Below, piece by piece: positions 1-64,000 of a stretch of DNA of 64,000 nt. Source of the DNA: Paludibacteraceae bacterium (GTDB taxonomy: Bacteria > Bacteroidota > Bacteroidia > Bacteroidales > Paludibacteraceae). The DNA lies in the NCBI GenBank assembly GCA_017461505.1, contig JAFTXV010000007.1, positions 558,001 through 622,000 on the forward strand, given 5' to 3'. The notes under the pieces were generated by a model. That model was not told the DNA's origin. It worked only from the letters and a program-made list of their open reading frames with translations, and searched no databases. Position numbers and translations under genes: made by a program. Positions within the stretch are counted from its first letter, which is position 1; each line of letters starts with the position of its first letter.

Positions 1-1359
1 AGAGAAGCAGAGAATGACATGGGGCCACGTAGTGTGAACACAGCCAATATGTTGGGCGGTGGTGCAGGTAGTGCTAACTGGTATTTCTACAATCCACAAT
101 TGTTGCGTTCGGGTAAGCAAACCTTCCGCACACAATGGGGTAATCGTGCGTTGGAAGATAACTGGCGACGACTCAGCAAAGCCACTACCGCCTCTATTTT
201 CGACGATGATATGGGTATGGAGGATGAGGATATGCTACTTACCGATTCTACTTCAATCGATTCGCTCAATACGACCGAAACTACGCCTCTAGAAACGGAT
301 ATGCACAAACCTGAATATTATCTCCAACAAATACCTAAGACCGAGGAGGATATTGTTCAATCCAACGAGCTCCTCGCGCGCGCGTTATATAATATGGTGT
401 ATATCTACCGCGACAAGGTGGGTGACCAGCAGCTGAGTGATGAGGCATTTGAGGATTTCTGCAAGCGATTCCCTAATCACGAACTGCTTGTTGATCTGTA
501 TTATATGCAATATCTGACAGCCTTGAAGAACAACGATATGCTGCAAGCCGAGCAATATAGACAGCAGATTATCGCCACTTTCCCAGAGTCGAACGAGGCG
601 TATATTGTGTCTCAGCCCGACTATTTCCAACGCCTTCAACGTATGGCACAGGAGCAAGATTCGCTCTATGAGCACACCTATCAGGCATATACACAAAATA
701 ATTTTGCGGCGGTGAAAACCAATAAACTATATGCTGAGGAGAATTATCCTCTCTCTCCATTGATGCCGCGTTTCCTCTTCCTCAATGCGATAGCTGTTGC
801 TAAGACGGACGGACAGCCTGCCTTTATTGTTCAACTGCAAGAGATGGTGGCGCGTTATCCTGAGAGCGAGTTGGCGGCTATGGCAAAGGATATGTTGGCA
901 TTAATGGGACAAGGTGCCGAAAGTCAGCAGGGTGAGGTGGCATCGTTGAAGGAGCGCCGTGCACAACAAAGCACCGACAGTGTTGCTGCTGATTCGGTGG
1001 CTGTGCAGTTTAGTACAGAACGTAATTTGCCAGCTATGGTATTGTTGGTAATGGAGAATGATGAGCAAAAGGCCAACCAATTGCTCTATGAGGTGGCGTT
1101 GTTCAACTTCTCGCAGTTCATGATCAAGGACTTCGATCTAAAGTTGTTGCCTACCTTTGAGGCAAATACAAGCGCATTGCAGATTGCTGGTTTTGAGAAG
1201 ATGGATGAGGCAGAGTGGTATATCAACCTCTTGCAGAAGAATGCAACTATCCTTCAATTCTTGCAAGCCAATAACGTACAAGTGGTTGCGATAACGGAGG
1301 AGAATTTCAAATTGTTGAACACGCATTTTAGTTTGCAAGACTATTTGTCTTCCCTTTGA
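1..1359 (+). CDS. porW: T9SS-associated PorW/SprE-like protein, 5' end missing
   Basis: The frame is open from base 1, so the gene begins upstream of the window and only its C-terminal 452 residues are present; the first ATG at 19 is internal. The visible part opens with an aromatic-rich stretch (WYFYNP, then QWGNRALEDNWRR) that resembles the conserved core of PorW/SprE, the TPR lipoprotein needed for type IX secretion and gliding. It continues with helical tetratricopeptide-like pairs (e.g. ARALYNMVYIYRDK, FPNHELLVDLYYMQYLTAL, FPESNEAYIVS). An acidic Ser/Thr linker lies at about residues 65-100. The identification rests on this motif memory and on the presence of T9SS substrates elsewhere in the window. 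The alternative is a generic TPR protein. A terminator follows at 1415. Confidence 0.65.
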   Translation, partial: REAENDMGPRSVNTANMLGGGAGSANWYFYNPQLLRSGKQTFRTQWGNRALEDNWRRLSKATTASIFDDDMGMEDEDMLLTDSTSIDSLNTTETTPLETDMHKPEYYLQQIPKTEEDIVQSNELLARALYNMVYIYRDKVGDQQLSDEAFEDFCKRFPNHELLVDLYYMQYLTALKNNDMLQAEQYRQQIIATFPESNEAYIVSQPDYFQRLQRMAQEQDSLYEHTYQAYTQNNFAAVKTNKLYAEENYPLSPLMPRFLFLNAIAVAKTDGQPAFIVQLQEMVARYPESELAAMAKDMLALMGQGAESQQGEVASLKERRAQQSTDSVAADSVAVQFSTERNLPAMVLLVMENDEQKANQLLYEVALFNFSQFMIKDFDLKLLPTFEANTSALQIAGFEKMDEAEWYINLLQKNATILQFLQANNVQVVAITEENFKLLNTHFSLQDYLSSL

Positions 1360-1414
1360 AATCCCCGTACCATTCCCGTAGCACTCCGCTACCACTCTGA
1401 TGTTTCTCTAAACA

Positions 1415-1444
1415 AAAAAAGCAACCTATTGAGGTTGCTTTTTT
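1415..1444. terminator. Bidirectional intrinsic terminator
   Basis: A 13-bp perfect stem (AAAAAAGCAACCT pairing with AGGTTGCTTTTTT) with a 4-base loop is flanked by A and T runs. It can end the upstream PorW-like transcript on the plus strand and the tRNA-Met transcript on the minus strand. Confidence 0.85.
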
Positions 1445-1445
1445 G

Positions 1446-1519
1446 TAGCGGGACCCAGGATTGAACTGGGGACCTCATGATTATGAATCATGCGCTCTAA
1501 CCAGCTGAGCTATCCCGCC
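1446..1519 (-). tRNA. tRNA-Met (anticodon CAT)
   Basis: The reverse complement folds as a 74-nt cloverleaf. The acceptor is GGCGGGA pairing with TCCCGCT (a G1-U72 pair), the D arm contains AGCTCAGCTGGTTAGAGC, the anticodon arm is CATGA-TTCATAA-TCATG, and the T arm contains GTTCAATC. CCA is not encoded. The D arm and acceptor resemble elongator Met rather than initiator (C1-A72) or Ile2, but lysidine-modified Ile2 also has CAT, so this call is slightly uncertain. Confidence 0.85.
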
Positions 1520-1548
1520 ATGCATTCGATTCTTCTCGAAAGCGGCTG

Positions 1549-1580
1549 CAAAGGTACTGCTTTTTTTTGGATTGACCAAA
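1549..1580 (-). promoter_or_regulatory. Bacteroidota promoter of tRNA-Met
   Basis: On the minus strand TACCTTTG (1549-1556) matches the TAnnTTTG -7 element, with TTTG (1577-1580) 20 bp upstream as the -33 element. The tRNA begins about 30 nt downstream. Confidence 0.8.
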
Positions 1581-1650
1581 TTTTTTACGATATTTTCCTT
1601 ATTTTTCTTATTTTTTTATTGAATAGAACTATTTCACACATGATTCCAAT

Positions 1651-1691
1651 AAAAAAACATCCCTCACCTAATTTAGTGAGGGATGATTTTT
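1651..1691 (-). terminator. Intrinsic terminator of the exb operon
   Basis: A 9-bp stem ATCCCTCAC/GTGAGGGAT (1659-1667 and 1676-1684) is flanked by an A run and a T run, so on the minus strand the hairpin is followed by seven U residues. It lies just past the stop of the last ExbD gene. Confidence 0.85.
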
Positions 1692-1706
1692 TTATTTATC
1701 TATGAA

Positions 1707-2177
1707 TTAGTAAGATGTACGTTGGGTAGCAGCGTAGCTGATCTTCAGTGCGTATGCACGGCGAAGTTCTTGCTTGATATCTGCAATGATACCCATCTTA
1801 GTCTCCTTATCTGCTTTGATAGACACGGTCATCAAACCTTGGTCAGACTCTTTCATAGAAGAACGCTCGTTGATGATATAATCACCAATCTCCTTAGCGT
1901 CAGCGAAAGCATCGTCCAATTGGATACGTGTCTCAGCACCGTATTGCTTACGGAACTCCATAGTAGGAGTACCTACATAGATGTAACGAACCAATGATTT
2001 CTTCTCAAGTTTTGTCAACTCTGTTGCTTGTGGATTCTGGATTGAAACCTTGTAAGTAACCTCTTTCATAGATGTTACAGACATGAAGAAGAACAAGAGC
2101 ATGAAGATGATATCAGGCAATGAACTGGTGTTCAAAGCTGGCATCTCGCGTTTATCGCTTCTACGAATTTTTGCCAT
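1707..2177 (-). CDS. exbD: ExbD/TolR family biopolymer transport protein
   Basis: Inner-membrane protein of 156 residues that would form the proton-driven motor with ExbB and energise TonB-dependent outer-membrane transport. A short cytoplasmic N-terminus (MAKIRRSDKRE) precedes one membrane helix at about 20-38, which carries the essential Asp in the motif SLPDIIFMLLFFF. A periplasmic domain of about 115 residues follows and ends with the helix EIGDYI...IIADIKQELRRAYAL expected for ExbD. It is the last gene of the operon, 2 bp after the other exbD. Two ExbD paralogues beside one ExbB is common in this phylum. Confidence 0.88.
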   Translation of the reverse strand: MAKIRRSDKREMPALNTSSLPDIIFMLLFFFMSVTSMKEVTYKVSIQNPQATELTKLEKKSLVRYIYVGTPTMEFRKQYGAETRIQLDDAFADAKEIGDYIINERSSMKESDQGLMTVSIKADKETKMGIIADIKQELRRAYALKISYAATQRTSY

Positions 2178-2179
2178 AC

Positions 2180-2761
2180 TTATTTTCCTCCATAATTTTT
2201 AGGTTCAGCCTCAGAGATCTTTTGAGGATAGATCTTAGAAATCTTCTTTTGCCACTCCTCATCCAACTCGGTATAAGACTTGTAGAAATACTTTTGCGCA
2301 CATTCTTCGCGCAATTCATTGTAGGCGGCAACGAGTTCGTTTTGCACATCCAAATATGCTTGGTATTGTGTTTCCATGTCGTTTTGCACAGAAATCACGT
2401 GATCCTTTGTATATTTGAGTGTACCAAATGGCGCACCAAAGTCCTCCTCGAACAGACGAGGCATGTTGGCATCATCATTTGGGTTTGCAATAAACTCCTT
2501 CGCCTTCGCGCGCAGTTGCTTAATATCAAGTTCTTGACCTTGCACGAGGAGTTTGTTCTCCCAGTTGATCTTCACAACAAACAAGTTACGTTTGTTGATA
2601 TCGGTGTCCTCTACCTTTTGATCGGGTGGAATAGGAGGTGGCAAACGACGTGCCAAACCTTGATTCACATCCATTGAGGTGGTCACCAAGAAGAAGATGA
2701 GCAGCAAGAACGAGATATCAGCCATGGAACTGGCGTTAATCTGCGGAATTTTCTTTGCCAT
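2180..2761 (-). CDS. exbD: ExbD/TolR family biopolymer transport protein (second copy, longer)
   Basis: A 193-residue paralogue of the downstream ExbD. The N-terminus MAKKIPQINASSMADISFLLLIFFLV places the conserved Asp at the start of the single membrane helix (about 16-34). The periplasmic part is longer than in the companion gene. It includes a proline-rich strand RLPPPIPPDQK and a charged helical insertion around residues 110-175, where the shorter paralogue differs. The two ExbD proteins probably make a mixed dimer in the ExbB pore (inference). It lies 9 bp downstream of the 158-residue membrane protein gene and 2 bp upstream of the next exbD. Confidence 0.88.
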   Translation of the reverse strand: MAKKIPQINASSMADISFLLLIFFLVTTSMDVNQGLARRLPPPIPPDQKVEDTDINKRNLFVVKINWENKLLVQGQELDIKQLRAKAKEFIANPNDDANMPRLFEEDFGAPFGTLKYTKDHVISVQNDMETQYQAYLDVQNELVAAYNELREECAQKYFYKSYTELDEEWQKKISKIYPQKISEAEPKNYGGK

Positions 2762-2770
2762 AACTACAAT

Positions 2771-3247
2771 TTACTTTTTAACTTTTGTATAAATAACACC
2801 CCATACCAATGCTGCTACAGTAGAAGCGGTAAGGATGTAAACCAAATACATCATAGCATCGCTCAAACGAGCCATGTTACCTACATTGTCGGTACCTTCA
2901 TAACCGAGAATCTCAACTTTCTCAGGGCTACCCAAGAACCAGCAGAGAGCGCAGAGACCTACAGCGGCCAACACTACGAGAATAGAGCGGATACCTGCCT
3001 TAGGATCTACCTTGAAAGTCTCAACGAGCTTAGCCAATACGAAGCCGAATGTAGTTAGGATAACTAGCACTACGAGCGCATAAATCCAATAGAGGAATAC
3101 GTCAGAGAACTTTGGAATATCCAAGAAATCACCTGCTACCTCCAACGAACCTTCAGAGCCTCCGAGGAAGAACATCGCAGTTGCGATGATACCTACCACC
3201 ATGAGAACCCAGAGGGTTACTTTTGGGAATAATTTATAATTCTTCAT
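2771..3247 (-). CDS. Conserved inner-membrane protein of the exb operon, unknown function
   Basis: A 158-residue protein with about four membrane helices: 9-28, 49-72, 86-104 and 131-153. A short charged segment (KLVETFKVDPKAG) lies between helices two and three. I do not recognise a named family with certainty. Similar small membrane proteins sit between exbB and exbD in Bacteroidales genomes, so a role as an accessory subunit of the ExbB/ExbD motor is plausible. That rests on context only. The start is the ATG before KNYKLFPK, and no Shine-Dalgarno is visible. Confidence 0.7.
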   Translation of the reverse strand: MKNYKLFPKVTLWVLMVVGIIATAMFFLGGSEGSLEVAGDFLDIPKFSDVFLYWIYALVVLVILTTFGFVLAKLVETFKVDPKAGIRSILVVLAAVGLCALCWFLGSPEKVEILGYEGTDNVGNMARLSDAMMYLVYILTASTVAALVWGVIYTKVKK

Positions 3248-3303
3248 AATAATCTAAAATTTTGCAAGTTTAACAATTCACGTTCTGCACAATGCAAAAT
3301 AGA

Positions 3304-4128
3304 TTATTTCTTTTGTGCTGCGTCGTACTCAACAACGAGGTCAAGGAGGCTGATAGAGCTATCCTCCATCTCATTAACGAGACCCTCGATCAAGCTAAGG
3401 ATGTAGTTGTAGAATACTTGAAGAATAATAGCGATGATCAAACCGAGGAGGGTTGTCAAAAGAGCCACCTTGATACCACCAGCCACAACGGTAGCAGAGA
3501 TATCACCTACTTGTTGGATCTTATCAAACGCTTGGATCATACCGATAATGGTACCCAAGAATCCCAAAGATGGAGCGATAGAGATGAAGAGAGAAATCCA
3601 AGAGAGGTTCTTCTCCAAAAGACCGAGTTGAACACCACCGTAAGAAGCTACAGTCTTCTCAACTACGTCAACGCCCTCGCTATAGCGGCTCAAACCTTGA
3701 TAGAAGATACTTGCTACAGGACCGCGAGTGTTGCGGCAAACCTCCAAAGCAGCCTCGATACCACCGTTCTTCAAAGCAGCCTCAACCTCAGCCAAAAGAG
3801 CCTTGGTGTTAGTTTTGCTCAAGCTCAAATAGATGATACGCTCGATACAGAGAGCCAAACCGAATACCAAACAGATCAAGGTTGCAGCCATGAAACCAGC
3901 ACCACCTTCGATAAATTTAGTCTTAAGAGTCTTGTGAAGAGCTACGATACCGCCTTCAGCCTCTTCTACTACTTCTTCTGCCTCAACTACAGGAGCCTCT
4001 ACAGCAGCAGAATCTACAGTTACTTCCTCAGCTACAGGAGCAGCCTCAGCTGCCTCTTGAGCCATTACTGCAACGCTTCCGAAAGAAAACATTGCCAACA
4101 CCGTTAGGGTTGCAAAAATTTTTTTCAT
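3304..4128 (-). CDS. exbB: MotA/TolQ/ExbB proton channel family protein
   Basis: A 274-residue ExbB. It begins with a cleavable signal peptide (MKKIFATLTVLAMFSFGSVAVMAQ) and an Ala/Glu/Val-rich acidic linker to about residue 58. This extension is typical of Bacteroidota ExbB and is absent from E. coli ExbB. Three membrane helices follow: about 78-100, 172-195 (LFISIAPSLGFLGTIIGM, the conserved TolQ/ExbB signature) and 213-238 (VAGGIKVALLTTLLGLIIAI, with pore-lining Thr residues). It is the first gene of an operon exbB - membrane protein - exbD - exbD. It would supply energy to TonB-dependent receptors such as the SusC in this window. Confidence 0.93.
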   Translation of the reverse strand: MKKIFATLTVLAMFSFGSVAVMAQEAAEAAPVAEEVTVDSAAVEAPVVEAEEVVEEAEGGIVALHKTLKTKFIEGGAGFMAATLICLVFGLALCIERIIYLSLSKTNTKALLAEVEAALKNGGIEAALEVCRNTRGPVASIFYQGLSRYSEGVDVVEKTVASYGGVQLGLLEKNLSWISLFISIAPSLGFLGTIIGMIQAFDKIQQVGDISATVVAGGIKVALLTTLLGLIIAIILQVFYNYILSLIEGLVNEMEDSSISLLDLVVEYDAAQKK

Positions 4129-4481
4129 ACGATTTGTTTTTTGTGTATTAAATTGTTTATAATTTATTTATTCGCTTTCGCTCATGTTTTTGGCTTCGCG
4201 TTGGTGGCTCGCTGTGCGAGCGAAAATGGCAGCAGAGCTGCGAAATGTGGTTACGCTCACGCTTCACGAAAGTGGTTCACTTCGTTCACGTTACGTGAGG
4301 ATTCGAGGGCACCGACCTCGCTACGCTCGCCCACCTCGAATACCCACAGTCTGCCACGGGCATCCTTGAGAGAGGGGGATTTCTGCGTAATCCCTACAGT
4401 CTGCCACGGGCATCCTGTGCAATCCTTTTCCATTCGCCCTCTCTCAAGCAAGCTTGGACGAGTTCTCTCGGAAAAGTCTTG
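4129..4481. other. Gene-free stretch with small inverted repeats and a 21-bp direct repeat
   Basis: No convincing gene is present. The stretch holds several short perfect palindromic motifs (CTCGCTGTGCGAG near 4208; ATTCGAGG at 4301 against CCTCGAAT at 4334). A direct repeat ACAGTCTGCCACGGGCATCC occurs at about 4345 and 4395. A 12-bp inverted pair CTTGAGAGAGGG/CCCTCTCTCAAG lies at 4365 and 4437. Fourteen bases (4368-4381) copy the 3' end of the adjacent tRNA-Ser. Confidence 0.5.
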
Positions 4482-4569
4482 CGGAGAGAGGGGGATTCGA
4501 ACCCCCGAAACCCTTTTGGAGTTTACACGCTTTCCAGGCGTGCCTCTTCAACCACTCGAGCATCTCTCC
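4482..4569 (-). tRNA. tRNA-Ser (anticodon GGA)
   Basis: The reverse complement folds as an 88-nt type II tRNA. The acceptor is GGAGAGA/TCTCTCC with discriminator G. The D arm is TGCTCGAGTGGTTGAAGAGG, the anticodon arm CACGC-CTGGAAA-GCGTG, and there is a long variable arm. The T arm is GGGGGTTCGAATCCCCC. CCA is not encoded. Confidence 0.95.
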
Positions 4570-4766
4570 TTCGTCGCAACTGGCTTGCAAGAAGAAACTC
4601 GCTCTGCGAGTTTGGCTTGCCGCCGTTGCTCCTCTTAAATCGAACCCACGAGGTTCGATTTATTTTCTATTCGGTCCATGACCGACACAAGTTTTCAATG
4701 AACATTTTTGGCATAGGCGCGGAAGCGTTTTCGTTCGCGAGAGGACACAATACACCTAATGACCCG

Positions 4767-4799
4767 CAAAGGTACAAAAAATATTTGATATATGCACAA
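4767..4799 (-). promoter_or_regulatory. Putative promoter upstream of tRNA-Ser(GGA)
   Basis: Minus-strand TACCTTTG (4767-4774) is a good -7 element. A TTG (4797-4799) lies 22 bp upstream, slightly longer than the usual 19-21. The tRNA lies about 190 nt downstream, and the intervening 4570-4766 contains only small hairpins (AAACTCGC/GCGAGTTT near 4597 and TAAATCGAACC/GGTTCGATTTA near 4636). Confidence 0.55.
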
Positions 4800-4824
4800 T
4801 AATTTGCACTTTTTTTGTTTTTTT

Positions 4825-5601
4825 TCACAATTTTATAACAAAAAGTGCTTTTGCATTGGCTGTTGTTACCTCATTTACATGCTCTACGGAGCATTGATAT
4901 ACCTCGGCTAAACGCTCCACAACATGCCACATCCACTTGCTCTCATTGCGTTTACCACGGTGTGGAACTGGTGCCATGTAAGGAGCATCCGTCTCCAGTA
5001 TCAACCGCTCTAGAGGAATACCTACCAAGTGCTCAGCCAACTTGCAGTTTTTGAAAGTCAGCACGCCACCAATACCCAAATAATACCCCATGTCAACGAC
5101 CTGCTTTGCCACTTCGTGACTACCACTAAAACAATGCATTACTCCCTTCACAGTCGGAAACTCTCGCAAGATGTTCAGCGTATCTTCAGTCGCATCGCGA
5201 CTATGAATCATCACTGGCAAATGCCATTGCTCTGCCCATCGCATTTGTTCACGTAATGCCTCATGTTGCTGCTCCTTGAAACTCACGTCCCAATGATAGT
5301 CCAAGCCTATTTCTCCTGTGGCTATCAGGGGATTAGAAGAACTCATTCGCTGATCTACTGCTTCTTTCAGCACACGTAACTGTTCCTTCCAATCCTCCTT
5401 CACATTCTCTGGGTGCAAACCCAATGCAGGAAATAAATATTTTGGAAAACGGTCACAAACCTCTAGCACATCCTTTACTGATGTGGCATCCACTCCAGGC
5501 ACCAAGATGGCTTCTACACCGTCTTCTCGTTGCTCTATCAAGAACGCTTCTAGTCCTTCTGCGTACTGTGGATCATCTATATGACAATGAGTATCGATCA
5601 T
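4825..5601 (-). CDS. tatD: TatD family metal-dependent hydrolase (DNase)
   Basis: A 258-residue TIM-barrel amidohydrolase of the TatD family, expected to act as a metal-dependent 3'-5' exonuclease or hydrolase in the cytoplasm. Metal ligands are visible: IDTHCHID at the N-terminus (HxH), the conserved Glu in ATGEIGLDYHWD, VMIHSRDA, GVMHCFSGS and the final Asp in LILETDAPYMAP. The start is the ATG of MIDTHCH at 5601. The longer open frame would add 24 residues that overlap queA and do not belong to the family. It is the last gene of the panD-tgt-queA operon, 22 bp after queA. Confidence 0.92.
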   Translation of the reverse strand: MIDTHCHIDDPQYAEGLEAFLIEQREDGVEAILVPGVDATSVKDVLEVCDRFPKYLFPALGLHPENVKEDWKEQLRVLKEAVDQRMSSSNPLIATGEIGLDYHWDVSFKEQQHEALREQMRWAEQWHLPVMIHSRDATEDTLNILREFPTVKGVMHCFSGSHEVAKQVVDMGYYLGIGGVLTFKNCKLAEHLVGIPLERLILETDAPYMAPVPHRGKRNESKWMWHVVERLAEVYQCSVEHVNEVTTANAKALFVIKL

Positions 5602-5623
5602 TTGAGGGTTTAAAATATCAAGT

Positions 5624-6904
5624 TTATAGTTCAAAGGCAGGGCTCCTACGGAACAATATACTGCTATCGCCATAGCTTAAAAAGCGAAAGTCATTTGCCA
5701 AAGCGTAATCATAAATCCTATGCCAATCACCACCTACGAACGCACTCACTAGCAAGAGTAATGTAGATTTGGGTTGGTGGAAATTGGTGATCAATTGATC
5801 TACCACATGGAAGGTATATCCTGGTTTGATCATAATCTGCGTTTCAGCGTGCAATACCTCTTCACCTATTTGCTCCAGATGATCTACAATCGCTTGCAAT
5901 GCCTCTTGCGTGGATAACGCATGATCCTTCTCGTATGGCTCAAATTGTGCGACGGATAGTGTGGAATCTACGGCGTCCGGAATCCGGTTTCTGGTACACC
6001 ACTTTTCCCCAAGGAAATACAAACTCTCCAAGGTTCGCATACTAGTTGTTCCTACTGCCACGATATGTCCAAGGTTCTCAATAATAGTTTGAATTGTCGC
6101 TTTTGGCACAGCGATAATCTCCGTGTGCATCGTATGTTGATTGGCATCTGCTACCTTCACAGGTTGGAAAGTGCCTGCACCTACATGCAATGTTACTTCT
6201 GCCGTCTTCACTCCTCGCTCACGCAACCCATTCAGCACGTTGTCCGTGAAGTGCAGACCTGCCGTCGGAGCTGCTACAGAACCTTTTATTCTCGAATAAA
6301 CTGTTTGATAGGTGGTTTTGTCGCTCTCTTCCGTCTTGCGATTCAGATAGGGTGGAATAGGCAACTCGCCCACAGCATCCAATATCTCCGCAAAACTCAC
6401 CGAAGCACCTTCCCAAGAAAATCTAACGGAGAAAGTATTGCCCGTCTGTTCGCCTTTCTCTGCCCATAGTCTCACTTCTTTTCCAGATGGCAATATCACT
6501 GGCTGCGACAGCGCGCCTGATTTCCATTTCTTGGCATTGCCAATCATACATTTCCACGTACAGCCTTCCGTACTTCCCAATGACAGCTCATAATCATGTG
6601 GCTCCAATGGCTCGAGACAGAAGATTTCAATACGTGCACCTCTCGCCTTATCGCCTATTAGCCTTATCGCCTCATCACCTGCCTCCTTGTGGAATTCCAA
6701 TCGGGCTTGTATTACGCGCGTATTATTATATATAAGGAGTGAATCTGCAGGCAGATACTCGCCCACGCGATAGAACTTATCTTCGCTCACCTCTCCTTCG
6801 CGATACACCAATAGCTTGCTCTGGTCACGCTCTGCCAGAGGATATTTGGCAATGCGCTCATCGGGCAAAGGGTAATTATATTCTTCTATAAGGATTTCTT
6901 CCAT
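5624..6904 (-). CDS. queA: QueA, S-adenosylmethionine:tRNA ribosyltransferase-isomerase
   Basis: A 426-residue enzyme that transfers the ribosyl moiety of SAM to preQ1 in tRNA to make epoxyqueuosine. Family hallmarks are visible: NNTRVIQARL (61-69), SVAAPTAGLHFT, VTLHVGAGTFQPV, HTMHTEI, VAVGTTSMRTLES, TNFHQPKSTLLLLVSAF and the C-terminal RFLSYGDSSIL. The segment between ARLEFHK and RIEIF (about residues 74-90) is 13 residues longer than in E. coli QueA. It is encoded by a heptamer-type repeat (6635-6685) also found elsewhere in this window. The start overlaps the 3' end of rlmL by 19 bases. It functions with tgt in the same operon. Confidence 0.95.
   Translation of the reverse strand: MEEILIEEYNYPLPDERIAKYPLAERDQSKLLVYREGEVSEDKFYRVGEYLPADSLLIYNNTRVIQARLEFHKEAGDEAIRLIGDKARGARIEIFCLEPLEPHDYELSLGSTEGCTWKCMIGNAKKWKSGALSQPVILPSGKEVRLWAEKGEQTGNTFSVRFSWEGASVSFAEILDAVGELPIPPYLNRKTEESDKTTYQTVYSRIKGSVAAPTAGLHFTDNVLNGLRERGVKTAEVTLHVGAGTFQPVKVADANQHTMHTEIIAVPKATIQTIIENLGHIVAVGTTSMRTLESLYFLGEKWCTRNRIPDAVDSTLSVAQFEPYEKDHALSTQEALQAIVDHLEQIGEEVLHAETQIMIKPGYTFHVVDQLITNFHQPKSTLLLLVSAFVGGDWHRIYDYALANDFRFLSYGDSSILFRRSPAFEL
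6635..6685 (-). repeat. In-frame AGGCGAK heptamer repeat inside queA
   Basis: On the minus strand this stretch consists of degenerate GGCGATR/GGCGAGA units, for example GATGAGGCGATAAGGC and GGCGATAAGGCGAGAGG. It encodes the peptide AGDEAIRLIGDKARG in QueA. The same units recur at 59195-59222 (intergenic) and 61973-62010 (inside the RepA-like ATPase, where they also encode GDEAIR). Confidence 0.7.
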
Positions 6905-8055
6905 GTCTTTCTGTCGCCTCTGAATAATTCGTACTTATTAAATAAGCACTCCAAATCTCCATTCACTAGGTGGATTTTCTTTGCAGGACGCAAGCCTACG
7001 CACTTTAGCGCTTCTTCGTTGCTAGAAATAATCCATGCCGTTGCTCCGCTAAACTGATGCTTCAAGGCAGTACCCATATCTTGATATAATCGCAACACGT
7101 TCTTGTCCTGCGACAGGCGTTCTCCGTATGGTGGATTGATCATCACCAACGCTCCTTCTGTATCTCTATCTGCCAAACGAAGCTCCTCCACGCGAATTTG
7201 CTTTACCTCGATATCTCGCTGTAGATTAGCTGATTGTATATTCTTGGTGGCTGCTTGAACCGCATAGAATCCAGCGTCAGAACCGTAGATCTTATGTTCA
7301 AAATCACGTTCTCGGCTATCATCGCTATAGATGTCCTCAAACAGATCAGCGTCAAAGTTCGCCCATTTCTCGAATGCAAATCCCTTACGATAAATACCTG
7401 GTGCAATATTGCGCGCAATCAATGCCGCCTCAATGAGCAAGGTGCCCGAACCGCACATTGGATCATAAAAATCGCTCTGCCCTTTCCAACCAGCTAATAA
7501 CAACATACCTGCTGCAAGTGCTTCGTTGATAGGTGCTTGTGTGTTTGCTACGCGGTAGCCTCGCTTGTGCAAACTCTCACCCGAACTATCTAGTGAAACC
7601 GTCACGGTATCTCCAGCAATATGTACGTTCAAATACAAATCTGGGTGGGTCAGTTGTACGCTTGGACGCACACCGCTATGCTCCATCCACCAGTCTACTA
7701 TCGCATCTTTCACCCTATATGTTACAAACTGCGAATGGCGAAATAGATCAGAATATACAGTCGCATCAATCTGAAAGGTGGTTTTGGCTGTCATATATTG
7801 AGCCCAATCCACCTGCTTCACCTGTTCATAGATATCATCTGTATTCTTCGCTTTGAACGTTGCGATGGGGACAAGTACACGAGATGCTGTACGCAAACAG
7901 AAGTTTGCGGTATAGAGCATGCGCTTGTCGCCTGTGAACGACACAGCTCGACGTTCTATCTGTACGTTGTTGGCTCCTAGTTCAATCAACTCGCCTGCAA
8001 GCACTTGCTCCAAGCCCTTGAACGTTTTTGCCAACATCTGAAATTCTTTCTTCAT
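6886..8055 (-). CDS. rlmL: THUMP-domain 23S rRNA methyltransferase, RlmL-type
   Basis: A 389-residue class I SAM-dependent RNA methyltransferase. The N-terminal ferredoxin-like plus THUMP part covers about residues 1-155 (MLAKTFKGLEQVLAGEL, then QLTHPDLYLNVHI). The catalytic domain has the SAM motif DPMCGSGT (198-205) and the amino-methyltransferase motif NPPYGERL (307-314). This corresponds to the RlmL half of E. coli RlmKL, which makes m2G2445. The RlmK half is absent, as is usual in Bacteroidota. The start at MKKEFQML matches the family length. It lies 2 bp after the LptG-like gene and overlaps queA by 19 bases. Confidence 0.88.
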   Translation of the reverse strand: MKKEFQMLAKTFKGLEQVLAGELIELGANNVQIERRAVSFTGDKRMLYTANFCLRTASRVLVPIATFKAKNTDDIYEQVKQVDWAQYMTAKTTFQIDATVYSDLFRHSQFVTYRVKDAIVDWWMEHSGVRPSVQLTHPDLYLNVHIAGDTVTVSLDSSGESLHKRGYRVANTQAPINEALAAGMLLLAGWKGQSDFYDPMCGSGTLLIEAALIARNIAPGIYRKGFAFEKWANFDADLFEDIYSDDSRERDFEHKIYGSDAGFYAVQAATKNIQSANLQRDIEVKQIRVEELRLADRDTEGALVMINPPYGERLSQDKNVLRLYQDMGTALKHQFSGATAWIISSNEEALKCVGLRPAKKIHLVNGDLECLFNKYELFRGDRKTWKKSL

Positions 8056-8057
8056 AA

Positions 8058-9131
8058 TTAACGACTTACTCGAATATACAAGAAAATACCTATTGCCAAG
8101 AAAATAAAATTAGGCAACCAAACACTCATAAATGGTGACATCACTCCATTGACGGAGAATGTCGTAGAAACGGTCGAGAAAAGAATGTACAATGCACTTA
8201 AGGTGATGCCGACACCCAAATTCTTTCCCATTCCACCGCGCACTTTCTTTGAACTCAAAGTCACGCCCAATAATGTCATAATAAACGCCCCAATTGGACT
8301 TGCCCAGCGCTTCCACCATTCGGTTTCAAACGCTTGTACATTGCCCGAACCACGTTGACGCTGGCGATCAATATACTCTTTCAACTCGGGATTGGTCATC
8401 ATTTGTGCGTTTTCGGCAGTATAGAATAGCTCTTTTGGGTAGATTGGGATAATCGTATCTAAGCGATTGCCTCGACTAAGGGTCTCATGCATGCCATCAA
8501 AATCGCGACGGACATATTTATCCAAATGCCAATTGTACGCAGAATCATAATGAATACGGTCTGCTGTGATACGCATGGTCAATTGCTTCCCTTCGAAATG
8601 CTCCAACGAGGCACGATATCCCATATTGGTACGCTTTTGGAAACTTTCGATATACAATATTGTCCCGGGCTCCACTTCCATTTGGATATTACGGGCATTC
8701 TCGCGAGAGAAGCGTTGGATATACTTATCCTGGAAGGTGAGCATCTTCTCTGAAGCAGGGGGGATGATATAACCTGTTAGTACAAAAGACATTATGAATA
8801 ATATCGTAGCACTGATGGCGTACGGCACCATCAGTCGATGATAACTCACACCACTTGCCAATATAGCAATGATCTCGCTATTTCCTGCTATCTTGGATGT
8901 AAAGAAAATCACAGAAATGAATATGAAAAGTGGGCTAAACATATTCATGAAATAGGGTACAAAATTCAGATAATAATCAAGGATAATCTCGCGTATGGGT
9001 GCTTGATTCTCAAAGAAATTATCTAGTTTTTCTGTCAAATCGAAGATTACGGCAATACTCATAATCAGCACAATCGAAAAGAAGAACGTGCCTAAAAACT
9101 TACCGATGATATATTTGTCAATTCGCTTCAC
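8058..9131 (-). CDS. LptF/LptG (YjgP/YjgQ) family lipopolysaccharide export permease
   Basis: A 357-residue inner-membrane permease of the LptB2FG exporter, which lifts lipopolysaccharide or lipooligosaccharide out of the inner membrane. Family features are visible: an N-terminal MKRIDKYIIGKFLGTFFFS, three N-terminal helices (about 13-35, 54-75, 98-122), a periplasmic beta-jellyroll of about 150 residues, and three C-terminal helices (about 275-355) introduced by WWKRWASPIGAFIMTLLGV. Bacteroidota often have a single LptF/G-type protein here, so F or G cannot be assigned. It sits between tgt and rlmL in a tightly packed operon. Confidence 0.9.
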   Translation of the reverse strand: MKRIDKYIIGKFLGTFFFSIVLIMSIAVIFDLTEKLDNFFENQAPIREIILDYYLNFVPYFMNMFSPLFIFISVIFFTSKIAGNSEIIAILASGVSYHRLMVPYAISATILFIMSFVLTGYIIPPASEKMLTFQDKYIQRFSRENARNIQMEVEPGTILYIESFQKRTNMGYRASLEHFEGKQLTMRITADRIHYDSAYNWHLDKYVRRDFDGMHETLSRGNRLDTIIPIYPKELFYTAENAQMMTNPELKEYIDRQRQRGSGNVQAFETEWWKRWASPIGAFIMTLLGVTLSSKKVRGGMGKNLGVGITLSALYILFSTVSTTFSVNGVMSPFMSVWLPNFIFLAIGIFLYIRVSR

Positions 9132-9150
9132 CCAGCCTATAATCTCTAAT

Positions 9151-10284
9151 CTACATTCTCTGCATCAATCGTGGTGTAATCTCATCTTTCCACGCCTTGA
9201 AGTCACCTGCCAAAATATGCTTGCGTGCTTCACCTACAAGCCACAAATAGAATGCCAAGTTGTGTATGCTAAGTATCTCTAAACCAAGCATTTCTTGTGC
9301 ATGAATCAAGTGGCGAACATAAGCACGTGTATAGTGATGATCCACAAAACTGGTACCACAAGGATCCAACTCTGTGAAGTCGTCTTCCCACTTCTTGTTG
9401 CGGAGGTTCATCACACCATTCTGAGTGAAAATCATGCCGTTGCGTCCGTTGCGGGTGGGCATCACGCAGTCAAACATATCCACTCCACGTTCAATCGCCT
9501 CCAAGATATTCCAAGGTGTACCCACTCCCATCAGATAGCGAGGTTTGTTCTCGGGTAAGATATCATTCACTACTTCGATCATAGCGTACATCTCCTCAGT
9601 TGGTTCGCCCACTGCTAGACCACCAATGGCATAACCATCGCGGTCAAGATCGCGCAAGCGCTTGGCCGCATCTTGGCGAAGGTCTGGATATACGCAACCC
9701 TGCACGATAGGGAAAAGGTGTTGCTTATAGCCATAGAGATCGGGGGTAGAGTCAAAGCGTTGGATACAACGGTCGAGCCAACGGTGGGTTCGCTCCATAG
9801 ATTTCTGGGCATATGTTCGGTCGGCAGTACCAGGACAACACTCGTCGAACGCCATCATAATGTCTGCACCGATTTCGCGCTCAATATCCATCACACTCTC
9901 GGGGGTAAACATCAACTTCCTGCCATCAATATGCGATGAGAATTGTACACCCTCTTCGGTCATCTTGCGAATATCTGTAAGCGAAAATACCTGAAAACCA
10001 CCCGAATCTGTCAAGATTGGACGTGTCCAGCCTTCAAACTTATGCAGACCGCCTGCCTTATGCAGAATCTCTGTACCAGGACGAAGATACAGGTGATACG
10101 TGTTGCCCAAGATGATTTGCGCTTTGATATCTTCCTCCAAAAAAGTACGTTGCACACCTTTCACGGTACCCACAGTGCCTACGGGCATAAAGATAGGGGT
10201 TTGTATATCCCCGTGATCAGTGTGGACAACGCCCGCGCGTGCGCACGTAAGAGCGTCCGTATGTAATAGGTCAAAAAATGCCAT
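9151..10284 (-). CDS. tgt: Tgt, tRNA-guanine transglycosylase
   Basis: A 377-residue TIM-barrel enzyme that swaps guanine-34 for preQ1 in tRNAs with GUN anticodons, the step before QueA. Visible motifs are TPIFMPVGT, LTDSGGFQVFSL (with the base-recognition Asp), MAFDECCP, GGLAVGEP, RYLMGVGTP and the catalytic-Asp region MFDCVMPTRNGRNG. The Cys-rich zinc site of E. coli Tgt (CxCxxC) is not intact: the matching segment reads DPCGTSFVDHHYTRAYVRHL, with only one Cys. The start codon overlaps the panD stop in TAATG. Confidence 0.95.
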   Translation of the reverse strand: MAFFDLLHTDALTCARAGVVHTDHGDIQTPIFMPVGTVGTVKGVQRTFLEEDIKAQIILGNTYHLYLRPGTEILHKAGGLHKFEGWTRPILTDSGGFQVFSLTDIRKMTEEGVQFSSHIDGRKLMFTPESVMDIEREIGADIMMAFDECCPGTADRTYAQKSMERTHRWLDRCIQRFDSTPDLYGYKQHLFPIVQGCVYPDLRQDAAKRLRDLDRDGYAIGGLAVGEPTEEMYAMIEVVNDILPENKPRYLMGVGTPWNILEAIERGVDMFDCVMPTRNGRNGMIFTQNGVMNLRNKKWEDDFTELDPCGTSFVDHHYTRAYVRHLIHAQEMLGLEILSIHNLAFYLWLVGEARKHILAGDFKAWKDEITPRLMQRM

Positions 10285-10628
10285 TAAACGAGATGATTGT
10301 TAGTTGGGAAAACAATAGCTGGCTTAAATTCTTTTGTCTCTTCGGGGGTCATTAGGGCATATGCCATGATGATCACGGTGTCACCTACGTGTACCAAGTG
10401 CGCTGCGGCGCCGTTGATGCAGATGCAACCACTACCGCGTTTACCAGGAATGACATAGGTCTCAATACGAGCACCATTGGTATTGTCCACCACTTGCACG
10501 CGTTCACCAGCATAAATGTTGGCTGCCTCCATCAAGTCCTCATCAATCGTGATACTGCCTATATACTCCAAGTTAGCCTCGGTGACAAGTACGCGATGAA
10601 TTTTCGATTTTAAGATATTCAAAAGCAT
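10284..10628 (-). CDS. panD: PanD, aspartate 1-decarboxylase proenzyme
   Basis: A 114-residue pyruvoyl-dependent decarboxylase that makes beta-alanine for pantothenate and coenzyme A. The self-cleavage site Gly24-Ser25 is visible in [13 protein letters not shown], and the catalytic Lys9 and Arg54-type positions are present ([25 protein letters not shown]). [15 protein letters not shown] matches the conserved core. It is the first gene of the operon, with a clear promoter about 35 bp upstream. Its stop overlaps the tgt start by one base. Confidence 0.95.
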
Positions 10629-10659
10629 TGTTTAAAAACGATTTTTATAAAATCGCCTG

Positions 10660-10690
10660 CAAAGGTACTGCAAAAAATGCAAATACACAA
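10660..10690 (-). promoter_or_regulatory. Promoter of the panD-tgt-LptG-rlmL-queA-tatD operon
   Basis: Minus-strand TACCTTTG (10660-10667) with TTG (10688-10690) 20 bp upstream matches the Bacteroidota housekeeping promoter. The panD ATG is at 10628. Confidence 0.8.
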
Positions 10691-10887
10691 GTAAACGCGC
10701 ATTTTTTTTCAAAAATGCATAGAAACCAATGCCTAATGGATTCTTTTCTATTCGTAGTTGATTCCTTTGCTATCTCAGTTCCTGCCATGGCATCCAGAAC
10801 AACCCAAAATGAAGAAGTTGCAGAGCAACACTTCTTTTTTTTGTCCCCTATTGTGTCCTAAAACAAGTTTGGTCCACTATTGGGCAC
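10691..10887. other. Intergenic stretch without a visible gene
   Basis: Between the panD promoter and the tRNA-Ser(TGA) terminator I see no gene with a plausible start or family resemblance and no strong hairpin. Confidence 0.5.
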
Positions 10888-10889
10888 AA

Positions 10890-10921
10890 AAAAAAACGAG
10901 CCCTGTCGGACTCGTTTTTCA
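10890..10921 (-). terminator. Intrinsic terminator of tRNA-Ser(TGA)
   Basis: The stem AAAAACGAG/CTCGTTTTT (10892-10900 and 10911-10919) has a 10-base loop. On the minus strand it is followed by an uninterrupted U run. It sits about 10 bp past the tRNA 3' end. Confidence 0.8.
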
Positions 10922-10931
10922 TTTTGTTTTG

Positions 10932-11016
10932 CGGAGAGAGAGGGATTCGAACCCCCGGAGCCTCTCAGCTCAACGGTTTTCAAGACCGCCGCAATCGACC
11001 ACTCTGCCATCTCTCC
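10932..11016 (-). tRNA. tRNA-Ser (anticodon TGA)
   Basis: An 85-nt type II tRNA on the minus strand. The acceptor is GGAGAGA/TCTCTCC with discriminator G. The anticodon arm is GCGGT-CTTGAAA-ACCGT, with a long variable arm (GAGCTGAGAGGCTC) and T arm GGGGGTTCGAATCCCTC. CCA is not encoded. Confidence 0.95.
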
Positions 11017-11052
11017 AACGCATTCAAAACATGCGTTTTTCAAAATCGGCTG

Positions 11053-11084
11053 CAAAGGTACAACAAATTTTGGATATACGCAAA
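11053..11084 (-). promoter_or_regulatory. Promoter of tRNA-Ser(TGA)
   Basis: Minus-strand TACCTTTG (11053-11060) with TTTG (11081-11084) 20 bp upstream. Confidence 0.8.
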
Positions 11085-11197
11085 TTTTTTGCAAAAAAAA
11101 TGTTTTAATGGGTGGTATTGTGTAGCAGTTGTGTGGTGTTGTGCAGCAGTTGGGTAGCGGTTGTATCGTGATGGTAATCCTTCGGCGAAGTTGGCTG

Positions 11198-11263
11198 TAT
11201 GTTACGTTTATCCTACGTATATGTTACGTATATCCTACGTATATCCTACGTAAATGGTACGTA
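11198..11263. repeat. Six tandem 11-bp repeats with ACGT-type core
   Basis: Six contiguous units follow the pattern TATSYTACGTA: TATGTTACGTT, TATCCTACGTA, TATGTTACGTA, TATCCTACGTA, TATCCTACGTA, AATGGTACGTA. Eleven bases is close to one helical turn, so a protein could bind one face of the array. It lies about 260 bp upstream of the rpsL promoter. The rest of 11085-11524 shows only A/T-rich and GTAGCAGTTG-type sequence with no gene. Confidence 0.85.
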
Positions 11264-11524
11264 ATTAACAAGGGGGAAGGAGATGTAAAGATAGTGGCAT
11301 TATGACGGGGGGAAAGTAGAAAAGAAAAAGGGTTTTTCAGTGGAGAAAAATGGGTTGTTGAAAAGGTATATAAGTGGTTGTTTTTGGCTGATTTATGGCA
11401 GAAGGGTAGGGGTGAAAAAAATGGCAAAATAGGGGTGAATTTTGCAAAGTCGAAGTGGCAAAATGAAAAAAGTAAAGAAAAATGAACGATTTTTGCAGAA
11501 AAATGGCACTTTTTCCGTCAAATA

Positions 11525-11556
11525 TTTGGTCAAGTCAGAAAAAAGTAGTACCTTTG
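11525..11556 (+). promoter_or_regulatory. Promoter of the ribosomal protein superoperon
   Basis: TTTG (11525-11528), 20 bp, TACCTTTG (11549-11556) is a perfect match to the Bacteroidota consensus. Transcription would begin near 11563, giving a leader of about 125 nt before rpsL. That leader contains small GC-rich hairpins (GCGCGTGAATGCGC; CGCACATGATGTGCG). Confidence 0.9.
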
Positions 11557-11687
11557 CATGCTTTTTCGCGGCGCGTGAATGCGCACGCACATGATGTGCG
11601 AAGCGTGAGAAGGTGAAAAGTGAAAACGAGAAAGAAACTAACAAGTTTAAATTAACAATAATTATTAACCAAAATTAAAAAGTTAAA

Positions 11688-12068
11688 ATGCCTACAATTC
11701 AACAATTAGTTAGAAAAGGAAGAGCAGAACTTATCGACAAGAGCAAGTCTCCAGCATTGGACAGCTGCCCACAACGTCGTGGCGTATGTGTACGCGTTTA
11801 CACAACAACTCCTAAGAAGCCAAACTCTGCTATGCGTAAAGTAGCACGTGTTCGCTTGACAAACCAAAAGGAGGTGAACGCTTACATCCCAGGTGAGGGT
11901 CACAACTTGCAAGAGCACAGCATCGTTATGGTGCGCGGTGGTCGTGTGAAAGACCTTCCAGGTGTACGTTACCACATTGTTCGTGGTACATTGGATACCG
12001 CTGGTGTAGCAAACCGCTTGCAACGTCGAAGCAAATATGGCGCAAAGCGTCCTAAAGCTAAAAAGTAA
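11688..12068 (+). CDS. rpsL: 30S ribosomal protein S12
   Basis: A 126-residue uS12 of the decoding centre. The [12 protein letters not shown]-terminus, the streptomycin-region motif [17 protein letters not shown] and the second loop [17 protein letters not shown] are all present. The Lys that mutates in streptomycin resistance is wild-type Lys in the PKKPNS motif. It is the first gene of the operon and has the leader described for the promoter. The gap to rpsG (258 bp) is filled with heptamer repeats. Confidence 0.98.
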
Positions 12069-12285
12069 GCTGAAAACTGAAAGGTGAAAGCTGAAAAGTT
12101 CTGACGAAACAAAAAACTAACTAAAAGTTCCATACGATGGGACAGATTATTAATGGGTTGATCGGTTGAGTAAGCAGATGGAGTAAGGGTGAAAACTGAA
12201 ATCTGAAAACTGAAAGGTGAAAACTGAAAAGTAAAAACTTGAAACTGAAGGGTGAAAACTGAAGCCTGAAAACTGAAGAAGTCTG
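12064..12285 (+). repeat. Heptamer tandem repeats between rpsL and rpsG
   Basis: Two clusters (about 12068-12098 and 12188-12285) of 7-bp units follow the pattern NNCTGAA or NNGTGAA, for example AACTGAA, AGGTGAA, ATCTGAA, GCCTGAA. Between them is unique sequence. The minus-strand open frame through this stretch is a Phe/Ser-rich artefact of the repeat. The repeats lie in the transcribed leader of rpsG. Confidence 0.8.
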
Positions 12286-12326
12286 CTGAAGTTAAGACAA
12301 TCAACAAAAAAAACAAAAACAAAACA

Positions 12327-12800
12327 ATGAGAAAAGCAAAACCAAAAAAACGAGTTATCCTCCCAGATCCAGTGTTCGGTGAGGTAATGGTGGCTAAATT
12401 TGTAAACCACCTTATGCTCGATGGTAAGAAGAATACCGCATACAGCGTATTCTACACCGCTTTAGAGACTGTTGGTAACAAGATGAAGGGTGAGCAAACT
12501 CCACTCGAGATCTGGAAACAAGCTCTTAGCAACATCACTCCTTTGGTAGAGGTTAAGTCAAAACGTATCGGTGGTGCAACATTCCAAGTGCCAACAGAGA
12601 TTCGTGCTGACCGCAAGGAGTCTATTTCAATGAAGAATATGATTCTCTTCGCTCGCAAGCGTGGTGGTCACTCAATGGCTGAGAAACTTGCAGCAGAGAT
12701 CATGGATGCATTTAACAACCAAGGTGGTGCGTTCAAACGTAAAGAAGATATGCACCGCATGGCAGAGGCAAACCGTGCATTTGCACACTTCCGTTTTTAA
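12327..12800 (+). CDS. rpsG: 30S ribosomal protein S7
   Basis: A 157-residue uS7, primary 16S rRNA binder of the 30S head and exit-site neighbour. [18 protein letters not shown] and the conserved core [31 protein letters not shown] and [20 protein letters not shown]-like C-terminus are present. It is followed 19 bp later by fusA, the classical str arrangement. Confidence 0.98.
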
Positions 12801-12819
12801 TCGCTAATTAGACAAGAAG

Positions 12820-14934
12820 ATGGCTAAACACGATTTGAAATTAAACAGAAATATCGGTATCATGGCTCACATTGATGCTGGTAAGACTACTACCTCTGAG
12901 CGTATTTTGTTCTACACTGGTTTGACTCACAAGATTGGTGAGGTGCACGATGGTGCAGCAACTATGGACTGGATGGAGCAAGAGCAAGAGCGTGGTATTA
13001 CAATTACCTCTGCTGCTACCACTACCTTCTGGAACTACAAGGGTGATAAATACAAAATCAACTTGATTGACACTCCGGGACACGTTGACTTTACCGTTGA
13101 GGTAGAGCGTTCGCTCCGTATCTTGGATGGTGCTGTGGCTGCGTTCTGTGCGGTAGGTGGTGTGCAACCACAATCAGAGACCGTATGGCGTCAAGCTGAC
13201 AAGTACAACGTACCACGTATTTGCTACGTAAACAAGATGGACCGTTCTGGTGCTAACTTCTTCGACGTAGTTACTCAAATCAAGGAAGTGCTTGGTGCTA
13301 ACCCATGTCCAATTCAAATTCCTATCGGTGCAGAGGAGACCTTCAAGGGTGTTGTTGACCTCGTAACTATGAAGGCATGCATCTGGAATGATGAGACTAT
13401 GGGCTCTGCATACTCTGTAGAGGAGATTCCTGCTGACCTCGTGGCTGAGGCAGAGGAGTGGCGCGACAAAATGCTCGAGACTATCTCTGAGTTTGACGAT
13501 GCATTGATGGAGAAGTATTTCGATGATCCATCTACCATCACCGAGGATGAGATTCGTGCTGCAATCCGCAAAGGTTGCTTGAGCATGCAAATGTTCCCAA
13601 TGGTTTGTGGTTCTTCATTCAAAAACAAAGGTGTGCAAACTATGTTGGACGCAGTTTGTGCATACTTGCCAAGTCCAATGGATACCCCTATTATAGACGG
13701 TACGGACCCACGCACGGGTGACGCGATCACGCGCGAGCCAAAAGAGGATGATGACCTCTGTGCTTTGGCGTTCAAGATTGCTACTGACCCATATGTAGGT
13801 CGTTTGTGCTTCTTCCGTGTGTATAGCGGTAAGTTGGATGCAGGTTCTTATGTATTCAACCCACGTTCTGGAAAGCGCGAGCGTATCTCTCGTATCTTCC
13901 AAATGCACTCTAACCACCAAAATCCAGTAGAGACAATCGCAGCTGGTGATATCGGTGCAGGTGTAGGTTTCAAAGATATTCGTACAGGTGATACATTGTG
14001 CGCTGAGGACAAGCCAATCGTACTCGAGTCTATCGAGTTCCCAGCACCAGTGATTGGTATCTCTGTAGAGCCTAAGAGTCAAGCAGACCTTGATAAACTT
14101 GGTGTAGGTTTGGCTAAGTTGGCTGAGGAGGATCCAACCTTTACTGTTAAGACTGACGAGCAAACAGGTCAAACTGTGATCTCTGGTATGGGTGAGCTTC
14201 ACCTTGAGATTATTATCGACCGCTTGAAACGTGAGTTTAAGGTAGAGTGTAACCAAGGTCGTCCTCAAGTAGCATACCGCGAGGCAATCTCTGCTCCAGT
14301 AGAGTTGCGCGAGACCTACAAGAAGCAATCAGGTGGTCGTGGTAAATACGCTGACATTATTGTTCGCGTTGAGCCAGCAGACGAGGGCTTCGAAGGTGGC
14401 TTGCAATTTGTTGACGTGGTTAAGGGTGGTAACGTGCCTAAAGAGTATATCCCAGCAGTAGAGAAAGGTTTCACAACCGCTATGAAGACTGGTATCTTGG
14501 CTGGTTATCCATTGGATACCTTGAAGGTTACTTTGGTGGACGGTAGCTTCCACCCAGTTGACTCTGACCAACTTTCATTTGATATCTGCGCACAAATGGC
14601 GTTCAAGAGCGCTTGCGCTAAGGCGAAACCAGTATTGATGGAGCCAATCATGAAGGTGGAGGTTGTAACTCCAGAGGAGAGCATGGGTGATGTTATCGGC
14701 GACTTGAACAAACGTCGTGGTCAAGTAGAGGGTATGGATACCGCTCGTACTGGCGCACGCGTGATCAAGGCTAAGGTGCCATTGAGCGAGATGTTCGGTT
14801 ATGTAACCGCATTGCGTACCATCACTTCTGGTCGTGCAACCAGCAGCATGGAGTTCTCTCACTATGATGCAGTATCTAGCACTATCGCTAAGACAGTTTT
14901 GACTGAGTGCGGTGGTCGTGTAGATCTTGTATAA
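12820..14934 (+). CDS. fusA: Translation elongation factor G
   Basis: A 704-residue GTPase that translocates tRNA and mRNA and recycles ribosomes with RRF. G-domain motifs are G1 [16 protein letters not shown]3 [16 protein letters not shown] and G4 NKMDRSGA. Domain II starts at about 300, domain III around 400 ([27 protein letters not shown] split across the motif), and domains IV-V to the end ([28 protein letters not shown]). The usual bacterial length is kept. It is the last str gene, and a 339-bp gap follows before rpsJ. Confidence 0.98.
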
Positions 14935-15273
14935 GAAAGAATTTGGGTCAAGGACCAATCTTCCAATGTGTTGGTCCTTGGCTTGAATGAAACAATAAAA
15001 ACCGAGTTCGAAAGTTCGAAAAGGTTGAGCAAAGGGCCGCTCAATACTTCAAACCTCTTCACTCACGCGTGCAAGTGCGCACGCACCCGCGTACTTAATA
15101 TAATATATACGCTGCGCTGTAAAAGGTTCCAAGGTTTCAAGGTTCCGAACGCGGCATGTGTGGGGTAGGCGGATAAGATAAGTAAACCCGAAGCGCGAGT
15201 CATCTGAGCAAATGACTCTTTGGATGTGCGAGCGCCAAGGATAACGTAAAACAACATTAAAAAACTAAAGACA
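14935..15273 (+). promoter_or_regulatory. Structured 339-bp leader between fusA and rpsJ
   Basis: No gene is seen. A strong 10-bp hairpin CAAGGACCAA/TTGGTCCTTG lies at 14949-14980 (12-base loop, no T run), just past fusA. A second hairpin GAGTCAT/ATGACTC lies at 15197-15218, about 55 bp before rpsJ. GC-rich alternating sequence lies near 15062-15093. No TAnnTTTG promoter is obvious. The region could be a processing or attenuation leader for the S10 genes (inference). Confidence 0.45.
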
Positions 15274-15579
15274 ATGAGTCAAAAAATTCGTATTAAACTG
15301 AAATCGTACGACCACAATTTGGTTGACAAGTCAGCTGAGAAAATTGTGAAGACCGTAAAAGCAACAGGTGCAGTAGTAAGTGGTCCAATTCCATTGCCAA
15401 CTCACAAGCGCATCTTCACAGTAAACCGCTCAACTTTCGTTAACAAGAAGAGCCGTGAGCAATTTGAGTTGTCAAGCTACAAGCGTTTGATTGACATTTA
15501 TCAATCTAACCAAAAGACTGTAGAGGCATTGATGAAACTCGAGCTCGCAAGTGGTGTGGAAGTAGAAATCAAGGTTTGA
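15274..15579 (+). CDS. rpsJ: 30S ribosomal protein S10
   Basis: A 101-residue uS10 (also NusE, the NusB/NusG partner in antitermination). It has [38 protein letters not shown] with the NusB-contact loop, and the C-terminal [19 protein letters not shown]. First gene of the S10 cluster; a 110-bp gap with a modest hairpin-prone sequence (CCACTTCCCGCGG...GAGTGG) separates it from rplC. Confidence 0.98.
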
Positions 15580-15689
15580 TAAACAAAAAGACCACTTCCC
15601 GCGGATAGACAAGGTCGAAAGACACGTAATCCCGAGGGCGAGAGTGGAAAAAGTAATAATTAATTAACAATTTTAATCACAGCAAAAAA

Positions 15690-16307
15690 ATGCCAGGATT
15701 ATTAGGTAAAAAAATCGGAATGACATCCGTTTTCGGTGCTGATGGCAAGAATATCCCATGCACCGTGATTGAGGCTGGTCCTTGCGTTGTTACCCAACTC
15801 AAGACAGTTGAGAAGGATGGCTATGCTGCTGTACAAGTTGGTTTCATGCCAAAGAGCGAGAAGCACACCAACAAGGCAGAGGCAGGTCACTTCAAGGCTG
15901 CAGGTGTACAACCAATGCGTCACTTAGCCGAGTTCGATGGATTCGAACAAGAAGTCAAACTGGGAGATACCTTGACCGTTGACATGTTTGAAGAGAACAC
16001 TTATGTTGACGTAGTAGGTACTTCTAAAGGTAAAGGTTTCCAAGGTGTAGTTAAGCGTCACGGCTTTGGTGGTGTAGGTCAATCTACCCACGGTCAAGAT
16101 GACCGTTTGCGTGCTCCAGGTTCAATTGGTGCATGTGCTTACCCAGCTCGCGTATTCCCAGGTACTCGCATGGCAGGTCACATGGGTACAGACCGCGTAA
16201 CTGTACAAAACCTTGTAGTATTAAAGGTGATTCCTGAGTACAACTTGATCATGGTCAAGGGTAGTATTCCAGGTGCTAAAAATTCAATCGTTACAATTAA
16301 CAAATAA
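15690..16307 (+). CDS. rplC: 50S ribosomal protein L3
   Basis: A 205-residue uL3, an assembly initiator near the peptidyl-transferase centre. [15 protein letters not shown], the central extension [19 protein letters not shown] with the Gln that is methylated in enterobacteria (GVGQSTHGQ), and [18 protein letters not shown] are all visible. rplD starts 5 bp later. Confidence 0.98.
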
Positions 16308-16312
16308 GAGGT

Positions 16313-16939
16313 ATGGAACTTAGTATTTTGAACATGGCCGGCAAAGAGACCGGCAAGAAGGTAGTTCTGAATGATGCTATCTTCGGTATCGAGCCTAACG
16401 ACCACGCCATTTATTTGGATGTAAAGCAATATTTGGCAAACAATCGTCAAGGTACAGCGAAATCAAAAGAGCGTAGCGAGAATGCTCACTCAACCCGTAA
16501 GCTCGGTCGCCAAAAAGGTGGTGGCGGTGCTCGTCCAGGTGATTTGAAGTCTCCAGTTCGCGTAGGTGGTGGTACAATCTTTGGTCCAGTTCCACGTGAT
16601 TATGGTTTCAAATTGAACAAGAAAGTTAAACAATTGGCTCGTCGTAGCGCATTGAGTTTGCGTGCTCAAAACGGTCAAATCGTCGTAGTTGACGCTTTGC
16701 AATTTGATGCTCCAAAGACCAAGGCTATGGTAGAGGTAATGAACAACTTGCAAGTAGCTGGTAAGAAGGTATTGTTCGTGTTGCCAGAGAATAACTACAA
16801 TGTTCTCAAGTCAGCAAGCAATATCGAGCGCACCAACGTGGTGACTGTAAATGAACTGAATACATACGCAATCATGAACTCAAGCGCAGTGGTTCTCGTA
16901 GAGGGCGCATTGGCAGCAATTGAGGCAACTTTAGCATAA
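16313..16939 (+). CDS. rplD: 50S ribosomal protein L4
   Basis: A 208-residue uL4. It has the exit-tunnel loop motif with [22 protein letters not shown]-like sequence (seen as [20 protein letters not shown]) and [20 protein letters not shown]. In E. coli L4 represses its own S10 operon; whether that holds here is unknown. Its stop codon lies inside the Shine-Dalgarno of rplW. Confidence 0.97.
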
Positions 16940-16945
16940 GGAGGT
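16938..16945 (+). promoter_or_regulatory. Strong Shine-Dalgarno for rplW
   Basis: AAGGAGGT lies 7 bases before the rplW ATG and overlaps the rplD stop. Most genes in this window, as in Bacteroidota generally, have no such motif, so this one is unusual. Confidence 0.8.
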
Positions 16946-16952
16946 TACAACT

Positions 16953-17243
16953 ATGGCAATTATTTTAAAACCAATCGTCACTGAGAAGATGACCGCCGCA
17001 GGCGAAAAGTTTAACCGTTATGGTTTTCAGGTAGTTCGTACTGCCAACAAGGTAGAAATCAAGAAGGCAGTAGAAGAATTGTACAATGTACAAGTGCTTG
17101 ATGTAAACACATTGATCCAAGCTCCAAAGACCAAACAACGCTACACAAAGAGCGGTTTGATCCGTGGTGCTAAGCAAGCTTACAAGAAAGCAATCGTTAC
17201 ATTGAAAGAAGGTGAAACAATTGATTTTTATAGCAATATCTAA
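16953..17243 (+). CDS. rplW: 50S ribosomal protein L23
   Basis: A 96-residue uL23 at the tunnel exit, docking site for trigger factor and [30 protein letters not shown] and the core [18 protein letters not shown] are typical. The extended loop is short, as usual in Bacteroidota. It is one of two genes in the operon with a perfect Shine-Dalgarno. Confidence 0.97.
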
Positions 17244-17245
17244 AA

Positions 17246-18070
17246 ATGGCTGTACGTAAATTAAAACCCTCTACACCGGGGCAAAGACACAAAATTATTG
17301 GCGCATTTGACACAATTACCGCAAGTGCACCAGAGAAATCTCTTGTGTTCGGTAAAACCAAAACTGGTGGTCGCAACCATCAAGGTAAGATGACCATGCG
17401 TTACATCGGTGGTGGACACAAGCAGAAATATCGCGTAATTGACTTCAAACGTAACAAAGATGGTGTACCAGCTACAGTAAAAACTATTGAGTACGATCCA
17501 AACCGTAGTGCTCGTATCGCACTCTTGTTCTATGCTGATGGCGAGAAACGTTACATTCTTGCACCTAATGGTTTGCAAGTAGGTCAAACAGTAATCTCAG
17601 GTCCAGATGTGGCTCCTGAAGTAGGAAATGCTCTCCCAATGGCTAACATGCCTCTTGGTACGCTCATTCACAACATTGAGCTCCGTCCAGGTCAAGGTGC
17701 ATGCATGGTTCGTTCGGCTGGTGTATTCGCACAATTGTCTTCTCGCGAGGATAAATATGCGATCATCAAATTGCCTTCAGGCGAATTACGCAAGGTGCTT
17801 GCAGCATGTAAAGCAACTGTTGGTGTGGTTGGCAATAGCGACCACGCATTGGAGAAGAGTGGTAAGGCTGGTCGTAGCCGTTGGTTAGGCCGTCGTCCAC
17901 GCAACCGTGGTGTGGCAATGAACCCAGTAGATCACCCAATGGGTGGTGGTGAAGGCCGCGCATCAGGTGGACACCCACGTTCACGCAAGGGCTTGTTAGC
18001 TAAGGGCTACAAGACACGCGCTCCAAAGAACTTGAGCAACCAATACATTATTGAAAGAAGAAAGAAATAA
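17246..18070 (+). CDS. rplB: 50S ribosomal protein L2
   Basis: A 274-residue uL2 required for peptidyl transfer and subunit joining. It has [41 protein letters not shown], the SH3-like core and the C-terminal loop [20 protein letters not shown] with the essential His of the HPMGGG motif. It follows rplW by 2 bp. Confidence 0.98.
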
Positions 18071-18091
18071 CCTATTAAATTAAGAGAAATT

Positions 18092-18355
18092 ATGAGTCGT
18101 TCATTGAAAAAAGGACCATTTATCAACGTTAAGTTGGAGAAGAAGGTGTTGGCTATGAATGAGTCTGGCAAGAAAGATGTTGTTAAGACTTGGAGCCGTG
18201 CATCTATGATTTCTCCTGATTTCGTAGGTCATACTATCGCAGTTCATAATGGAAACAAGTTCATCCCTGTGTATGTAACCGAGAATATGGTGGGTCACAA
18301 GTTGGGCGAGTTCGCTCCAACCCGCACATTCCGTGGTCACTCGGGTAACCGTTAA
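18092..18355 (+). CDS. rpsS: 30S ribosomal protein S19
   Basis: An 87-residue uS19 of the 30S head. [41 protein letters not shown] and the C-terminal [16 protein letters not shown] are classic. The 43-bp gap to rplV is A/T rich. Confidence 0.98.
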
Positions 18356-18398
18356 TCCAAGAATCAAATCAAACAACAATTAAATTTTAGAATTCAAA

Positions 18399-18806
18399 AT
18401 GGGTGCTAGAAAACATAATGCAGCTGAAGCAATGAAAGAAGCTCGTAAGAGCCAATACTTTGCTAAGCTTAATAACGTTCCTACATCTCCACGCAAAATG
18501 CGCCTTGTTGCCGATATGATTCGTGGAATGGAAGTGAACCGTGCACTGGGTGCGTTGCATTTCTCTACTAAAGAGGCATCGCGTGCCCTCGAGAAACTTT
18601 TGAAATCTGCTATTGCTAACTGGGAAGTTAAGACCGGTAAGAAAGCAGACCAAGAGACTCTGTATGTAAGTAATATCATGGTAGATGGCGGTATGATGCT
18701 CAAACGTCTGTTGACCGCTCCTCAAGGTCGCGGCTATCGTATCCGCAAACGCTCTAACCATGTTACTATTTTTGTAGATACTAAGAATACTAACGAAGCT
18801 AAGTAA
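18399..18806 (+). CDS. rplV: 50S ribosomal protein L22
   Basis: A 135-residue uL22. The N-terminal [21 protein letters not shown] is followed by the conserved [20 protein letters not shown]. The tunnel-loop segment ending [17 protein letters not shown], where macrolide-resistance changes map in other bacteria, looks wild type. rpsC starts 8 bp later. Confidence 0.97.
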
Positions 18807-18814
18807 TTAACAAA

Positions 18815-19543
18815 ATGGGACAGAAAATTAATCCAATTAGTAACCGCCTAGGTATTGTACGTGGTTGGGATTCCAACTGGTTTGGCGGTAAGAACTACGG
18901 AGATACAATTCTTGAGGATACCAAGATCCGCAAGTACCTGAATGCCCGTTTGGCTGAGGCTAGTATTTCTCGTATTGTTATCGAGCGTACTCTGAAACTT
19001 GTGACTGTAACTGTCTGCACTGCTCGCCCCGGTTTCATCATCGGTAAGGGCGGACAAGAGGTTGACAAATTGAAAGAGGAGTTGAAGAAAATCACCAAGC
19101 AAGATGTGCAGATCAACATCTTCGAGGTTAAGCGTCCTGAGCTTGATGCTACTATCGTGGCTAACAAGATCGCTCGCCAACTCGAAGGTAAGATTGCTTA
19201 CCGTCGTGCTGTGAAGATGGCTATCGCTTCTACCATGCGTATGGGCGCTGAGGGTATCAAAATCCAATTGAGTGGTCGTCTGAACGGTGCTGAAATGGCA
19301 CGTAGCGAGATGTACAAAGAGGGTCGTACCCCATTGCACACTCTCCGTGCTGACATCGATTATTGCCACGCAGGTGCTCTCACCAAAGTAGGTATGATCG
19401 GCGTAAAGGTTTGGATCTGCCGTGGTGAGGTTTATGGCAAGAAGGATCTTGCTCCAAACTTCACACAAAAGCAAGAGGCTGGTCGTGGCGATCGTCGTCG
19501 TGATGACCGTCGTGGTGGTTTCCGCAGAAACAAAAAACAATAA
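18815..19543 (+). CDS. rpsC: 30S ribosomal protein S3
   Basis: A 242-residue uS3. It has [23 protein letters not shown], the KH domain with the GxxG signature in [20 protein letters not shown], and the C-terminal [15 protein letters not shown] of the mRNA-entry helicase region. It ends in a basic tail [18 protein letters not shown]. Confidence 0.98.
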
Positions 19544-19570
19544 TGTTTAACCGATTTGTAGATTACAGTT

Positions 19571-20002
19571 ATGTTACAACCAAAGAAAACTAAATTCCGC
19601 CGCTGCCAAAAAGGCCGCATCAAAGGCAATGCACAGCGTGGTACTGAGCTCGCATTTGGCTCATTCGGTATCAAGAGTCTTGGTACCATCTGGTTGACAG
19701 GTCGTCAAATCGAGGCAGCTCGTATCGCAGTAACTCGTTACATGCAACGTCAAGGACAAGTATGGATCCGCGTTTTCCCAGATAAACCAATCACCAAGAA
19801 GCCTTTGGATGTCCGTATGGGTAAAGGTAAAGGTGCTCCAGAGGGATTCGTAGTACCATTGGCTCCAGGACGTATCATCTTTGAGATTGACGGCGTATCA
19901 TACGAGGTAGCTAAAGAAGCACTTCGTCTGGCAGCTCAAAAACTTCCTATTACAACCAAATTTGTCGTAAGACGTGATTACGACCCAACCCAAAATGTAT
20001 AA
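19571..20002 (+). CDS. rplP: 50S ribosomal protein L16
   Basis: A 143-residue uL16 at the A-site of the 50[25 protein letters not shown], the [10 protein letters not shown] segment ([14 protein letters not shown]) and [19 protein letters not shown] are present. It precedes rpmC by 8 bp. Confidence 0.97.
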
Positions 20003-20010
20003 TCAGGATT

Positions 20011-20205
20011 ATGAAAACAGCTGAAATTAAAGAATTAACAACTGCTGAGATCCAAGAGCGTTTGGCTGCTGAGAAAGAGGCACTCGTTCGTATGAAATTG
20101 AATCACAGCATTTCTCCGCTTGACAATCCGTTGCAGATTAAGGTGGCTCGTAAGACAATTGCTCGCCTTGCAACCGAACTTCGTCAAAGAGAATTAACAA
20201 AGTAA
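20011..20205 (+). CDS. rpmC: 50S ribosomal protein L29
   Basis: A 64-residue two-helix uL29 at the tunnel exit. [29 protein letters not shown] and the C-terminal [20 protein letters not shown]-type helix (here [20 protein letters not shown]) are typical. Confidence 0.96.
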
Positions 20206-20218
20206 AAAACGAATTGAC

Positions 20219-20476
20219 ATGGAAACAAGAAATCTAAGAAAAGAGCGTCAGGGTATTGTCGTTTCCAACAAGATGGACAAGACTATCGTAGTTGCTGTTC
20301 ACTGGAAAGAGAAACACCCTATTTATGGCAAGTTTGTCAATAAAACTCGCAAGTTCCATGCTCACGACGAGAACAATGAGTGCGGTATCGGTGATACAGT
20401 ACGCATCATGGAAACTCGTCCATTGAGCAAGACTGTTCGTTGGCGTTTAACTCAAATTGTAGAAAGGGCTAAGTAA
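20219..20476 (+). CDS. rpsQ: 30S ribosomal protein S17
   Basis: An 85-residue OB-fold uS17. [25 protein letters not shown] and the [35 protein letters not shown] core (quoted in parts) fit the family. Stop and rplN start are 1 bp apart. Confidence 0.97.
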
Positions 20477-20477
20477 T

Positions 20478-20843
20478 ATGGTACAACAAGAATCAAGACT
20501 AGTAGTTGCGGACAACTCAGGTGCTAAAGAGGCATTGTGCATCCGCGTTCTTGGCGGAACCAAAAAGCGTTACGCCAGTTTGGGTGACACCATCGTAGTA
20601 GCAGTAAAAGGTGTAATTCCTTCTTCTGATATCAAGGACGGTACTGTAACACGTGCTATCGTGGTACGCGTTAAGAAAGAGGTTCGCCGCCCAGATGGTA
20701 GCTACATCCGCTTTGATGACAACGCATGCGTACTCGTAAACAACGCAGGTGAGATCCGTGGTTCACGTATCTTCGGCCCTGTGGCTCGCGAGTTGCGTCA
20801 AACGAACATGAAAATTATTTCTCTAGCACCTGAAGTGCTCTAA
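20478..20843 (+). CDS. rplN: 50S ribosomal protein L14
   Basis: A 121-residue uL14 at the subunit interface, binding site of Rsf[39 protein letters not shown] and [13 protein letters not shown] are diagnostic. Confidence 0.98.
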
Positions 20844-20862
20844 TCATCTAAATTCTACAAAT

Positions 20863-21171
20863 ATGGCAAAATTACATATTAAGAAAGGTGATACCGTATA
20901 CGTGAACGCAGGTGCTTCTAAGGGCAAAACCGGCCGTGTGTTGGAGGTGCTCGTAGAGAAACAACGTGCTATCGTAGAAGGTGTTAATATGGTATCTAAG
21001 AGTACCAAACCTAATGCAAAGAATCCTCAAGGAGGTATTGTTAAACAGGAGGCTCCTATCCATATCTCTAACCTCAACCCAGTTGAGAATGGAGTACCAG
21101 TACGCGTAGGTCGCGTATTGAAGGATGGTAAGCTCGTCCGCGTAAGTAAAAAATCTGGTAAGGAGATCTAA
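20863..21171 (+). CDS. rplX: 50S ribosomal protein L24
   Basis: A 102-residue uL24, an assembly initiator with a KOW motif ([20 protein letters not shown] and GRVLEVL). The central [15 protein letters not shown] is conserved. rplE starts 2 bp downstream. Confidence 0.97.
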
Positions 21172-21173
21172 CA

Positions 21174-21716
21174 ATGAATACAGCAAGTTTAAAACAAGAT
21201 TATCTAGAGCGCATTGTGCCTGCTCTGATGAAGGAGTTTAACTACACTACAGTAATGCAGTGCCCTAAACTCGAGAAGATCGTTCTCAACCAAGGTCTTG
21301 GAGATGCTGTGGCTGACAAGAAGCTCATCGATGTAGCTCAACAAGAGATGACACTCATCACTGGTCAGAAAGCCGTTGCTACTCTCTCCAAAAAGGATAT
21401 CGCAGGTTTCAAGGTTCGTAAGAAAATGCCTATCGGCGTGCGCGTAACTCTCCGTGGTGAGCGTATGTACGAGTTCTTGGAGCGCCTCGTTCGCGTGGCT
21501 TTGCCTCGTATCCGTGACTTCAAGGGTATCCACAACAAGATGGATGGCCATGGAAACTATACACTTGGTATCCAAGAGCAAATCATCTTCCCTGAAATCA
21601 ACATTGATAACATTACCAAACTACTCGGTATGAACATCACTTTCGTAACCACCGCAAACACCGATGAGGAAGGTTTCGCATTGTTGCGTGAGTTTGGATT
21701 ACCATTCAAAAAGTAA
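21174..21716 (+). CDS. rplE: 50S ribosomal protein L5
   Basis: A 180-residue uL5 that binds 5S rRNA and forms bridge B1b. [19 protein letters not shown], the [23 protein letters not shown] core and the C-terminal [20 protein letters not shown] are visible. Confidence 0.98.
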
Positions 21717-21723
21717 TTAGACT

Positions 21724-21993
21724 ATGGCAAAAGAATCAATGAAAGCCCGCGAGGTAAAACGCGCAAAACTCGTAGCTAAATACGCAGCAAAACGCGCTCA
21801 ACTCCTCAAGGATGGTGACTACGAAGGTCTCCAAGCATTGCCTAAGAACGCTAGCCCAGTTCGTTTGCACAACCGTTGCAAAATCACTGGCCGTCCAAAA
21901 GGTTATATGCGTGCATTCGGCTTGAGTCGTATTCAATTCCGTGAGATGGCCTCTGCTGGACTCATCCCAGGAGTGAAGAAAGCAAGCTGGTAA
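21724..21993 (+). CDS. rpsN: 30S ribosomal protein S14 (zinc-free type)
   Basis: An 89-residue uS14. The long form without CxxC zinc ligands is recognised by [17 protein letters not shown] at the start and [20 protein letters not shown] near the end. A 102-bp gap with two hairpins follows before rpsH. Confidence 0.97.
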
Positions 21994-22007
21994 AAAACTG
22001 AAATTCG

Positions 22008-22077
22008 CCCAGAGGACATAAGTGCCTCTGGGGAATAAATAAAATTAATTTATTAAATATTGTCCCGAAAGGCGGGA
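22008..22077 (+). promoter_or_regulatory. Two hairpins in the leader of rpsH
   Basis: A perfect 8-bp stem CCCAGAGG/CCTCTGGG (22008-22032, 9-base loop) and a short TCCCG/CGGGA hairpin (22063-22077) occupy one of the two longest gaps within the S10-spc cluster. No T run follows. S8, encoded next, is the spc-operon repressor in E. coli, so an RNA control element is possible (inference). Confidence 0.4.
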
Positions 22078-22095
22078 TTAATTTAACAAAACATT

Positions 22096-22491
22096 ATGAC
22101 AGATCCAATCGCAGATTATCTGACTCGACTCAGAAATGCAATCAAAGCTGGTCACCGCGTAGTAGAGGTGCCTGCTTCGAATCTGAAGAAAGAGATCACA
22201 CGCATCTTGTTCGAGAAGGGCTATATCCTTTCTTACAAGTTCGTGGAGGATGGCCCTCAAGGCACTATCAAGATTGCCTTGAAGTATGATCCAGTTAACA
22301 AAGTTAACGCCATCAAGAGTTTGAAACGTGTATCAACCCCAGGTCTTCGTCAGTACGTTGGCTATCGCGAGATGCCACGCGTGCTCAATGGTCTCGGTAT
22401 CGCAATCCTTTCTACATCTAAGGGTGTGATGACCAACAAAGAGGCTCTTGGTATGAAGCTCGGTGGTGAGGTTATTTGTTACATCTATTAA
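22096..22491 (+). CDS. rpsH: 30S ribosomal protein S8
   Basis: A 131-residue uS8, central-domain 16S rRNA binder. MTDPIADYLTRLRNAIKAGH and the C-terminal GLGIAILSTSKGVMTNKEA, GGEVICYIY match the family. In E. coli it represses the spc genes. Confidence 0.98.
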   Translation: MTDPIADYLTRLRNAIKAGHRVVEVPASNLKKEITRILFEKGYILSYKFVEDGPQGTIKIALKYDPVNKVNAIKSLKRVSTPGLRQYVGYREMPRVLNGLGIAILSTSKGVMTNKEALGMKLGGEVICYIY

Positions 22492-22493
22492 TT

Positions 22494-22500
22494 AAGGAGG
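22494..22500 (+). promoter_or_regulatory. Strong Shine-Dalgarno for rplF
   Basis: AAGGAGG ends 7 bases before the rplF ATG, the same spacing as at rplW. It is unusual for this organism. Confidence 0.78.
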
Positions 22501-22507
22501 AACTGCT

Positions 22508-23071
22508 ATGTCAAGAATTGGTAAATTGCCTATCGCTATTCCTGCAGGTGTAACTGTAACAGTTAGCCCTGAGAACCTCGTGACCGTTAAGGGTCCTAAA
22601 GGTGAACTTCAACAACAAGTTAACCCTAACATCACTGTAACCGTAGAGGATGGTGTACTCACCGTAACTCGTCCAAACGATGAGAAGCAAAACCGCGCTA
22701 TGCACGGTCTTTATCGCGCGCTCATCAACAATATGGTTGTAGGTGTAAGCGAGGGTTATAAGAAAGTGCTCGAACTCGTCGGTGTAGGTTACCGTGTTGA
22801 GATGGCTGCTGCTATGCAAAATACTCTCAACTTCGCACTCGGTTATACACACCCAATCTACCTCCAACTCCCTAAAGAGATCAAAGTAGAGACCAAGTCA
22901 GAGCGTAACCAAAACCCTCTCGTTATCCTTGAGTCTGCTGACAAGCAACTTATCGGCCAAGTATGCGCTAAGATTCGCTCTTTCCGCAAACCAGAGCCAT
23001 ATAAGGGTAAAGGTATTAAGTTCCAAGGTGAAGTTGTTCGTCGTAAAGCTGGTAAATCGGCTGGTAAATAA
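22508..23071 (+). CDS. rplF: 50S ribosomal protein L6
   Basis: A 187-residue uL6 near the factor-binding site. MSRIGKLPIAIPAGVTVTV, VVGVSEGYKKVLELVGVGYR and the C-terminal signature KPEPYKGKGIKFQGEVVRRK are clear. It has a perfect Shine-Dalgarno. Confidence 0.98.
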   Translation: MSRIGKLPIAIPAGVTVTVSPENLVTVKGPKGELQQQVNPNITVTVEDGVLTVTRPNDEKQNRAMHGLYRALINNMVVGVSEGYKKVLELVGVGYRVEMAAAMQNTLNFALGYTHPIYLQLPKEIKVETKSERNQNPLVILESADKQLIGQVCAKIRSFRKPEPYKGKGIKFQGEVVRRKAGKSAGK

Positions 23072-23088
23072 TTAGAAAGGAATAAGTT

Positions 23089-23433
23089 ATGAATCAGAAA
23101 ATTGCAAGAAGACTTAAAATTAAAGCATCTATCCGTACACGTGTTTCGGGTACAGCTGAGCGTCCTCGTCTGACAGTATTCCGTAGCAACAGCCAAATCT
23201 ACGCGCAAGTTATCGACGATTTGCAAGGTAAAACACTTGCAGCTGCATCTTCGCTCGCTATTAAAGATAAAATGACCAAAACTGAGAAGGCTGCTCAAGT
23301 AGGCAAGCTCATCGCTGAAGCTGCTAAAGCTGCTGGCGTAGAGGCTGTAGTATTTGATCGCAATGGCTACCTCTATCATGGTCGAGTTAAATCATTGGCA
23401 GACGCTGCCCGCGAGGCAGGTCTCAAATTCTAA
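23089..23433 (+). CDS. rplR: 50S ribosomal protein L18
   Basis: A 114-residue uL18, a 5S rRNA binder. [37 protein letters not shown] and [23 protein letters not shown] are family motifs. The upstream AGAAAGGAA is a weaker Shine-Dalgarno-like sequence. Confidence 0.97.
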
Positions 23434-23448
23434 AACAAAGAGACTGTT

Positions 23449-23955
23449 ATGAATCGAGTAAAATCAACACAAGACTTGGAGCTCAAGGAGCGCCTCGTTG
23501 CTGTCAACCGCGTAACTAAAGTTACGAAAGGTGGACGTACTTTCACATTTGCAGCCATCGTTGTTGTAGGAAATGAGGCTGGTATCGTAGGTTGGGGTCT
23601 TGGTAAGGCTGGTGAAGTTACCGCTGCTATCTCTAAGGCTACTGAATCTGCTAAGAAGAATCTTATCCAAGTACCAGTACTCAAAGGTACTGTACCTCAC
23701 GAGCAATACGCTAAGTTCGGTGGCGCTCGCGTTTATCTCCAACCTGCATCTCACGGTACCGGAGTAAAAGCCGGTGGTGCTATGCGTGCCGTATTGGAGT
23801 CTGCTGGTGTAACTGACATCTTGGCTAAATCTAAAGGTTCTTCTAACCCTCACAACCTCGTTAAGGCTACTATCGCAGCGCTCGGCGAAATGCGCGATGC
23901 TCGCACTGTAGCTCAAAACCGTGGCGTGAGCTTATCAACAGTGTTTAACGGTTAA
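23449..23955 (+). CDS. rpsE: 30S ribosomal protein S5
   Basis: A 168-residue uS5. The N-terminal dsRNA-binding fold is [20 protein letters not shown] and [17 protein letters not shown]. The C-terminal part is [20 protein letters not shown]. rpmD follows 15 bp later if the second ATG is used there. Confidence 0.98.
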
Positions 23956-23970
23956 TAATTTGTGAAAATC

Positions 23971-24147
23971 ATGGCAACAATTAAAATTCAAAAAGTACGC
24001 AGCACAATCGGCTGCCCACAAGTGCAAAAGGATACTATGTTGGCTCTTGGTCTTCGCAAGATGAATGCTGTAGTTGAGCATGAGGCTACTCCTGCTATCC
24101 TCGGCATGGTAAACAAAATTAAACACTTGGTTAAAGTAATTGATTAA
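23971..24147 (+). CDS. rpmD: 50S ribosomal protein L30
   Basis: A 58-residue uL30. The start chosen is MATIKIQKV rather than an ATG three codons earlier, because family members start with Met-Ala-(T/K)-(I/V). TIGCPQVQKDTMLALGLRKM and the C-terminal MVNKIKHLVKV fit. Confidence 0.95.
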   Translation: MATIKIQKVRSTIGCPQVQKDTMLALGLRKMNAVVEHEATPAILGMVNKIKHLVKVID

Positions 24148-24169
24148 TCTTTAAATTTTAGCAAGCATT

Positions 24170-24616
24170 ATGGAATTAAATAATTTAACGCCAGCTGCTG
24201 GTTCAGTAAAGACCGCAAAACGTATCGGTCGTGGTCCTGGTTCAGGACTCGGAGGTACTTCTACTCGTGGTCATAAGGGTGCTAAGTCTCGCTCTGGTTA
24301 CTCTAAGAAAATTGGTTTCGAGGGTGGTCAGATGCCTATGCAACGCCGTTTGCCTAAGTTTGGTTTCCAAAACATCAACCGCGTTGAGTACAAAGCTATC
24401 AACCTTTCTACTCTCCAAGCGCTTGCTGAGGCTAAGAACCTCGAGAAGATCGGCTTGATCGAACTCCACGAGGCTGGCTTCATCAACAAAACTCAATTGG
24501 TGAAAATCCTTGGAAACGGTACCCTTACTGCTAAATTGACTGTTGAAGCGAATGCTTTCAGCAAATCTGCTGAGGCTGCTATCACAGCTGCTGGTGGTAC
24601 TATCAACAAAATCTAA
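24170..24616 (+). CDS. rplO: 50S ribosomal protein L15
   Basis: A 148-residue uL15. MELNNLTPAAGSVKTAKRIGRG, GTSTRGHKGAKSRSGYS, FEGGQMPMQRRLPKFGF and the C-terminal AEAAITAAGGTI are conserved. secY starts 5 bp later. Confidence 0.98.
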   Translation: MELNNLTPAAGSVKTAKRIGRGPGSGLGGTSTRGHKGAKSRSGYSKKIGFEGGQMPMQRRLPKFGFQNINRVEYKAINLSTLQALAEAKNLEKIGLIELHEAGFINKTQLVKILGNGTLTAKLTVEANAFSKSAEAAITAAGGTINKI

Positions 24617-24621
24617 TTAGT

Positions 24622-25962
24622 ATGCGTAAGTTTATTCAAACAATCCAAAATATCTGGAAGATCGAAGATCTCCGTGCTCGATTGCTGACCACAATCTTGT
24701 TTGTGCTCATCTATCGTTTCGGTTCTTTCGTAGTGCTTCCTGGTATTGACCCAACAGCCCTCTCTGCTCTGCATGCGCAGACAGCGGGTGGCTTGATGGC
24801 ACTTTTGGATATGTTCTCGGGTGGTGCCTTCTCCAATGCTTCCATTTTTGCATTGGGTATCATGCCTTACATCTCTGCATCTATCGTAATCCAACTGCTC
24901 ACTATCGCAGTGCCTTACTTCCAAAAGATGCAAAAAGAGGGTGAGTCTGGTCGCCAAAAGATGAACCAAATCACACGTTACCTCACCGTAGCTATCCTCC
25001 TTTTCCAAGGTCCTAGCTATTTGGTTAACCTCTCTGTGCAAATGGCACAAGCAGGTCAAGCCGTTGCGGTAGGTTTCAACTGGTTCACCATCTCTTCTAC
25101 TATCCTCCTCTGCGCGGGCTCTATGTTCGTGATGTGGTTGGGTGAGCGTATCACCGATCGCGGTATTGGTAATGGTATCTCCTTTATCATCCTTATCGGT
25201 ATCATCGCTCGTTTCCCAGCTGCTATCATCCAAGAGTTCTCTTCACGCTTGAACGAAGGTGGTGGTTTGATGGTATTCATCCTCGAGATCGTCTTCCTCT
25301 TGGCTGTGTTTGCATTTGCTATCCTCCTCGTACAAGGTACACGTCGTATTCCTGTACAATACGCTAAGCGTATGGTGGGTAACAAACAATATGGTGGCGT
25401 ACGTCAGTATATCCCTCTCAAGGTGAATGCTGCGAATGTGATGCCTATCATCTTCGCACAAGCTATCATGTTTATCCCTATCGCACTTGCTGGATTCTCT
25501 GCTTCAGAGAGCGCTAGCGCTTTCACTCGTGCTTTCATGGATAACGATGGCATCTTGTACAACGCTGTATTTGCAATCTTGATCATCGTTTTCACCTATT
25601 TCTACACTGCGATTATCATCAATCCTGTACAAATGGCTGAAAACCTTAAGCTCAACAACGGCTTCATCCCTGGCGTTAAACCAGGTAAGAAGACTGCTGA
25701 GTATATCGACTCTATCATGACACGCTTGACATTGCCTGGCTCTTGCCTCTTGGCTATCATCGCTATTTTGCCTGCTTTTGCTCGCCTTGCTGGTGTGAGC
25801 ATGGGCTTTGCACAATTCTTCGGTGGTACATCATTGCTCATCATGGTAGGTGTAATCTTGGATACGCTACAACAAATCGAGAGCAAGCTCCTCGAGCGTC
25901 ACTACGATGGCTTCTATGAGTCAGGTATGCGCATCAAGGGTCGCTCTGCTATGGCTTATTAA
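24622..25962 (+). CDS. secY: SecY, preprotein translocase channel subunit
   Basis: A 446-residue ten-helix membrane protein that forms the Sec channel through which the signal-peptide proteins of this window pass. Signature segments include RFGSFVVLPGIDP, plug-region GGAFSNASIFALGIMPYISASI, GNGISFIILIGI, the cytosolic loop GTRRIPVQYAKRMVG, PLKVNAANVMPIIFAQA, and the late cytoplasmic loop NGFIPGVKPGKKTAEYI. Its place after rplO and before map matches the spc operon. The usual full length is kept. Confidence 0.98.
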   Translation: MRKFIQTIQNIWKIEDLRARLLTTILFVLIYRFGSFVVLPGIDPTALSALHAQTAGGLMALLDMFSGGAFSNASIFALGIMPYISASIVIQLLTIAVPYFQKMQKEGESGRQKMNQITRYLTVAILLFQGPSYLVNLSVQMAQAGQAVAVGFNWFTISSTILLCAGSMFVMWLGERITDRGIGNGISFIILIGIIARFPAAIIQEFSSRLNEGGGLMVFILEIVFLLAVFAFAILLVQGTRRIPVQYAKRMVGNKQYGGVRQYIPLKVNAANVMPIIFAQAIMFIPIALAGFSASESASAFTRAFMDNDGILYNAVFAILIIVFTYFYTAIIINPVQMAENLKLNNGFIPGVKPGKKTAEYIDSIMTRLTLPGSCLLAIIAILPAFARLAGVSMGFAQFFGGTSLLIMVGVILDTLQQIESKLLERHYDGFYESGMRIKGRSAMAY

Positions 25963-25967
25963 GACGA

Positions 25968-26753
25968 ATGATATACCTAAAGACTGATGAAGAAGTCGAG
26001 CTGATGCGTCGCAGTAATGACCTGCTCGGAAGGACTTTGGCTGAAGTAGCCAAAGTCATCCGACCAGGGGTTACTACTGCGGAGCTGGACAAAGTGGCTT
26101 ACGAGTTTATCTGCGACAACGGAGGTATTCCTTCTTGCCTCGGATACGAGGGTTATCCAGCCACCTTGTGTACATCGGTCAACGAGCAAGTCGTACATGG
26201 TATCCCTTCTGATAAGGTGATACTCAAGGACGGCGACATCGTGTCGGTGGATACTGTGGTGAAACTGGGTGGCTTCTGCGCGGATTCGGCATATACCTTC
26301 CCTGTGGGCGATGTCGCTCCTGAGGTATTGCAACTCATGCGCACGACCAAAGAGGCACTTTATCTCGGCATCGAGCAAGCAGTCACAGGCCGACGTCTAG
26401 GCGATATCGGTGCAGTCATACAGCAACATTGCGAAAAAGCAGGCTATTCTGTAGTTCGCGAGTTTGTAGGACATGGCATCGGACGCGACATGCACGAAGA
26501 GCCTGAGGTATGCAACTACGGACGTCGTGGCAACGGTATTGTACTCAAATCGGGTATGACACTCGCCATCGAACCAATGATCTGCCTCGGTCGCCGCAAT
26601 GTGATCATCGAGAACGATGGTTGGACTGCGCGCACTGCCGACCGCAAACCTGCTGCCCACTACGAGCACAGCGTATGCGTGCGCAACGGAAAGGCAGACA
26701 TCCTGTCCACATTCGACTATATTCAACAAGTATTAGGAGATCGTTTCATTTAA
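25968..26753 (+). CDS. map: Type I methionine aminopeptidase
   Basis: A 261-residue pita-bread-fold metallopeptidase that removes initiator Met from new proteins. Metal ligands can be traced in [22 protein letters not shown] (two Asp), [12 protein letters not shown] (His), MTLAIEPM (Glu) and [18 protein letters not shown] (Glu). It starts 5 bp after secY and has higher GC than its neighbours. Confidence 0.97.
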
Positions 26754-26767
26754 TTAAACCAACTATT

Positions 26768-26986
26768 ATGGCTAAACAAGATGCAATTGAAGTAGATGGA
26801 ACCGTAACCGAGGCGTTGTCCAACGCGATGTTCCGTGTACAATTGGAAAGTGGTCATGTCATCATCGCTCACATCTCAGGTAAGATGCGTCAGCATTACA
26901 TCAAGATTCTTCCTGGTGACCGTGTGAAAGTGGAGATGAGTCCATATGACCTCACTAAAGGACGTATTTCGTTCCGTTATAAATAA
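26768..26986 (+). CDS. infA: Translation initiation factor IF-1
   Basis: A 72-residue OB-fold protein. [40 protein letters not shown] and the C-terminal [15 protein letters not shown] are the family signature. The start at 26768 follows map by 14 bp. A longer open frame that begins inside map is an artefact. Confidence 0.98.
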
Positions 26987-27008
26987 AACACTCTAAAACT
27001 CTATTAAA

Positions 27009-27125
27009 ATGAAAGTTAGAGCATCTGTAAAAAAGCGCAATGCGGACTGCAAAATCGTACGTCGCAAAGGTCGCTTGTATGTAATTAACAAAAAAGAACC
27101 AAAAATGAAAATGCGTCAAGGATAA
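27009..27125 (+). CDS. rpmJ: 50S ribosomal protein L36 (zinc-free type)
   Basis: A 38-codon gene between infA and rpsM. The start [20 protein letters not shown] and the end KMKMRQG are diagnostic for bL36. Only one Cys is present, so the CxxC...C/H zinc site of E. coli L36 is missing, as is usual in Bacteroidota. Confidence 0.96.
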
Positions 27126-27176
27126 GCATTTCATAGAGGTAAACATTTAAAAACAATTATCCTTAAGTAATTAATT

Positions 27177-27557
27177 ATGGCTATAAGAATTGTCGGTGTA
27201 GATTTACCACAAAACAAGTGTGGCGAAGTCGGTTTGACTTACATCTACGGAATAGGTCGTTCAAGCGCAAAGAAGATCTTGGCAGAGGCAGGCGTTGACC
27301 CAAGCATCAAGGTACAAGATTGGACGGATGACCAAGCAGCTAAAATTCGTGAGATCATCGGTGCTAAGTACAAAGTAGAAGGTGACTTGCGTTCTGAAAC
27401 ACAACTCAACATCAAGCGATTGATGGATATCGGTTGCTACCGTGGTGTGCGTCACCGTATTGGTCTTCCATTGCGTGGTCAATCCACCAAGAACAACGCT
27501 CGTACGCGTAAAGGTAAAAAGAAAACTGTTGCAAACAAGAAGAAAGCAACGAAGTAA
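27177..27557 (+). CDS. rpsM: 30S ribosomal protein S13
   Basis: A 126-residue uS13 of the 30S head. [34 protein letters not shown] and the basic tail [20 protein letters not shown] are conserved. Confidence 0.98.
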
Positions 27558-27590
27558 TCAAGTATCAACAACCTATAATATCTATCAATT

Positions 27591-27980
27591 ATGGCAAAGA
27601 AAACTGTTGCAGCTAAGAAGCGCGTTGTAAAGATTGACGGTGTTGGTCAACTTCACGTTATGTCTTCTTTCAACAATGTGATTGTTACAATCGCTAACGG
27701 CGAGGGTCAAGTTATCTCTTGGTCATCAGCTGGTAAAATGGGCTTCCGTGGCTCTAAAAAGAATACTCCATATGCAGCTCAAACTGCTGCTGAGGATTGC
27801 GCAAAGGTCGCTTTTGACCTCGGCTTGCGCAAAGTAAAAGCGTATGTTAAAGGTCCTGGACAAGGTCGTGAGAGCGCTATCCGTGCGTGCGCTAACGCTG
27901 GTATCGCAGTAACTGAGATCGTTGACGTTACTCCTATGCCTCACAATGGTTGCCGTCCTCCTAAACGTCGTCGTGTATAA
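27591..27980 (+). CDS. rpsK: 30S ribosomal protein S11
   Basis: A 129-residue uS11 on the platform. [38 protein letters not shown] and the C-terminal [18 protein letters not shown] are diagnostic; NG in this tail is the site of isoaspartate formation in E. coli. Confidence 0.98.
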
Positions 27981-28007
27981 TTGTTTAACTATTAAAAACG
28001 TAATAAA

Positions 28008-28613
28008 ATGGCAAGATATATTGGACCAAAATCACGTATCGCACGTCGTTTCGGAGAGGCTATCTTCGGCCCAGACAAAGTGCTTGACAAACGTAACTAC
28101 GCTCCAGGTCAACACGGCGTAAACCGTCGTAAAAAAATGTCTGAGTACGGTACTCAGCTCGCTGAAAAGCAAAAAGCTAAATACACCTATGGTGTACTCG
28201 AGCGTCAATTCCGTCTCCTTTTTGCTAAGGCTTCACGTATCAAAGGTATTACTGGTGAGATCCTTCTCCAACTCTTGGAGTCTCGCTTGGACAATATCGT
28301 ATATCGTCTCGGTATGGCACCTACACGTGCTGCTGCGCGTCAGCTCGTTAGCCACCGCCACATCACCGTTGACGGTAAAGTGGTAAATATCCCTTCTTAT
28401 GAGGTAAAACCAGGTCAAGTAGTAGCTGTTCGCGAGAAAGCTAAATCTCTCGAAGTGATTGCTGCTTCTTTGGACGGTTTCAACCACAGCAAATACAGCT
28501 GGCTCGAGTGGAACGAGGCTGAGAAGGCAGGTAAATACCTCAACATCCCACAACGTGAGGATATCCCTGAGAATATCAAGGAGCAATTAATCGTCGAGTT
28601 GTACTCTAAATAA
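28008..28613 (+). CDS. rpsD: 30S ribosomal protein S4
   Basis: A 201-residue uS4, assembly initiator and alpha-operon repressor in E. coli. [38 protein letters not shown] and the S4 RNA-binding domain [20 protein letters not shown] are visible. Zinc cysteines are absent (C-minus form). Confidence 0.98.
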
Positions 28614-28624
28614 TAATTAAATTC

Positions 28625-29617
28625 ATGGCAATATTAGATTTTATTAAACCTGAAAAGGTGATCATGTTGGATTCAAGCAAAGATCACGGAGTTTTTGAGT
28701 TCCGTCCGCTTGAACCGGGTTATGGTATCACAGTAGGTAATGCTATTCGTCGCGTGCTTATCGGTTCGCTCGAGGGCTTTGCTATCTGCTCTATTAAGAT
28801 CAATGGTATTGATCATGAATTTGCTACTATCCCTGGTGTTATCACCGACGTGACCAACCTTATTCTTAATCTCAAGCAAGTACGCTTCATCCGCAAAGAG
28901 GGAATCGATGCTTCTGAGGAAACCATCCGTATGCACGTGAAGGGCAACAATGTTCTTCTTGCAGGTGAACTCAATAGCTACCTTCAATCTTTCGACGTGC
29001 TCAACCCAGAGTTGTTGCTCGCCGAGATGGATGAGTCTGCTGACTTCGAGATTGAGATCAATATCAATAAGGGACGTGGTTACGTATCTGCTGACGAGAA
29101 TCATCAAGCCAGCGATGCTATTGGCGTTTTGGCTATTGATAGCATCTACACACCAATCCGCAATGTGAAGTATAGCATCGATGCATACCGTGTAGAGCAA
29201 CGTACTGACTATGAGAAACTGACTCTCGAAATCACTACTGATGGCTCTATTACTCCTCAAACTGCACTCACAGAGGCAGCTAAACTCCTCATCTACCACT
29301 TTATGCTCTTCTCTGATGAGCGTATCGTGATCGAGGATCAAACCAAGCCTGTGGACAATGCACTCAACGAGGAGTTCCTCAAGATGCGTCAATTGCTCAA
29401 CCAACGACTCGTGGATATGGATCTCTCTGTGCGTGCACTCAACTGCTTGAAGGCTGCAGAGGTAGATACATTGGGTCAATTGGTGAAGTATCATCGTTCT
29501 GACCTCCTCAAGTTCCGCAACTTCGGTAAGAAATCTCTCACCGAGTTGGACGAACTGCTCGAGAAGAACGGACTTGCATTTGGCATGGATATTAGCAGAT
29601 ACAAACTTAATGATTAA
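28625..29617 (+). CDS. rpoA: RNA polymerase alpha subunit
   Basis: A 330-residue alpha subunit. The N-terminal dimerisation domain is seen in [20 protein letters not shown] and [20 protein letters not shown] linker runs around residues 230-250, and the C-terminal promoter-binding domain has [20 protein letters not shown] and LRNFGKKSL-like sequence ([17 protein letters not shown]). It starts 11 bp after rpsD. Confidence 0.98.
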
Positions 29618-29636
29618 TTAAAAAAGTAAAACAAAA

Positions 29637-30128
29637 ATGAGACATAATAAGAAATTCAATCATCTTGGTCGTAAAGCAGCGCACCGTCATGCAATGCTTT
29701 CCAATATGGCTTGCTCACTCATTGAGCACAAGCGTATTAAGACCACTTTGGCTAAGGCAAAAGCGCTCCGCATGTATGTAGAGCCACTCCTTACCCATGC
29801 AAAAGAGGACACTACAGCTAACCGCCGTCTCGTCTTCGCTAAACTCAAACAAAAAGAGGTTGTTACCGAGCTCTTCCAAAATGTAGCAGAGAAGATTGCT
29901 AACCGTCCAGGTGGCTACACCCGTATCCTCCGCACTGGTTTCCGTCTTGGTGATGCTGCTGAGATGTGTATCATCGAGCTCGTTGACTACAACGAGAACA
30001 TGCTCAAGACTCCTAAGGCAGCTGCTAAGAAGACCACACGTCGTGCTGGTAAGAAAGCTGCTGTGAAGGCTGAAGCTCCTGTAGAGGCTGCTGTTGAGGC
30101 ACCTGCTACCGAAGCTGCTGCTGAGTAA
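29637..30128 (+). CDS. rplQ: 50S ribosomal protein L17
   Basis: A 163-residue bL17. [20 protein letters not shown] and [21 protein letters not shown] are the family core (to about residue 125). The extra tail of about 40 residues is Lys/Ala/Glu rich ([20 protein letters not shown] and so on), a common extension in Bacteroidota. It is the last gene of the superoperon. Confidence 0.98.
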
Positions 30129-30133
30129 ATACA

Positions 30134-30169
30134 AGTTGTCTGACATGTCCGACTTGTCCGACACGTCTG
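30134..30169 (+). repeat. Four tandem 9-bp repeats after rplQ
   Basis: Units GTTGTCTGA, CATGTCCGA, CTTGTCCGA, CACGTCTGA follow the rplQ stop directly and precede the terminator. The same family lies after the SusD gene (57983-58018). Confidence 0.75.
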
Positions 30170-30177
30170 ACTACTAT

Positions 30178-30212
30178 AAAAAAATCGCATCCTTTTGGGT
30201 GCGATTTTTTTT
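30178..30212 (+). terminator. Terminator of the ribosomal superoperon
   Basis: A stem of about 11 bp (AAAAAATCGCA/TGCGATTTTTT), with TCC/GGG extending the stem inward, is followed by T8. It lies 50 bp after rplQ. Confidence 0.92.
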
Positions 30213-30225
30213 ACCAAAACAAATC

Positions 30226-30290
30226 AACTCCTAAACTCCTAAACTCCTAAACTCCTAAACTCCTAAACTCCTAAACTTCTAAACTTCTAC
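30226..30290. repeat. Tandem 8-bp repeat AAACTCCT
   Basis: About eight contiguous units of AAACTCCT, the last two changed to AAACTTCT. The stretch 30291-30420 after it has no gene; it holds a short TACCACTC-type repeat and A-rich sequence before the next promoter. Confidence 0.88.
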
Positions 30291-30422
30291 CCCCCATACC
30301 ACTCCCGTACCACTCTGCTAGCATTCTGTACTTTCTCGGTAGGTAGTCGGCTATTATGAGTGCAATTTTTATATACAAACCAACGAGAAAATAATATTTT
30401 TTTAAAAAAAAAGCGAAAATTC

Positions 30423-30453
30423 TTGTATATTTAGCAAAAAAATTGTAACTTTG
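30423..30453 (+). promoter_or_regulatory. Promoter of the giant T9SS protein gene
   Basis: TTG (30423-30425), 20 bp, TAACTTTG (30446-30453). The ATG is at 30532, leaving an untranslated leader of about 70 nt. Confidence 0.85.
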
Positions 30454-30531
30454 CCCGCCGTTTTGTATTTCCTGCTATTGGCAATTATCTTTTAAGGTAC
30501 TAAATAATATTAACTAAAAACATTCAAGCTT

Positions 30532-33500
30532 ATGAGAAAAACATTATTAACTCTCATTCTGGCTGTCGTTTCGAGCGCATGTGCATGGGTGCATGCTCAG
30601 ACTATCGTTTTGTCTGAAAGTTTTGAAAACGGAATGCCAGCAAGCTGGACCCAAGAAAATGTGATTGGATCCACATCTTGGACTACTGAAGTAGCTACTG
30701 CTGCAGTGGATTTGACTTATCCTGCAGGTACTGCTTCTGGTGTCGGACGCGCTGTTTTGCGCAACGAGACAGGTGAGACGCAAGGCTATAAGACGCGTCT
30801 TATAACTCCTTGGATGAATCTCGACACTATCTTTCAACCTATTCTGAGATACTACCATGCTCAGATGAAATGGACCGCAGATTTCGATACATTGCGTGTA
30901 TTGTATCGCAATTCTAAAGGAGGTGAATGGCAAGTGCTACAAGAGTTTACGCAGCCTATACAAAGATGGACTAAAGAGGAACTCGATTTGCCACAACCTT
31001 CTACGGAGTATCAACTCTGCTTCGAAGGTACCGACAATCTTGGTCGTGGTATCGTATTGGATAGTGTGATGGTTCGTTCAAAACCAGAATGTACTATTCC
31101 ACACGATATGTCATTAGCCAATATGAGCGACAATGGTGTTACTTTGCTTTGGCAAGCCAGCTATGATGCTTCTAAGTACGATGTAGTACTCATTAAATCC
31201 GATGAAGTGTTGGATATTGATACCTTGAGCGAAACATCTAAAGAGGCATTGGTAGTTGTTGACACTACCATTACGGGTTTCACTTTCCAATGTCGTTTCA
31301 CCAATTTGGAGCCAAAAACCAATTATGTGGCGTATGTGCGTTCTATCTGCGATATGGAGAATAGTTCTTGGGGCGTTTTCCCATTCTTTATGAAAGCCGT
31401 GAAGAATATCCCATATTATGAGAACTTTGATATGGTTCAAAACGCAGGAACGTTACACCGCATTTCTGGTTGGACATATGGAAATAACACTGGTAACTTC
31501 AATCCATTCATCAATACCCACCAGTCAGAGGCAGATGCCAAGGCATACGTCATGAGTGGTACTGCACTATGTTTTACAGGCGGTAACAATGTCGGAAGTG
31601 GATTTGACATTCCTGCTGGCTTGTATGTATATGCTGCTTCTCCAGAGTTAAATGTAGAAAGCATACAACCTCTGCAAGTGCGCTTCTGGGGTTCGCTCGG
31701 AAAGTACGGTAGCATGAGTGACAACGCGCGCGCGATTATAGTAGGTGTGATGGAAGATGCTGAAGATATCACATCATTCGTGCCAGTAGATACTATGAAA
31801 CTTTGGAAGTTTGCCACCTACGAGGAACATATCACCTCTTTTGCAAACTATACTGGCGAAGGTAAGGTGATTGCTTTTGCAAGTTATTTCGACCAACCTA
31901 ACCAGTTCTACATTGATGATATGACAGTGGAGTATGCTCCTGCTGTTGCCAAAGTGAGTGGCGTAAATGCTATTCCAGCTATCACGGAAGCTACCATATC
32001 ATGGAATAACGTGGCAGCACCTTCGTACTCATTGCTCATATCCACTGACTATACTACTCAAGTGGACACCTTGTCAGCTGTTCAAAAAGTAGTAGATACC
32101 AAGGTGAATGCAGCCACTAACTATACTGCAAAAGGCCTCACCGAAGGAACCAAGTATTATGTATATGTGAAAGCAGAGGGTAGCCAAGAGTGGTCCAATG
32201 CCGTTGATTTTACCACTTCTTGCAAGCGAGCAATCCCTATGGTGTTCGGTTTTGAAGAGTATGAGGGAATCTACTCCGAATATAACGAGCGAAACAATAC
32301 AACCAATAAATATCCTGCGTGTGTGCAAATCTATTCTACCGATGTACAATTCCCACGCTGTATCTCAGGCTCGTCATATAGACACTCGGGGGACTATGGC
32401 TTCTACCATAATCTGCCAGTAAGACGCGATGCATGGATTGTATTCCCATACGTAGATACCCTTATCCAAGGGGTAGAGATTGAGTTCTACATGAAGTCTT
32501 CTAGTACAAGTTACAAGAATACAGCTATTGAGATTGGTGTGATGGAAGATCCCGATGACATCAATACATTCGAATCTGTTGCATTGGCACAAAACGGAAC
32601 TACTACTTGGAAACGTTTCTATGCTAACTTTACAGAATACAAGGGAGCAGGCAAATACATCGCTCTGCGTTGGGCATTCAACGAAGCAGGTGGCGCTACG
32701 GGCACATATGCCAACTCCTACCCATATATTGATGATGTGCTCATCCAAAAATTGGGTGATTGTATCACCCCTAAACTGGAAGTAGAAGAAGTCACCATGG
32801 AGACTGCTACCTTGTCGTGGACCGCTCTCAATATGACCCAGTTCCAAGTGATTATTGACTCGTTGGCTACACGTGACGAGAAGGTGTTAGATGAGATTAC
32901 ACTACAATCGGAAGAAGAGTGGGCTGATGGTATATATTATATGATGAACGTCAAGGATACTACAGCGATTACGCTACCAAAAGAGAAATTGCGCCCAGGA
33001 CGTACCTATTATGCGTATATTCGCTCTGTCTGCGATTCTGCAGAATATAGCTATTGGAGCGCGCCATTGCCTTTCACGTTGTTATTCCCAGAAATATTGC
33101 CTATACCTTATACCGAAACATTCGAAGGATTCGGTGACGGTTCAGGTACAATGGCAGCTGGCTGGACTAGAGCTGATAAAACAAAAACTTATCCATACCT
33201 CTATGGCACATATAAGCATACTGGTGAAGCTAGTTTGTACATGTATTATTCTACCAGTAGTACTGAACTATATGCTCCATTATTTGAAATCGATGACATG
33301 TCCAACATGCTGATCTCATTGTGGGGTAGAGCATCTTCGGCAGCATCCGCTACTTATGTTGACTCTCTGTATATTGGTGTAGGTAATAATCCGGATGATC
33401 CTAATGATGTAATCACATGGTTGGATACTATTTCTATCCCAACAACCGCCTTTACTAAGTATCGTACGCGTCTCGCAGGATGGCAACCATCGATGGGTAG

Positions 33501-36500
33501 GAGAGTGGTGTTCAGCACATTAAATGCAAAAAGTAATACATTGTATTTGGATGATATTACCTTTGAAAGTATCTTCAATGCTACGCCATACGATATGGAG
33601 GTGTTGGATGTAACCGACGTAGAGGCTCGCTTTACATGGGAAGGCGAAGCTACCAAAGGATGGACTGTAGTTGTTACTAAGGAATCTGTCAATCCTGATA
33701 GTATAAGCACATTGGATCCTTCGGTAGTAGTGTGCTCAGAAGTTACTACCACCAAGCCTTTTGTAGTTACAGGTCTGTCTGCACAAACCAACTACTACGC
33801 ATATGTGAAGCCCGTGGAAGGCAATGCAGAGTGGAGCGAAGAACTCAATATCTTGACACAATGCTTGAAACTGAAGCCAAGCCGCCAGTTTAAGATGACA
33901 TTTGAGGATTTGCTACCTAAGAGCACAACAACAATTTCTTCTTTTGCCAAGAGTACCTTCCCTGATTGTTGGGTACGACATGGAGCGGATGAAAACGCGT
34001 CGTCTATAAGCTATACGCCATATATTTATCAATATAGTACAACTTCCAATATAACGCCAACATCGTACGTTCATGATGGTTTAGCATCTGCTAAGATCTA
34101 TACAAGTACTTCGAAATACCCAGCATGGTTTACCACACCTGATTTGGCTGCCAAGAACATGTCAAATGTGACTGTGAAATTCTGGGCTAGAGCAAGTAGT
34201 GCTGCGTATGAAATGCAGTTTGGTGTGATGGTAGATCCAGATGATCCTGCTACCTTTACCAAGTTGGCAGATATCAAACCTGGTGTTACGGCATGGATAC
34301 AATATTCGTTCTTGCTTGAAGAATATGGATATAAACCAGAAATGGGTACCTATATTGCATTCATGCAAAATCAACCCAAAGCTTGGACATACTATATTGA
34401 TGATATTGAAATCAACGAAAGTACATGTCGTCCTGCCAATCCACTCTTGTCCAAGTTGACCCACAATAGCGTGCGTATGACTTACTCTCCAGAGCCCGTG
34501 AATATGCGCATAGTTATGGCAAAGGACTATAAGCTCAATGCAGATAGTCTGAATGTATATGACTCGGTGCTGATCAACAAGTTGAAGACACAGGGTGTAA
34601 TTCTGATGGATAGCATTGTTAGTGGCCAGATGGGTATTCCATTTACAGCTCTTGAGAGCAATACCGACTATTCTGTAGCCCTGCTGACCATCTGCGAGGA
34701 TGATATCACCTCATGGGTAACCACCTCATGGACTACCATGTGCGATCCTACACCAGTGAATGACTCTGTCTTTATAGATTTTGAGGCCGGTTATAATGAC
34801 ACCACACTTCAATCTCCAGGTACAAATATGCGCCCTATTCCATGCTGGATTACGGGAAGCAAGTCCAAAGCAGCTTCCCAAACGAATATCCCATATGTAT
34901 TGAAGGGTACGGTGGCTCCTGCGGGTGAGAAGTCACTGAAGTTCCATTCTACTACATCCAATAATGGTGCCTATGCAATCATGCCTGCTATGGATGTGGA
35001 TAGTATTACCAAGTATGAACTGTCGTTCTTAGGACGCGCAGTAGGAGGAACAACTACTTCTGCCCCTACTTATGGTGAGTTAAGCTCTACGTACAAAGGA
35101 GCTATCATTGTAGGTGTGGTAACTGACCCATCTGACCTTTCTACGTTTGTAGGAGTAGATACGGTGGATTTAGATGATAATGCAGTGCATAAATGCAAAG
35201 TGCGCTTTAGCTCTTACAAAGGTGATGCCAACGATGAATATGGAAAATTTGTAGCATTCCTATCTGAGTTCAATAGTACAAACATCTTCTATGTGGATAA
35301 CCTTTCTTTCGCAAAGATTGATCCATGTGGCGAACCACTTAGTATAGGTGCAGATTCTATTGGCATATCAGATGCTTTGATCGCATGGAATGGTACTACG
35401 AGCTCGTATCGAGTAGTGCTTTCAGAAGAACCTCTAGAAGAAGCAGAATGGGAGAACTATAAGCAGTATATTGTGGACGATACAGTTTCGACTACATCTT
35501 ATCAAGTTCGAGGTTTGCGAAGCAACACACAATACTTTGTATATGTGAAGGCATTGTGCGATGGAGGCGAAGGTAAATGGAATTTGCAAGGAACTAATTT
35601 CGTTACCGATTGCGCTACCCTATTATCGTTGCCATATGAAGAAGATTTCGATCACTATACATCTTCTTCTACCAAGAATCCACCAGCATGTTGGACCACG
35701 TTCAATAAACTGCTGATGAATACAGATGCATCTTATCCATCCGTGTACAGTAGTGCGAAGTATGGTTCTGCAGGTAATGGCTTGTATTGGTATATCGCTA
35801 CTGCTGATACGATAGCGAGCCGTCGTCCTACGATTGCTACATTGCCTGTAGAGGATATCAGCAAGGTCATGATTTCATTCAAGTTGAAATGTAGTGCTAG
35901 TGCTGCCAAACCAAGTATGTTGGCATTGGGATATGCAACCGATATTTCTTGCATAGATAGCTTGATTGCTACCGTGCAATATGTGGATACCGTATATCCA
36001 GGGATTAGTTCTACCGAATGGGTGGAATATGCACGTGATATGAAGGATGCACAAGGTACAAACGTGTATATCGTGCTATCTCAACTATATGGAAGTGCAT
36101 CAGGAACTTATCTGTATATGGATGACTTCAAAGTGGAGAAGACTCCTACTTGTTTCACTCCATCTGCAGAGGTATTAGAGACTACATACGATGAGGTAAT
36201 ACTCGGTATCACTCCATTCTTGGAGGGTGATAAGGCATGGGATGTAATGCTGGTTAGCGAGGATTATACAGATACCGTCATGGCTACCGTAGATACTACC
36301 ACTGCTACCGTAGGCGGATTGATGTATAGTACTAACTACAATATGTACGTGCGTACCAATTGTGGTGAAGGCGATGTGTCTGAATGGTCAGACCCACTCT
36401 ATCTTTCTACTAAATATAAGATAGGTGATGGCACCTTCTATTCCTTTGAGAAGGAAGATGGCGCTGTACGTACTCCTATCAGTACTTCGGATACCTATGT

Positions 36501-39500
36501 GGCTCACCCAAGTTTGTATATTGGTGAGAACAATGGAACAACCAATGCTAGTTATATGCCATATCAGGTTGTTCAGACGGGTACGGCTAAGAAAGCGCGC
36601 ACAGGCGATGCCTCCATGCAATTTTATGCAACCAGTGCTTCGTTCTACCAAGCTTGGATGGCATTACCTATGATTTTAGGAGAAGACTCTTTGCAAATGC
36701 GTTTTGATATGCGTGCGGCTACTGTTAACGGAGGTGATACAATCCTAGATACAAACAACTACAGTCCTATAGCTCGTTTCCAAGTGGGTGTGATTGATGA
36801 TGACTACGATTTGGATTCTTATGAGGTATTGGTAGAATACAAACCTTCTACTCTGGTACTAAGAGAGCGTGTAACTGAAGAAAAGAACTTGCTGTTCGAT
36901 CAAATCGTAGTTCCTCTGCCAAAAGATTTGACGGGAAAACGCATCGTTTTGATGAATCCTACCAATGCTTATAGTGCCTACGTCTTTGTGGATAACTTGC
37001 GATTAGAAAAGAAACTGGGTTGGCAAACTCCTACTATCACCACTTCTACAGTCACTCCAACATCATTGACAATTGATTGGAATGCAGCTGGTAGTGATAA
37101 GTGGAATGTTTATCTAACCCAAAGCGTAGCAAACTTCCCATTGGCAAATATCCCAGCAGAGGATATTGTAGCTAAGCAAGAGGGATTGACCACTCCTACA
37201 GCTACTTTTGTTGGATTGGATCCAAATACAGAATACTACGTGTATGTACAAGTTGCTGGTCAAAACGATATTGCGGCTTCTTCACCACGTCGTATCTTCA
37301 AGACTCCTATGGATGTGAAGATATCCACCGATTCTATAATCACCTTCGAGGGCGTGCATAACACAACTACAGATGTGGACATGTATGCTCTGTTCCCATA
37401 CTCAACTACAAAAGGTGATACACTCTATGCCATGTCAATGGGCTGGTACACAGGCAACATGTCAAGTGTCACACGCTCTCATCGACCATGGGCACGCCTA
37501 AATGGATACTCAGTTACAAGTTCTAGTGCTGGCACCTCTTACGATGGCATTAAGGTGGCTTATCAAGGTGAACGCGCGTTGCAACTCTATTCGGCGGCAA
37601 CAAACAATCAACTAGGTGCGTATGCCGTAATGCCAGAGGTGGATGGCGACTATGACACGTTGCAGGTGAACTTCTATGCACGTCCATTCTACGAGGGTGA
37701 TGCAGGTAAGGTGGGTATTGCTGGTTCCACATACAAGAACAAGCCATTGGTTGTAGGTACGATGACCGATCCTAACAACCCTGCTACCTTTGTGGCTATT
37801 GACTCGTTGTACTATGAGGATATTTCCTTGACAACTTCATCGGAAGTAGCTCCTCTATACCGCGCTGGTTTCCAATACTACTCCTTCCGCCTAGCCAATG
37901 CAGTAGGTAAATATATTGCCTTCTCTGCTCCGGTGTTAGGACAATGGTATATTGATAATATCTCCTTCTCAGAGAAGACTTGCTTACCTCCTAATGGCCT
38001 CAAAGTAAATGATATTACTAAGAACTCGGCGGTGTTTACATGGGATACACAAGATGACAATGATTGTGTAGTTCAACTATCAAAGGCAGAAGGCTTTGCT
38101 GATGCGGCAATATTGTTTGTTGACACAGTACCTGCTGGCACCAAGGTGCAGCTCTCTAATCTCGAAAGTGTAACTACTTACTATGTGCGTGTTCGCGAAT
38201 TGTGCTCTGCAGATAATGAGTCCACTTGGGCAATGACATCATTTACTACTGAGTGCTACGAGACGAGCGGTAATTTCACCTGTGGCTTTGAGATTTCAGA
38301 GGGCCATGTACATCAAGGTTCTTCTACCTCTTCCACATACGATATAGCGCAATGTTGGACCACGGGAACTACTGCTAATACAACTTCTTGGTACATGTAT
38401 GTGCCTCGTGTTCAGGCGTCTAGTAGTACTTTCTACTCTCGCAATACAGTGGAATCTAACTTGCAATCTACTAGTTCCTTGCGCATGTATGCGTATGCAT
38501 CTAGTTCTTCCACATCATCATCGACATCTTACTACGATCAATGGGCTGTAATGCCTCGATTTGATATGGAAGCGATGGATACAGATACCATACAATTAGA
38601 GTTCTATGCTTTGGCTGGTGCGTATAATCCTACGAAGGGTACTATAAGCAGCTCATACACGGGTGATACCTATCTGCCAAGTATCGTAGTGGGCGTAATG
38701 AGCGACCCTAATGATATCTCTACCTTCGTGGCACTAGATACATGTACCTACGATTTGGCTAAATTGACCACTTCTACAGTGGCTATACCAGAGAACGAGT
38801 TTATGTTCCAACGCTTCGTGGTGCCTCTCAAGGGTATCAAGGGTAAAGGTGATTATCTGGCATTCAAGACCTATCTGATTGATTGGATTGAATCGCAACC
38901 AACCAGACCTGCAAGTTCCATGTACACTCAAATCTATCTGGATGATGTATCGATGCAAAAGTTCAACGAATGCTATATCCCTGATAATCTGGAAGCATCC
39001 GATATCATGGTTAGCACTGCAACACTCAGTTGGACTGGTGACGAAGGTGCTTCTTGGATAGTAAACCTCTCTACAGATCCACTATTCCAAGATCCTAAAC
39101 AAGCTATCTTGGACAAGGATACAGTAACTGAGATGACTATCCATGTAGAGGGATTGGATACAATGACCACTTATTACTGGAACGTTCAACAAATTTGTGG
39201 ACCAAAATCCATGTCTATGGTTAGTCAGACTGCAGTTTTCAAGACAGCATACGTGCCATTGTTCCATGAAGAGTTCTTGAATACTACTACAATTCCTGTG
39301 GATTGGGCACGCGATACTACTCGTGCATGCTACCTATTTAATGGCGCACCATTAAAGGGTGTTGGTACATCTTACGCTTGGTCTCGTACTACAGCTGCTG
39401 AGGGTCTCTCTGGTGCACACATGTATGCGCCTATGAACTCTGGTTCACCCACCTCCACCACTACTTACCTAAAGAAGTCTTGGCTGGTTACTCCTACTAT

Positions 39501-41169
39501 CTATTTGGATACGGAGAAAGAGGCTTGGCTCACTTTCTATGCTGCGTTAGCGCACTATAATTATACTTCCAATACTGTAGCAGACCAGAATGGTTGGGAT
39601 GACCAATTTATGGTGGTTATTTCAGAAGATGGTGGTGTGACATGGAAACGTGAGAATGCTACTATCTGGAACAATGAGACCAGCAACGATCCTACCGATA
39701 GTCTCTATGTATATGGTAAGGGTGATTATGTATTGAATGATTTGCCATACCTCAATGATAGGTCGATGCCATATAGCATCAGTTTAGCTAAATACAAAGG
39801 CAAAGGCATCAAGGTGGGCTTCTATTGTGAATCTAGCGTGCTGAATGCTTATAATGAATTGCACATTGGTGATGCACACATCAATTACGTAGATTATGTT
39901 GTTAGCGAAGCTACATCTTGCCAATTTGAGGATCTCGTTTCTCCTGATGGCGAATTCTATATCGATGGTGATCAGATAGAAGCAGGAACACACGAATTCA
40001 AGAAAATTGAATTGGCAACGTTGAACGATTTACGTGAGAATCCAAACGACAGATTGGTTGACACCATGTTTGTCTTTACCGCACATTTTGAGGAGTCTCC
40101 TGATGTTGTAATTGAAAAGACTATCTGCGAAGGTGAAGTTGCTGGTGCAGAATGGGGCTTCCAAGACCATTCACAATCAGGTATCTACCGTCGTAAGGGT
40201 GTTTCTGCTGTTACAGGTTGTGATAGTATCACTACATTCCAATTGACCGTTATCCCACGTCAACGAACAGAAGAAGTGGTACAGATATGCAAGGGTACCT
40301 CCTATGAGTTTAATGGTAAATTCTACAACGAGACGGGTGTATATGTAGATACCCTCACATCTGTAGTGACAGGTTGTGATAGTATTACGACATTGCTGCT
40401 CACCGTAAATCCTCCATTGACCCATGAGTATAGTGCATATACCTGCACTGGTTCTACCTACTACTTTACCGAGAAATATCCTGCATTGACAGCATCAGGT
40501 AAGTATGTAGATACGCTCCAAACGGCAGAAGGCTGCGATAGTATCGTTACATTAAACCTCACCGTATCAGAGATGATTGATATCCAAATCTATGATACTG
40601 TTTGCGAGGGTACTTCCTATCTCTTTGAAGGAAAAGCGTATGATAAACCTGGCAAGTACGAATTTGAATACACATCTGTAGTGGGCTGCGATAGCATTGT
40701 TACTCTCAACTTGGCATGGCGAGACATCGATACTATTGTAGTGGATACAATGATTTATGATTCTGAATTGCCATACATCTATCCAAATGCCGATTTGACT
40801 TATCCTAAGGGTACTCAACCTGGTGTGTATGTGGATACGCTTAGTCTTTCATCTGATGACAATGAGTGCGGTTATGTACTCGTACATAAGTTGACCATTA
40901 CGATGAGTACTGCAGTAGGTAATATTTCTGCAAGTGATATCGTGCTCCAGCCATCTATTATTGAATTAGGTGAGAGCGTAACAATCCGTGGACTCGGTAG
41001 CGAGCCTGTGATGGTATACGTATATGATATGGTGGGTCATTGTGTGGCTCAACAATCGATGTCAGGCAACAGCATTGAAGTGAATGCATTCAATAATGCT
41101 GGTGTGTATATGGTACGCGTATCGAACACAAGCGGTGAGCAATTCGTGGGTCGCGTGATTGTGAAATAA
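30532..41169 (+). CDS. Giant T9SS-secreted modular surface protein (3,545 residues)
   Basis: A secreted cell-surface protein. A signal peptide (MRKTLLTLILAVVSSACAWVHA) is followed by about 11 tandem modules of 270-310 residues. Each has a jelly-roll 'choice-of-anchor J' type domain (start like YENFD/FEGFG, end like YIDDITFE) and, in ten of them, a fibronectin III-like domain (e.g. ATISW, TNYTAYV, VYVK). Modules start near residues 25, 291, 567, 852, 1113, 1408, 1697, 1963, 2263, 2577 and 2906. From about 3190 four Cys-containing repeats end in GCDSI(T/V)TLxLTV. Residues 3461-3545 are a T9SS type A sorting domain (SIIELGESVTIRGLG... VYDMVGHCVAQQSM... GVYMVRVSN... RVIVK). Expected role is adhesion or ligand binding after export; no catalytic motif is seen. 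It is transcribed alone, with its own promoter and terminator. Confidence 0.85.
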   Translation: MRKTLLTLILAVVSSACAWVHAQTIVLSESFENGMPASWTQENVIGSTSWTTEVATAAVDLTYPAGTASGVGRAVLRNETGETQGYKTRLITPWMNLDTIFQPILRYYHAQMKWTADFDTLRVLYRNSKGGEWQVLQEFTQPIQRWTKEELDLPQPSTEYQLCFEGTDNLGRGIVLDSVMVRSKPECTIPHDMSLANMSDNGVTLLWQASYDASKYDVVLIKSDEVLDIDTLSETSKEALVVVDTTITGFTFQCRFTNLEPKTNYVAYVRSICDMENSSWGVFPFFMKAVKNIPYYENFDMVQNAGTLHRISGWTYGNNTGNFNPFINTHQSEADAKAYVMSGTALCFTGGNNVGSGFDIPAGLYVYAASPELNVESIQPLQVRFWGSLGKYGSMSDNARAIIVGVMEDAEDITSFVPVDTMKLWKFATYEEHITSFANYTGEGKVIAFASYFDQPNQFYIDDMTVEYAPAVAKVSGVNAIPAITEATISWNNVAAPSYSLLISTDYTTQVDTLSAVQKVVDTKVNAATNYTAKGLTEGTKYYVYVKAEGSQEWSNAVDFTTSCKRAIPMVFGFEEYEGIYSEYNERNNTTNKYPACVQIYSTDVQFPRCISGSSYRHSGDYGFYHNLPVRRDAWIVFPYVDTLIQGVEIEFYMKSSSTSYKNTAIEIGVMEDPDDINTFESVALAQNGTTTWKRFYANFTEYKGAGKYIALRWAFNEAGGATGTYANSYPYIDDVLIQKLGDCITPKLEVEEVTMETATLSWTALNMTQFQVIIDSLATRDEKVLDEITLQSEEEWADGIYYMMNVKDTTAITLPKEKLRPGRTYYAYIRSVCDSAEYSYWSAPLPFTLLFPEILPIPYTETFEGFGDGSGTMAAGWTRADKTKTYPYLYGTYKHTGEASLYMYYSTSSTELYAPLFEIDDMSNMLISLWGRASSAASATYVDSLYIGVGNNPDDPNDVITWLDTISIPTTAFTKYRTRLAGWQPSMGRRVVFSTLNAKSNTLYLDDITFESIFNATPYDMEVLDVTDVEARFTWEGEATKGWTVVVTKESVNPDSISTLDPSVVVCSEVTTTKPFVVTGLSAQTNYYAYVKPVEGNAEWSEELNILTQCLKLKPSRQFKMTFEDLLPKSTTTISSFAKSTFPDCWVRHGADENASSISYTPYIYQYSTTSNITPTSYVHDGLASAKIYTSTSKYPAWFTTPDLAAKNMSNVTVKFWARASSAAYEMQFGVMVDPDDPATFTKLADIKPGVTAWIQYSFLLEEYGYKPEMGTYIAFMQNQPKAWTYYIDDIEINESTCRPANPLLSKLTHNSVRMTYSPEPVNMRIVMAKDYKLNADSLNVYDSVLINKLKTQGVILMDSIVSGQMGIPFTALESNTDYSVALLTICEDDITSWVTTSWTTMCDPTPVNDSVFIDFEAGYNDTTLQSPGTNMRPIPCWITGSKSKAASQTNIPYVLKGTVAPAGEKSLKFHSTTSNNGAYAIMPAMDVDSITKYELSFLGRAVGGTTTSAPTYGELSSTYKGAIIVGVVTDPSDLSTFVGVDTVDLDDNAVHKCKVRFSSYKGDANDEYGKFVAFLSEFNSTNIFYVDNLSFAKIDPCGEPLSIGADSIGISDALIAWNGTTSSYRVVLSEEPLEEAEWENYKQYIVDDTVSTTSYQVRGLRSNTQYFVYVKALCDGGEGKWNLQGTNFVTDCATLLSLPYEEDFDHYTSSSTKNPPACWTTFNKLLMNTDASYPSVYSSAKYGSAGNGLYWYIATADTIASRRPTIATLPVEDISKVMISFKLKCSASAAKPSMLALGYATDISCIDSLIATVQYVDTVYPGISSTEWVEYARDMKDAQGTNVYIVLSQLYGSASGTYLYMDDFKVEKTPTCFTPSAEVLETTYDEVILGITPFLEGDKAWDVMLVSEDYTDTVMATVDTTTATVGGLMYSTNYNMYVRTNCGEGDVSEWSDPLYLSTKYKIGDGTFYSFEKEDGAVRTPISTSDTYVAHPSLYIGENNGTTNASYMPYQVVQTGTAKKARTGDASMQFYATSASFYQAWMALPMILGEDSLQMRFDMRAATVNGGDTILDTNNYSPIARFQVGVIDDDYDLDSYEVLVEYKPSTLVLRERVTEEKNLLFDQIVVPLPKDLTGKRIVLMNPTNAYSAYVFVDNLRLEKKLGWQTPTITTSTVTPTSLTIDWNAAGSDKWNVYLTQSVANFPLANIPAEDIVAKQEGLTTPTATFVGLDPNTEYYVYVQVAGQNDIAASSPRRIFKTPMDVKISTDSIITFEGVHNTTTDVDMYALFPYSTTKGDTLYAMSMGWYTGNMSSVTRSHRPWARLNGYSVTSSSAGTSYDGIKVAYQGERALQLYSAATNNQLGAYAVMPEVDGDYDTLQVNFYARPFYEGDAGKVGIAGSTYKNKPLVVGTMTDPNNPATFVAIDSLYYEDISLTTSSEVAPLYRAGFQYYSFRLANAVGKYIAFSAPVLGQWYIDNISFSEKTCLPPNGLKVNDITKNSAVFTWDTQDDNDCVVQLSKAEGFADAAILFVDTVPAGTKVQLSNLESVTTYYVRVRELCSADNESTWAMTSFTTECYETSGNFTCGFEISEGHVHQGSSTSSTYDIAQCWTTGTTANTTSWYMYVPRVQASSSTFYSRNTVESNLQSTSSLRMYAYASSSSTSSSTSYYDQWAVMPRFDMEAMDTDTIQLEFYALAGAYNPTKGTISSSYTGDTYLPSIVVGVMSDPNDISTFVALDTCTYDLAKLTTSTVAIPENEFMFQRFVVPLKGIKGKGDYLAFKTYLIDWIESQPTRPASSMYTQIYLDDVSMQKFNECYIPDNLEASDIMVSTATLSWTGDEGASWIVNLSTDPLFQDPKQAILDKDTVTEMTIHVEGLDTMTTYYWNVQQICGPKSMSMVSQTAVFKTAYVPLFHEEFLNTTTIPVDWARDTTRACYLFNGAPLKGVGTSYAWSRTTAAEGLSGAHMYAPMNSGSPTSTTTYLKKSWLVTPTIYLDTEKEAWLTFYAALAHYNYTSNTVADQNGWDDQFMVVISEDGGVTWKRENATIWNNETSNDPTDSLYVYGKGDYVLNDLPYLNDRSMPYSISLAKYKGKGIKVGFYCESSVLNAYNELHIGDAHINYVDYVVSEATSCQFEDLVSPDGEFYIDGDQIEAGTHEFKKIELATLNDLRENPNDRLVDTMFVFTAHFEESPDVVIEKTICEGEVAGAEWGFQDHSQSGIYRRKGVSAVTGCDSITTFQLTVIPRQRTEEVVQICKGTSYEFNGKFYNETGVYVDTLTSVVTGCDSITTLLLTVNPPLTHEYSAYTCTGSTYYFTEKYPALTASGKYVDTLQTAEGCDSIVTLNLTVSEMIDIQIYDTVCEGTSYLFEGKAYDKPGKYEFEYTSVVGCDSIVTLNLAWRDIDTIVVDTMIYDSELPYIYPNADLTYPKGTQPGVYVDTLSLSSDDNECGYVLVHKLTITMSTAVGNISASDIVLQPSIIELGESVTIRGLGSEPVMVYVYDMVGHCVAQQSMSGNSIEVNAFNNAGVYMVRVSNTSGEQFVGRVIVK

Positions 41170-41198
41170 GTAGAGTAAACTTATAGCAATATCCCAAG

Positions 41199-41234
41199 AG
41201 AGGGTGTGCCGAAATGGCACACCCTCTTTGTCAC
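41199..41234 (+). terminator. Terminator of the giant T9SS gene
   Basis: A perfect 12-bp stem AGAGGGTGTGCC/GGCACACCCTCT with loop GAAAT is followed by TTGTCACTTTT. Confidence 0.88.
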
Positions 41235-41287
41235 TTTTAGATGAGATGATGTAGTAGAGAAAAAATATGTGAGATTTGATAGAAATA

Positions 41288-41319
41288 TTTGTGTATGTCA
41301 ATATTTTTTCGTAATTTTG
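41288..41319 (+). promoter_or_regulatory. Promoter of the four-gene surface operon
   Basis: TTTG (41288-41291), 20 bp, TAATTTTG (41312-41319). Transcription would start near 41326, which rules out the ATG at 41269 as the start of the next gene. Confidence 0.85.
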
Positions 41320-41346
41320 CAGCGAGTTTGTTTACGTTTAAAGATT

Positions 41347-42258
41347 GTGAAAAGAATAATCATATTATTGTTGGTAATACTCTCGTTGTATTGCGTTGAT
41401 ACAGTGGCATATACGCGTCTTAATCCAGACGTCCATCACTTTGTTTCTTTTGATGCTGGCTTAGGGTACTCGTCTTTGCTTAATGACTCGAATGTTGTAG
41501 AACAAGGCAATGGTGCCTCGGCCTATTTAGGAGTGGGTTATCGTTTGCTATACAATAATTTTTTGTTTTCGATGGGTCTAGAGGCGCAATATCTCTATAA
41601 TGCCTACTCAATGGATTCTGCCAAAATGGTTCTGCAGATGTTGGATACTGAGGCAGATGCTTTCAAGCTCAATGTAGATGCTACTCAGGGAGATGATTGG
41701 GTGCATGCTGTCAATCTTAGTGTGCCGGTATTGTTGGGAATGGAGTATCGTCGGTTTTATTTCCTCGTTGGTCCAAAGTTCTCGTTGAATATGTGGAATC
41801 AGATGCAAGCGCAAGCGCAGATGGTTACCACAGCAACTTACGACAAGTATATAGATGATTTTGCTAATATGCCCAATCACGAATTAGGTAACTATGTGTT
41901 GGAGAGCGAGAAGGCGCACGCTAATTGGACTGTGGATATCATTGCTCATGCCGAGATAGGATATCGGTTTGGAGATGTGTCTTTTGAAACGGGGGCAGAT
42001 ATCCCAAAACCTAAACAACGATTTTATGTAGCGTTGTTTGTGGATTATGGTTTGTTGAATCTCAATAGAGATAGCGCAAGCGGATATCGGTTGGGATATA
42101 GGCAGTTGCCTGATCAGCCATTGGAGATTTACCTCACCCCAGCGCTTATGAGTCGAGAAATGAGTGGCGTGAGAGTCAATCAATTGAGTGCGGGTGTTAA
42201 GGTGGCGGTGCTGCTAGAGTTGCCAAAGCATAGCTCGTGTGTGATATGTAACTTATAA
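41347..42258 (+). CDS. Outer-membrane beta-barrel protein, paralogue of the next gene's barrel
   Basis: Predicted outer-membrane protein of 303 residues. The start is a GTG at 41347 because the promoter covers the upstream ATG. It gives a proper signal peptide MKRIIILLLVILSLYCVDTVA. The mature part alternates strand-like segments (FVSFDAGLGYSSLL, GVGYRLLYNNFLFSMGLEAQYLY, VPVLLGMEYRRFYFLVGPKF, ELAHAEIGYRFG-like, KVAVLLELPK) with polar loops. The order and several motifs (PxLxGME, GPKFSxNM, NHELG/NHQLA) match the barrel of the OmpA-like gene that follows 42 bp later. No function beyond an outer-membrane barrel can be assigned. Confidence 0.72.
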   Translation: MKRIIILLLVILSLYCVDTVAYTRLNPDVHHFVSFDAGLGYSSLLNDSNVVEQGNGASAYLGVGYRLLYNNFLFSMGLEAQYLYNAYSMDSAKMVLQMLDTEADAFKLNVDATQGDDWVHAVNLSVPVLLGMEYRRFYFLVGPKFSLNMWNQMQAQAQMVTTATYDKYIDDFANMPNHELGNYVLESEKAHANWTVDIIAHAEIGYRFGDVSFETGADIPKPKQRFYVALFVDYGLLNLNRDSASGYRLGYRQLPDQPLEIYLTPALMSREMSGVRVNQLSAGVKVAVLLELPKHSSCVICNL

Positions 42259-42300
42259 GTAAAAAATCATATAAACTAGGTACGAAAAAATAATATGTAT

Positions 42301-44526
42301 ATGAAACGTGGAATATTGATACTATTATCGGTGCTTTTATCTTTTGCTTTTGCACCTTTGGAGAGTTGGATAGTAGAGGGTGCTTCCTCTGCTGTATCGG
42401 CAGCCCCAGTTCAGAAGAAAGCAGCTCAGAAGAAAGCAGCTCAGAAGAAAGCAGCTCAGAAGAAAGCAGCTCAGAAGAAGGCTGCTCAGAAGAAGGCTGC
42501 TCAGAAGAAAGCTGCACAAAAGAAAGCTGCACAAAAGAAAGCTGCACAAAAGAAAACTGCACAGAAGAATGTAGCGTCAAAGAAGACTACCATTGCTCAG
42601 AAGTCGTCCGCATCCAAGCGCGCTGCCACTCCGCAAAAACCCGTTTTGACTCCAGCTCAAGAAGCGGCTGCATATCAAGCACGTGTGGCTGAAGTGGAGG
42701 CACACAACAAGCGTGTAGCCGCCTATCAAACGCGCGATATTGCTCATCGTCTTGGCTTGTGGGGAGGAGTAGGCTATTCGGCTATCTTTCCGTCGAATTT
42801 TGTGAGTGATGCATTGGCTCCAAATGCCGTTGGTGGAGTAGGAGGCGGCGTAGGTTTGGGGTATCAATTACGCTACAAGAAGTTCTTGTTGACAACAGGT
42901 GTAGAGTTTCAATCGTATAACTCGCTAACTCGCTTGACTGCTCCGATACAGTCATTTGGCGTACAAGAATATGCGACGATGCAATACCACTATTTGTTTA
43001 CCGATATGCAAGACCAGTGGAACACGGGTTATGTGCAGATTCCTCTGCTTGTGGGTATGGAATTGCCCCAGTGGTATTGGCAGGTGGGTGCAAAAGTGGG
43101 TATGAATGTATATACCACATCGGCTATACAAACCTCATTGACCACTTCAATCACTGACCAAGAGTTGATTGATGATTTGGTGAACATGCAGAATCACCAA
43201 TTGGCAACCTCCACTTACGAGATGCAAGATCCTATTGCTCTGCAGCTTAACCCTAATGTGGCACTTGCCGCGGAGGTGGGTATGTCGCTGGATAAATGGT
43301 TGAGGCCTACCGTGAAGAGAGGTCGCCGTATGTCGCCAATGCAGAAGTTTGCGACGAGTTTACACTATCAATTGGCTTTGTTTGCCGAGTATGGACTGAT
43401 GAATATATATAATTCTGCTTTAGCAGAAGGGCACACGAATGCTATTCCTGCAGATTTTAGCAGTGTGCTTGGGAAGTCTGTCGATACTCCGTTGGCATAT
43501 ACGTCTTCATTGCAGACATCATCGGCTGCAAAAGCGTCGTTGAATCCATTCTTAGTAGGGGTGAAATTGGCTGTTATGTATGAGTTGCCTCGTCAAGATA
43601 AAAAGATGTTGCCCATCCCATTGGAGCCAAAACCTCGTTTAGTGACTAAGGTGACGAATGCGGAGACGGGTCTCGCTTTGGGTAGTGCACAAGTGACGAT
43701 TGAAAATATCCAAACGGGTGCTGTGGTGAATAGCACATCCAATAGCAAGGGTGTGGTCATGGCGCGTTTTTCTAAAGCAGATTATCGTATATCGGCATCT
43801 AAGTTGGGTTATCTGCCATGCGATACTATCACATGGTCGCATATGGCAGACTTGAGTGATACCGTTCGTTTTGCACTGGTTCCAGAGCCTAAACCAATAG
43901 TTTATACCTTGTGTGGCTATGTGCTGGATAAAGCAAATGCTCAGCCGCTTGAGGCTGAACTACGTGTAGTAGGTGCGCAAGATCAAACTCCACTCTACAA
44001 TGGTGCAACCAATGAAGAGGGATTATTTGTGTCGAATCTATTGGCAGGAACTTATACGATATATGCTAATAGCATAGGTTATTTGCCATTGGATACTATG
44101 GTGCAATTTGACAAAGATACCCTGTATTTACCACTCGAACCAATCAAAGAGGGTATAAAGGTGAAGATTAATCACTTGTATTTTGCTACCAATAAGACCG
44201 TTATTTTGCCAGAGTCGGAGGAGGCTCTCAACGATTTAGCCAAGTTCTTGCGTGAGAATCCTACCGTGTCTATCCGCATCATAGGTCATACGGATAATGT
44301 GGGCTCTGATGCCGACAATATGCGTTTGTCAATGGGACGTTCTAAAGCGGTGCGCACTGACTTAGTAATGCGTGGAATAGATGCTAGTCGCATTGAGGCG
44401 ATTGGTATGGGCGAGACGGCTCCAATCGCTACTAATGATACAGAAGAAGGACGTGCTCAGAACCGCCGTGTAGAATTTGAAATTACTGATACACAAGGTA
44501 GTGATATTCAACAGATATACGAATAA
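42301..44526 (+). CDS. OmpA-family outer-membrane protein with KKAAQ repeat, barrel and peptidoglycan-binding domain
   Basis: A protein of about 741 residues in this order: signal peptide (MKRGILILLSVLLSFAFA; an ATG two codons earlier is possible); a Lys/Ala/Gln linker at about 38-87 of ten QKKAA units; a barrel at about 140-440 paralogous to the previous gene; two carboxypeptidase-regulatory-like domains near 444 and 534 (TNAETGLALGSAQVTI; LDKANAQPLEAELRVVG); and an OmpA C-terminal domain at about 622-735. The OmpA domain has IRIIGHTDNVGSDADNMRLS and NRRVEFEI, which bind peptidoglycan. It probably ties the outer membrane to the cell wall. The very basic linker could bind acidic polymers (inference). 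Operon partners are a barrel and two T9SS-secreted proteins. Confidence 0.85.
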   Translation: MKRGILILLSVLLSFAFAPLESWIVEGASSAVSAAPVQKKAAQKKAAQKKAAQKKAAQKKAAQKKAAQKKAAQKKAAQKKAAQKKTAQKNVASKKTTIAQKSSASKRAATPQKPVLTPAQEAAAYQARVAEVEAHNKRVAAYQTRDIAHRLGLWGGVGYSAIFPSNFVSDALAPNAVGGVGGGVGLGYQLRYKKFLLTTGVEFQSYNSLTRLTAPIQSFGVQEYATMQYHYLFTDMQDQWNTGYVQIPLLVGMELPQWYWQVGAKVGMNVYTTSAIQTSLTTSITDQELIDDLVNMQNHQLATSTYEMQDPIALQLNPNVALAAEVGMSLDKWLRPTVKRGRRMSPMQKFATSLHYQLALFAEYGLMNIYNSALAEGHTNAIPADFSSVLGKSVDTPLAYTSSLQTSSAAKASLNPFLVGVKLAVMYELPRQDKKMLPIPLEPKPRLVTKVTNAETGLALGSAQVTIENIQTGAVVNSTSNSKGVVMARFSKADYRISASKLGYLPCDTITWSHMADLSDTVRFALVPEPKPIVYTLCGYVLDKANAQPLEAELRVVGAQDQTPLYNGATNEEGLFVSNLLAGTYTIYANSIGYLPLDTMVQFDKDTLYLPLEPIKEGIKVKINHLYFATNKTVILPESEEALNDLAKFLRENPTVSIRIIGHTDNVGSDADNMRLSMGRSKAVRTDLVMRGIDASRIEAIGMGETAPIATNDTEEGRAQNRRVEFEITDTQGSDIQQIYE
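42412..42561 (+). repeat. Ten 15-bp coding repeats (QKKAA)
   Basis: Ten units of the form CARAARAARGCWGCW encode Gln-Lys-Lys-Ala-Ala (the last Lys-Lys-Thr-Ala). Units 1-4 are identical in DNA; later units drift only at synonymous sites, so the array grew by recent duplication. A change in copy number keeps the frame. Confidence 0.95.
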
Positions 44527-44542
44527 GTCCAATCGGTAAGAA

Positions 44543-47500
44543 ATGAAGTATAATAAATACATATTGGTATTGATAGGTTGGCTATGTGCATCTTGGGCAG
44601 TGGCGCAGGATATCTCTATCCCATTCTTCTGCGGATTTGAAGATTCTGTTGAACTTAGCCAGTGGACTCTTAATCCAAAAACTTCTGATGCTAAAGATCA
44701 ATGGTGTGTAGGTACGGCAACTCATTCAGGGGGTCGCCAGTCTCTGTATATCTCCAACGACTCTGCCCAGTCGGCTAAACATGGTGTAGCGAATAATGTA
44801 ATATTGGCATATCGTACACTGAAATTCCCCGAGAAAGCAGCCAAATATAATATCTCTTTCGATTGGAAAAACATGGGTGGAACGGACGATCGTGCGAGAC
44901 TCTATGTCTGGATAGGTCCGAAGGTGATGCTACAGTCTGGTTTTTATATTGACAAAAAGGGTAATTCGTATGGTTTGTTAGATGTCGTGAGCCCTAACTC
45001 CAGCATTATCTCTAATAGAACACTGGTGGAAGAGAAATTTAATAAGCTCTCAGATGGTACCAATACCTACTCATACCTCTCGAATAGTAAGAAATGGCAA
45101 AATGCTTTTATTAAGGGTGATGGCTCGAAACCTGATGTGAGTCTCAACTTGAGCAAATCTACTTCGAAAAATGAGTTTATCATTGCTTTTATTTGGATCA
45201 ATGCTTCTCATAGTACCGACCCAGAATTGCTGGGTGCTTGTGTGGATAACATACAGATTGCTTTGGCAGAGTTGAAACGCCCTACCAACATGAGTGCTAC
45301 TATGCAATGTGAAGACTCCATGGTGGTGCTGAATTGGGAGACCTCTTTGGCTTTTCACGATGTGGAATACCGCAAGACAGGTAGCAATGATTGGCGTTGT
45401 ATGTCGGATATCCCAGCCAATGCGGGATTGCAACAGAATTTCTCTTTCCGCTTGAAGCAAGAGGGTAGCTACGACTTCCGCGTGAGAGGCTATAATGTGT
45501 CTCGCATGGACACAAGTGCGTATGCTACAATCAATAATTTTATCTTCTGGTGTCCAGAAAACCACTGTATCAATTACATTGATTTGACAGGTCCTAATAC
45601 CGAATGTCGTCATGGTGAACAAAGTGCGACTAGTGAGTGGCCTGATATTCCAAATGATTCGTTGGCTGTGTTGGATTTTGGTGAAGAGGCAATGGAGAGT
45701 CGTCATACCGTCAACTGGATAGAGGATCGATACGATCCATTTACCATCGGTAGTAAGGACTTTAATGGTGTGCCAATAGCTCCGCTACGTACTATACCAG
45801 AAGGATATTTAGCCTCGGTTCGTCTGGGTAACTGGGATAATGGTTCTGAACGTGAAAGCATAACCTACTCCTTTGTGGTAGATTCGATGGATCAAGCCAT
45901 CTTGATTATGAAGTATGCTATCTTGTTTGAAGATCCTGGTCATGATGACAAGCAGAACCTATTCAACTTAGAGGTATTGGATCCAAACGACAGGGTGATT
46001 GATCCTACATGTGGTGTGGTGAATTTTGAGTTTAAGGATGCCAGCGAGTGGAACTTGGCGGAAGAGGTATCATTTAATGGAAGTCGTAAGATTGATAAGT
46101 TATATTGGAAGGATTGGACCTCTATTGGTCTCAACCTCAAGCACTATCATGGTAAGACTCTGAAAGTACGTGTTACTGTCGCGGACTGTGGACAATCAGG
46201 TCACGCATCTTGGGCGTATTTTGTGATGGATTGCGTGTCTGCAAAATTGGAAACCGATAACTGCGGTAACGCATCTACGATCTCTGTGAATGCTCCAGAA
46301 GGTTTTGACTATACGTGGACCAACTCTAAGGATAGCATTCTTGGACACGATCGTACATTAGATGCAGAAGCAGGGCGAGAGGTATATACTTGTGAGGCCT
46401 GTCTCAAGGAACTCAATGGGTGCTGCTTCACCTTGTCCACCACTCTTGACCCTCGTTATCCTGTACCTGCATATACCTATGAGTGGATGCCTGCTGATTG
46501 TAAGAATAAGGTTCAATTCCGCAATAAGAGCCACGTGATGAATAAGCGTGATACATCCGAGGTGCATACTTTGGAGAGTTGCGAACAAATAGCGTGGGAG
46601 TTCACGCGCAATGGTTATACACAGACTACTCCAGAGGACAATCCGTTGATCACTTGCGCCCCTGAGGGAGATACGATTATTGTCACTTTGCGTGCAATGA
46701 TAGGTGGTGGCATGTGCGATAGTGTGATGCAAGATACACTATATATCCCATCCATCCTATCGCAGGATAGTATTATCAATGCACAAATATGCGAGGGTGA
46801 AACCTTTATTTTTGCGAAGCAAGGCTATAAGCAATCGGGTACTTATTATGATACTCACCCTAATGTTGCTGGCTGTGATAGTACGTGTATACTCAACTTA
46901 ACTGTCCATCCGAATAGTGAACCTACTTTTGTGGCAGATACAGTGTGCTCTTTAGATTTGCCTTATTGGTTCAATGGATATAGTTTTGTCTATCCAGGTG
47001 TTTACACCCAAAATCTGAAAAACCAGTGGACTTGTGATAGCGTAGTGACATTGTCCCTACAAGTGGTTGAGAAATTGGAGTTGACAGTGGATCAATTGCC
47101 TACCTTGTGCGCCGATGATGAGCAACTGATCATAGACTATTCGGTGCTCCATAGCACATACGATAGTTTAGCTGTGCGTTTCTTCAGTTCAGAGCCCCAG
47201 ACGGCTTTTTATGACCAGATGATCTATGATACGGCGCAAAATACCATTATATATCCTTATGATGAAACCATTTTGCCTAATCACTATCGCGTGCAGCTTG
47301 AGTTTTACCAGCATGCAGCTTGTGGTAACATGGTCTTTGATTTGGAATTTGACGTGCAGTATCGTTCGTCCATTATTGAGCAGAAGTGGAACGATGTATT
47401 GGCTTTGTTGAATAGTAAATACAATGGTGGCTATACGTTTACTGCTTATCAATGGTATAAGGATGGTGCACCTATCGCAGGAGCTACCCAATCCTATCTC

Positions 47501-47842
47501 TATGAAGAATTGGATACCGATGCACTATATACGGTGGAACTCACCCGATCTGATGGTGTGAAGATGCATACGTGTCCTTTCAGACCTACTACGCATACTG
47601 ATACCTATACATTCCCTACTTTGGCACAACCTATGCAAAATATACATATTCGTAGGGCAGCAGAGCAAGACTCGGTAGTAAGAGTGAATATCTATACAAT
47701 GCTGGGTCAATTGTATAGTACTACACCTATTTCGCAAGGCGCAGGAGATATCATAGCTCCCGCTATTTGTGGTAATTATGTGGTGGAATTGGTATATGAA
47801 AACAATGAAAATAAATCGCAACTCTTAATAGTTGCACAATAA
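44543..47842 (+). CDS. T9SS-secreted surface protein (paralogue of the next gene)
   Basis: A 1,099-residue secreted protein. Signal peptide MKYNKYILVLIGWLCASWAVAQ is followed by a jelly-roll domain (CGFEDSVELSQWTLN ... GACVDNIQIAL, to about 240) and a fibronectin III-like domain (about 250-340, RPTNMSATMQCEDSMVVLNW). A middle region shares motifs with the downstream gene (HCINYIDL, ASVRLGNWDNGSE, KDWTSIGLNL). It also contains a GCDSTCILNLTV repeat near 780 and a C-terminal T9SS sorting domain (about 1035-1099, VRVNIYTMLGQLYSTTPI ... VVELVYENNE). No enzyme motif is seen. It starts 16 bp after the OmpA-like gene. Confidence 0.8.
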   Translation: MKYNKYILVLIGWLCASWAVAQDISIPFFCGFEDSVELSQWTLNPKTSDAKDQWCVGTATHSGGRQSLYISNDSAQSAKHGVANNVILAYRTLKFPEKAAKYNISFDWKNMGGTDDRARLYVWIGPKVMLQSGFYIDKKGNSYGLLDVVSPNSSIISNRTLVEEKFNKLSDGTNTYSYLSNSKKWQNAFIKGDGSKPDVSLNLSKSTSKNEFIIAFIWINASHSTDPELLGACVDNIQIALAELKRPTNMSATMQCEDSMVVLNWETSLAFHDVEYRKTGSNDWRCMSDIPANAGLQQNFSFRLKQEGSYDFRVRGYNVSRMDTSAYATINNFIFWCPENHCINYIDLTGPNTECRHGEQSATSEWPDIPNDSLAVLDFGEEAMESRHTVNWIEDRYDPFTIGSKDFNGVPIAPLRTIPEGYLASVRLGNWDNGSERESITYSFVVDSMDQAILIMKYAILFEDPGHDDKQNLFNLEVLDPNDRVIDPTCGVVNFEFKDASEWNLAEEVSFNGSRKIDKLYWKDWTSIGLNLKHYHGKTLKVRVTVADCGQSGHASWAYFVMDCVSAKLETDNCGNASTISVNAPEGFDYTWTNSKDSILGHDRTLDAEAGREVYTCEACLKELNGCCFTLSTTLDPRYPVPAYTYEWMPADCKNKVQFRNKSHVMNKRDTSEVHTLESCEQIAWEFTRNGYTQTTPEDNPLITCAPEGDTIIVTLRAMIGGGMCDSVMQDTLYIPSILSQDSIINAQICEGETFIFAKQGYKQSGTYYDTHPNVAGCDSTCILNLTVHPNSEPTFVADTVCSLDLPYWFNGYSFVYPGVYTQNLKNQWTCDSVVTLSLQVVEKLELTVDQLPTLCADDEQLIIDYSVLHSTYDSLAVRFFSSEPQTAFYDQMIYDTAQNTIIYPYDETILPNHYRVQLEFYQHAACGNMVFDLEFDVQYRSSIIEQKWNDVLALLNSKYNGGYTFTAYQWYKDGAPIAGATQSYLYEELDTDALYTVELTRSDGVKMHTCPFRPTTHTDTYTFPTLAQPMQNIHIRRAAEQDSVVRVNIYTMLGQLYSTTPISQGAGDIIAPAICGNYVVELVYENNENKSQLLIVAQ

Positions 47843-47866
47843 TAATTGACAAATCATTTGAAGAAG

Positions 47867-50800
47867 ATGAAAAAATATCTATTATGCATGCTTTGCATGT
47901 GCTTTGTAGCACTGCAAATGACCGCGCAAGATTCGTATTTTATGTGTGACTTTGAGGACGAGGCACAGAATGCGAAATGGTCTTTGGTCAATGGTAGTTA
48001 TGGTGTGACGACTGCGAATAAATGGAATATAGGTTCTGCAGTGTCAAATGGAGGTGAGAAATCAATGTATATGTCCGTGGATAGTGGTCGAACAGTATCG
48101 TACTACAATCTGACTTCGTATATTATTACATATACTGATGTCCACTTGCATGCAGGTACCTATGACTTGTCCTTTGATTGGCGTGCAATGGGTAATATTA
48201 CTGAGAATTCGTTGGACGGATTGTATGTGTATTGGGGACCTGTGGTGAATGCGTTTGGAGATACTATCAAACTCAATAGCAATAACTCCAATGAATTGTC
48301 CAAAGAATTGCAGCAATACCTCGTAGAGGTGTCTCCTGGTGATACACTATTGAGAGGTAGTGCCACTTGGAAGAACTGTGTAACTACGGTTAAAACTTAT
48401 GGCGTACCCTATCGATTGGCATTTATATGGATGATATATGGATTGGACGTGGTAGATCCCGGTCCATCTATTGATAATATTATGATTTTGGATACCAAGA
48501 GTTGTCCTTCTCCTACTGCGCTTGATGTACGAACAGAGGGAGCGCGTATTGAATTGGATTGGGTGGGTAATGCCGATGCATACGAGGTGAAGTGCTACTC
48601 CTATACGAGTGACTCATGGATAATACAAACCGTATATGATACTACTAGTATTGCTTTCACCAATGTGCCAGAAGGGTTGTGTGATTTCTATGTGAGCGCT
48701 ATATGTGACGAAAAGGTAAAGAGTGTCCCAACAGTGAGGTCAGAGTATTTTGTATATTACCCAGTCAACCACTGTATTGATTACCTTACGTTAGATAGTA
48801 CAAACTGCTATATCGCCAATGAAAAGGTCGGCGATCGTGGCGTAGATAAACTGACTTGGACAAATTTTTTGGTTAATGATGGCTATGCTTCGAAAGCAAG
48901 TCGCCATACTATCCATTATGCTGCCAATGAGTATGATCCGCGTACTTGCAATGAGCTACGTACAGTACCAGAAGGAGAGTTAGCATCGGTTCGTCTGGGT
49001 AACTGGGATACTGGTTCTGAAGCAGAACGTGTGGAGTTTAAGTTCCATGTGGATGCTAAAGTAAACCCAGTACTCGTGCTCAAATATGCGGTAGTACTAG
49101 AGAAACCTAATCCCACTTGTTTGCCTAACCCCGGATTCTTGCTTCGCGTATTGGATGAACGTGGGCGATTGGTATCTGATTGTGCATCTGCTGATTTTGA
49201 TTTCCAAAAAGCTGCAGAGGCCGATTGGGAATTATGCGACCGCAACCCCGATACGGGTAACATCACCGAGATTCGCTGGAAGGATTGGACTACGGTAGGT
49301 GTTAACCTAGCAGATTTTGACGGACAAACCTTGACTATACAACTCACTACCTACGATTGTGGTGGTGGTGGACACTACGGATATGCGTATTTCACATTAG
49401 GATGCTCCGACGGTAAACTATCGGGTATGACTTGCGGCGTTGAGAATACACAGTTTGTGGCACCTGCGGGCTTCGTGTATCAATGGTATTTGCAGAATGA
49501 CCCAGATTCCATCGTGGGACACGAGCAAGTGTTGGAAGTCTTGCCTACTGACACCAATCACTACGTGGTGGATATGATGTTTGCTCAAGACTCATCCTGC
49601 TATTTCTCACTGGTGGCTTCGGCTCAGCCTTACCAACCATTTGCAGCTGCGAAAATGGATTATATGAGTGTGGATTGTCAGAATGTGGTGCAATTCACCA
49701 ATCTTAGTCATGTTATTGAAACGAACCAAATTACTGATTCTGTTACCCATACAACGAAAACAGTGGACTGGGTAGAGTGGGATTTTGGCGATGGCAAGCC
49801 CGTCTATGAAGAGAATCCAAGGCGTGTGTTTGATAGCCAAGGTGGACCTATCCAAGTCAAATTGATTGCCCACTTAGCTACTTGTGTAGATACCTTAGTG
49901 ATTACCGACACATTGCCAGCTATTGGTACCACAAGAGATACGTTGTCCATTCAGCAGTGTGTAGATGTACCTTATGTATATTCCTATACGGCTAGCGATA
50001 ATTCGCAAGTAGATACCACACTTACCGAAACGGGTATGTATGATTTCACACTGAAATCTAAGCTGACGGGCTGTGATAGCATCGTGACTATCAATTTGCT
50101 TGTATTGGATACCCTGTGGACCTATATAGACACGCTCATTATTAAAGGTGATACCCTGCAAGTGGGTAACCAACTATTCACGAAGACGGGAGAATATAAA
50201 ATTCCATTACAATCTGAGGCAGGTTGTGATAGCGTGGTAGTCCTGAATTTGACAGTACACGACTATTTAGTGATAGAAGCATTGCAAGAATATACTATCT
50301 GTCATGGTGAGTCTTCCTTCCTCTTTGGGTATGCAATCACTCAAGGTTATACCAAAGACTACTCGCTCACTTTTGCAAATGACCTATTTGCATCCGTTGA
50401 GGCAGGTACCTTGGAGTATAGTAATGCGATAGATATTGCTATCCCCGCGGATGCTATTCCAAATACCTACGATGGAGAAGTGTCGTTTATTGATACGATA
50501 GGTGGCAATGTAGTAGTGCCTTTCCAACTACATATTTTGTATAATCAAGATGTGGTGACACAACGTTGGAACGATGTGCTTGCAGTCAGAAATAGCGACT
50601 ATAATGGAGGTTTTGAATTTGACAAATACCAATGGTATAAGAAGGCAACTGGTGAAAGCGATTTTGCCCCACTTCAAGGCGATACTCTGTCGTATCTGTA
50701 CGAGCCATTGGATCCTACTTCTGCTTATGCGGTAGGACTGGTGCGTAAGGGTGAAACCGTAGAGATTCTCACATGTGAGATTTACCCAGAGGATTACTCA

Positions 50801-51037
50801 GAGGTATCTATTGTGCCTACCTTGGTTGAGAAGTCGCAACCGATGCAGATTGTGTCGCCTAATCATCAGTCAATGAATGGTGAGGCTCGTTGGATGATGT
50901 TTAGTGGTGCTACTATTGCTACTCAATCTCTGGTTGATGGTACGGGGTTGGTGGCACCTGCTACAAGTGGATTGTTCCTACTCATCCTTCAAGATCAATC
51001 AGGAGAACAAACGGTATTGACTATCCAAGTGCGTTAA
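47867..51037 (+). CDS. T9SS-secreted surface protein with PKD-like domain
   Basis: A 1,056-residue secreted protein. The ATG at 47867 is preferred over an upstream TTG because it gives the signal peptide MKKYLLCMLCMCFVALQMTAQ. It repeats the plan of its upstream neighbour: jelly-roll (CDFEDEAQNAKWSL ... SIDNIMILD), fibronectin III-like (IELDWVGNADAYEVKCYS), HCIDYLTLDS and ASVRLGNWDTGSE. A PKD-like segment (VEWDFGDGKPVYEENPR, about residue 640) and GCDSIVTINLLV/GCDSVVVLNLTV repeats follow. It ends in a weaker T9SS sorting-type domain (about 985-1056, SGLFLLILQDQSGEQTVLTI). The pair probably arose by tandem duplication. Confidence 0.8.
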   Translation: MKKYLLCMLCMCFVALQMTAQDSYFMCDFEDEAQNAKWSLVNGSYGVTTANKWNIGSAVSNGGEKSMYMSVDSGRTVSYYNLTSYIITYTDVHLHAGTYDLSFDWRAMGNITENSLDGLYVYWGPVVNAFGDTIKLNSNNSNELSKELQQYLVEVSPGDTLLRGSATWKNCVTTVKTYGVPYRLAFIWMIYGLDVVDPGPSIDNIMILDTKSCPSPTALDVRTEGARIELDWVGNADAYEVKCYSYTSDSWIIQTVYDTTSIAFTNVPEGLCDFYVSAICDEKVKSVPTVRSEYFVYYPVNHCIDYLTLDSTNCYIANEKVGDRGVDKLTWTNFLVNDGYASKASRHTIHYAANEYDPRTCNELRTVPEGELASVRLGNWDTGSEAERVEFKFHVDAKVNPVLVLKYAVVLEKPNPTCLPNPGFLLRVLDERGRLVSDCASADFDFQKAAEADWELCDRNPDTGNITEIRWKDWTTVGVNLADFDGQTLTIQLTTYDCGGGGHYGYAYFTLGCSDGKLSGMTCGVENTQFVAPAGFVYQWYLQNDPDSIVGHEQVLEVLPTDTNHYVVDMMFAQDSSCYFSLVASAQPYQPFAAAKMDYMSVDCQNVVQFTNLSHVIETNQITDSVTHTTKTVDWVEWDFGDGKPVYEENPRRVFDSQGGPIQVKLIAHLATCVDTLVITDTLPAIGTTRDTLSIQQCVDVPYVYSYTASDNSQVDTTLTETGMYDFTLKSKLTGCDSIVTINLLVLDTLWTYIDTLIIKGDTLQVGNQLFTKTGEYKIPLQSEAGCDSVVVLNLTVHDYLVIEALQEYTICHGESSFLFGYAITQGYTKDYSLTFANDLFASVEAGTLEYSNAIDIAIPADAIPNTYDGEVSFIDTIGGNVVVPFQLHILYNQDVVTQRWNDVLAVRNSDYNGGFEFDKYQWYKKATGESDFAPLQGDTLSYLYEPLDPTSAYAVGLVRKGETVEILTCEIYPEDYSEVSIVPTLVEKSQPMQIVSPNHQSMNGEARWMMFSGATIATQSLVDGTGLVAPATSGLFLLILQDQSGEQTVLTIQVR

Positions 51038-51066
51038 TCGTTGGCGCGCCTATCTCAGATTTATCG

Positions 51067-51103
51067 GCAGGCTGCTTAATGGCAGCCTGCTTTGTGTTAT
51101 TTT
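51067..51103 (+). terminator. Terminator of the surface operon
   Basis: The 9-bp stem GCAGGCTGC/GCAGCCTGC (51067-51090) is followed by TTTGTGTTATTTTAT. It belongs to a family of hairpins with the same GGCTGCC core and tail seen at 52571 and 58031. Confidence 0.82.
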
Positions 51104-51198
51104 ATGGAAAAAATGACAAAAACATATATGAAATTTATGGAAAAAATGACAAAAACATATGTGAATTTTATGGAAAAAGTGACAAAAGTTTGCATATG
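51102..51198. repeat. Three 33-bp direct repeats upstream of the ATPase gene
   Basis: Copies begin at 51102, 51135 and 51168 (exactly 33 bp apart) with core TTATGGAAAAAATGACAAAA. The third has one change in the core (AAAAAGTGAC). The third copy runs into the -33 element of the next promoter, which suggests an operator array. There are no unique spacers, so it is not a CRISPR. Confidence 0.85.
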
Positions 51199-51220
51199 TC
51201 AAAGATTTTCAGTACTTTTG
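51189..51220 (+). promoter_or_regulatory. Promoter of the AAA/DUF4143 ATPase gene
   Basis: TTTG (51189-51192), 20 bp, TACTTTTG (51213-51220). The ATG at 51237 lies only about 10 nt past the expected transcription start; a second ATG in frame is at 51243. Confidence 0.82.
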
Positions 51221-51236
51221 TGCCCAATTAAATATA

Positions 51237-52565
51237 ATGGATATGCTAGAACGTAAGTTTGCAAACTTCTTAGAGTCGTTTCTAAGTGAAAATCAGAATA
51301 AGATTTTGCTGGTTAATGGTGCAAGACAAATTGGTAAGTCATTTATTATTCGACACATCGGAAGCAAATTATTTCCTAATTTTATAGAGATTGATTTGCG
51401 TGCAGATAGTGAAAATGAGCAATTATTTTCTGATGTAAGTAGTGTGGATAGTTTTTATCTACAGTTGAGTGCATTTGCAGGTAATCGTTTGGGGAACAAA
51501 CAAGATACGCTAATCTTCTTAGATGAGATACAAGTTTATCCTCGTTTGCTTACCTTACTCAAGTTTCTTAATCAGGACGGCAGGTTTACCTATATCGCGA
51601 GTGGTTCGCAGCTTGGCGTGGCATTGTCGCAAACGCCATCTGTACCATTGGGTAGTGTATTGATTAAGCAAATGTATCCATTGGACTTGGAGGAGTTCTT
51701 CTGGGCTATGGGGGTTGGTAAGGAGGCGATTGATACGGCTCGATCTTACTTTCACAACCAGCAATCACTGCCAGAAAAGTTACATGATAGATACCTAAAC
51801 TTATTCAAAAGTTATTTATTGACAGGAGGTTTACCAGATGCCGTAAATCAATATGTCAAGGATAAAAATATTCAGCGAATGCGTGATATCCAATACGATA
51901 TACATACTCTCTATGGTATTGATGCTTCGCAATACGATCAGCAAAACAGACTGAAGATTCGTCGTGTATATGATCTAATACCATCTAATCTTGAAAATAA
52001 AAAGAAACGGGTCGTAGTGAAGAAAATTGAGAATAAAATGGGTAAGCAATTTTCAGACTACGAATATGAATTTGATTATTTGGTAGAATCTGGTATTGCA
52101 TTGCAGATAGATGCCATCAGTAATCCTCGTTTTCCACTATTGCAATCGGTCAAGAAAACTCTGCTAAAACTCTATTTGAATGATGTAGGCATATTGACCG
52201 CCTTGTTGTATCAAAACAACATCAATGCGGTTCTGAATGATGAACGAAGTATAAATCTTGGTACTGTATATGAAGCAGTAGTGGCACAAGAGTTGCATGC
52301 GCATGGTTTTGATTTGTATTACTATGATAATAAGCAACATGGTGAGGTTGATTTCTTGATAGATGATTATTCCACCTTATCTATAGTACCTTTAGAAATA
52401 AAATCAGGCAAAGATTACTACGTTCATAGTGCACTTAATCATTTTGTTTCTAACGAAGAATATGGTATTAATCATGGTATTGTCTTCTCAAACAGCCGTG
52501 AAGTTGAAAAAAAAGGCAAAATCACATATATGCCAATTTATTATATCATGTTTATAGAGCGTTAA
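51237..52565 (+). CDS. AAA-family ATPase with DUF4143 domain
   Basis: A 442-residue protein. The N-terminal P-loop domain has Walker A GARQIGKS (about 31-38) and Walker B DTLIFLDEIQ (about 88-97). Next come sensor-type IASGSQLGVAL and the motif YPLDLEEFFWAMG typical of this family. The C-terminal DUF4143 part contains LYLNDVGILTAL, GTVYEAVVAQEL and the nuclease-like GEVDFLIDDYSTLSIVPLEIKSGK (E-V-D-F ... E-I-K, as in PD-(D/E)XK folds). Biological role of the family is not established. Three 33-bp direct repeats abut its promoter, and a hairpin terminator follows at 52571. Confidence 0.88.
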   Translation: MDMLERKFANFLESFLSENQNKILLVNGARQIGKSFIIRHIGSKLFPNFIEIDLRADSENEQLFSDVSSVDSFYLQLSAFAGNRLGNKQDTLIFLDEIQVYPRLLTLLKFLNQDGRFTYIASGSQLGVALSQTPSVPLGSVLIKQMYPLDLEEFFWAMGVGKEAIDTARSYFHNQQSLPEKLHDRYLNLFKSYLLTGGLPDAVNQYVKDKNIQRMRDIQYDIHTLYGIDASQYDQQNRLKIRRVYDLIPSNLENKKKRVVVKKIENKMGKQFSDYEYEFDYLVESGIALQIDAISNPRFPLLQSVKKTLLKLYLNDVGILTALLYQNNINAVLNDERSINLGTVYEAVVAQELHAHGFDLYYYDNKQHGEVDFLIDDYSTLSIVPLEIKSGKDYYVHSALNHFVSNEEYGINHGIVFSNSREVEKKGKITYMPIYYIMFIER

Positions 52566-52570
52566 TACCC

Positions 52571-52605
52571 GAAGGCTGCCCAACGGCAGCCTTCGTTGTG
52601 TTATA
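52571..52605 (+). terminator. Terminator of the ATPase gene
   Basis: A 10-bp perfect stem GAAGGCTGCC/GGCAGCCTTC with loop CAAC is followed by GTTGTGTTAT. It is nearly identical to the hairpin after SusD. Confidence 0.8.
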
Positions 52606-52629
52606 GAGTCTATCGAACGGGGGGGATAG

Positions 52630-52647
52630 ATATGTTGTACAACATAT
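52630..52647. promoter_or_regulatory. 18-bp perfect palindrome upstream of the SusC promoter
   Basis: ATATGTTGTACAACATAT lies 26 bp upstream of the -33 element. A perfect palindrome of this size at this place is a candidate operator for a dimeric regulator of the SusC/SusD locus (inference). Confidence 0.6.
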
Positions 52648-52673
52648 ATCGTGCTTTTTTTAGAAAAATGTGC

Positions 52674-52703
52674 TTGTTATGTAAAAAAAAATAAGTAACT
52701 TTG
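52674..52703 (+). promoter_or_regulatory. Fixed promoter of the SusC/SusD locus
   Basis: TTG (52674-52676), 19 bp, TAACTTTG (52696-52703), directed rightward. It lies outside the invertible segment, about 37 bp left of its first inverted repeat. It therefore fires in both orientations but yields an intact SusC message only in the ON state. Confidence 0.8.
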
Positions 52704-52739
52704 TGCGCTTTTAGGAAGAGAGTGGGGCACGTACTATAG

Positions 52740-52756
52740 AATTGTACCGTTTGATG
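52740..52756 (+). repeat. Left inverted repeat of the SusC switch
   Basis: AATTGTACCGTTTGATG. Its reverse complement CATCAAACGGTACAATT matches the right arm in 16 of 17 bases, with 13 contiguous. Confidence 0.92.
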
Positions 52757-52925
52757 TGCCAGCTTCTGCAACGCTAGCGCCAACGAGAGGTTCACCATTA
52801 GCATCCACCACTTTACCTACAATAGCAATAGGTTCTGCCATAGCAGCGATGCTAACCAACGACATTGCAAATACTGCAAATGTCATGAGTAGGCTACGAA
52901 AGCCATTCTCTTTGTGTTTGTTCAT
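52740..52925 (-). CDS. SusC N-terminal fragment (signal peptide and start of regulatory domain), inverted
   Basis: Sixty-two codons from ATG at 52925 (an adjacent in-frame ATG at 52928 is also possible). Signal peptide: MNKHKENGFRSLLMTFAVFA followed by MSLVSIAAMA. It is followed by PIAIVGKVVDANGEPLVGAS, the first strands of the carboxypeptidase-regulatory-like domain that opens every SusC. The family always continues with a (G/D)TxxGTxTDxDGxF motif. Here the frame leaves the inverted repeat after TSNGTI and soon stops at 52734, so the piece is incomplete. The missing part is on the plus strand from 53015. In the present orientation no promoter pointing left was found to its right. Confidence 0.92.
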
Positions 52926-53014
52926 CATAACGTTTGTGTTTTGGTTAATAATGTGTGGGAATTTCACCCACGTTGTTTATATTGTTGTTGATTGTTTTGG
53001 GTCAATTTTGGTAG

Positions 53015-53031
53015 CATCAAACGGTACGATT
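53015..53031 (+). repeat. Right inverted repeat of the SusC switch
   Basis: CATCAAACGGTACGATT, the partner of the left arm; one mismatch (G for A at position 14). It encodes SNGTI within the regulatory domain. Confidence 0.92.
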
Positions 53032-56000
53032 ACTGATTTGGATGGTGCATTCGTGCTGACCGTAGAGAAGAACGTAACTCTCCTCGTATCCTACGTAGGT
53101 TACAAGGATCAAGAGGTTCGCGCTCACAAAGACATGGTTGTTATGCTCCGCGAGGACACTCAAGTGCTCGACGAGGTAGTAGCCATCGGTTATGGTACGC
53201 AAAAGAAGGCGAACCTGACAGGTGCGGTGACAACCGTAGATGTTTCTAAAACTTTGGAATCAAAAACCGAGTCTGATGTGGCAAAAGCATTGCAAGGTGC
53301 TGTGCCTGGTTTGACCATCACCAATGCAACGGGTGATTTGGATGCTGATCCTACCGTCGTTATCCGTGGTATCGGTACTTTGTCAAACAGCGGTACTTCT
53401 ACTCCTCTCTACGTAGTGGATGGTGTACCTATGGAGAACCTCAGTTATCTTAACCCTAATGACATTGAGTCTATTAGCGTATTGAAAGATGCTTCTTCTA
53501 CCGCTATCTATGGTACTCGTGCTGCTTTTGGTGTGGTATTGGTAACCACCAAGACTGCTAAGACGGCAGAGAAAGTGAGCGTTACTTATAACAACAACTT
53601 CGCTTGGAGTCGTGCTACTGCAACTCCTGATTACCCAACCGTATATGCTCAAGCTGTGGCTGCAACAGAAGCTAAGGGATATCTTGGTGAGCGTGCTGAA
53701 CTCTTTGGTATGTATTTGGATGATATGCCAGTTCCTGTTACAAATGATAAAGGTGAGGTAATTGGTTATGAGGACAGTTTCCAAGACAAAGCGGCAGCTT
53801 GGTTAGAAAGACATGGTGGCAAAGCTGGTTATCGCGAAATGGTGTATGGTGATGACTTTGATGAGTATGGATTCTATGCTGATTGGGATGTGGCAGGTAT
53901 CTTCTTCAACGATGCAACTCCTTCACAAAACCACAACCTCTCTGTATCGGGTAACTCAGGTAAGACCAACTACTATATGTCACTCGGCTATAACCACCAA
54001 CAAGGTATATTGAACTTCAATCCTGACAAGATGGATAAGTTCAACGCAACTGTTAACCTCTCTACCAAAGTTAACAACTGGTTGGAAGTAGGTGCTCGCT
54101 TCAACATGCAACACCGCAACTATCAATATCCAGAGAACCGTGTAGGTGGCTATTCTAACCTTTGGCGTTGGGGCTCATTCTTTGGTCCTTGGGGCTATTT
54201 TAAAGATCCTGAAGGTCAAGTGTATGATGGTTATACTTTCCTAGGTGGTTTGAAAGAAGCTGGCGACGCTTACAAAAAACGTATGAACTTGCGTGCTGGT
54301 GGTTTTATCAAGTTGAACCTTGCTAAAGGCTTAACCTTTAATGGTGATTATACCTTTACCTACCGAGCAGGTAAAGAGAAGGCTATCGGTATGCCTGCTA
54401 AATATCAAGTGGACACATGGTCTCTTAGCTTATTTACGGAAGATTGGTGGAATGGTGCGATAGCTCCATATCCAACAGATAGTTATATTACTCAAAAGAA
54501 CTCTCATTACTACAACCACGTAGCCAATATGTATTTCAACTACAATGGTTCTTGGAGTGGTCACAACCTCAATGTAATGGTAGGTGCGAATATCGACAAA
54601 GACGAGTACGAGTATCTGACTCTCACCCGCAACAACATGCAGAATGTGAATATGCCTGAGATGATTCTTACCTCTGCATATAAGAGCTATGATCAAGCGC
54701 ATTATCACAATGGTTCTGTGGGTATCTTCGGTCGTATCAATTACGATTATAAAGGCATCTATTTGTTAGAGTTCAGTGCTCGCGGTGATGCATCTAGCAA
54801 GTTCCCAAGCAACCAACAATGGGGCTTCTTCCCTTCAGGATCTGTAGGTTATCGTATCAGCGAGGAGCCATACTTCCAAGAAGCTAAGAACTATGTAAGC
54901 AACTTAAAGGTACGTGCTTCTTATGGTACTATTGGTAACCAAGAGATTGGTAGCAATATGTTCTTGGAGACAATGGATAAATATACCACTTCAGTAAACT
55001 GGATTGGTAGTGGCAATGTGTTGTATGACTATTTTGAACAACCTAAGATGGTATCTCCATACCTTACTTGGGAGACAATTGCTACGGCTAACGTGGGTAT
55101 TGACCTCGGTTTCTTCAACAACGACTTGAATATCAACTTCGACTGGTATCAACGCGATACAAAGGATATGTTGGCTCCAGGTAAAGAGTTGCCTACTGTA
55201 CTTGGTACTTCTGCTGCATTTGAGAATGCAGGTTCTCTCCGTACACGTGGTTGGGAGTTGAATATCGACTGGCGTCACGTATTCCACGAGGCAGGTGACT
55301 TGGCTGTACATGCTAATTTCAACTTGGCAGACTACAAAGCTACGATTACCAACTGGGATTCTAACAACCTTATCAATACCAACTACACTGGTAAAGAGTA
55401 TGGTGAAATCTGGGGCTTTGAGTATGACCGTTATTTCACTCCAGAGGATTTCAATGCAGATGGTACATATGCTGAAGGTATTGCAGATCAAACTCTACTT
55501 GCAGTTGATCCTAAATTTGCTTTTGGTCCTGGTGATATCAAGTTCGTTGACCAAGATGGTGACGGCGAGATCAATTGGGGTGAGGGTACAGTAGAGGATC
55601 ACGGTGACCTCATAAAGATTGGTAACACCACTCCTCGTTGGCAATACTCATTCCGTCTTGGCGCTGATTGGAAGGGCTTTGACTTCGACATCTTCTTCCA
55701 AGGCGTAGGTAAACGCGATATGTGGAGCACATCTGCCTTCGTGATGCCAATGATGCGTGCTGCCGATATTACTATTTATGCTAATCAAACGGATTATATT
55801 ACTAAGGAAGAAATCGAGGCGGGTAACATCCGTCAAGATGCTGACTATCCACGTATCTTCCCAGGTAATGAGGGTGCTACAGCTTCTTCTGCTATCATGG
55901 ACGCAGGTCGCAACAACTATGTGCCACAAGATAGATACCTCATCAATATGGCTTATCTCCGTCTGAAGAACTTGACCGTAGGTTACACCTTGCCACAAAA

Positions 56001-56205
56001 GTGGACTCGCAAGGCAACCATCGAGAAAGTGCGTATCTACGCTTCATTCAACAACTTGGCTGACCTCGTAAATCATACCGCTCAATACGGCTTCGATCCT
56101 GAGGTTTCAAGAGGTAAAGAGGCTGCTAACTATGGCTATGGAGCATACGCTCGCACCACGCCTCTCATGCGTTCGTATTCATTCGGTTTGCAAGTAACAC
56201 TATAA
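53015..56205 (+). CDS. SusC/RagA-type TonB-linked outer-membrane receptor, body without its own start (OFF state)
   Basis: From 53032 the frame encodes 1,057 residues. It holds the rest of the carboxypeptidase-regulatory-like domain (TDLDGAFVLTVEKN, LLVSYVGYKDQEV), the SusC signature DEVVAIGYGTQKK, and the plug domain (VVIRGIGTLSNSGTSTPLYV, DGVPMENL, NDIESISVLKDASSTAIYG). The barrel ends in YSFGLQVTL, with the terminal aromatic/hydrophobic pattern of outer-membrane barrels. With the inverted 62 codons the ON protein would be 1,119 residues, normal for SusC. It would take up a glycan or peptide with its SusD partner; the substrate is unknown because no enzyme gene is adjacent. The plus-strand frame stays open leftward through the inverted segment to 52756, but that part is antisense of the true N-terminus. 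Confidence 0.93.
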
Positions 56206-56229
56206 TTAATGTTTAACACTATCGATGAA

Positions 56230-56262
56230 TAAATATTAATTATTAATTATTAACTATTAACT
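56230..56262. repeat. Heptamer repeat TTAATTA/TTAACTA between SusC and SusD genes
   Basis: Four to five 7-bp units (ATTAATT, ATTAATT, ATTAACT, ATTAACT) lie in the 72-bp gap before the SusD start. A similar array lies at 58729. Confidence 0.7.
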
Positions 56263-56277
56263 AAATTGAATACAATT

Positions 56278-57972
56278 ATGAAAAAGATATTTTTAAGTTT
56301 GATGGCTGGTATGGCGCTCTTCACAAGTTGCGACTTGTTGAACAATGACCCATACGACACATTTACCAAAGAAAACTTCTTTGCCAATGAGACCAATGTA
56401 GAAATGTATTGCAACTATTTCTATAGCGAATGGAAAGGTTATGGTAATAATGGTACTTACGGCGTATTCTATTTCCCTACTTTGAACGATAACCAAGCTG
56501 TAACGGGTATTACTCCATGGGATTTCAAGAATGTATCTGCTACGGATGCTACATGGGACGCATCTTATGAAGAGGTACGCCGTGCTAACATCTTGCTAGA
56601 GCATATTAATGAAGCTGACTTGACGGATGAAAGCCGTGCATATTACACATCGCTTGGATGCCTCTATCGTGGTTGGCAACACTTCTGCGTGGTTCGCAAG
56701 TTTGGTGATTGCTACTGGGTAAACAAAGAGTTGACCGTGGACGATGCTACAATCCTCTATGGCAAACGTCATGACCGCAATCTCGTGATGGATAATGTTC
56801 TCGCAGATATCAATTATGCTGTAGCTAATATGGGTGATATGTATGCTGATTCTCGTACAGCTTACAACGTACACGTAGCCAACGCTATTAAGGCACAAGT
56901 ATGCTTGTTCGAGGGTACTTATGCTAAATATCACAAGAATGATGCAGCACGTGCTGAGAAGTACTTGAAAGAGGCTAAAAAAGCTGCTGAAGCTATCATG
57001 GGTAACGAGATGTTTGCGCTCACCCCAGGTGCTGAGGGTTATCGTGCTAACTACAACTCCCTTGACCTTGCTGGCAACACCGAGATGATCATGTACAAGA
57101 AGTATCTGGAAGAAGCTAAACTTCGCCATGCTACTCAAGACTACTGCTGCGGTTCTACTCCTACCAACGGTATGAGCAAATCTGCGTTCAATGCATATTT
57201 GATGAAGGATGGAACTCTTCCAACTCCAGGTTCTGACAAGGGTGTACTTGGTACCGATGGTTATGATAAAGGTAAACCAGTTATCTACGCTCTTCTTGAA
57301 GCTCGTGACCCACGTTTGGCTGAGCAAATCGACGGCTATCTCTGCTACGTAGGTAACAACCGCGCTCGTTATGAGGGTGTTCCTGGACAAGAAGGAGCTG
57401 CTGAGAATACGGTTACTACTGGTTACGGTATCTTGAAGTTCGATGAGCCAGAAACTCCTGCTTCATTGCGTCAATCTACTAATGGTAACGTAACCGACTG
57501 CCCAATCTTCTGGTTGGCTGAAGTAATCCTTAACCACGCAGAGGCATGTGCTGAATTAGGTTTGGATGCAGAGGCAACCGCTTCTATCAATAAGCTTCGC
57601 GCTCGTGCTGGTATGCCTAACCTTGTGTTGCAAGGCGACCCAGCTAATAATATGGGCGTTAGTGACTTGATTTGGGAGGTTCGTCGTGAGCGTCGCGTAG
57701 AGTTGATGTTTGACAACAACGACCGCTACTGGTCACTTATCCGTTGGCACCAGTTGGATAAACTAGATACCAAGCAGTATCCAGATCAAACTAAGGGTGC
57801 TTGGATTGATGCTTCATGGCCAGGTGCTAACCAAGTGAAGCTCGATGCTGAGGGATATATTGATCTTAATGATACGTATGTTCGTGAGTTCGATGATAAG
57901 CATTACCTCGCTCCTATCCCATCTGGTCAAATCTCATTGAATGCAGAGATTGGTCAAAACCCAGGTTGGTAA
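56278..57972 (+). CDS. SusD/RagB-like nutrient-binding lipoprotein
   Basis: A 564-residue surface lipoprotein that closes over the SusC barrel and binds its ligand. The start at 56278 gives the lipoprotein signal MKKIFLSLMAGMALFTSC with lipobox LFTSC; an ATG four codons upstream is less likely. Family features include NNDPYDTFTKENFF, a TPR-like helical core (about 70-250), WLAEVILNHAEACAEL, INKLRARAGMP and the C-terminal VRRERRVELMFDNNDRYWSLIRWHQL and APIPSGQISLNAEIGQNPGW. Its expression depends on transcription through SusC, so it may still be transcribed in the OFF state unless polarity intervenes. Confidence 0.93.
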   Translation: MKKIFLSLMAGMALFTSCDLLNNDPYDTFTKENFFANETNVEMYCNYFYSEWKGYGNNGTYGVFYFPTLNDNQAVTGITPWDFKNVSATDATWDASYEEVRRANILLEHINEADLTDESRAYYTSLGCLYRGWQHFCVVRKFGDCYWVNKELTVDDATILYGKRHDRNLVMDNVLADINYAVANMGDMYADSRTAYNVHVANAIKAQVCLFEGTYAKYHKNDAARAEKYLKEAKKAAEAIMGNEMFALTPGAEGYRANYNSLDLAGNTEMIMYKKYLEEAKLRHATQDYCCGSTPTNGMSKSAFNAYLMKDGTLPTPGSDKGVLGTDGYDKGKPVIYALLEARDPRLAEQIDGYLCYVGNNRARYEGVPGQEGAAENTVTTGYGILKFDEPETPASLRQSTNGNVTDCPIFWLAEVILNHAEACAELGLDAEATASINKLRARAGMPNLVLQGDPANNMGVSDLIWEVRRERRVELMFDNNDRYWSLIRWHQLDKLDTKQYPDQTKGAWIDASWPGANQVKLDAEGYIDLNDTYVREFDDKHYLAPIPSGQISLNAEIGQNPGW

Positions 57973-57982
57973 TCAGAGGAAT

Positions 57983-58018
57983 TAGTTCGACATGTCTGAC
58001 ACCTCAGACTAGTCCGAC
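57983..58018 (+). repeat. 9-bp repeats after the SusD gene
   Basis: Four units (TAGTTCGA, CATGTCTGA, CACCTCAGA, CTAGTCCGA) of the same family as those after rplQ, again between a stop codon and a terminator. Confidence 0.65.
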
Positions 58019-58030
58019 AATCATACATAA

Positions 58031-58071
58031 GAAGGCTGCCCAACGGGCAGCCTTCGTTGTGTTATTTTATC
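58031..58071 (+). terminator. Terminator of the SusC/SusD operon
   Basis: An 11-bp stem GAAGGCTGCCC/GGGCAGCCTTC with loop AAC is followed by GTTGTGTTATTTTAT. The stretch from here to 58173 has no gene, only GCC-rich inverted motifs (e.g. TATAGCCC, CCTATAGG). Confidence 0.85.
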
Positions 58072-58173
58072 ACCTTTTCCCGCCACTCCGTGACGACGAC
58101 GGTGTCGGTTCTCTCCGCCTTTCGCTTCTCGCCTATAGCCCTTTAGGGCATCCTATAGGCGCTTTGCGCCGTC

Positions 58174-58389
58174 CTAATTCTTCTTCGCATTATACGATTC
58201 GATGGTTTTGGACTGGATGATAACTGCCGTGTCGCCTCGGGTGAGGGAGCGGCTTTCGGTGGTGATGGTACGGGTGACGTTGCACGAGGTCAAGCCCACT
58301 GCCATCGCGATGGCAGTGGCTATCGCCACCGCCAGGTACTTGAGTGCCTTCACAAGGCGTTCTTTTTGAATGTCAGTTAGCTGCCTCAT
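58174..58389 (-). CDS. Small lipoprotein-like protein resembling Bacteroidales 'smalltalk' proteins
   Basis: A 71-residue protein with a charged N-terminus (MRQLTDIQKERLVKALKYL), a hydrophobic helix ending in GLTSC (lipobox-like, Cys36), and a short polar tail rich in Thr/Ser. The helix plus VGLTSC pattern is like the very short 'smalltalk' proteins found in Bacteroidales next to small accessory genes, but the tail is longer. Function is unknown. It starts 2 bp after the stop of the next gene upstream on the same strand, so the two are co-transcribed. Confidence 0.65.
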   Translation of the reverse strand: MRQLTDIQKERLVKALKYLAVAIATAIAMAVGLTSCNVTRTITTESRSLTRGDTAVIIQSKTIESYNAKKN

Positions 58390-58391
58390 GA

Positions 58392-58727
58392 TTACTCTTC
58401 GTTTTTGAGTTTATTGAAGACAAACGCCCAGAGGGTTTTGTACTTGGTTTGTTGAGCAAACTCGGCACGGTCGGTGTTGATATAGGTTGGGTCTTCCATA
58501 CGGACACGAGTAGCGGCACACAACTCTCCGAAACGTTGGTTCCATTGGCGTTGGTTGGCCGTGAGTTTGATTTTCTTGCTTGGGTCGCGGTAGGCGGTGT
58601 AGTTAGGGTTGCGGATCATGTCCTCGTTGTTGGTTACGGCTTGGCGCACGTTGTACACCACACAGTGTTTCTTAGTCAGCTTGCCGCTGACGGATTTGAT
58701 AGGGTCAATGTAAGTGATTTTAGCCAT
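58392..58727 (-). CDS. Small protein of unknown function, paralogue of 58771-59070
   Basis: A 111-residue basic protein that I cannot name. The order of motifs (PIKSVSGKLTKK at the start; KIKLTANQRQWNQRFGELCA in the middle; KYKTLWAFVFNKLK at the end) is repeated in its neighbour (MELIDKMSGKFHSK; VPPTEKQVANREKFATARA; KYKSLNGYIFAQEY). The two are therefore tandem paralogues. It is predicted soluble, with no signal or membrane segment. It lies just downstream of a heptamer array (58729-58762). Confidence 0.65.
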   Translation of the reverse strand: MAKITYIDPIKSVSGKLTKKHCVVYNVRQAVTNNEDMIRNPNYTAYRDPSKKIKLTANQRQWNQRFGELCAATRVRMEDPTYINTDRAEFAQQTKYKTLWAFVFNKLKNEE

Positions 58728-58728
58728 A

Positions 58729-58762
58729 GTTAAGGTAGTTAATAGTTAATAATTAATAATTA
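58729..58762. repeat. Heptamer repeat TAGTTAA/TAATTAA
   Basis: Four 7-bp units in the 43-bp gap between the two paralogous small genes. They are similar to the units before the SusD gene. Confidence 0.7.
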
Positions 58763-58770
58763 ATATCTTT

Positions 58771-59070
58771 TTAGAGTTTTGCGTACTCTTGTGCGAAGAT
58801 GTAGCCGTTGAGCGACTTGTACTTTCCAGGGGACTTGCGGAAGTCCTCACGGTAAGTAGCTATCTGCTCTTCGCTGAGCGCTGCTACATTGGCGCGTGCA
58901 GTGGCGAACTTCTCGCGGTTAGCGACTTGTTTCTCGGTGGGCGGAACGGTGATTTCACCGATTAGGCCCGTGTACTGGGTGCCGTACTTCTCTGCGGCGT
59001 AAAACTTGGATTTGCTGTGGAACTTACCCGACATCTTGTCGATAAGCTCCATGGGTTTAAATTTACTCAT
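58771..59070 (-). CDS. Small protein of unknown function, paralogue of 58392-58727
   Basis: A 99-residue protein, unnamed. It shares with its neighbour an N-terminal M/VSGK motif, a central helix after PPTEKQ/KLTANQ, and the C-terminal KYKSL-x-GY-x-F motif. Basic and soluble by inspection. First gene of a small minus-strand group (this gene, its paralogue, the smalltalk-like gene). No clear TAnnTTTG promoter was found upstream, where long heptamer repeats lie. Confidence 0.65.
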   Translation of the reverse strand: MSKFKPMELIDKMSGKFHSKSKFYAAEKYGTQYTGLIGEITVPPTEKQVANREKFATARANVAALSEEQIATYREDFRKSPGKYKSLNGYIFAQEYAKL

Positions 59071-59082
59071 AGTTTTGTGAAG

Positions 59083-59170
59083 GGTTTAAGGGTTAAGGTT
59101 AAAGGTTAGAGGTTAAAGGTTAGAGGTTAGAGGTTAAAGGCGAAAGGTTAGAGGTTAAAGGTTAAAGGCA
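59083..59170. repeat. Twelve-unit heptamer array GGTTARA
   Basis: About twelve 7-bp units (GTTAAAG, GTTAGAG, with one GCGAAAG) in the leader of the small-gene group. Confidence 0.88.
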
Positions 59171-59194
59171 CGGGAGTGCGGCTAAGCCGCTATT

Positions 59195-59222
59195 TCTCGC
59201 CTCTCGCCTTATCGCCTCATAG
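59195..59222. repeat. Intergenic copy of the GGCGATA heptamer repeat
   Basis: TCGCCTCTCGCCTTATCGCC plus CATAGCC on the plus strand. It is the same family as the in-frame copies in queA and in the RepA-like ATPase. The following 59223-59361 is A/T-rich with no gene. Confidence 0.75.
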
Positions 59223-59362
59223 CCTATAGCTTTGCGTCCTACACCCCTATTATACCGAAAAAGGGAAAAATCGTGCGCTTGTTTTTCATTTTTTTTTCAT
59301 TTTTTTTGAAGCGATTTACAAGCAAATCCGATTCAAGACTCTCTATTCAATCAAAAAATGAC

Positions 59363-59445
59363 GTGAATAATGCGTTTTTTCGCATCAAAACTTGCATGTA
59401 TTCACAAAAAATACTACCTTTGCAGCGAAAATTGGAGTTATTCAC
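59363..59445 (+). promoter_or_regulatory. Promoter of the Fic gene with flanking TATTCAC motifs
   Basis: TTG (59392-59394), 20 bp, TACCTTTG (59415-59422). Around it are GTGAATAA (59363-59370), GTATTCAC (59398-59405, between the -33 and -7 elements) and TTATTCAC (59438-59445). These three copies could be an operator; the ATG is at 59465. Confidence 0.7.
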
Positions 59446-59464
59446 ATCATAAAATGATTGGATT

Positions 59465-60574
59465 ATGACACACCCTGTATGGATATGGCAATACGAACAG
59501 TGGCCACATTTCTGTTGGAATGATAGCAATATCATCTCCCTTTTAGCGCGTGTACGACAACAGCAAGGGCAGTTGCTCGGATTGATGAGCTCGATGGGTT
59601 TTGACACACAAAGCCATAACGCATTGGAGGTCATGACCGAAGATATCCTGCGCAATGCCGAAATAGAGGGTATGCTGCTCAATCCCGATCATGTACGCTC
59701 TTCTGTAGCCCGCCATTTGGGTTTGGACTGTGCCGGCATGCCCGAGGCGGATCATTACACAGAAGGTGTGGTACAAGTGCTAATGGATGCGGTGCAACAT
59801 GCCAACGCGCCTCTCACCGAAGAGCGCCTCTTCAATTGGCATGCAGCCCTGTTCCCCACAGGTCGTAGTGGCATCACCGCCATCACCGTAGCCGCATGGC
59901 GACAAGGGGCAGAGCCCATGCAAGTGGTGTCGGGCGCAATAGGCAAAGAGCAGGTGCATTACCAGGCCCCACCATCCGAGTGCCTACCACAAGAGATGGA
60001 GCAGTTCCTGCGGTGGATTAACAGCGAGGAGAGTATCGATCCTGTGCTGAAAGCTGCCATCGCGCACCTATGGTTTGTCAATATCCACCCCTTTGACGAT
60101 GGCAATGGTCGCTTGACACGCACCATCACAGATATGCTGTTGGCTCGTGCAGATGGCTCATCGCAACGCTTCTACAGCATGTCTGCCGCTATACTGCGCA
60201 ACAAGAAAGGATATTACGAGATACTGGAGTATATCGGCAAGCATGGTATGGACATCACTCCTTGGCTAATATGGTTCCTTGAGACGATGGAAGATGCGAT
60301 CACCACGGCACAAACGCGTGTGCAGCGTGTTCTACAAAAGACACTCTTTTGGCAAAAGCATGTAGCTACCCCGCTTAACGAACGACAGGTGAAAATCATC
60401 AACCGCTTATGGGATGGATTGGAAGGCAAACTCAACACCAGCAAGTGGGCAAAGATGACGCATACATCGTCTGCCACTGCCTTGCGTGATATTCAAGACT
60501 TAGTGCAAAAAGGCATACTCCGCGACGCTGGCGAAAACGGACGAAACACCAATTATGTATTGCAAGAACACTAA
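59465..60574 (+). CDS. Fic-domain protein with N-terminal DUF4172
   Basis: A 369-residue Fic enzyme, probably an AMP- or nucleotide-transferase. The N-terminal DUF4172 opens with MTHPVWIWQYEQWPHFCW, typical of the family. The catalytic motif HPFDDGNGRLTR is complete (His, Asp, Asn, Arg). The usual inhibitory helix (S/T)xxxE(G/N) is seen as NAEIEG, with Asn instead of Ser/Thr but the key Glu retained. A C-terminal winged-helix part follows (MTHTSSATALRDIQDLVQKGIL). It converges on the sigma gene with a 7-bp gap and no visible terminator. No toxin-type antitoxin partner is adjacent. Confidence 0.88.
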   Translation: MTHPVWIWQYEQWPHFCWNDSNIISLLARVRQQQGQLLGLMSSMGFDTQSHNALEVMTEDILRNAEIEGMLLNPDHVRSSVARHLGLDCAGMPEADHYTEGVVQVLMDAVQHANAPLTEERLFNWHAALFPTGRSGITAITVAAWRQGAEPMQVVSGAIGKEQVHYQAPPSECLPQEMEQFLRWINSEESIDPVLKAAIAHLWFVNIHPFDDGNGRLTRTITDMLLARADGSSQRFYSMSAAILRNKKGYYEILEYIGKHGMDITPWLIWFLETMEDAITTAQTRVQRVLQKTLFWQKHVATPLNERQVKIINRLWDGLEGKLNTSKWAKMTHTSSATALRDIQDLVQKGILRDAGENGRNTNYVLQEH

Positions 60575-60581
60575 TATCTCC

Positions 60582-61232
60582 TCACTTGCCTTGCAAAGCA
60601 TCTAACGCCCTCGTCTTGATTCGGCTAACCTGCTCCTCACGCACGCCGATGACTTGGGCTATTTCGCGGCGGCTCAATACGGGATAGTTGTCGAGACCGT
60701 ATAGTAACCTGAGCACCTCTTGTTCACGTTCAGGCAGACGGCTCAGCATCTCACGAACCTTACTTTGCATCTCCTCGTACTCCATCACCGCATCGATATG
60801 CGGGATGGTTGGACCGCCCAATATCGTGCCTTTGTCCTCAATGGTGTCGCTCAGCAGCAATGTTTCTGAGCCGTCGTAGATCTCCATATCCAGACTGACG
60901 AGGTCATCTGGCTCATGGTCGAGAAAGCGCTGTATTTGCTTGTTGATCCAGTAGAAGGCTAGTGTGGTTAGTCGATGGCCTTGTGTTGGGTCAAACTTAT
61001 CCACGGCTTTGATCAGCCCGATATTGCCTTCTTGGATGAGGTCTAGCATCTCCACGTCTGGACGCAGGTACTGTCGTGCTATGTTGACGACCATTCGGAG
61101 GTGAGTCTGGATGAGTTGGTTGCGTGCTTCGGTGTCGCCTTGGCGAGCACGCTGGGCTAGGGTGAGTTCTTGTTCTTGTGTGATGGGGTGGTAGCGACTA
61201 ATGTCGCGGAGGTAGGATTCTTGTAGGTTCAT
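60582..61232 (-). CDS. Compact sigma-70 family factor lacking region 3
   Basis: A 216-residue sigma factor. Region 1.2/2.1 is seen as YLRDISRYHPITQEQELTLA and NQLIQTHLRMVVNIARQYL; region 2.2-2.4 as LDLIQEGNIGLIKAVDKFD and LTTLAFYWINKQIQRFLD. Region 4 appears as LPEREQEVLRLLYGLDNYP with the helix-turn-helix SRREIAQVIGVREEQVSRIK. Between them, where region 3 should be, is only a short acidic linker (about 110-150). It is smaller than the housekeeping RpoD of Bacteroidota and sits in the accessory region, so it probably directs transcription of a local set of genes (inference). Confidence 0.8.
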   Translation of the reverse strand: MNLQESYLRDISRYHPITQEQELTLAQRARQGDTEARNQLIQTHLRMVVNIARQYLRPDVEMLDLIQEGNIGLIKAVDKFDPTQGHRLTTLAFYWINKQIQRFLDHEPDDLVSLDMEIYDGSETLLLSDTIEDKGTILGGPTIPHIDAVMEYEEMQSKVREMLSRLPEREQEVLRLLYGLDNYPVLSRREIAQVIGVREEQVSRIKTRALDALQGK

Positions 61233-61291
61233 AGTACTCTTGTTTATTAGTTTAGGAGTTTATCAGTTTATTAATTTCCTTTCTTTCCGCT

Positions 61292-61318
61292 ACCCTTGCG
61301 CTACCTTTGCGCAAGGGT
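61292..61318 (-). promoter_or_regulatory. Hairpin in the leader of the sigma gene
   Basis: A perfect 10-bp stem ACCCTTGCGC/GCGCAAGGGT with a 7-base loop, 60-86 bp upstream of the sigma ATG. It is GC rich and has no T run on the minus strand. The gap 61233-61364 contains nothing else that can be named. Confidence 0.5.
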
Positions 61319-61364
61319 CATGGGGTCCCCGAAAACTTCCTCATCTCCTCGCCCGCAGGGCGTC

Positions 61365-61565
61365 TCACACCTCCTGATACATGATGTTGAACACAAAGCC
61401 ATAGAGTGTGAGCTCTTTGCCGTCGGCGGAGAGAGGTCGTGGATAGAGACTCGCCCACTCGTCGTGGTAGATCTTGGTGAGTACGGGTTGGCGCAATACA
61501 GTCCATGTGGCGTCAACGGCTAGGATAAAACGAATTTCGTTTGGAGTTAATTGGGTAGTTTTCAT
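61365..61565 (-). CDS. Small protein of unknown function
   Basis: A 66-residue frame with a natural-looking composition (MKTTQLTPNEIRFILAVDAT at the start; GKELTLYGFVFNIMYQEV at the end) and an A/T-rich upstream region. I recognise no family. It lies between the RepA-like ATPase and the sigma gene on the same strand. Alternative frames in the same stretch are Arg/His rich and less credible. Confidence 0.5.
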   Translation of the reverse strand: MKTTQLTPNEIRFILAVDATWTVLRQPVLTKIYHDEWASLYPRPLSADGKELTLYGFVFNIMYQEV

Positions 61566-61623
61566 AATGGTATATATTTTTAGTGTTGTTAGGATTAAAT
61601 AGAATCATTTTTCGGGTTGAGCT

Positions 61624-61697
61624 GAGCCGCGTTGGAGCCCTCTTAGTATAGTACTATTTCCCCGTTAGGGGGAAATTATACTAAGGGCTTGCGGCTC
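61624..61697. other. Long nested imperfect hairpin between two accessory genes
   Basis: Three stacked stems: outer GAGCCGC/GCGGCTC (7 bp), middle AGCCC(TC)TTAGTATA/TATACTAAGGGCT (13 bp with a 2-base bulge), and apical ATTTCCCC/GGGGAAAT (8 bp, loop GTTAG). It lies 5 bp past the stop of the RepA-like ATPase, on the side of its 3' end. There is no T run typical of a terminator. It may be a structured RNA end, a folded single-strand DNA site of a mobile element, or a replication-related site. Confidence 0.75.
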
Positions 61698-61701
61698 CTA
61701 C

Positions 61702-62748
61702 TCAAAATAGGGATGGCACGCCCCTTTCTTGAGAGTTGGAAATAGGTTGGCATAGTTCATAAAAATTTTCCTTGTTTTCGGTTGTGTGTTTTTGGATCAG
61801 ATGTAAGTTATATGCCTCCCTTAAGAATTGCAAATAACTACTTTCTGCTGCTAATTTAGGGATTAGTCTTCGTACTTTTTGCTTAAACTCGATACTTGAG
61901 ATAACCCGCTCATTGCCAAAGATCTTTGGGATCATTTCTGCGGCATTGATGCGCTCTGCGTAGTTGCTCCCCGCCTCTCGCCTTATCGCCTCATCGCCTC
62001 TCGCCTCTATAACAGGTAACCCATCCTGATCAACGGAGAACTCCAGCCGCTGTGTGATGTCGTACTTGCGGGTAGCTGTTTGTCGGAGGGTGAAGAGGTG
62101 TGTATCGGGATCTTTCTGACACTCGTAGGTCTCGTAGCTTTTGTTTTGTAGTTCGGTGCCGAGTGCACCTCGCAGGGTCTTGTCCTCGATGGACTTGTTT
62201 TGGTGCAGCACGCATACGATACAAGCTCCAGACCAGGAAGCCAGTGAGAGGAGTTTCTCAAGTACGTTTTGCGCTTCGGTATAGTTGTTGATATCTCCTA
62301 CTACGTCGCGTATGCCGTCGAAGATGACCAGATCGGGTTTGGCATGTACGATGCATAGGTTGGCTAGGTTGAAACGCTCCTGCCAGTTGTCGCGACGTAG
62401 GTTATAGACAAAAAACTGGTCATCGGGTATCGGCTGATTGATGAGTTTGCCGATGCGGTGAGAGAGGATCTCTTGGGTGGAGTCTTCGCTCTGCTCGGTG
62501 TCGATCCAGACGACGCGCAGTGGCTCGTCGTGCAGGCGTGAGATGCCCATGATTTGTGGGCGGATAGCCAGTGCCATGAGTAGTGAGCAGACAAAGGTCT
62601 TGCCAGACTTGGCCTTGCCAGTGAGTGCAACGAGTTCGCCTCGCGCAAAGCATGGACGGTCGTCCCAGCGGAAGAGGAAATCGTGTGAGGGGATGTGGGT
62701 GTCGGGGGTGATCCGACGGGAGAGAATTTCTTCGTAAGAGGTAAGCAT
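61702..62748 (-). CDS. RepA-like AAA_25 ATPase
   Basis: A 348-residue RecA-fold ATPase. Walker A GKAKSGKT (about 44-51), Walker B with PDLVIFDGIRD (about 137-147) and the family motif IVCVLHQNKS are seen. It resembles the hexameric RepA-type helicase/ATPase found on plasmids and integrated elements. Residues around VIEARGDEAIRREAGS are encoded by the heptamer repeat (61973-62010) that also occurs inside queA. The residues after it (about 260-348) are helical with no recognised fold. It is preceded by an XRE regulator on the same strand. Confidence 0.78.
   Translation of the reverse strand: MLTSYEEILSRRITPDTHIPSHDFLFRWDDRPCFARGELVALTGKAKSGKTFVCSLLMALAIRPQIMGISRLHDEPLRVVWIDTEQSEDSTQEILSHRIGKLINQPIPDDQFFVYNLRRDNWQERFNLANLCIVHAKPDLVIFDGIRDVVGDINNYTEAQNVLEKLLSLASWSGACIVCVLHQNKSIEDKTLRGALGTELQNKSYETYECQKDPDTHLFTLRQTATRKYDITQRLEFSVDQDGLPVIEARGDEAIRREAGSNYAERINAAEMIPKIFGNERVISSIEFKQKVRRLIPKLAAESSYLQFLREAYNLHLIQKHTTENKENFYELCQPISNSQERGVPSLF
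61973..62010 (-). repeat. In-frame GGCGATA heptamer repeat inside the RepA-like ATPase
   Basis: The plus strand reads CGCCTCTCGCCTTATCGCCT followed by CATCGCCTCTCGCCTCTA. It encodes EARGDEAIRREAG, sharing GDEAIR with the insertion in QueA. Confidence 0.8.
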
Positions 62749-62792
62749 GTTGAATTAGGAATTCTGAATGAAGAATTTAGAATGATGAATAG

Positions 62793-63032
62793 TCATAGCA
62801 TCTTCTTAATGATGGCTACTTGCTCAGGATAGCAATGTAGTGCGGGCGTTGATATGCCCAATGCAGTTGCTATCTTGCAGACTTCGAAGTAGTAGATCTC
62901 GCGTTTCCCAGATAGGATACGACTGATGGTGGACTCGTGTATGCCTGTGAGGATAGATAATTGGATTTGCGACATGTGCCTGTCATTCATGCAGTTGAGG
63001 ATTTTCTCTCGAATGTTTTTTTCCGTGTTCAT
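62793..63032 (-). CDS. XRE-family helix-turn-helix regulator
   Basis: A 79-residue DNA-binding protein. The start MNTEKNIREK at 63032 is chosen because a TACTTTTG element covers the region of the upstream in-frame ATG. The helix-turn-helix is seen as MSQIQLSILTGIHESTISRI followed by LSGKREI. It lies 44 bp upstream of the RepA-like ATPase and probably controls that gene or itself. Confidence 0.82.
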   Translation of the reverse strand: MNTEKNIREKILNCMNDRHMSQIQLSILTGIHESTISRILSGKREIYYFEVCKIATALGISTPALHCYPEQVAIIKKML

Positions 63033-63062
63033 ACTATAAAATTTTGTTGAAATCTTATAGTA

Positions 63063-63070
63063 CAAAAGTA
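63063..63070 (-). promoter_or_regulatory. -7 element of the XRE regulator gene
   Basis: Minus-strand TACTTTTG, about 31 bp before the chosen ATG. No good -33 element was found at the usual distance, so the promoter is tentative. Confidence 0.5.
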
Positions 63071-63140
63071 CTGCTTTTGGGGCATACAGCCATTGCTAAT
63101 TTCGCAAGAAAAACCGATGCAATGGCGAGGGTAGGGACAT

Positions 63141-63187
63141 AAAAAAATCGCCTCAATGGAGGGGGTGCCTCAATGAGGTGATTTTTT
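63141..63187 (-). terminator. Intrinsic terminator downstream of the AbiEi-like gene
   Basis: AAAAAATCGCCTCA pairs with TGAGGTGATTTTTT (one G-T pair) around a 20-base loop. On the minus strand the hairpin is followed by a U run. Confidence 0.7.
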
Positions 63188-63284
63188 AGTGGTGTGGTGC
63201 CTTGCTCTGCAAAAAGTGTTCGCCTTCGGAGGGGTACTGCTGCGGGTTACACCTCTGCTATCAACGGACAAAGTGCAAAGAGTT

Positions 63285-63332
63285 CTAAGGCAGAAACTGC
63301 TTCAGGAATAAGCGATGTTTGTTGGTATCCAT
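63285..63332 (-). pseudogene. Possible remnant of an AbiEii-type toxin gene
   Basis: An ATG 4 bp after the AbiEi stop opens a 15-codon frame, MDTNKHRLFLKQFLP, then a stop. Position and the start MDxNKHR resemble an AbiEii nucleotidyltransferase toxin. The next 200 bp contain no continuation in any frame that I can recognise, and a terminator follows. This is a weak call. Confidence 0.3.
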
Positions 63333-63336
63333 AGTG

Positions 63337-63897
63337 TTATACTTTGAGTAGCGCTTCCACGCGTTTGGTGAGTATCTTTGAGTTATATGTTGGTAATATC
63401 TGTCGAATCAACTCCTTGTTCAGCGGATGTAGATTGTCAAAATAGCATTGTCCTGCGCTGAGATAAACCATATCCAAGAATGCACGCTCTGGCGTGGCAA
63501 TAGCGATATTGTCGCGTTGCTCAATGCCTAACATGTTTGCCCATATCATAGGATTAATCTTGCGGAACACATACGCACGACCATCTACCTCAATGGTGCG
63601 ATTTTGGTAACTGATACAAGTAATCTCCGAACTATATTGAAAGGTAATACCCGCGCGAGCAAGCACATATTCCAACGATATATATGATGGACTTAGCAAA
63701 GTACATGCCATCTCCTGCTCATTGTATTTGGGCTTGGTATAGATACCTTTGCGAGGATTGAGAAGCACTCCTTTTTTGGCATAATATATCAAGGAGCGCG
63801 AAAGAGAATCTCTATCGCGTGTATCATCTTTTAGCGCCAGCCATTGTGATGTAAAGACTGTTCTTGAGTTGGATAATATTGTACTTAAAACATCCAT
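63337..63897 (-). CDS. AbiEi-like type IV antitoxin/transcriptional regulator
   Basis: A 186-residue protein. The start MDVLSTIL (63897) is favoured over an upstream ATG at 63939 because the promoter overlaps the latter. The N-terminal winged-helix part has FTSQWLALKDDTRDRDSLSR and LIYYAKKGVLLNPRKGIYTK. The central part has the family motif SYISLEYVLARAGI, followed by ATPERAFLDMVYL. This matches AbiEi, which represses its operon and counteracts the AbiEii nucleotidyltransferase toxin. No intact AbiEii gene follows on the minus strand, so the regulator appears to be an orphan. Confidence 0.78.
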   Translation of the reverse strand: MDVLSTILSNSRTVFTSQWLALKDDTRDRDSLSRSLIYYAKKGVLLNPRKGIYTKPKYNEQEMACTLLSPSYISLEYVLARAGITFQYSSEITCISYQNRTIEVDGRAYVFRKINPMIWANMLGIEQRDNIAIATPERAFLDMVYLSAGQCYFDNLHPLNKELIRQILPTYNSKILTKRVEALLKV

Positions 63898-63936
63898 TGT
63901 GAGCTGTAACTGCAAATAATTTGTATTTTCAGCGCA

Positions 63937-63967
63937 CAAAATTACTTCTTTTATTTCAAATACGCAA
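63937..63967 (-). promoter_or_regulatory. Promoter of the AbiEi-like gene
   Basis: Minus-strand TAATTTTG (63937-63944) with TTG (63965-63967) 20 bp upstream. It decides the start codon at 63897. Confidence 0.75.
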
Positions 63968-64000
63968 GTATTTTTGAAAAAAACTGCAATTTTCAGGCTC

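Follow-up and report, generated by a model that had tools for sequence, protein, structure and literature searches.

A susC gene that begins on one strand and continues on the other raises the question of whether the reversed piece belongs to a reversible switch, is the remnant of a one-off rearrangement or is an artefact of assembly. The gene lies in a metagenome-assembled genome of 1.74 Mb (22 contigs, 82% complete), on a 659-kb contig from which the window, i.e. the whole stretch of 64,000 nucleotides analysed in this study, was taken. The closest relatives with named records are metagenome-assembled genomes of Paludibacteraceae and Bacteroidales, several of them from the gut of water buffalo or water deer.

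Organization of the susC locus

Analysis of the window revealed that a 292-bp segment (52740-53031) carries the susC start codon, the signal peptide and the first ~60 codons on the minus strand, and that the remainder of susC is on the plus strand. The reversed coding part (52740-52928, minus) covers the start, the signal peptide and the opening portion of the N-terminal domain. As read from the sequence, it opens with an ATG at 52926-52928 that is followed by a second ATG at 52923-52925, both on the minus strand. The untranslated leader is reversed as well (52929-53014, minus) and contains a GTGGGTGAAATTCCCAC hairpin at about 52955-52971. The susC body (53020-56205, plus) contains the rest of the N-terminal domain, the TonB plug and the barrel (TIGR04056, PF07715 and PF00593). 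Its score against TIGR04056, the family of SusC/RagA outer-membrane proteins, is 812.8 bits at a cut-off of 368.25, which places it in this family; the nearest solved relatives, by sequence, are SusC homologs and RagA. A susD gene with an ATG start follows at 56278-57972 (plus; PF07980 and PF14322). Only one susC is present at the locus, and the next one on the contig (C4:627406-630633) starts 16.4 kb downstream.

A terminator-like hairpin at 52570-52595 (plus) separates the upstream ATPase gene from the susC promoter-like site, and near-identical terminator-like hairpins (97% over 35 nt) flank the susC-susD pair at 52571-52604 and 58031-58065. Elsewhere in the window, an OmpA-like protein (42295-44526) has a run of KKAAQ repeats close to its N-terminus.

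Comparison with related susC genes

The window was compared with six related SusC sequences, whose proteins are 75-85% identical and which come from four genomes (G119, G058, the C6 and C7 copies of G014 and the A and B copies of G038). In all six the alignment was split in two between the strands: one part, on the minus strand, stopped at 52740-52741, and the other, on the plus strand, began at 53009-53020. Since the relatives break at the repeats, the segment is inverted with respect to its counterparts in the relatives and is bounded by the repeats. The original prediction had assigned the SusC start and signal peptide to the minus strand and the rest to the plus strand, and the relatives divide the gene at the same place. 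It had also stated that flipping would join the two halves in frame as a protein of 1,119 residues. Turning the segment round in silico indeed gave an open susC frame, of 1,120 amino acids from the first ATG and 1,119 from the second, and the score of the CarboxypepD_reg-like domain rose from 37.3 bits (profile positions 25-87) as sequenced to 63.2 bits (1-87).

A genus-wide search of 178 genomes, with up to four candidates scored in each, identified at least 15 matches at E <= 1e-250 in 12 genomes, the window included. Among the 14 other matches listed, the start and signal peptide were on the strand of the body in all 12 homologs whose N-terminus was read; G174 (reported open frame of 1,127 amino acids) and G038:C27, which is cut by a contig end, were left out of this reading. 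N-termini were likewise intact in the five other full-length SusC genes of the same genome (a weak partial match, C18:70948, is not among them). When this genome was queried with the locus, a single copy was found, and a single orientation is seen. Overall, comparison with the relatives supports the view that the sequenced copy is in the inverted, non-ancestral orientation.

The inverted repeat at the breaks

The left arm AATTGTACCGTTTGATG (52740-52756, plus) and the right arm CATCAAACGGTACGATT (53015-53031, plus) form an inverted repeat of 17 nt with one mismatch (16/17), as originally described, and lie 258 nt apart; the right arm is within the susC coding sequence, at residues S-N-G-T-I. 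No other pair of 17 nt in the 64 kb has one mismatch or none at a spacing of 40-1500 nt. Such a repeat is not rare somewhere in 64 kb, as 10 first-order simulations gave 0-2 each; an equally good repeat in two 37-nt stretches at the same spacing appeared in 5 of 20,000 random draws.

When up to two mismatches are allowed, 14 places in the genome carry the repeat motif and 4 carry its reversed control, and besides the two arms none of these places has an inverted partner (up to three mismatches, within 1.5 kb). A short inverted repeat joining the gene start to its own leader was found in none of the nine homologs and two own-genome paralogs scanned, a scan from which L038-L040 were left out and in which both G014 copies offer only 214 nt upstream. 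The sole exception is the long inverted arms common to two G038 genes. The search of related genomes proposed in the original prediction, for an intact SusC together with the two repeats, found the ordinary gene order (12 of 12 read) and not the repeat (0 of 9 homologs scanned).

Selection on the two gene halves

The 1,061 codons of the body contain no stop and no frameshift. Its dN/dS values between the window and its three nearest relatives were 0.103/0.915 (G014_C6), 0.097/1.084 (G058) and 0.097/0.906 (G038A), and the pairs among G014_C6, G058 and G038A gave similar values of 0.052/0.843, 0.103/0.832 and 0.101/1.088. For the first 62 residues, comparison with G014_C6 gave 0.043/0.349. From these values, both halves of the gene look to be under selection as coding sequence. 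A gene showing no decay in this way suggests that the inversion is either recent or reversible.

Promoter-like site, leader and upstream open frame

A promoter-like site, TTG-N19-TAACTTTG (52674-52703, plus; TTG at 52674-52676 and TAACTTTG at 52696-52703), is located outside the segment, to the left of the left repeat. TAnnTTTG is the -7 consensus of Bacteroides, according to an excerpt of PMC4747536, and the site was assigned by its match to the consensus alone; the fixed promoter of the original prediction, with its TTG and 19-bp spacer, is thus present as a promoter-like site. It is the sole Bacteroides-type promoter-like site noted, so that none was placed within the inverted segment as in an invertible promoter, and no inverted repeat of 11 nt or more was found around it in the window. 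Just 5' of it, at 52619-52647, are a run of seven G and a palindrome, ATATGTTGTACAACATAT; a similar palindrome occurs in G119.

The sequenced copy had been described as OFF. That description stands for the normal start and export of SusC, which should stop, and does not extend to transcription: as the promoter-like site remains directed towards the body and susD, and the frame is open to GTG 52756, the flip would not necessarily stop it. The leader hairpin GTGGGTGAAATTCCCAC is whole in four of the six relatives and is cut by the contig end in both G014 copies. In the sequenced orientation it also scored as terminator-like on the plus strand (52953-52973), one of three such sites in 1 kb where 0.9 are expected, and by analogy with the proposal for cwpV it could lower transcription into the body and susD. 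Folding the RNA of the sequenced orientation gave a z of -2.36, a result that adds little because the repeat arms pair by construction.

As sequenced, the plus-strand frame is open from GTG 52756 to 56205 (1,149 amino acids) and can also be read from ATG 52885, after which basic and then hydrophobic residues follow; the asparagine codon at 53020 is preceded by 107 open codons. In five of seven relatives or paralogs this frame has no stop across the antisense of the coding part, and in two of seven it has none across the whole reversed segment. The openness of the antisense coding part therefore needs no selection, and the open frame upstream of the body is probably incidental. Selected dual coding of the reversed frame, considered as a candidate, was unsupported for the same reason.

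Invertases and recombination of susC starts

Two Mpi-family invertases are encoded in the genome (C13:31500 and C9:26537), both above the NCBIfam cut-off of NF009949 ('master DNA invertase Mpi family'), along with a resolvase-type gene (C19) and a tyrosine recombinase (C4:162751). No invertase gene was found beside this susC within the window. The first of the two invertases (G000:C13:31500; L086 18495-19109) is 35 nt from a contig end, and several homologs elsewhere are also at contig ends.

Recombinases were found next to related genes. An Mpi-type serine recombinase adjoins susC in G058, and its homologs (E <= 1e-60) are present in 107 of the 178 genomes of the genus. At the G038 locus a serine recombinase, also above the NF009949 cut-off, lies between two divergent susC/susD pairs with inverted arms of 881 nt (91%) and is flanked by an inverted pair, AATCGGTCGTTT / AATCGGTCGTTA. 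This locus (G038:C1; L056 6433-17914) resembles a Hin-like switch that selects one or the other of two SusC/SusD systems. G119 (L065 about 5421-5640, SUXC01000014.1) has a promoter-like site 5' of susC between the arms of a 12-nt inverted repeat, CGTTTGTTTGAC, the left arm of which overlaps AATCGGTCGTTT; the site is a candidate invertible promoter.

Analysis of AATCGGTCGTTT in five genomes found the exact form twice, both times 5' of related susC genes (G119:C12 and G038:C1). With up to one mismatch allowed, 65 places matched it and 90 matched the reversed control, so that it is not enriched, and the strict form of the site was present in one of 32 invertase stretches scanned, namely the G038 locus. 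The window arm can be written AATCG-TAC-CGTTT and the relatives' site AATCG-GT-CGTTT: the half-sites are alike, and the spacer is 3 nt in the window vs 2 nt in the relatives. A three-base spacer should be unacceptable to a serine invertase that crosses over at two bases. The resemblance of the window arm to AATCGGTCGTTT is a lead only.

Paralog pairs in the lineage differ far less over the first 62 codons than over the body, with dS values of 0.046 vs 0.81 in G038 and 0.024 vs 0.73 in G014. Such near-identical starts on diverged bodies show that the start stretch of susC recombines in this lineage. Within the window's own genome, the paralog C16:54172 (L021/L022, G000:C4 and C16) is 80% identical to the window gene at the DNA level across the start region and only 52% identical at the protein level over the next 199 residues, a contrast that is another hint of exchanged susC starts. 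The contigs G014:C6 and C7 (L035 and L046) end 214 nt upstream of the same susC codon in near-identical sequence, as expected if a common inverted module broke the assembly.

A probable reversible switch and its rivals

The best reading of the locus, and in our judgement a probable one, is that the 292-bp invertible segment between the fixed promoter and the susC body is a reversible switch. It is the Mpi-family invertases of the genome, together with an invertase or a repeat-flanked promoter-like site at related susC loci, that make this the best reading; both the reversibility of the segment and the acting enzyme are what we infer. In the orientation of the relatives, presumably ON, the promoter would be followed by the leader, the start and the signal peptide and would yield full-length SusC. 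In the sequenced orientation the start, the signal peptide and the first ~60 codons would read backwards and no normally exported SusC would be made, while the promoter would remain aimed at the body and susD, and transcription of susD would presumably continue. Site-specific recombination between the 17-bp repeats would toggle the two orientations, the likeliest candidate enzyme being an Mpi-family serine invertase acting in trans.

An extension of this reading is that the switch acts on translation and export with the operon still transcribed, so that flipped cells would make the SusD surface binding lipoprotein without the SusC channel. We regard this as doubtful; if true, glycan capture would be split from import in part of the population.

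The serious rival is a one-off inversion between short repeats, e.g. by template switching in replication or repair, after which the gene would be silent, would decay and would not flip back. The misfit of the 3-nt repeat spacer with the 2-nt spacer of the relatives' site and the lack of site enrichment over the control give this copying-error account its weight. It is also consistent with a repeat that, among the loci scanned, only this genome has, with the lack of a recombinase tied to the repeat or of an adjacent invertase in the window, and with the single orientation known from one assembled genome. The intact body argues against it, dN/dS being unraised at dS of about 0.9-1.1, and an undamaged body means that a one-off inversion would have to be recent; the lineage, moreover, has invertases and recombining susC starts. 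Taken together, such an event is possible though rather unlikely.

Assembly or chimeric-read error, by which the segment would have been reversed while living cells have an ordinary intact susC, was considered as the first explanation and then demoted to a minor rival, given the short repeat and a break that matches in six sequences from four genomes. The source is one metagenome-assembled genome, 82% complete, and every relative read has the ordinary order, both of which suit an error. Assemblers usually use words longer than 17 nt. With a repeat below the usual word size, an error would require two false junctions in a 659-kb contig, and we consider it improbable. Least credible, and very improbable, are alternative N-termini in place of ON/OFF control, in which translation from GTG 52756 or ATG 52885 would supply a different hydrophobic N-terminus: the 107 open codons and the residues after ATG 52885 fit such a product, but the antisense is commonly stop-free in the relatives or paralogs, as counted above, and the N-terminal domain would be left incomplete at 37.3 vs 63.2 bits.

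Returning to the reversible switch, if the segment flips, an uncultured gut lineage would have a compact switch that turns the start codon and export signal and leaves the promoter in place, and one transporter could go off while its partner gene stays transcribed. Gene finders would label such loci as truncated or as having a false start, which provides a simple mark by which further examples could be found.

Comparison with known inversion systems

The systems below are compared as they appear in excerpts of the cited papers. Within these portions of the literature on inversion switches and SusC, no description of this locus or of the single-gene layout was found, and absence from print is not claimed. 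Inversion of SusC/SusD genes in Bacteroidales and intragenic inversions are known, in agreement with the original prediction (PMC5729914, PMC4747536, PMC12632263, PMC12548429). Phase variation is reviewed in PMC11868660, and PMC5903667 is a further source. In IBD cohorts, differences in orientation were seen for invertible regions located in or close to SusC/SusD genes (PMC10939037), and 952 of the 1,837 invertons of one defined community intersect coding sequence, those of Bacteroidota being mostly intergenic (PMC11892184).

In the susC/susD shufflons of Bacteroides fragilis (region EE; Tsr0667) the inverted repeats overlap the susC start codons (PMC5729914, PMC4747536), and the present locus shares with them the SusC/SusD genes and repeats over the susC start region. 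Unlike those shufflons, where large segments bring alternative genes behind an invertible promoter (PMC5729914, PMC4747536), a 292-bp piece of one gene is here reversed behind a fixed promoter-like site, and with one susC at the locus there is no exchange of several susC genes by inversion. The cwpV switch of Clostridioides difficile has its promoter fixed upstream of a short inverted segment without coding sequence, and a terminator is proposed for its OFF state (PMC2784873). The promoter-like site, identified by consensus only, is likewise outside and upstream of the segment in our locus, whereas the start codon and signal peptide are within it. With the Mpi/Tsr invertible promoters the locus has in common its Bacteroidales host, a surface gene and the presence of Mpi-family serine invertases (PMC4747536); it differs from them in having its promoter-like site outside the segment and a repeat that is at most a putative Mpi site.

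The intragenic invertons are comparable in that one repeat arm is within coding sequence and inversion alters the product (PMC12632263, PMC12548429; within-gene inversions in Bacteroidales are cited in both, the paper cited there being Chanin 2024). Both orientations are seen in reads for those invertons, whereas one assembled orientation is known here. As far as these excerpts go, within-gene inversions, susC shufflons overlapping the start and fixed-promoter switches are each known, and the combination of them in a single gene at this locus is a variant.
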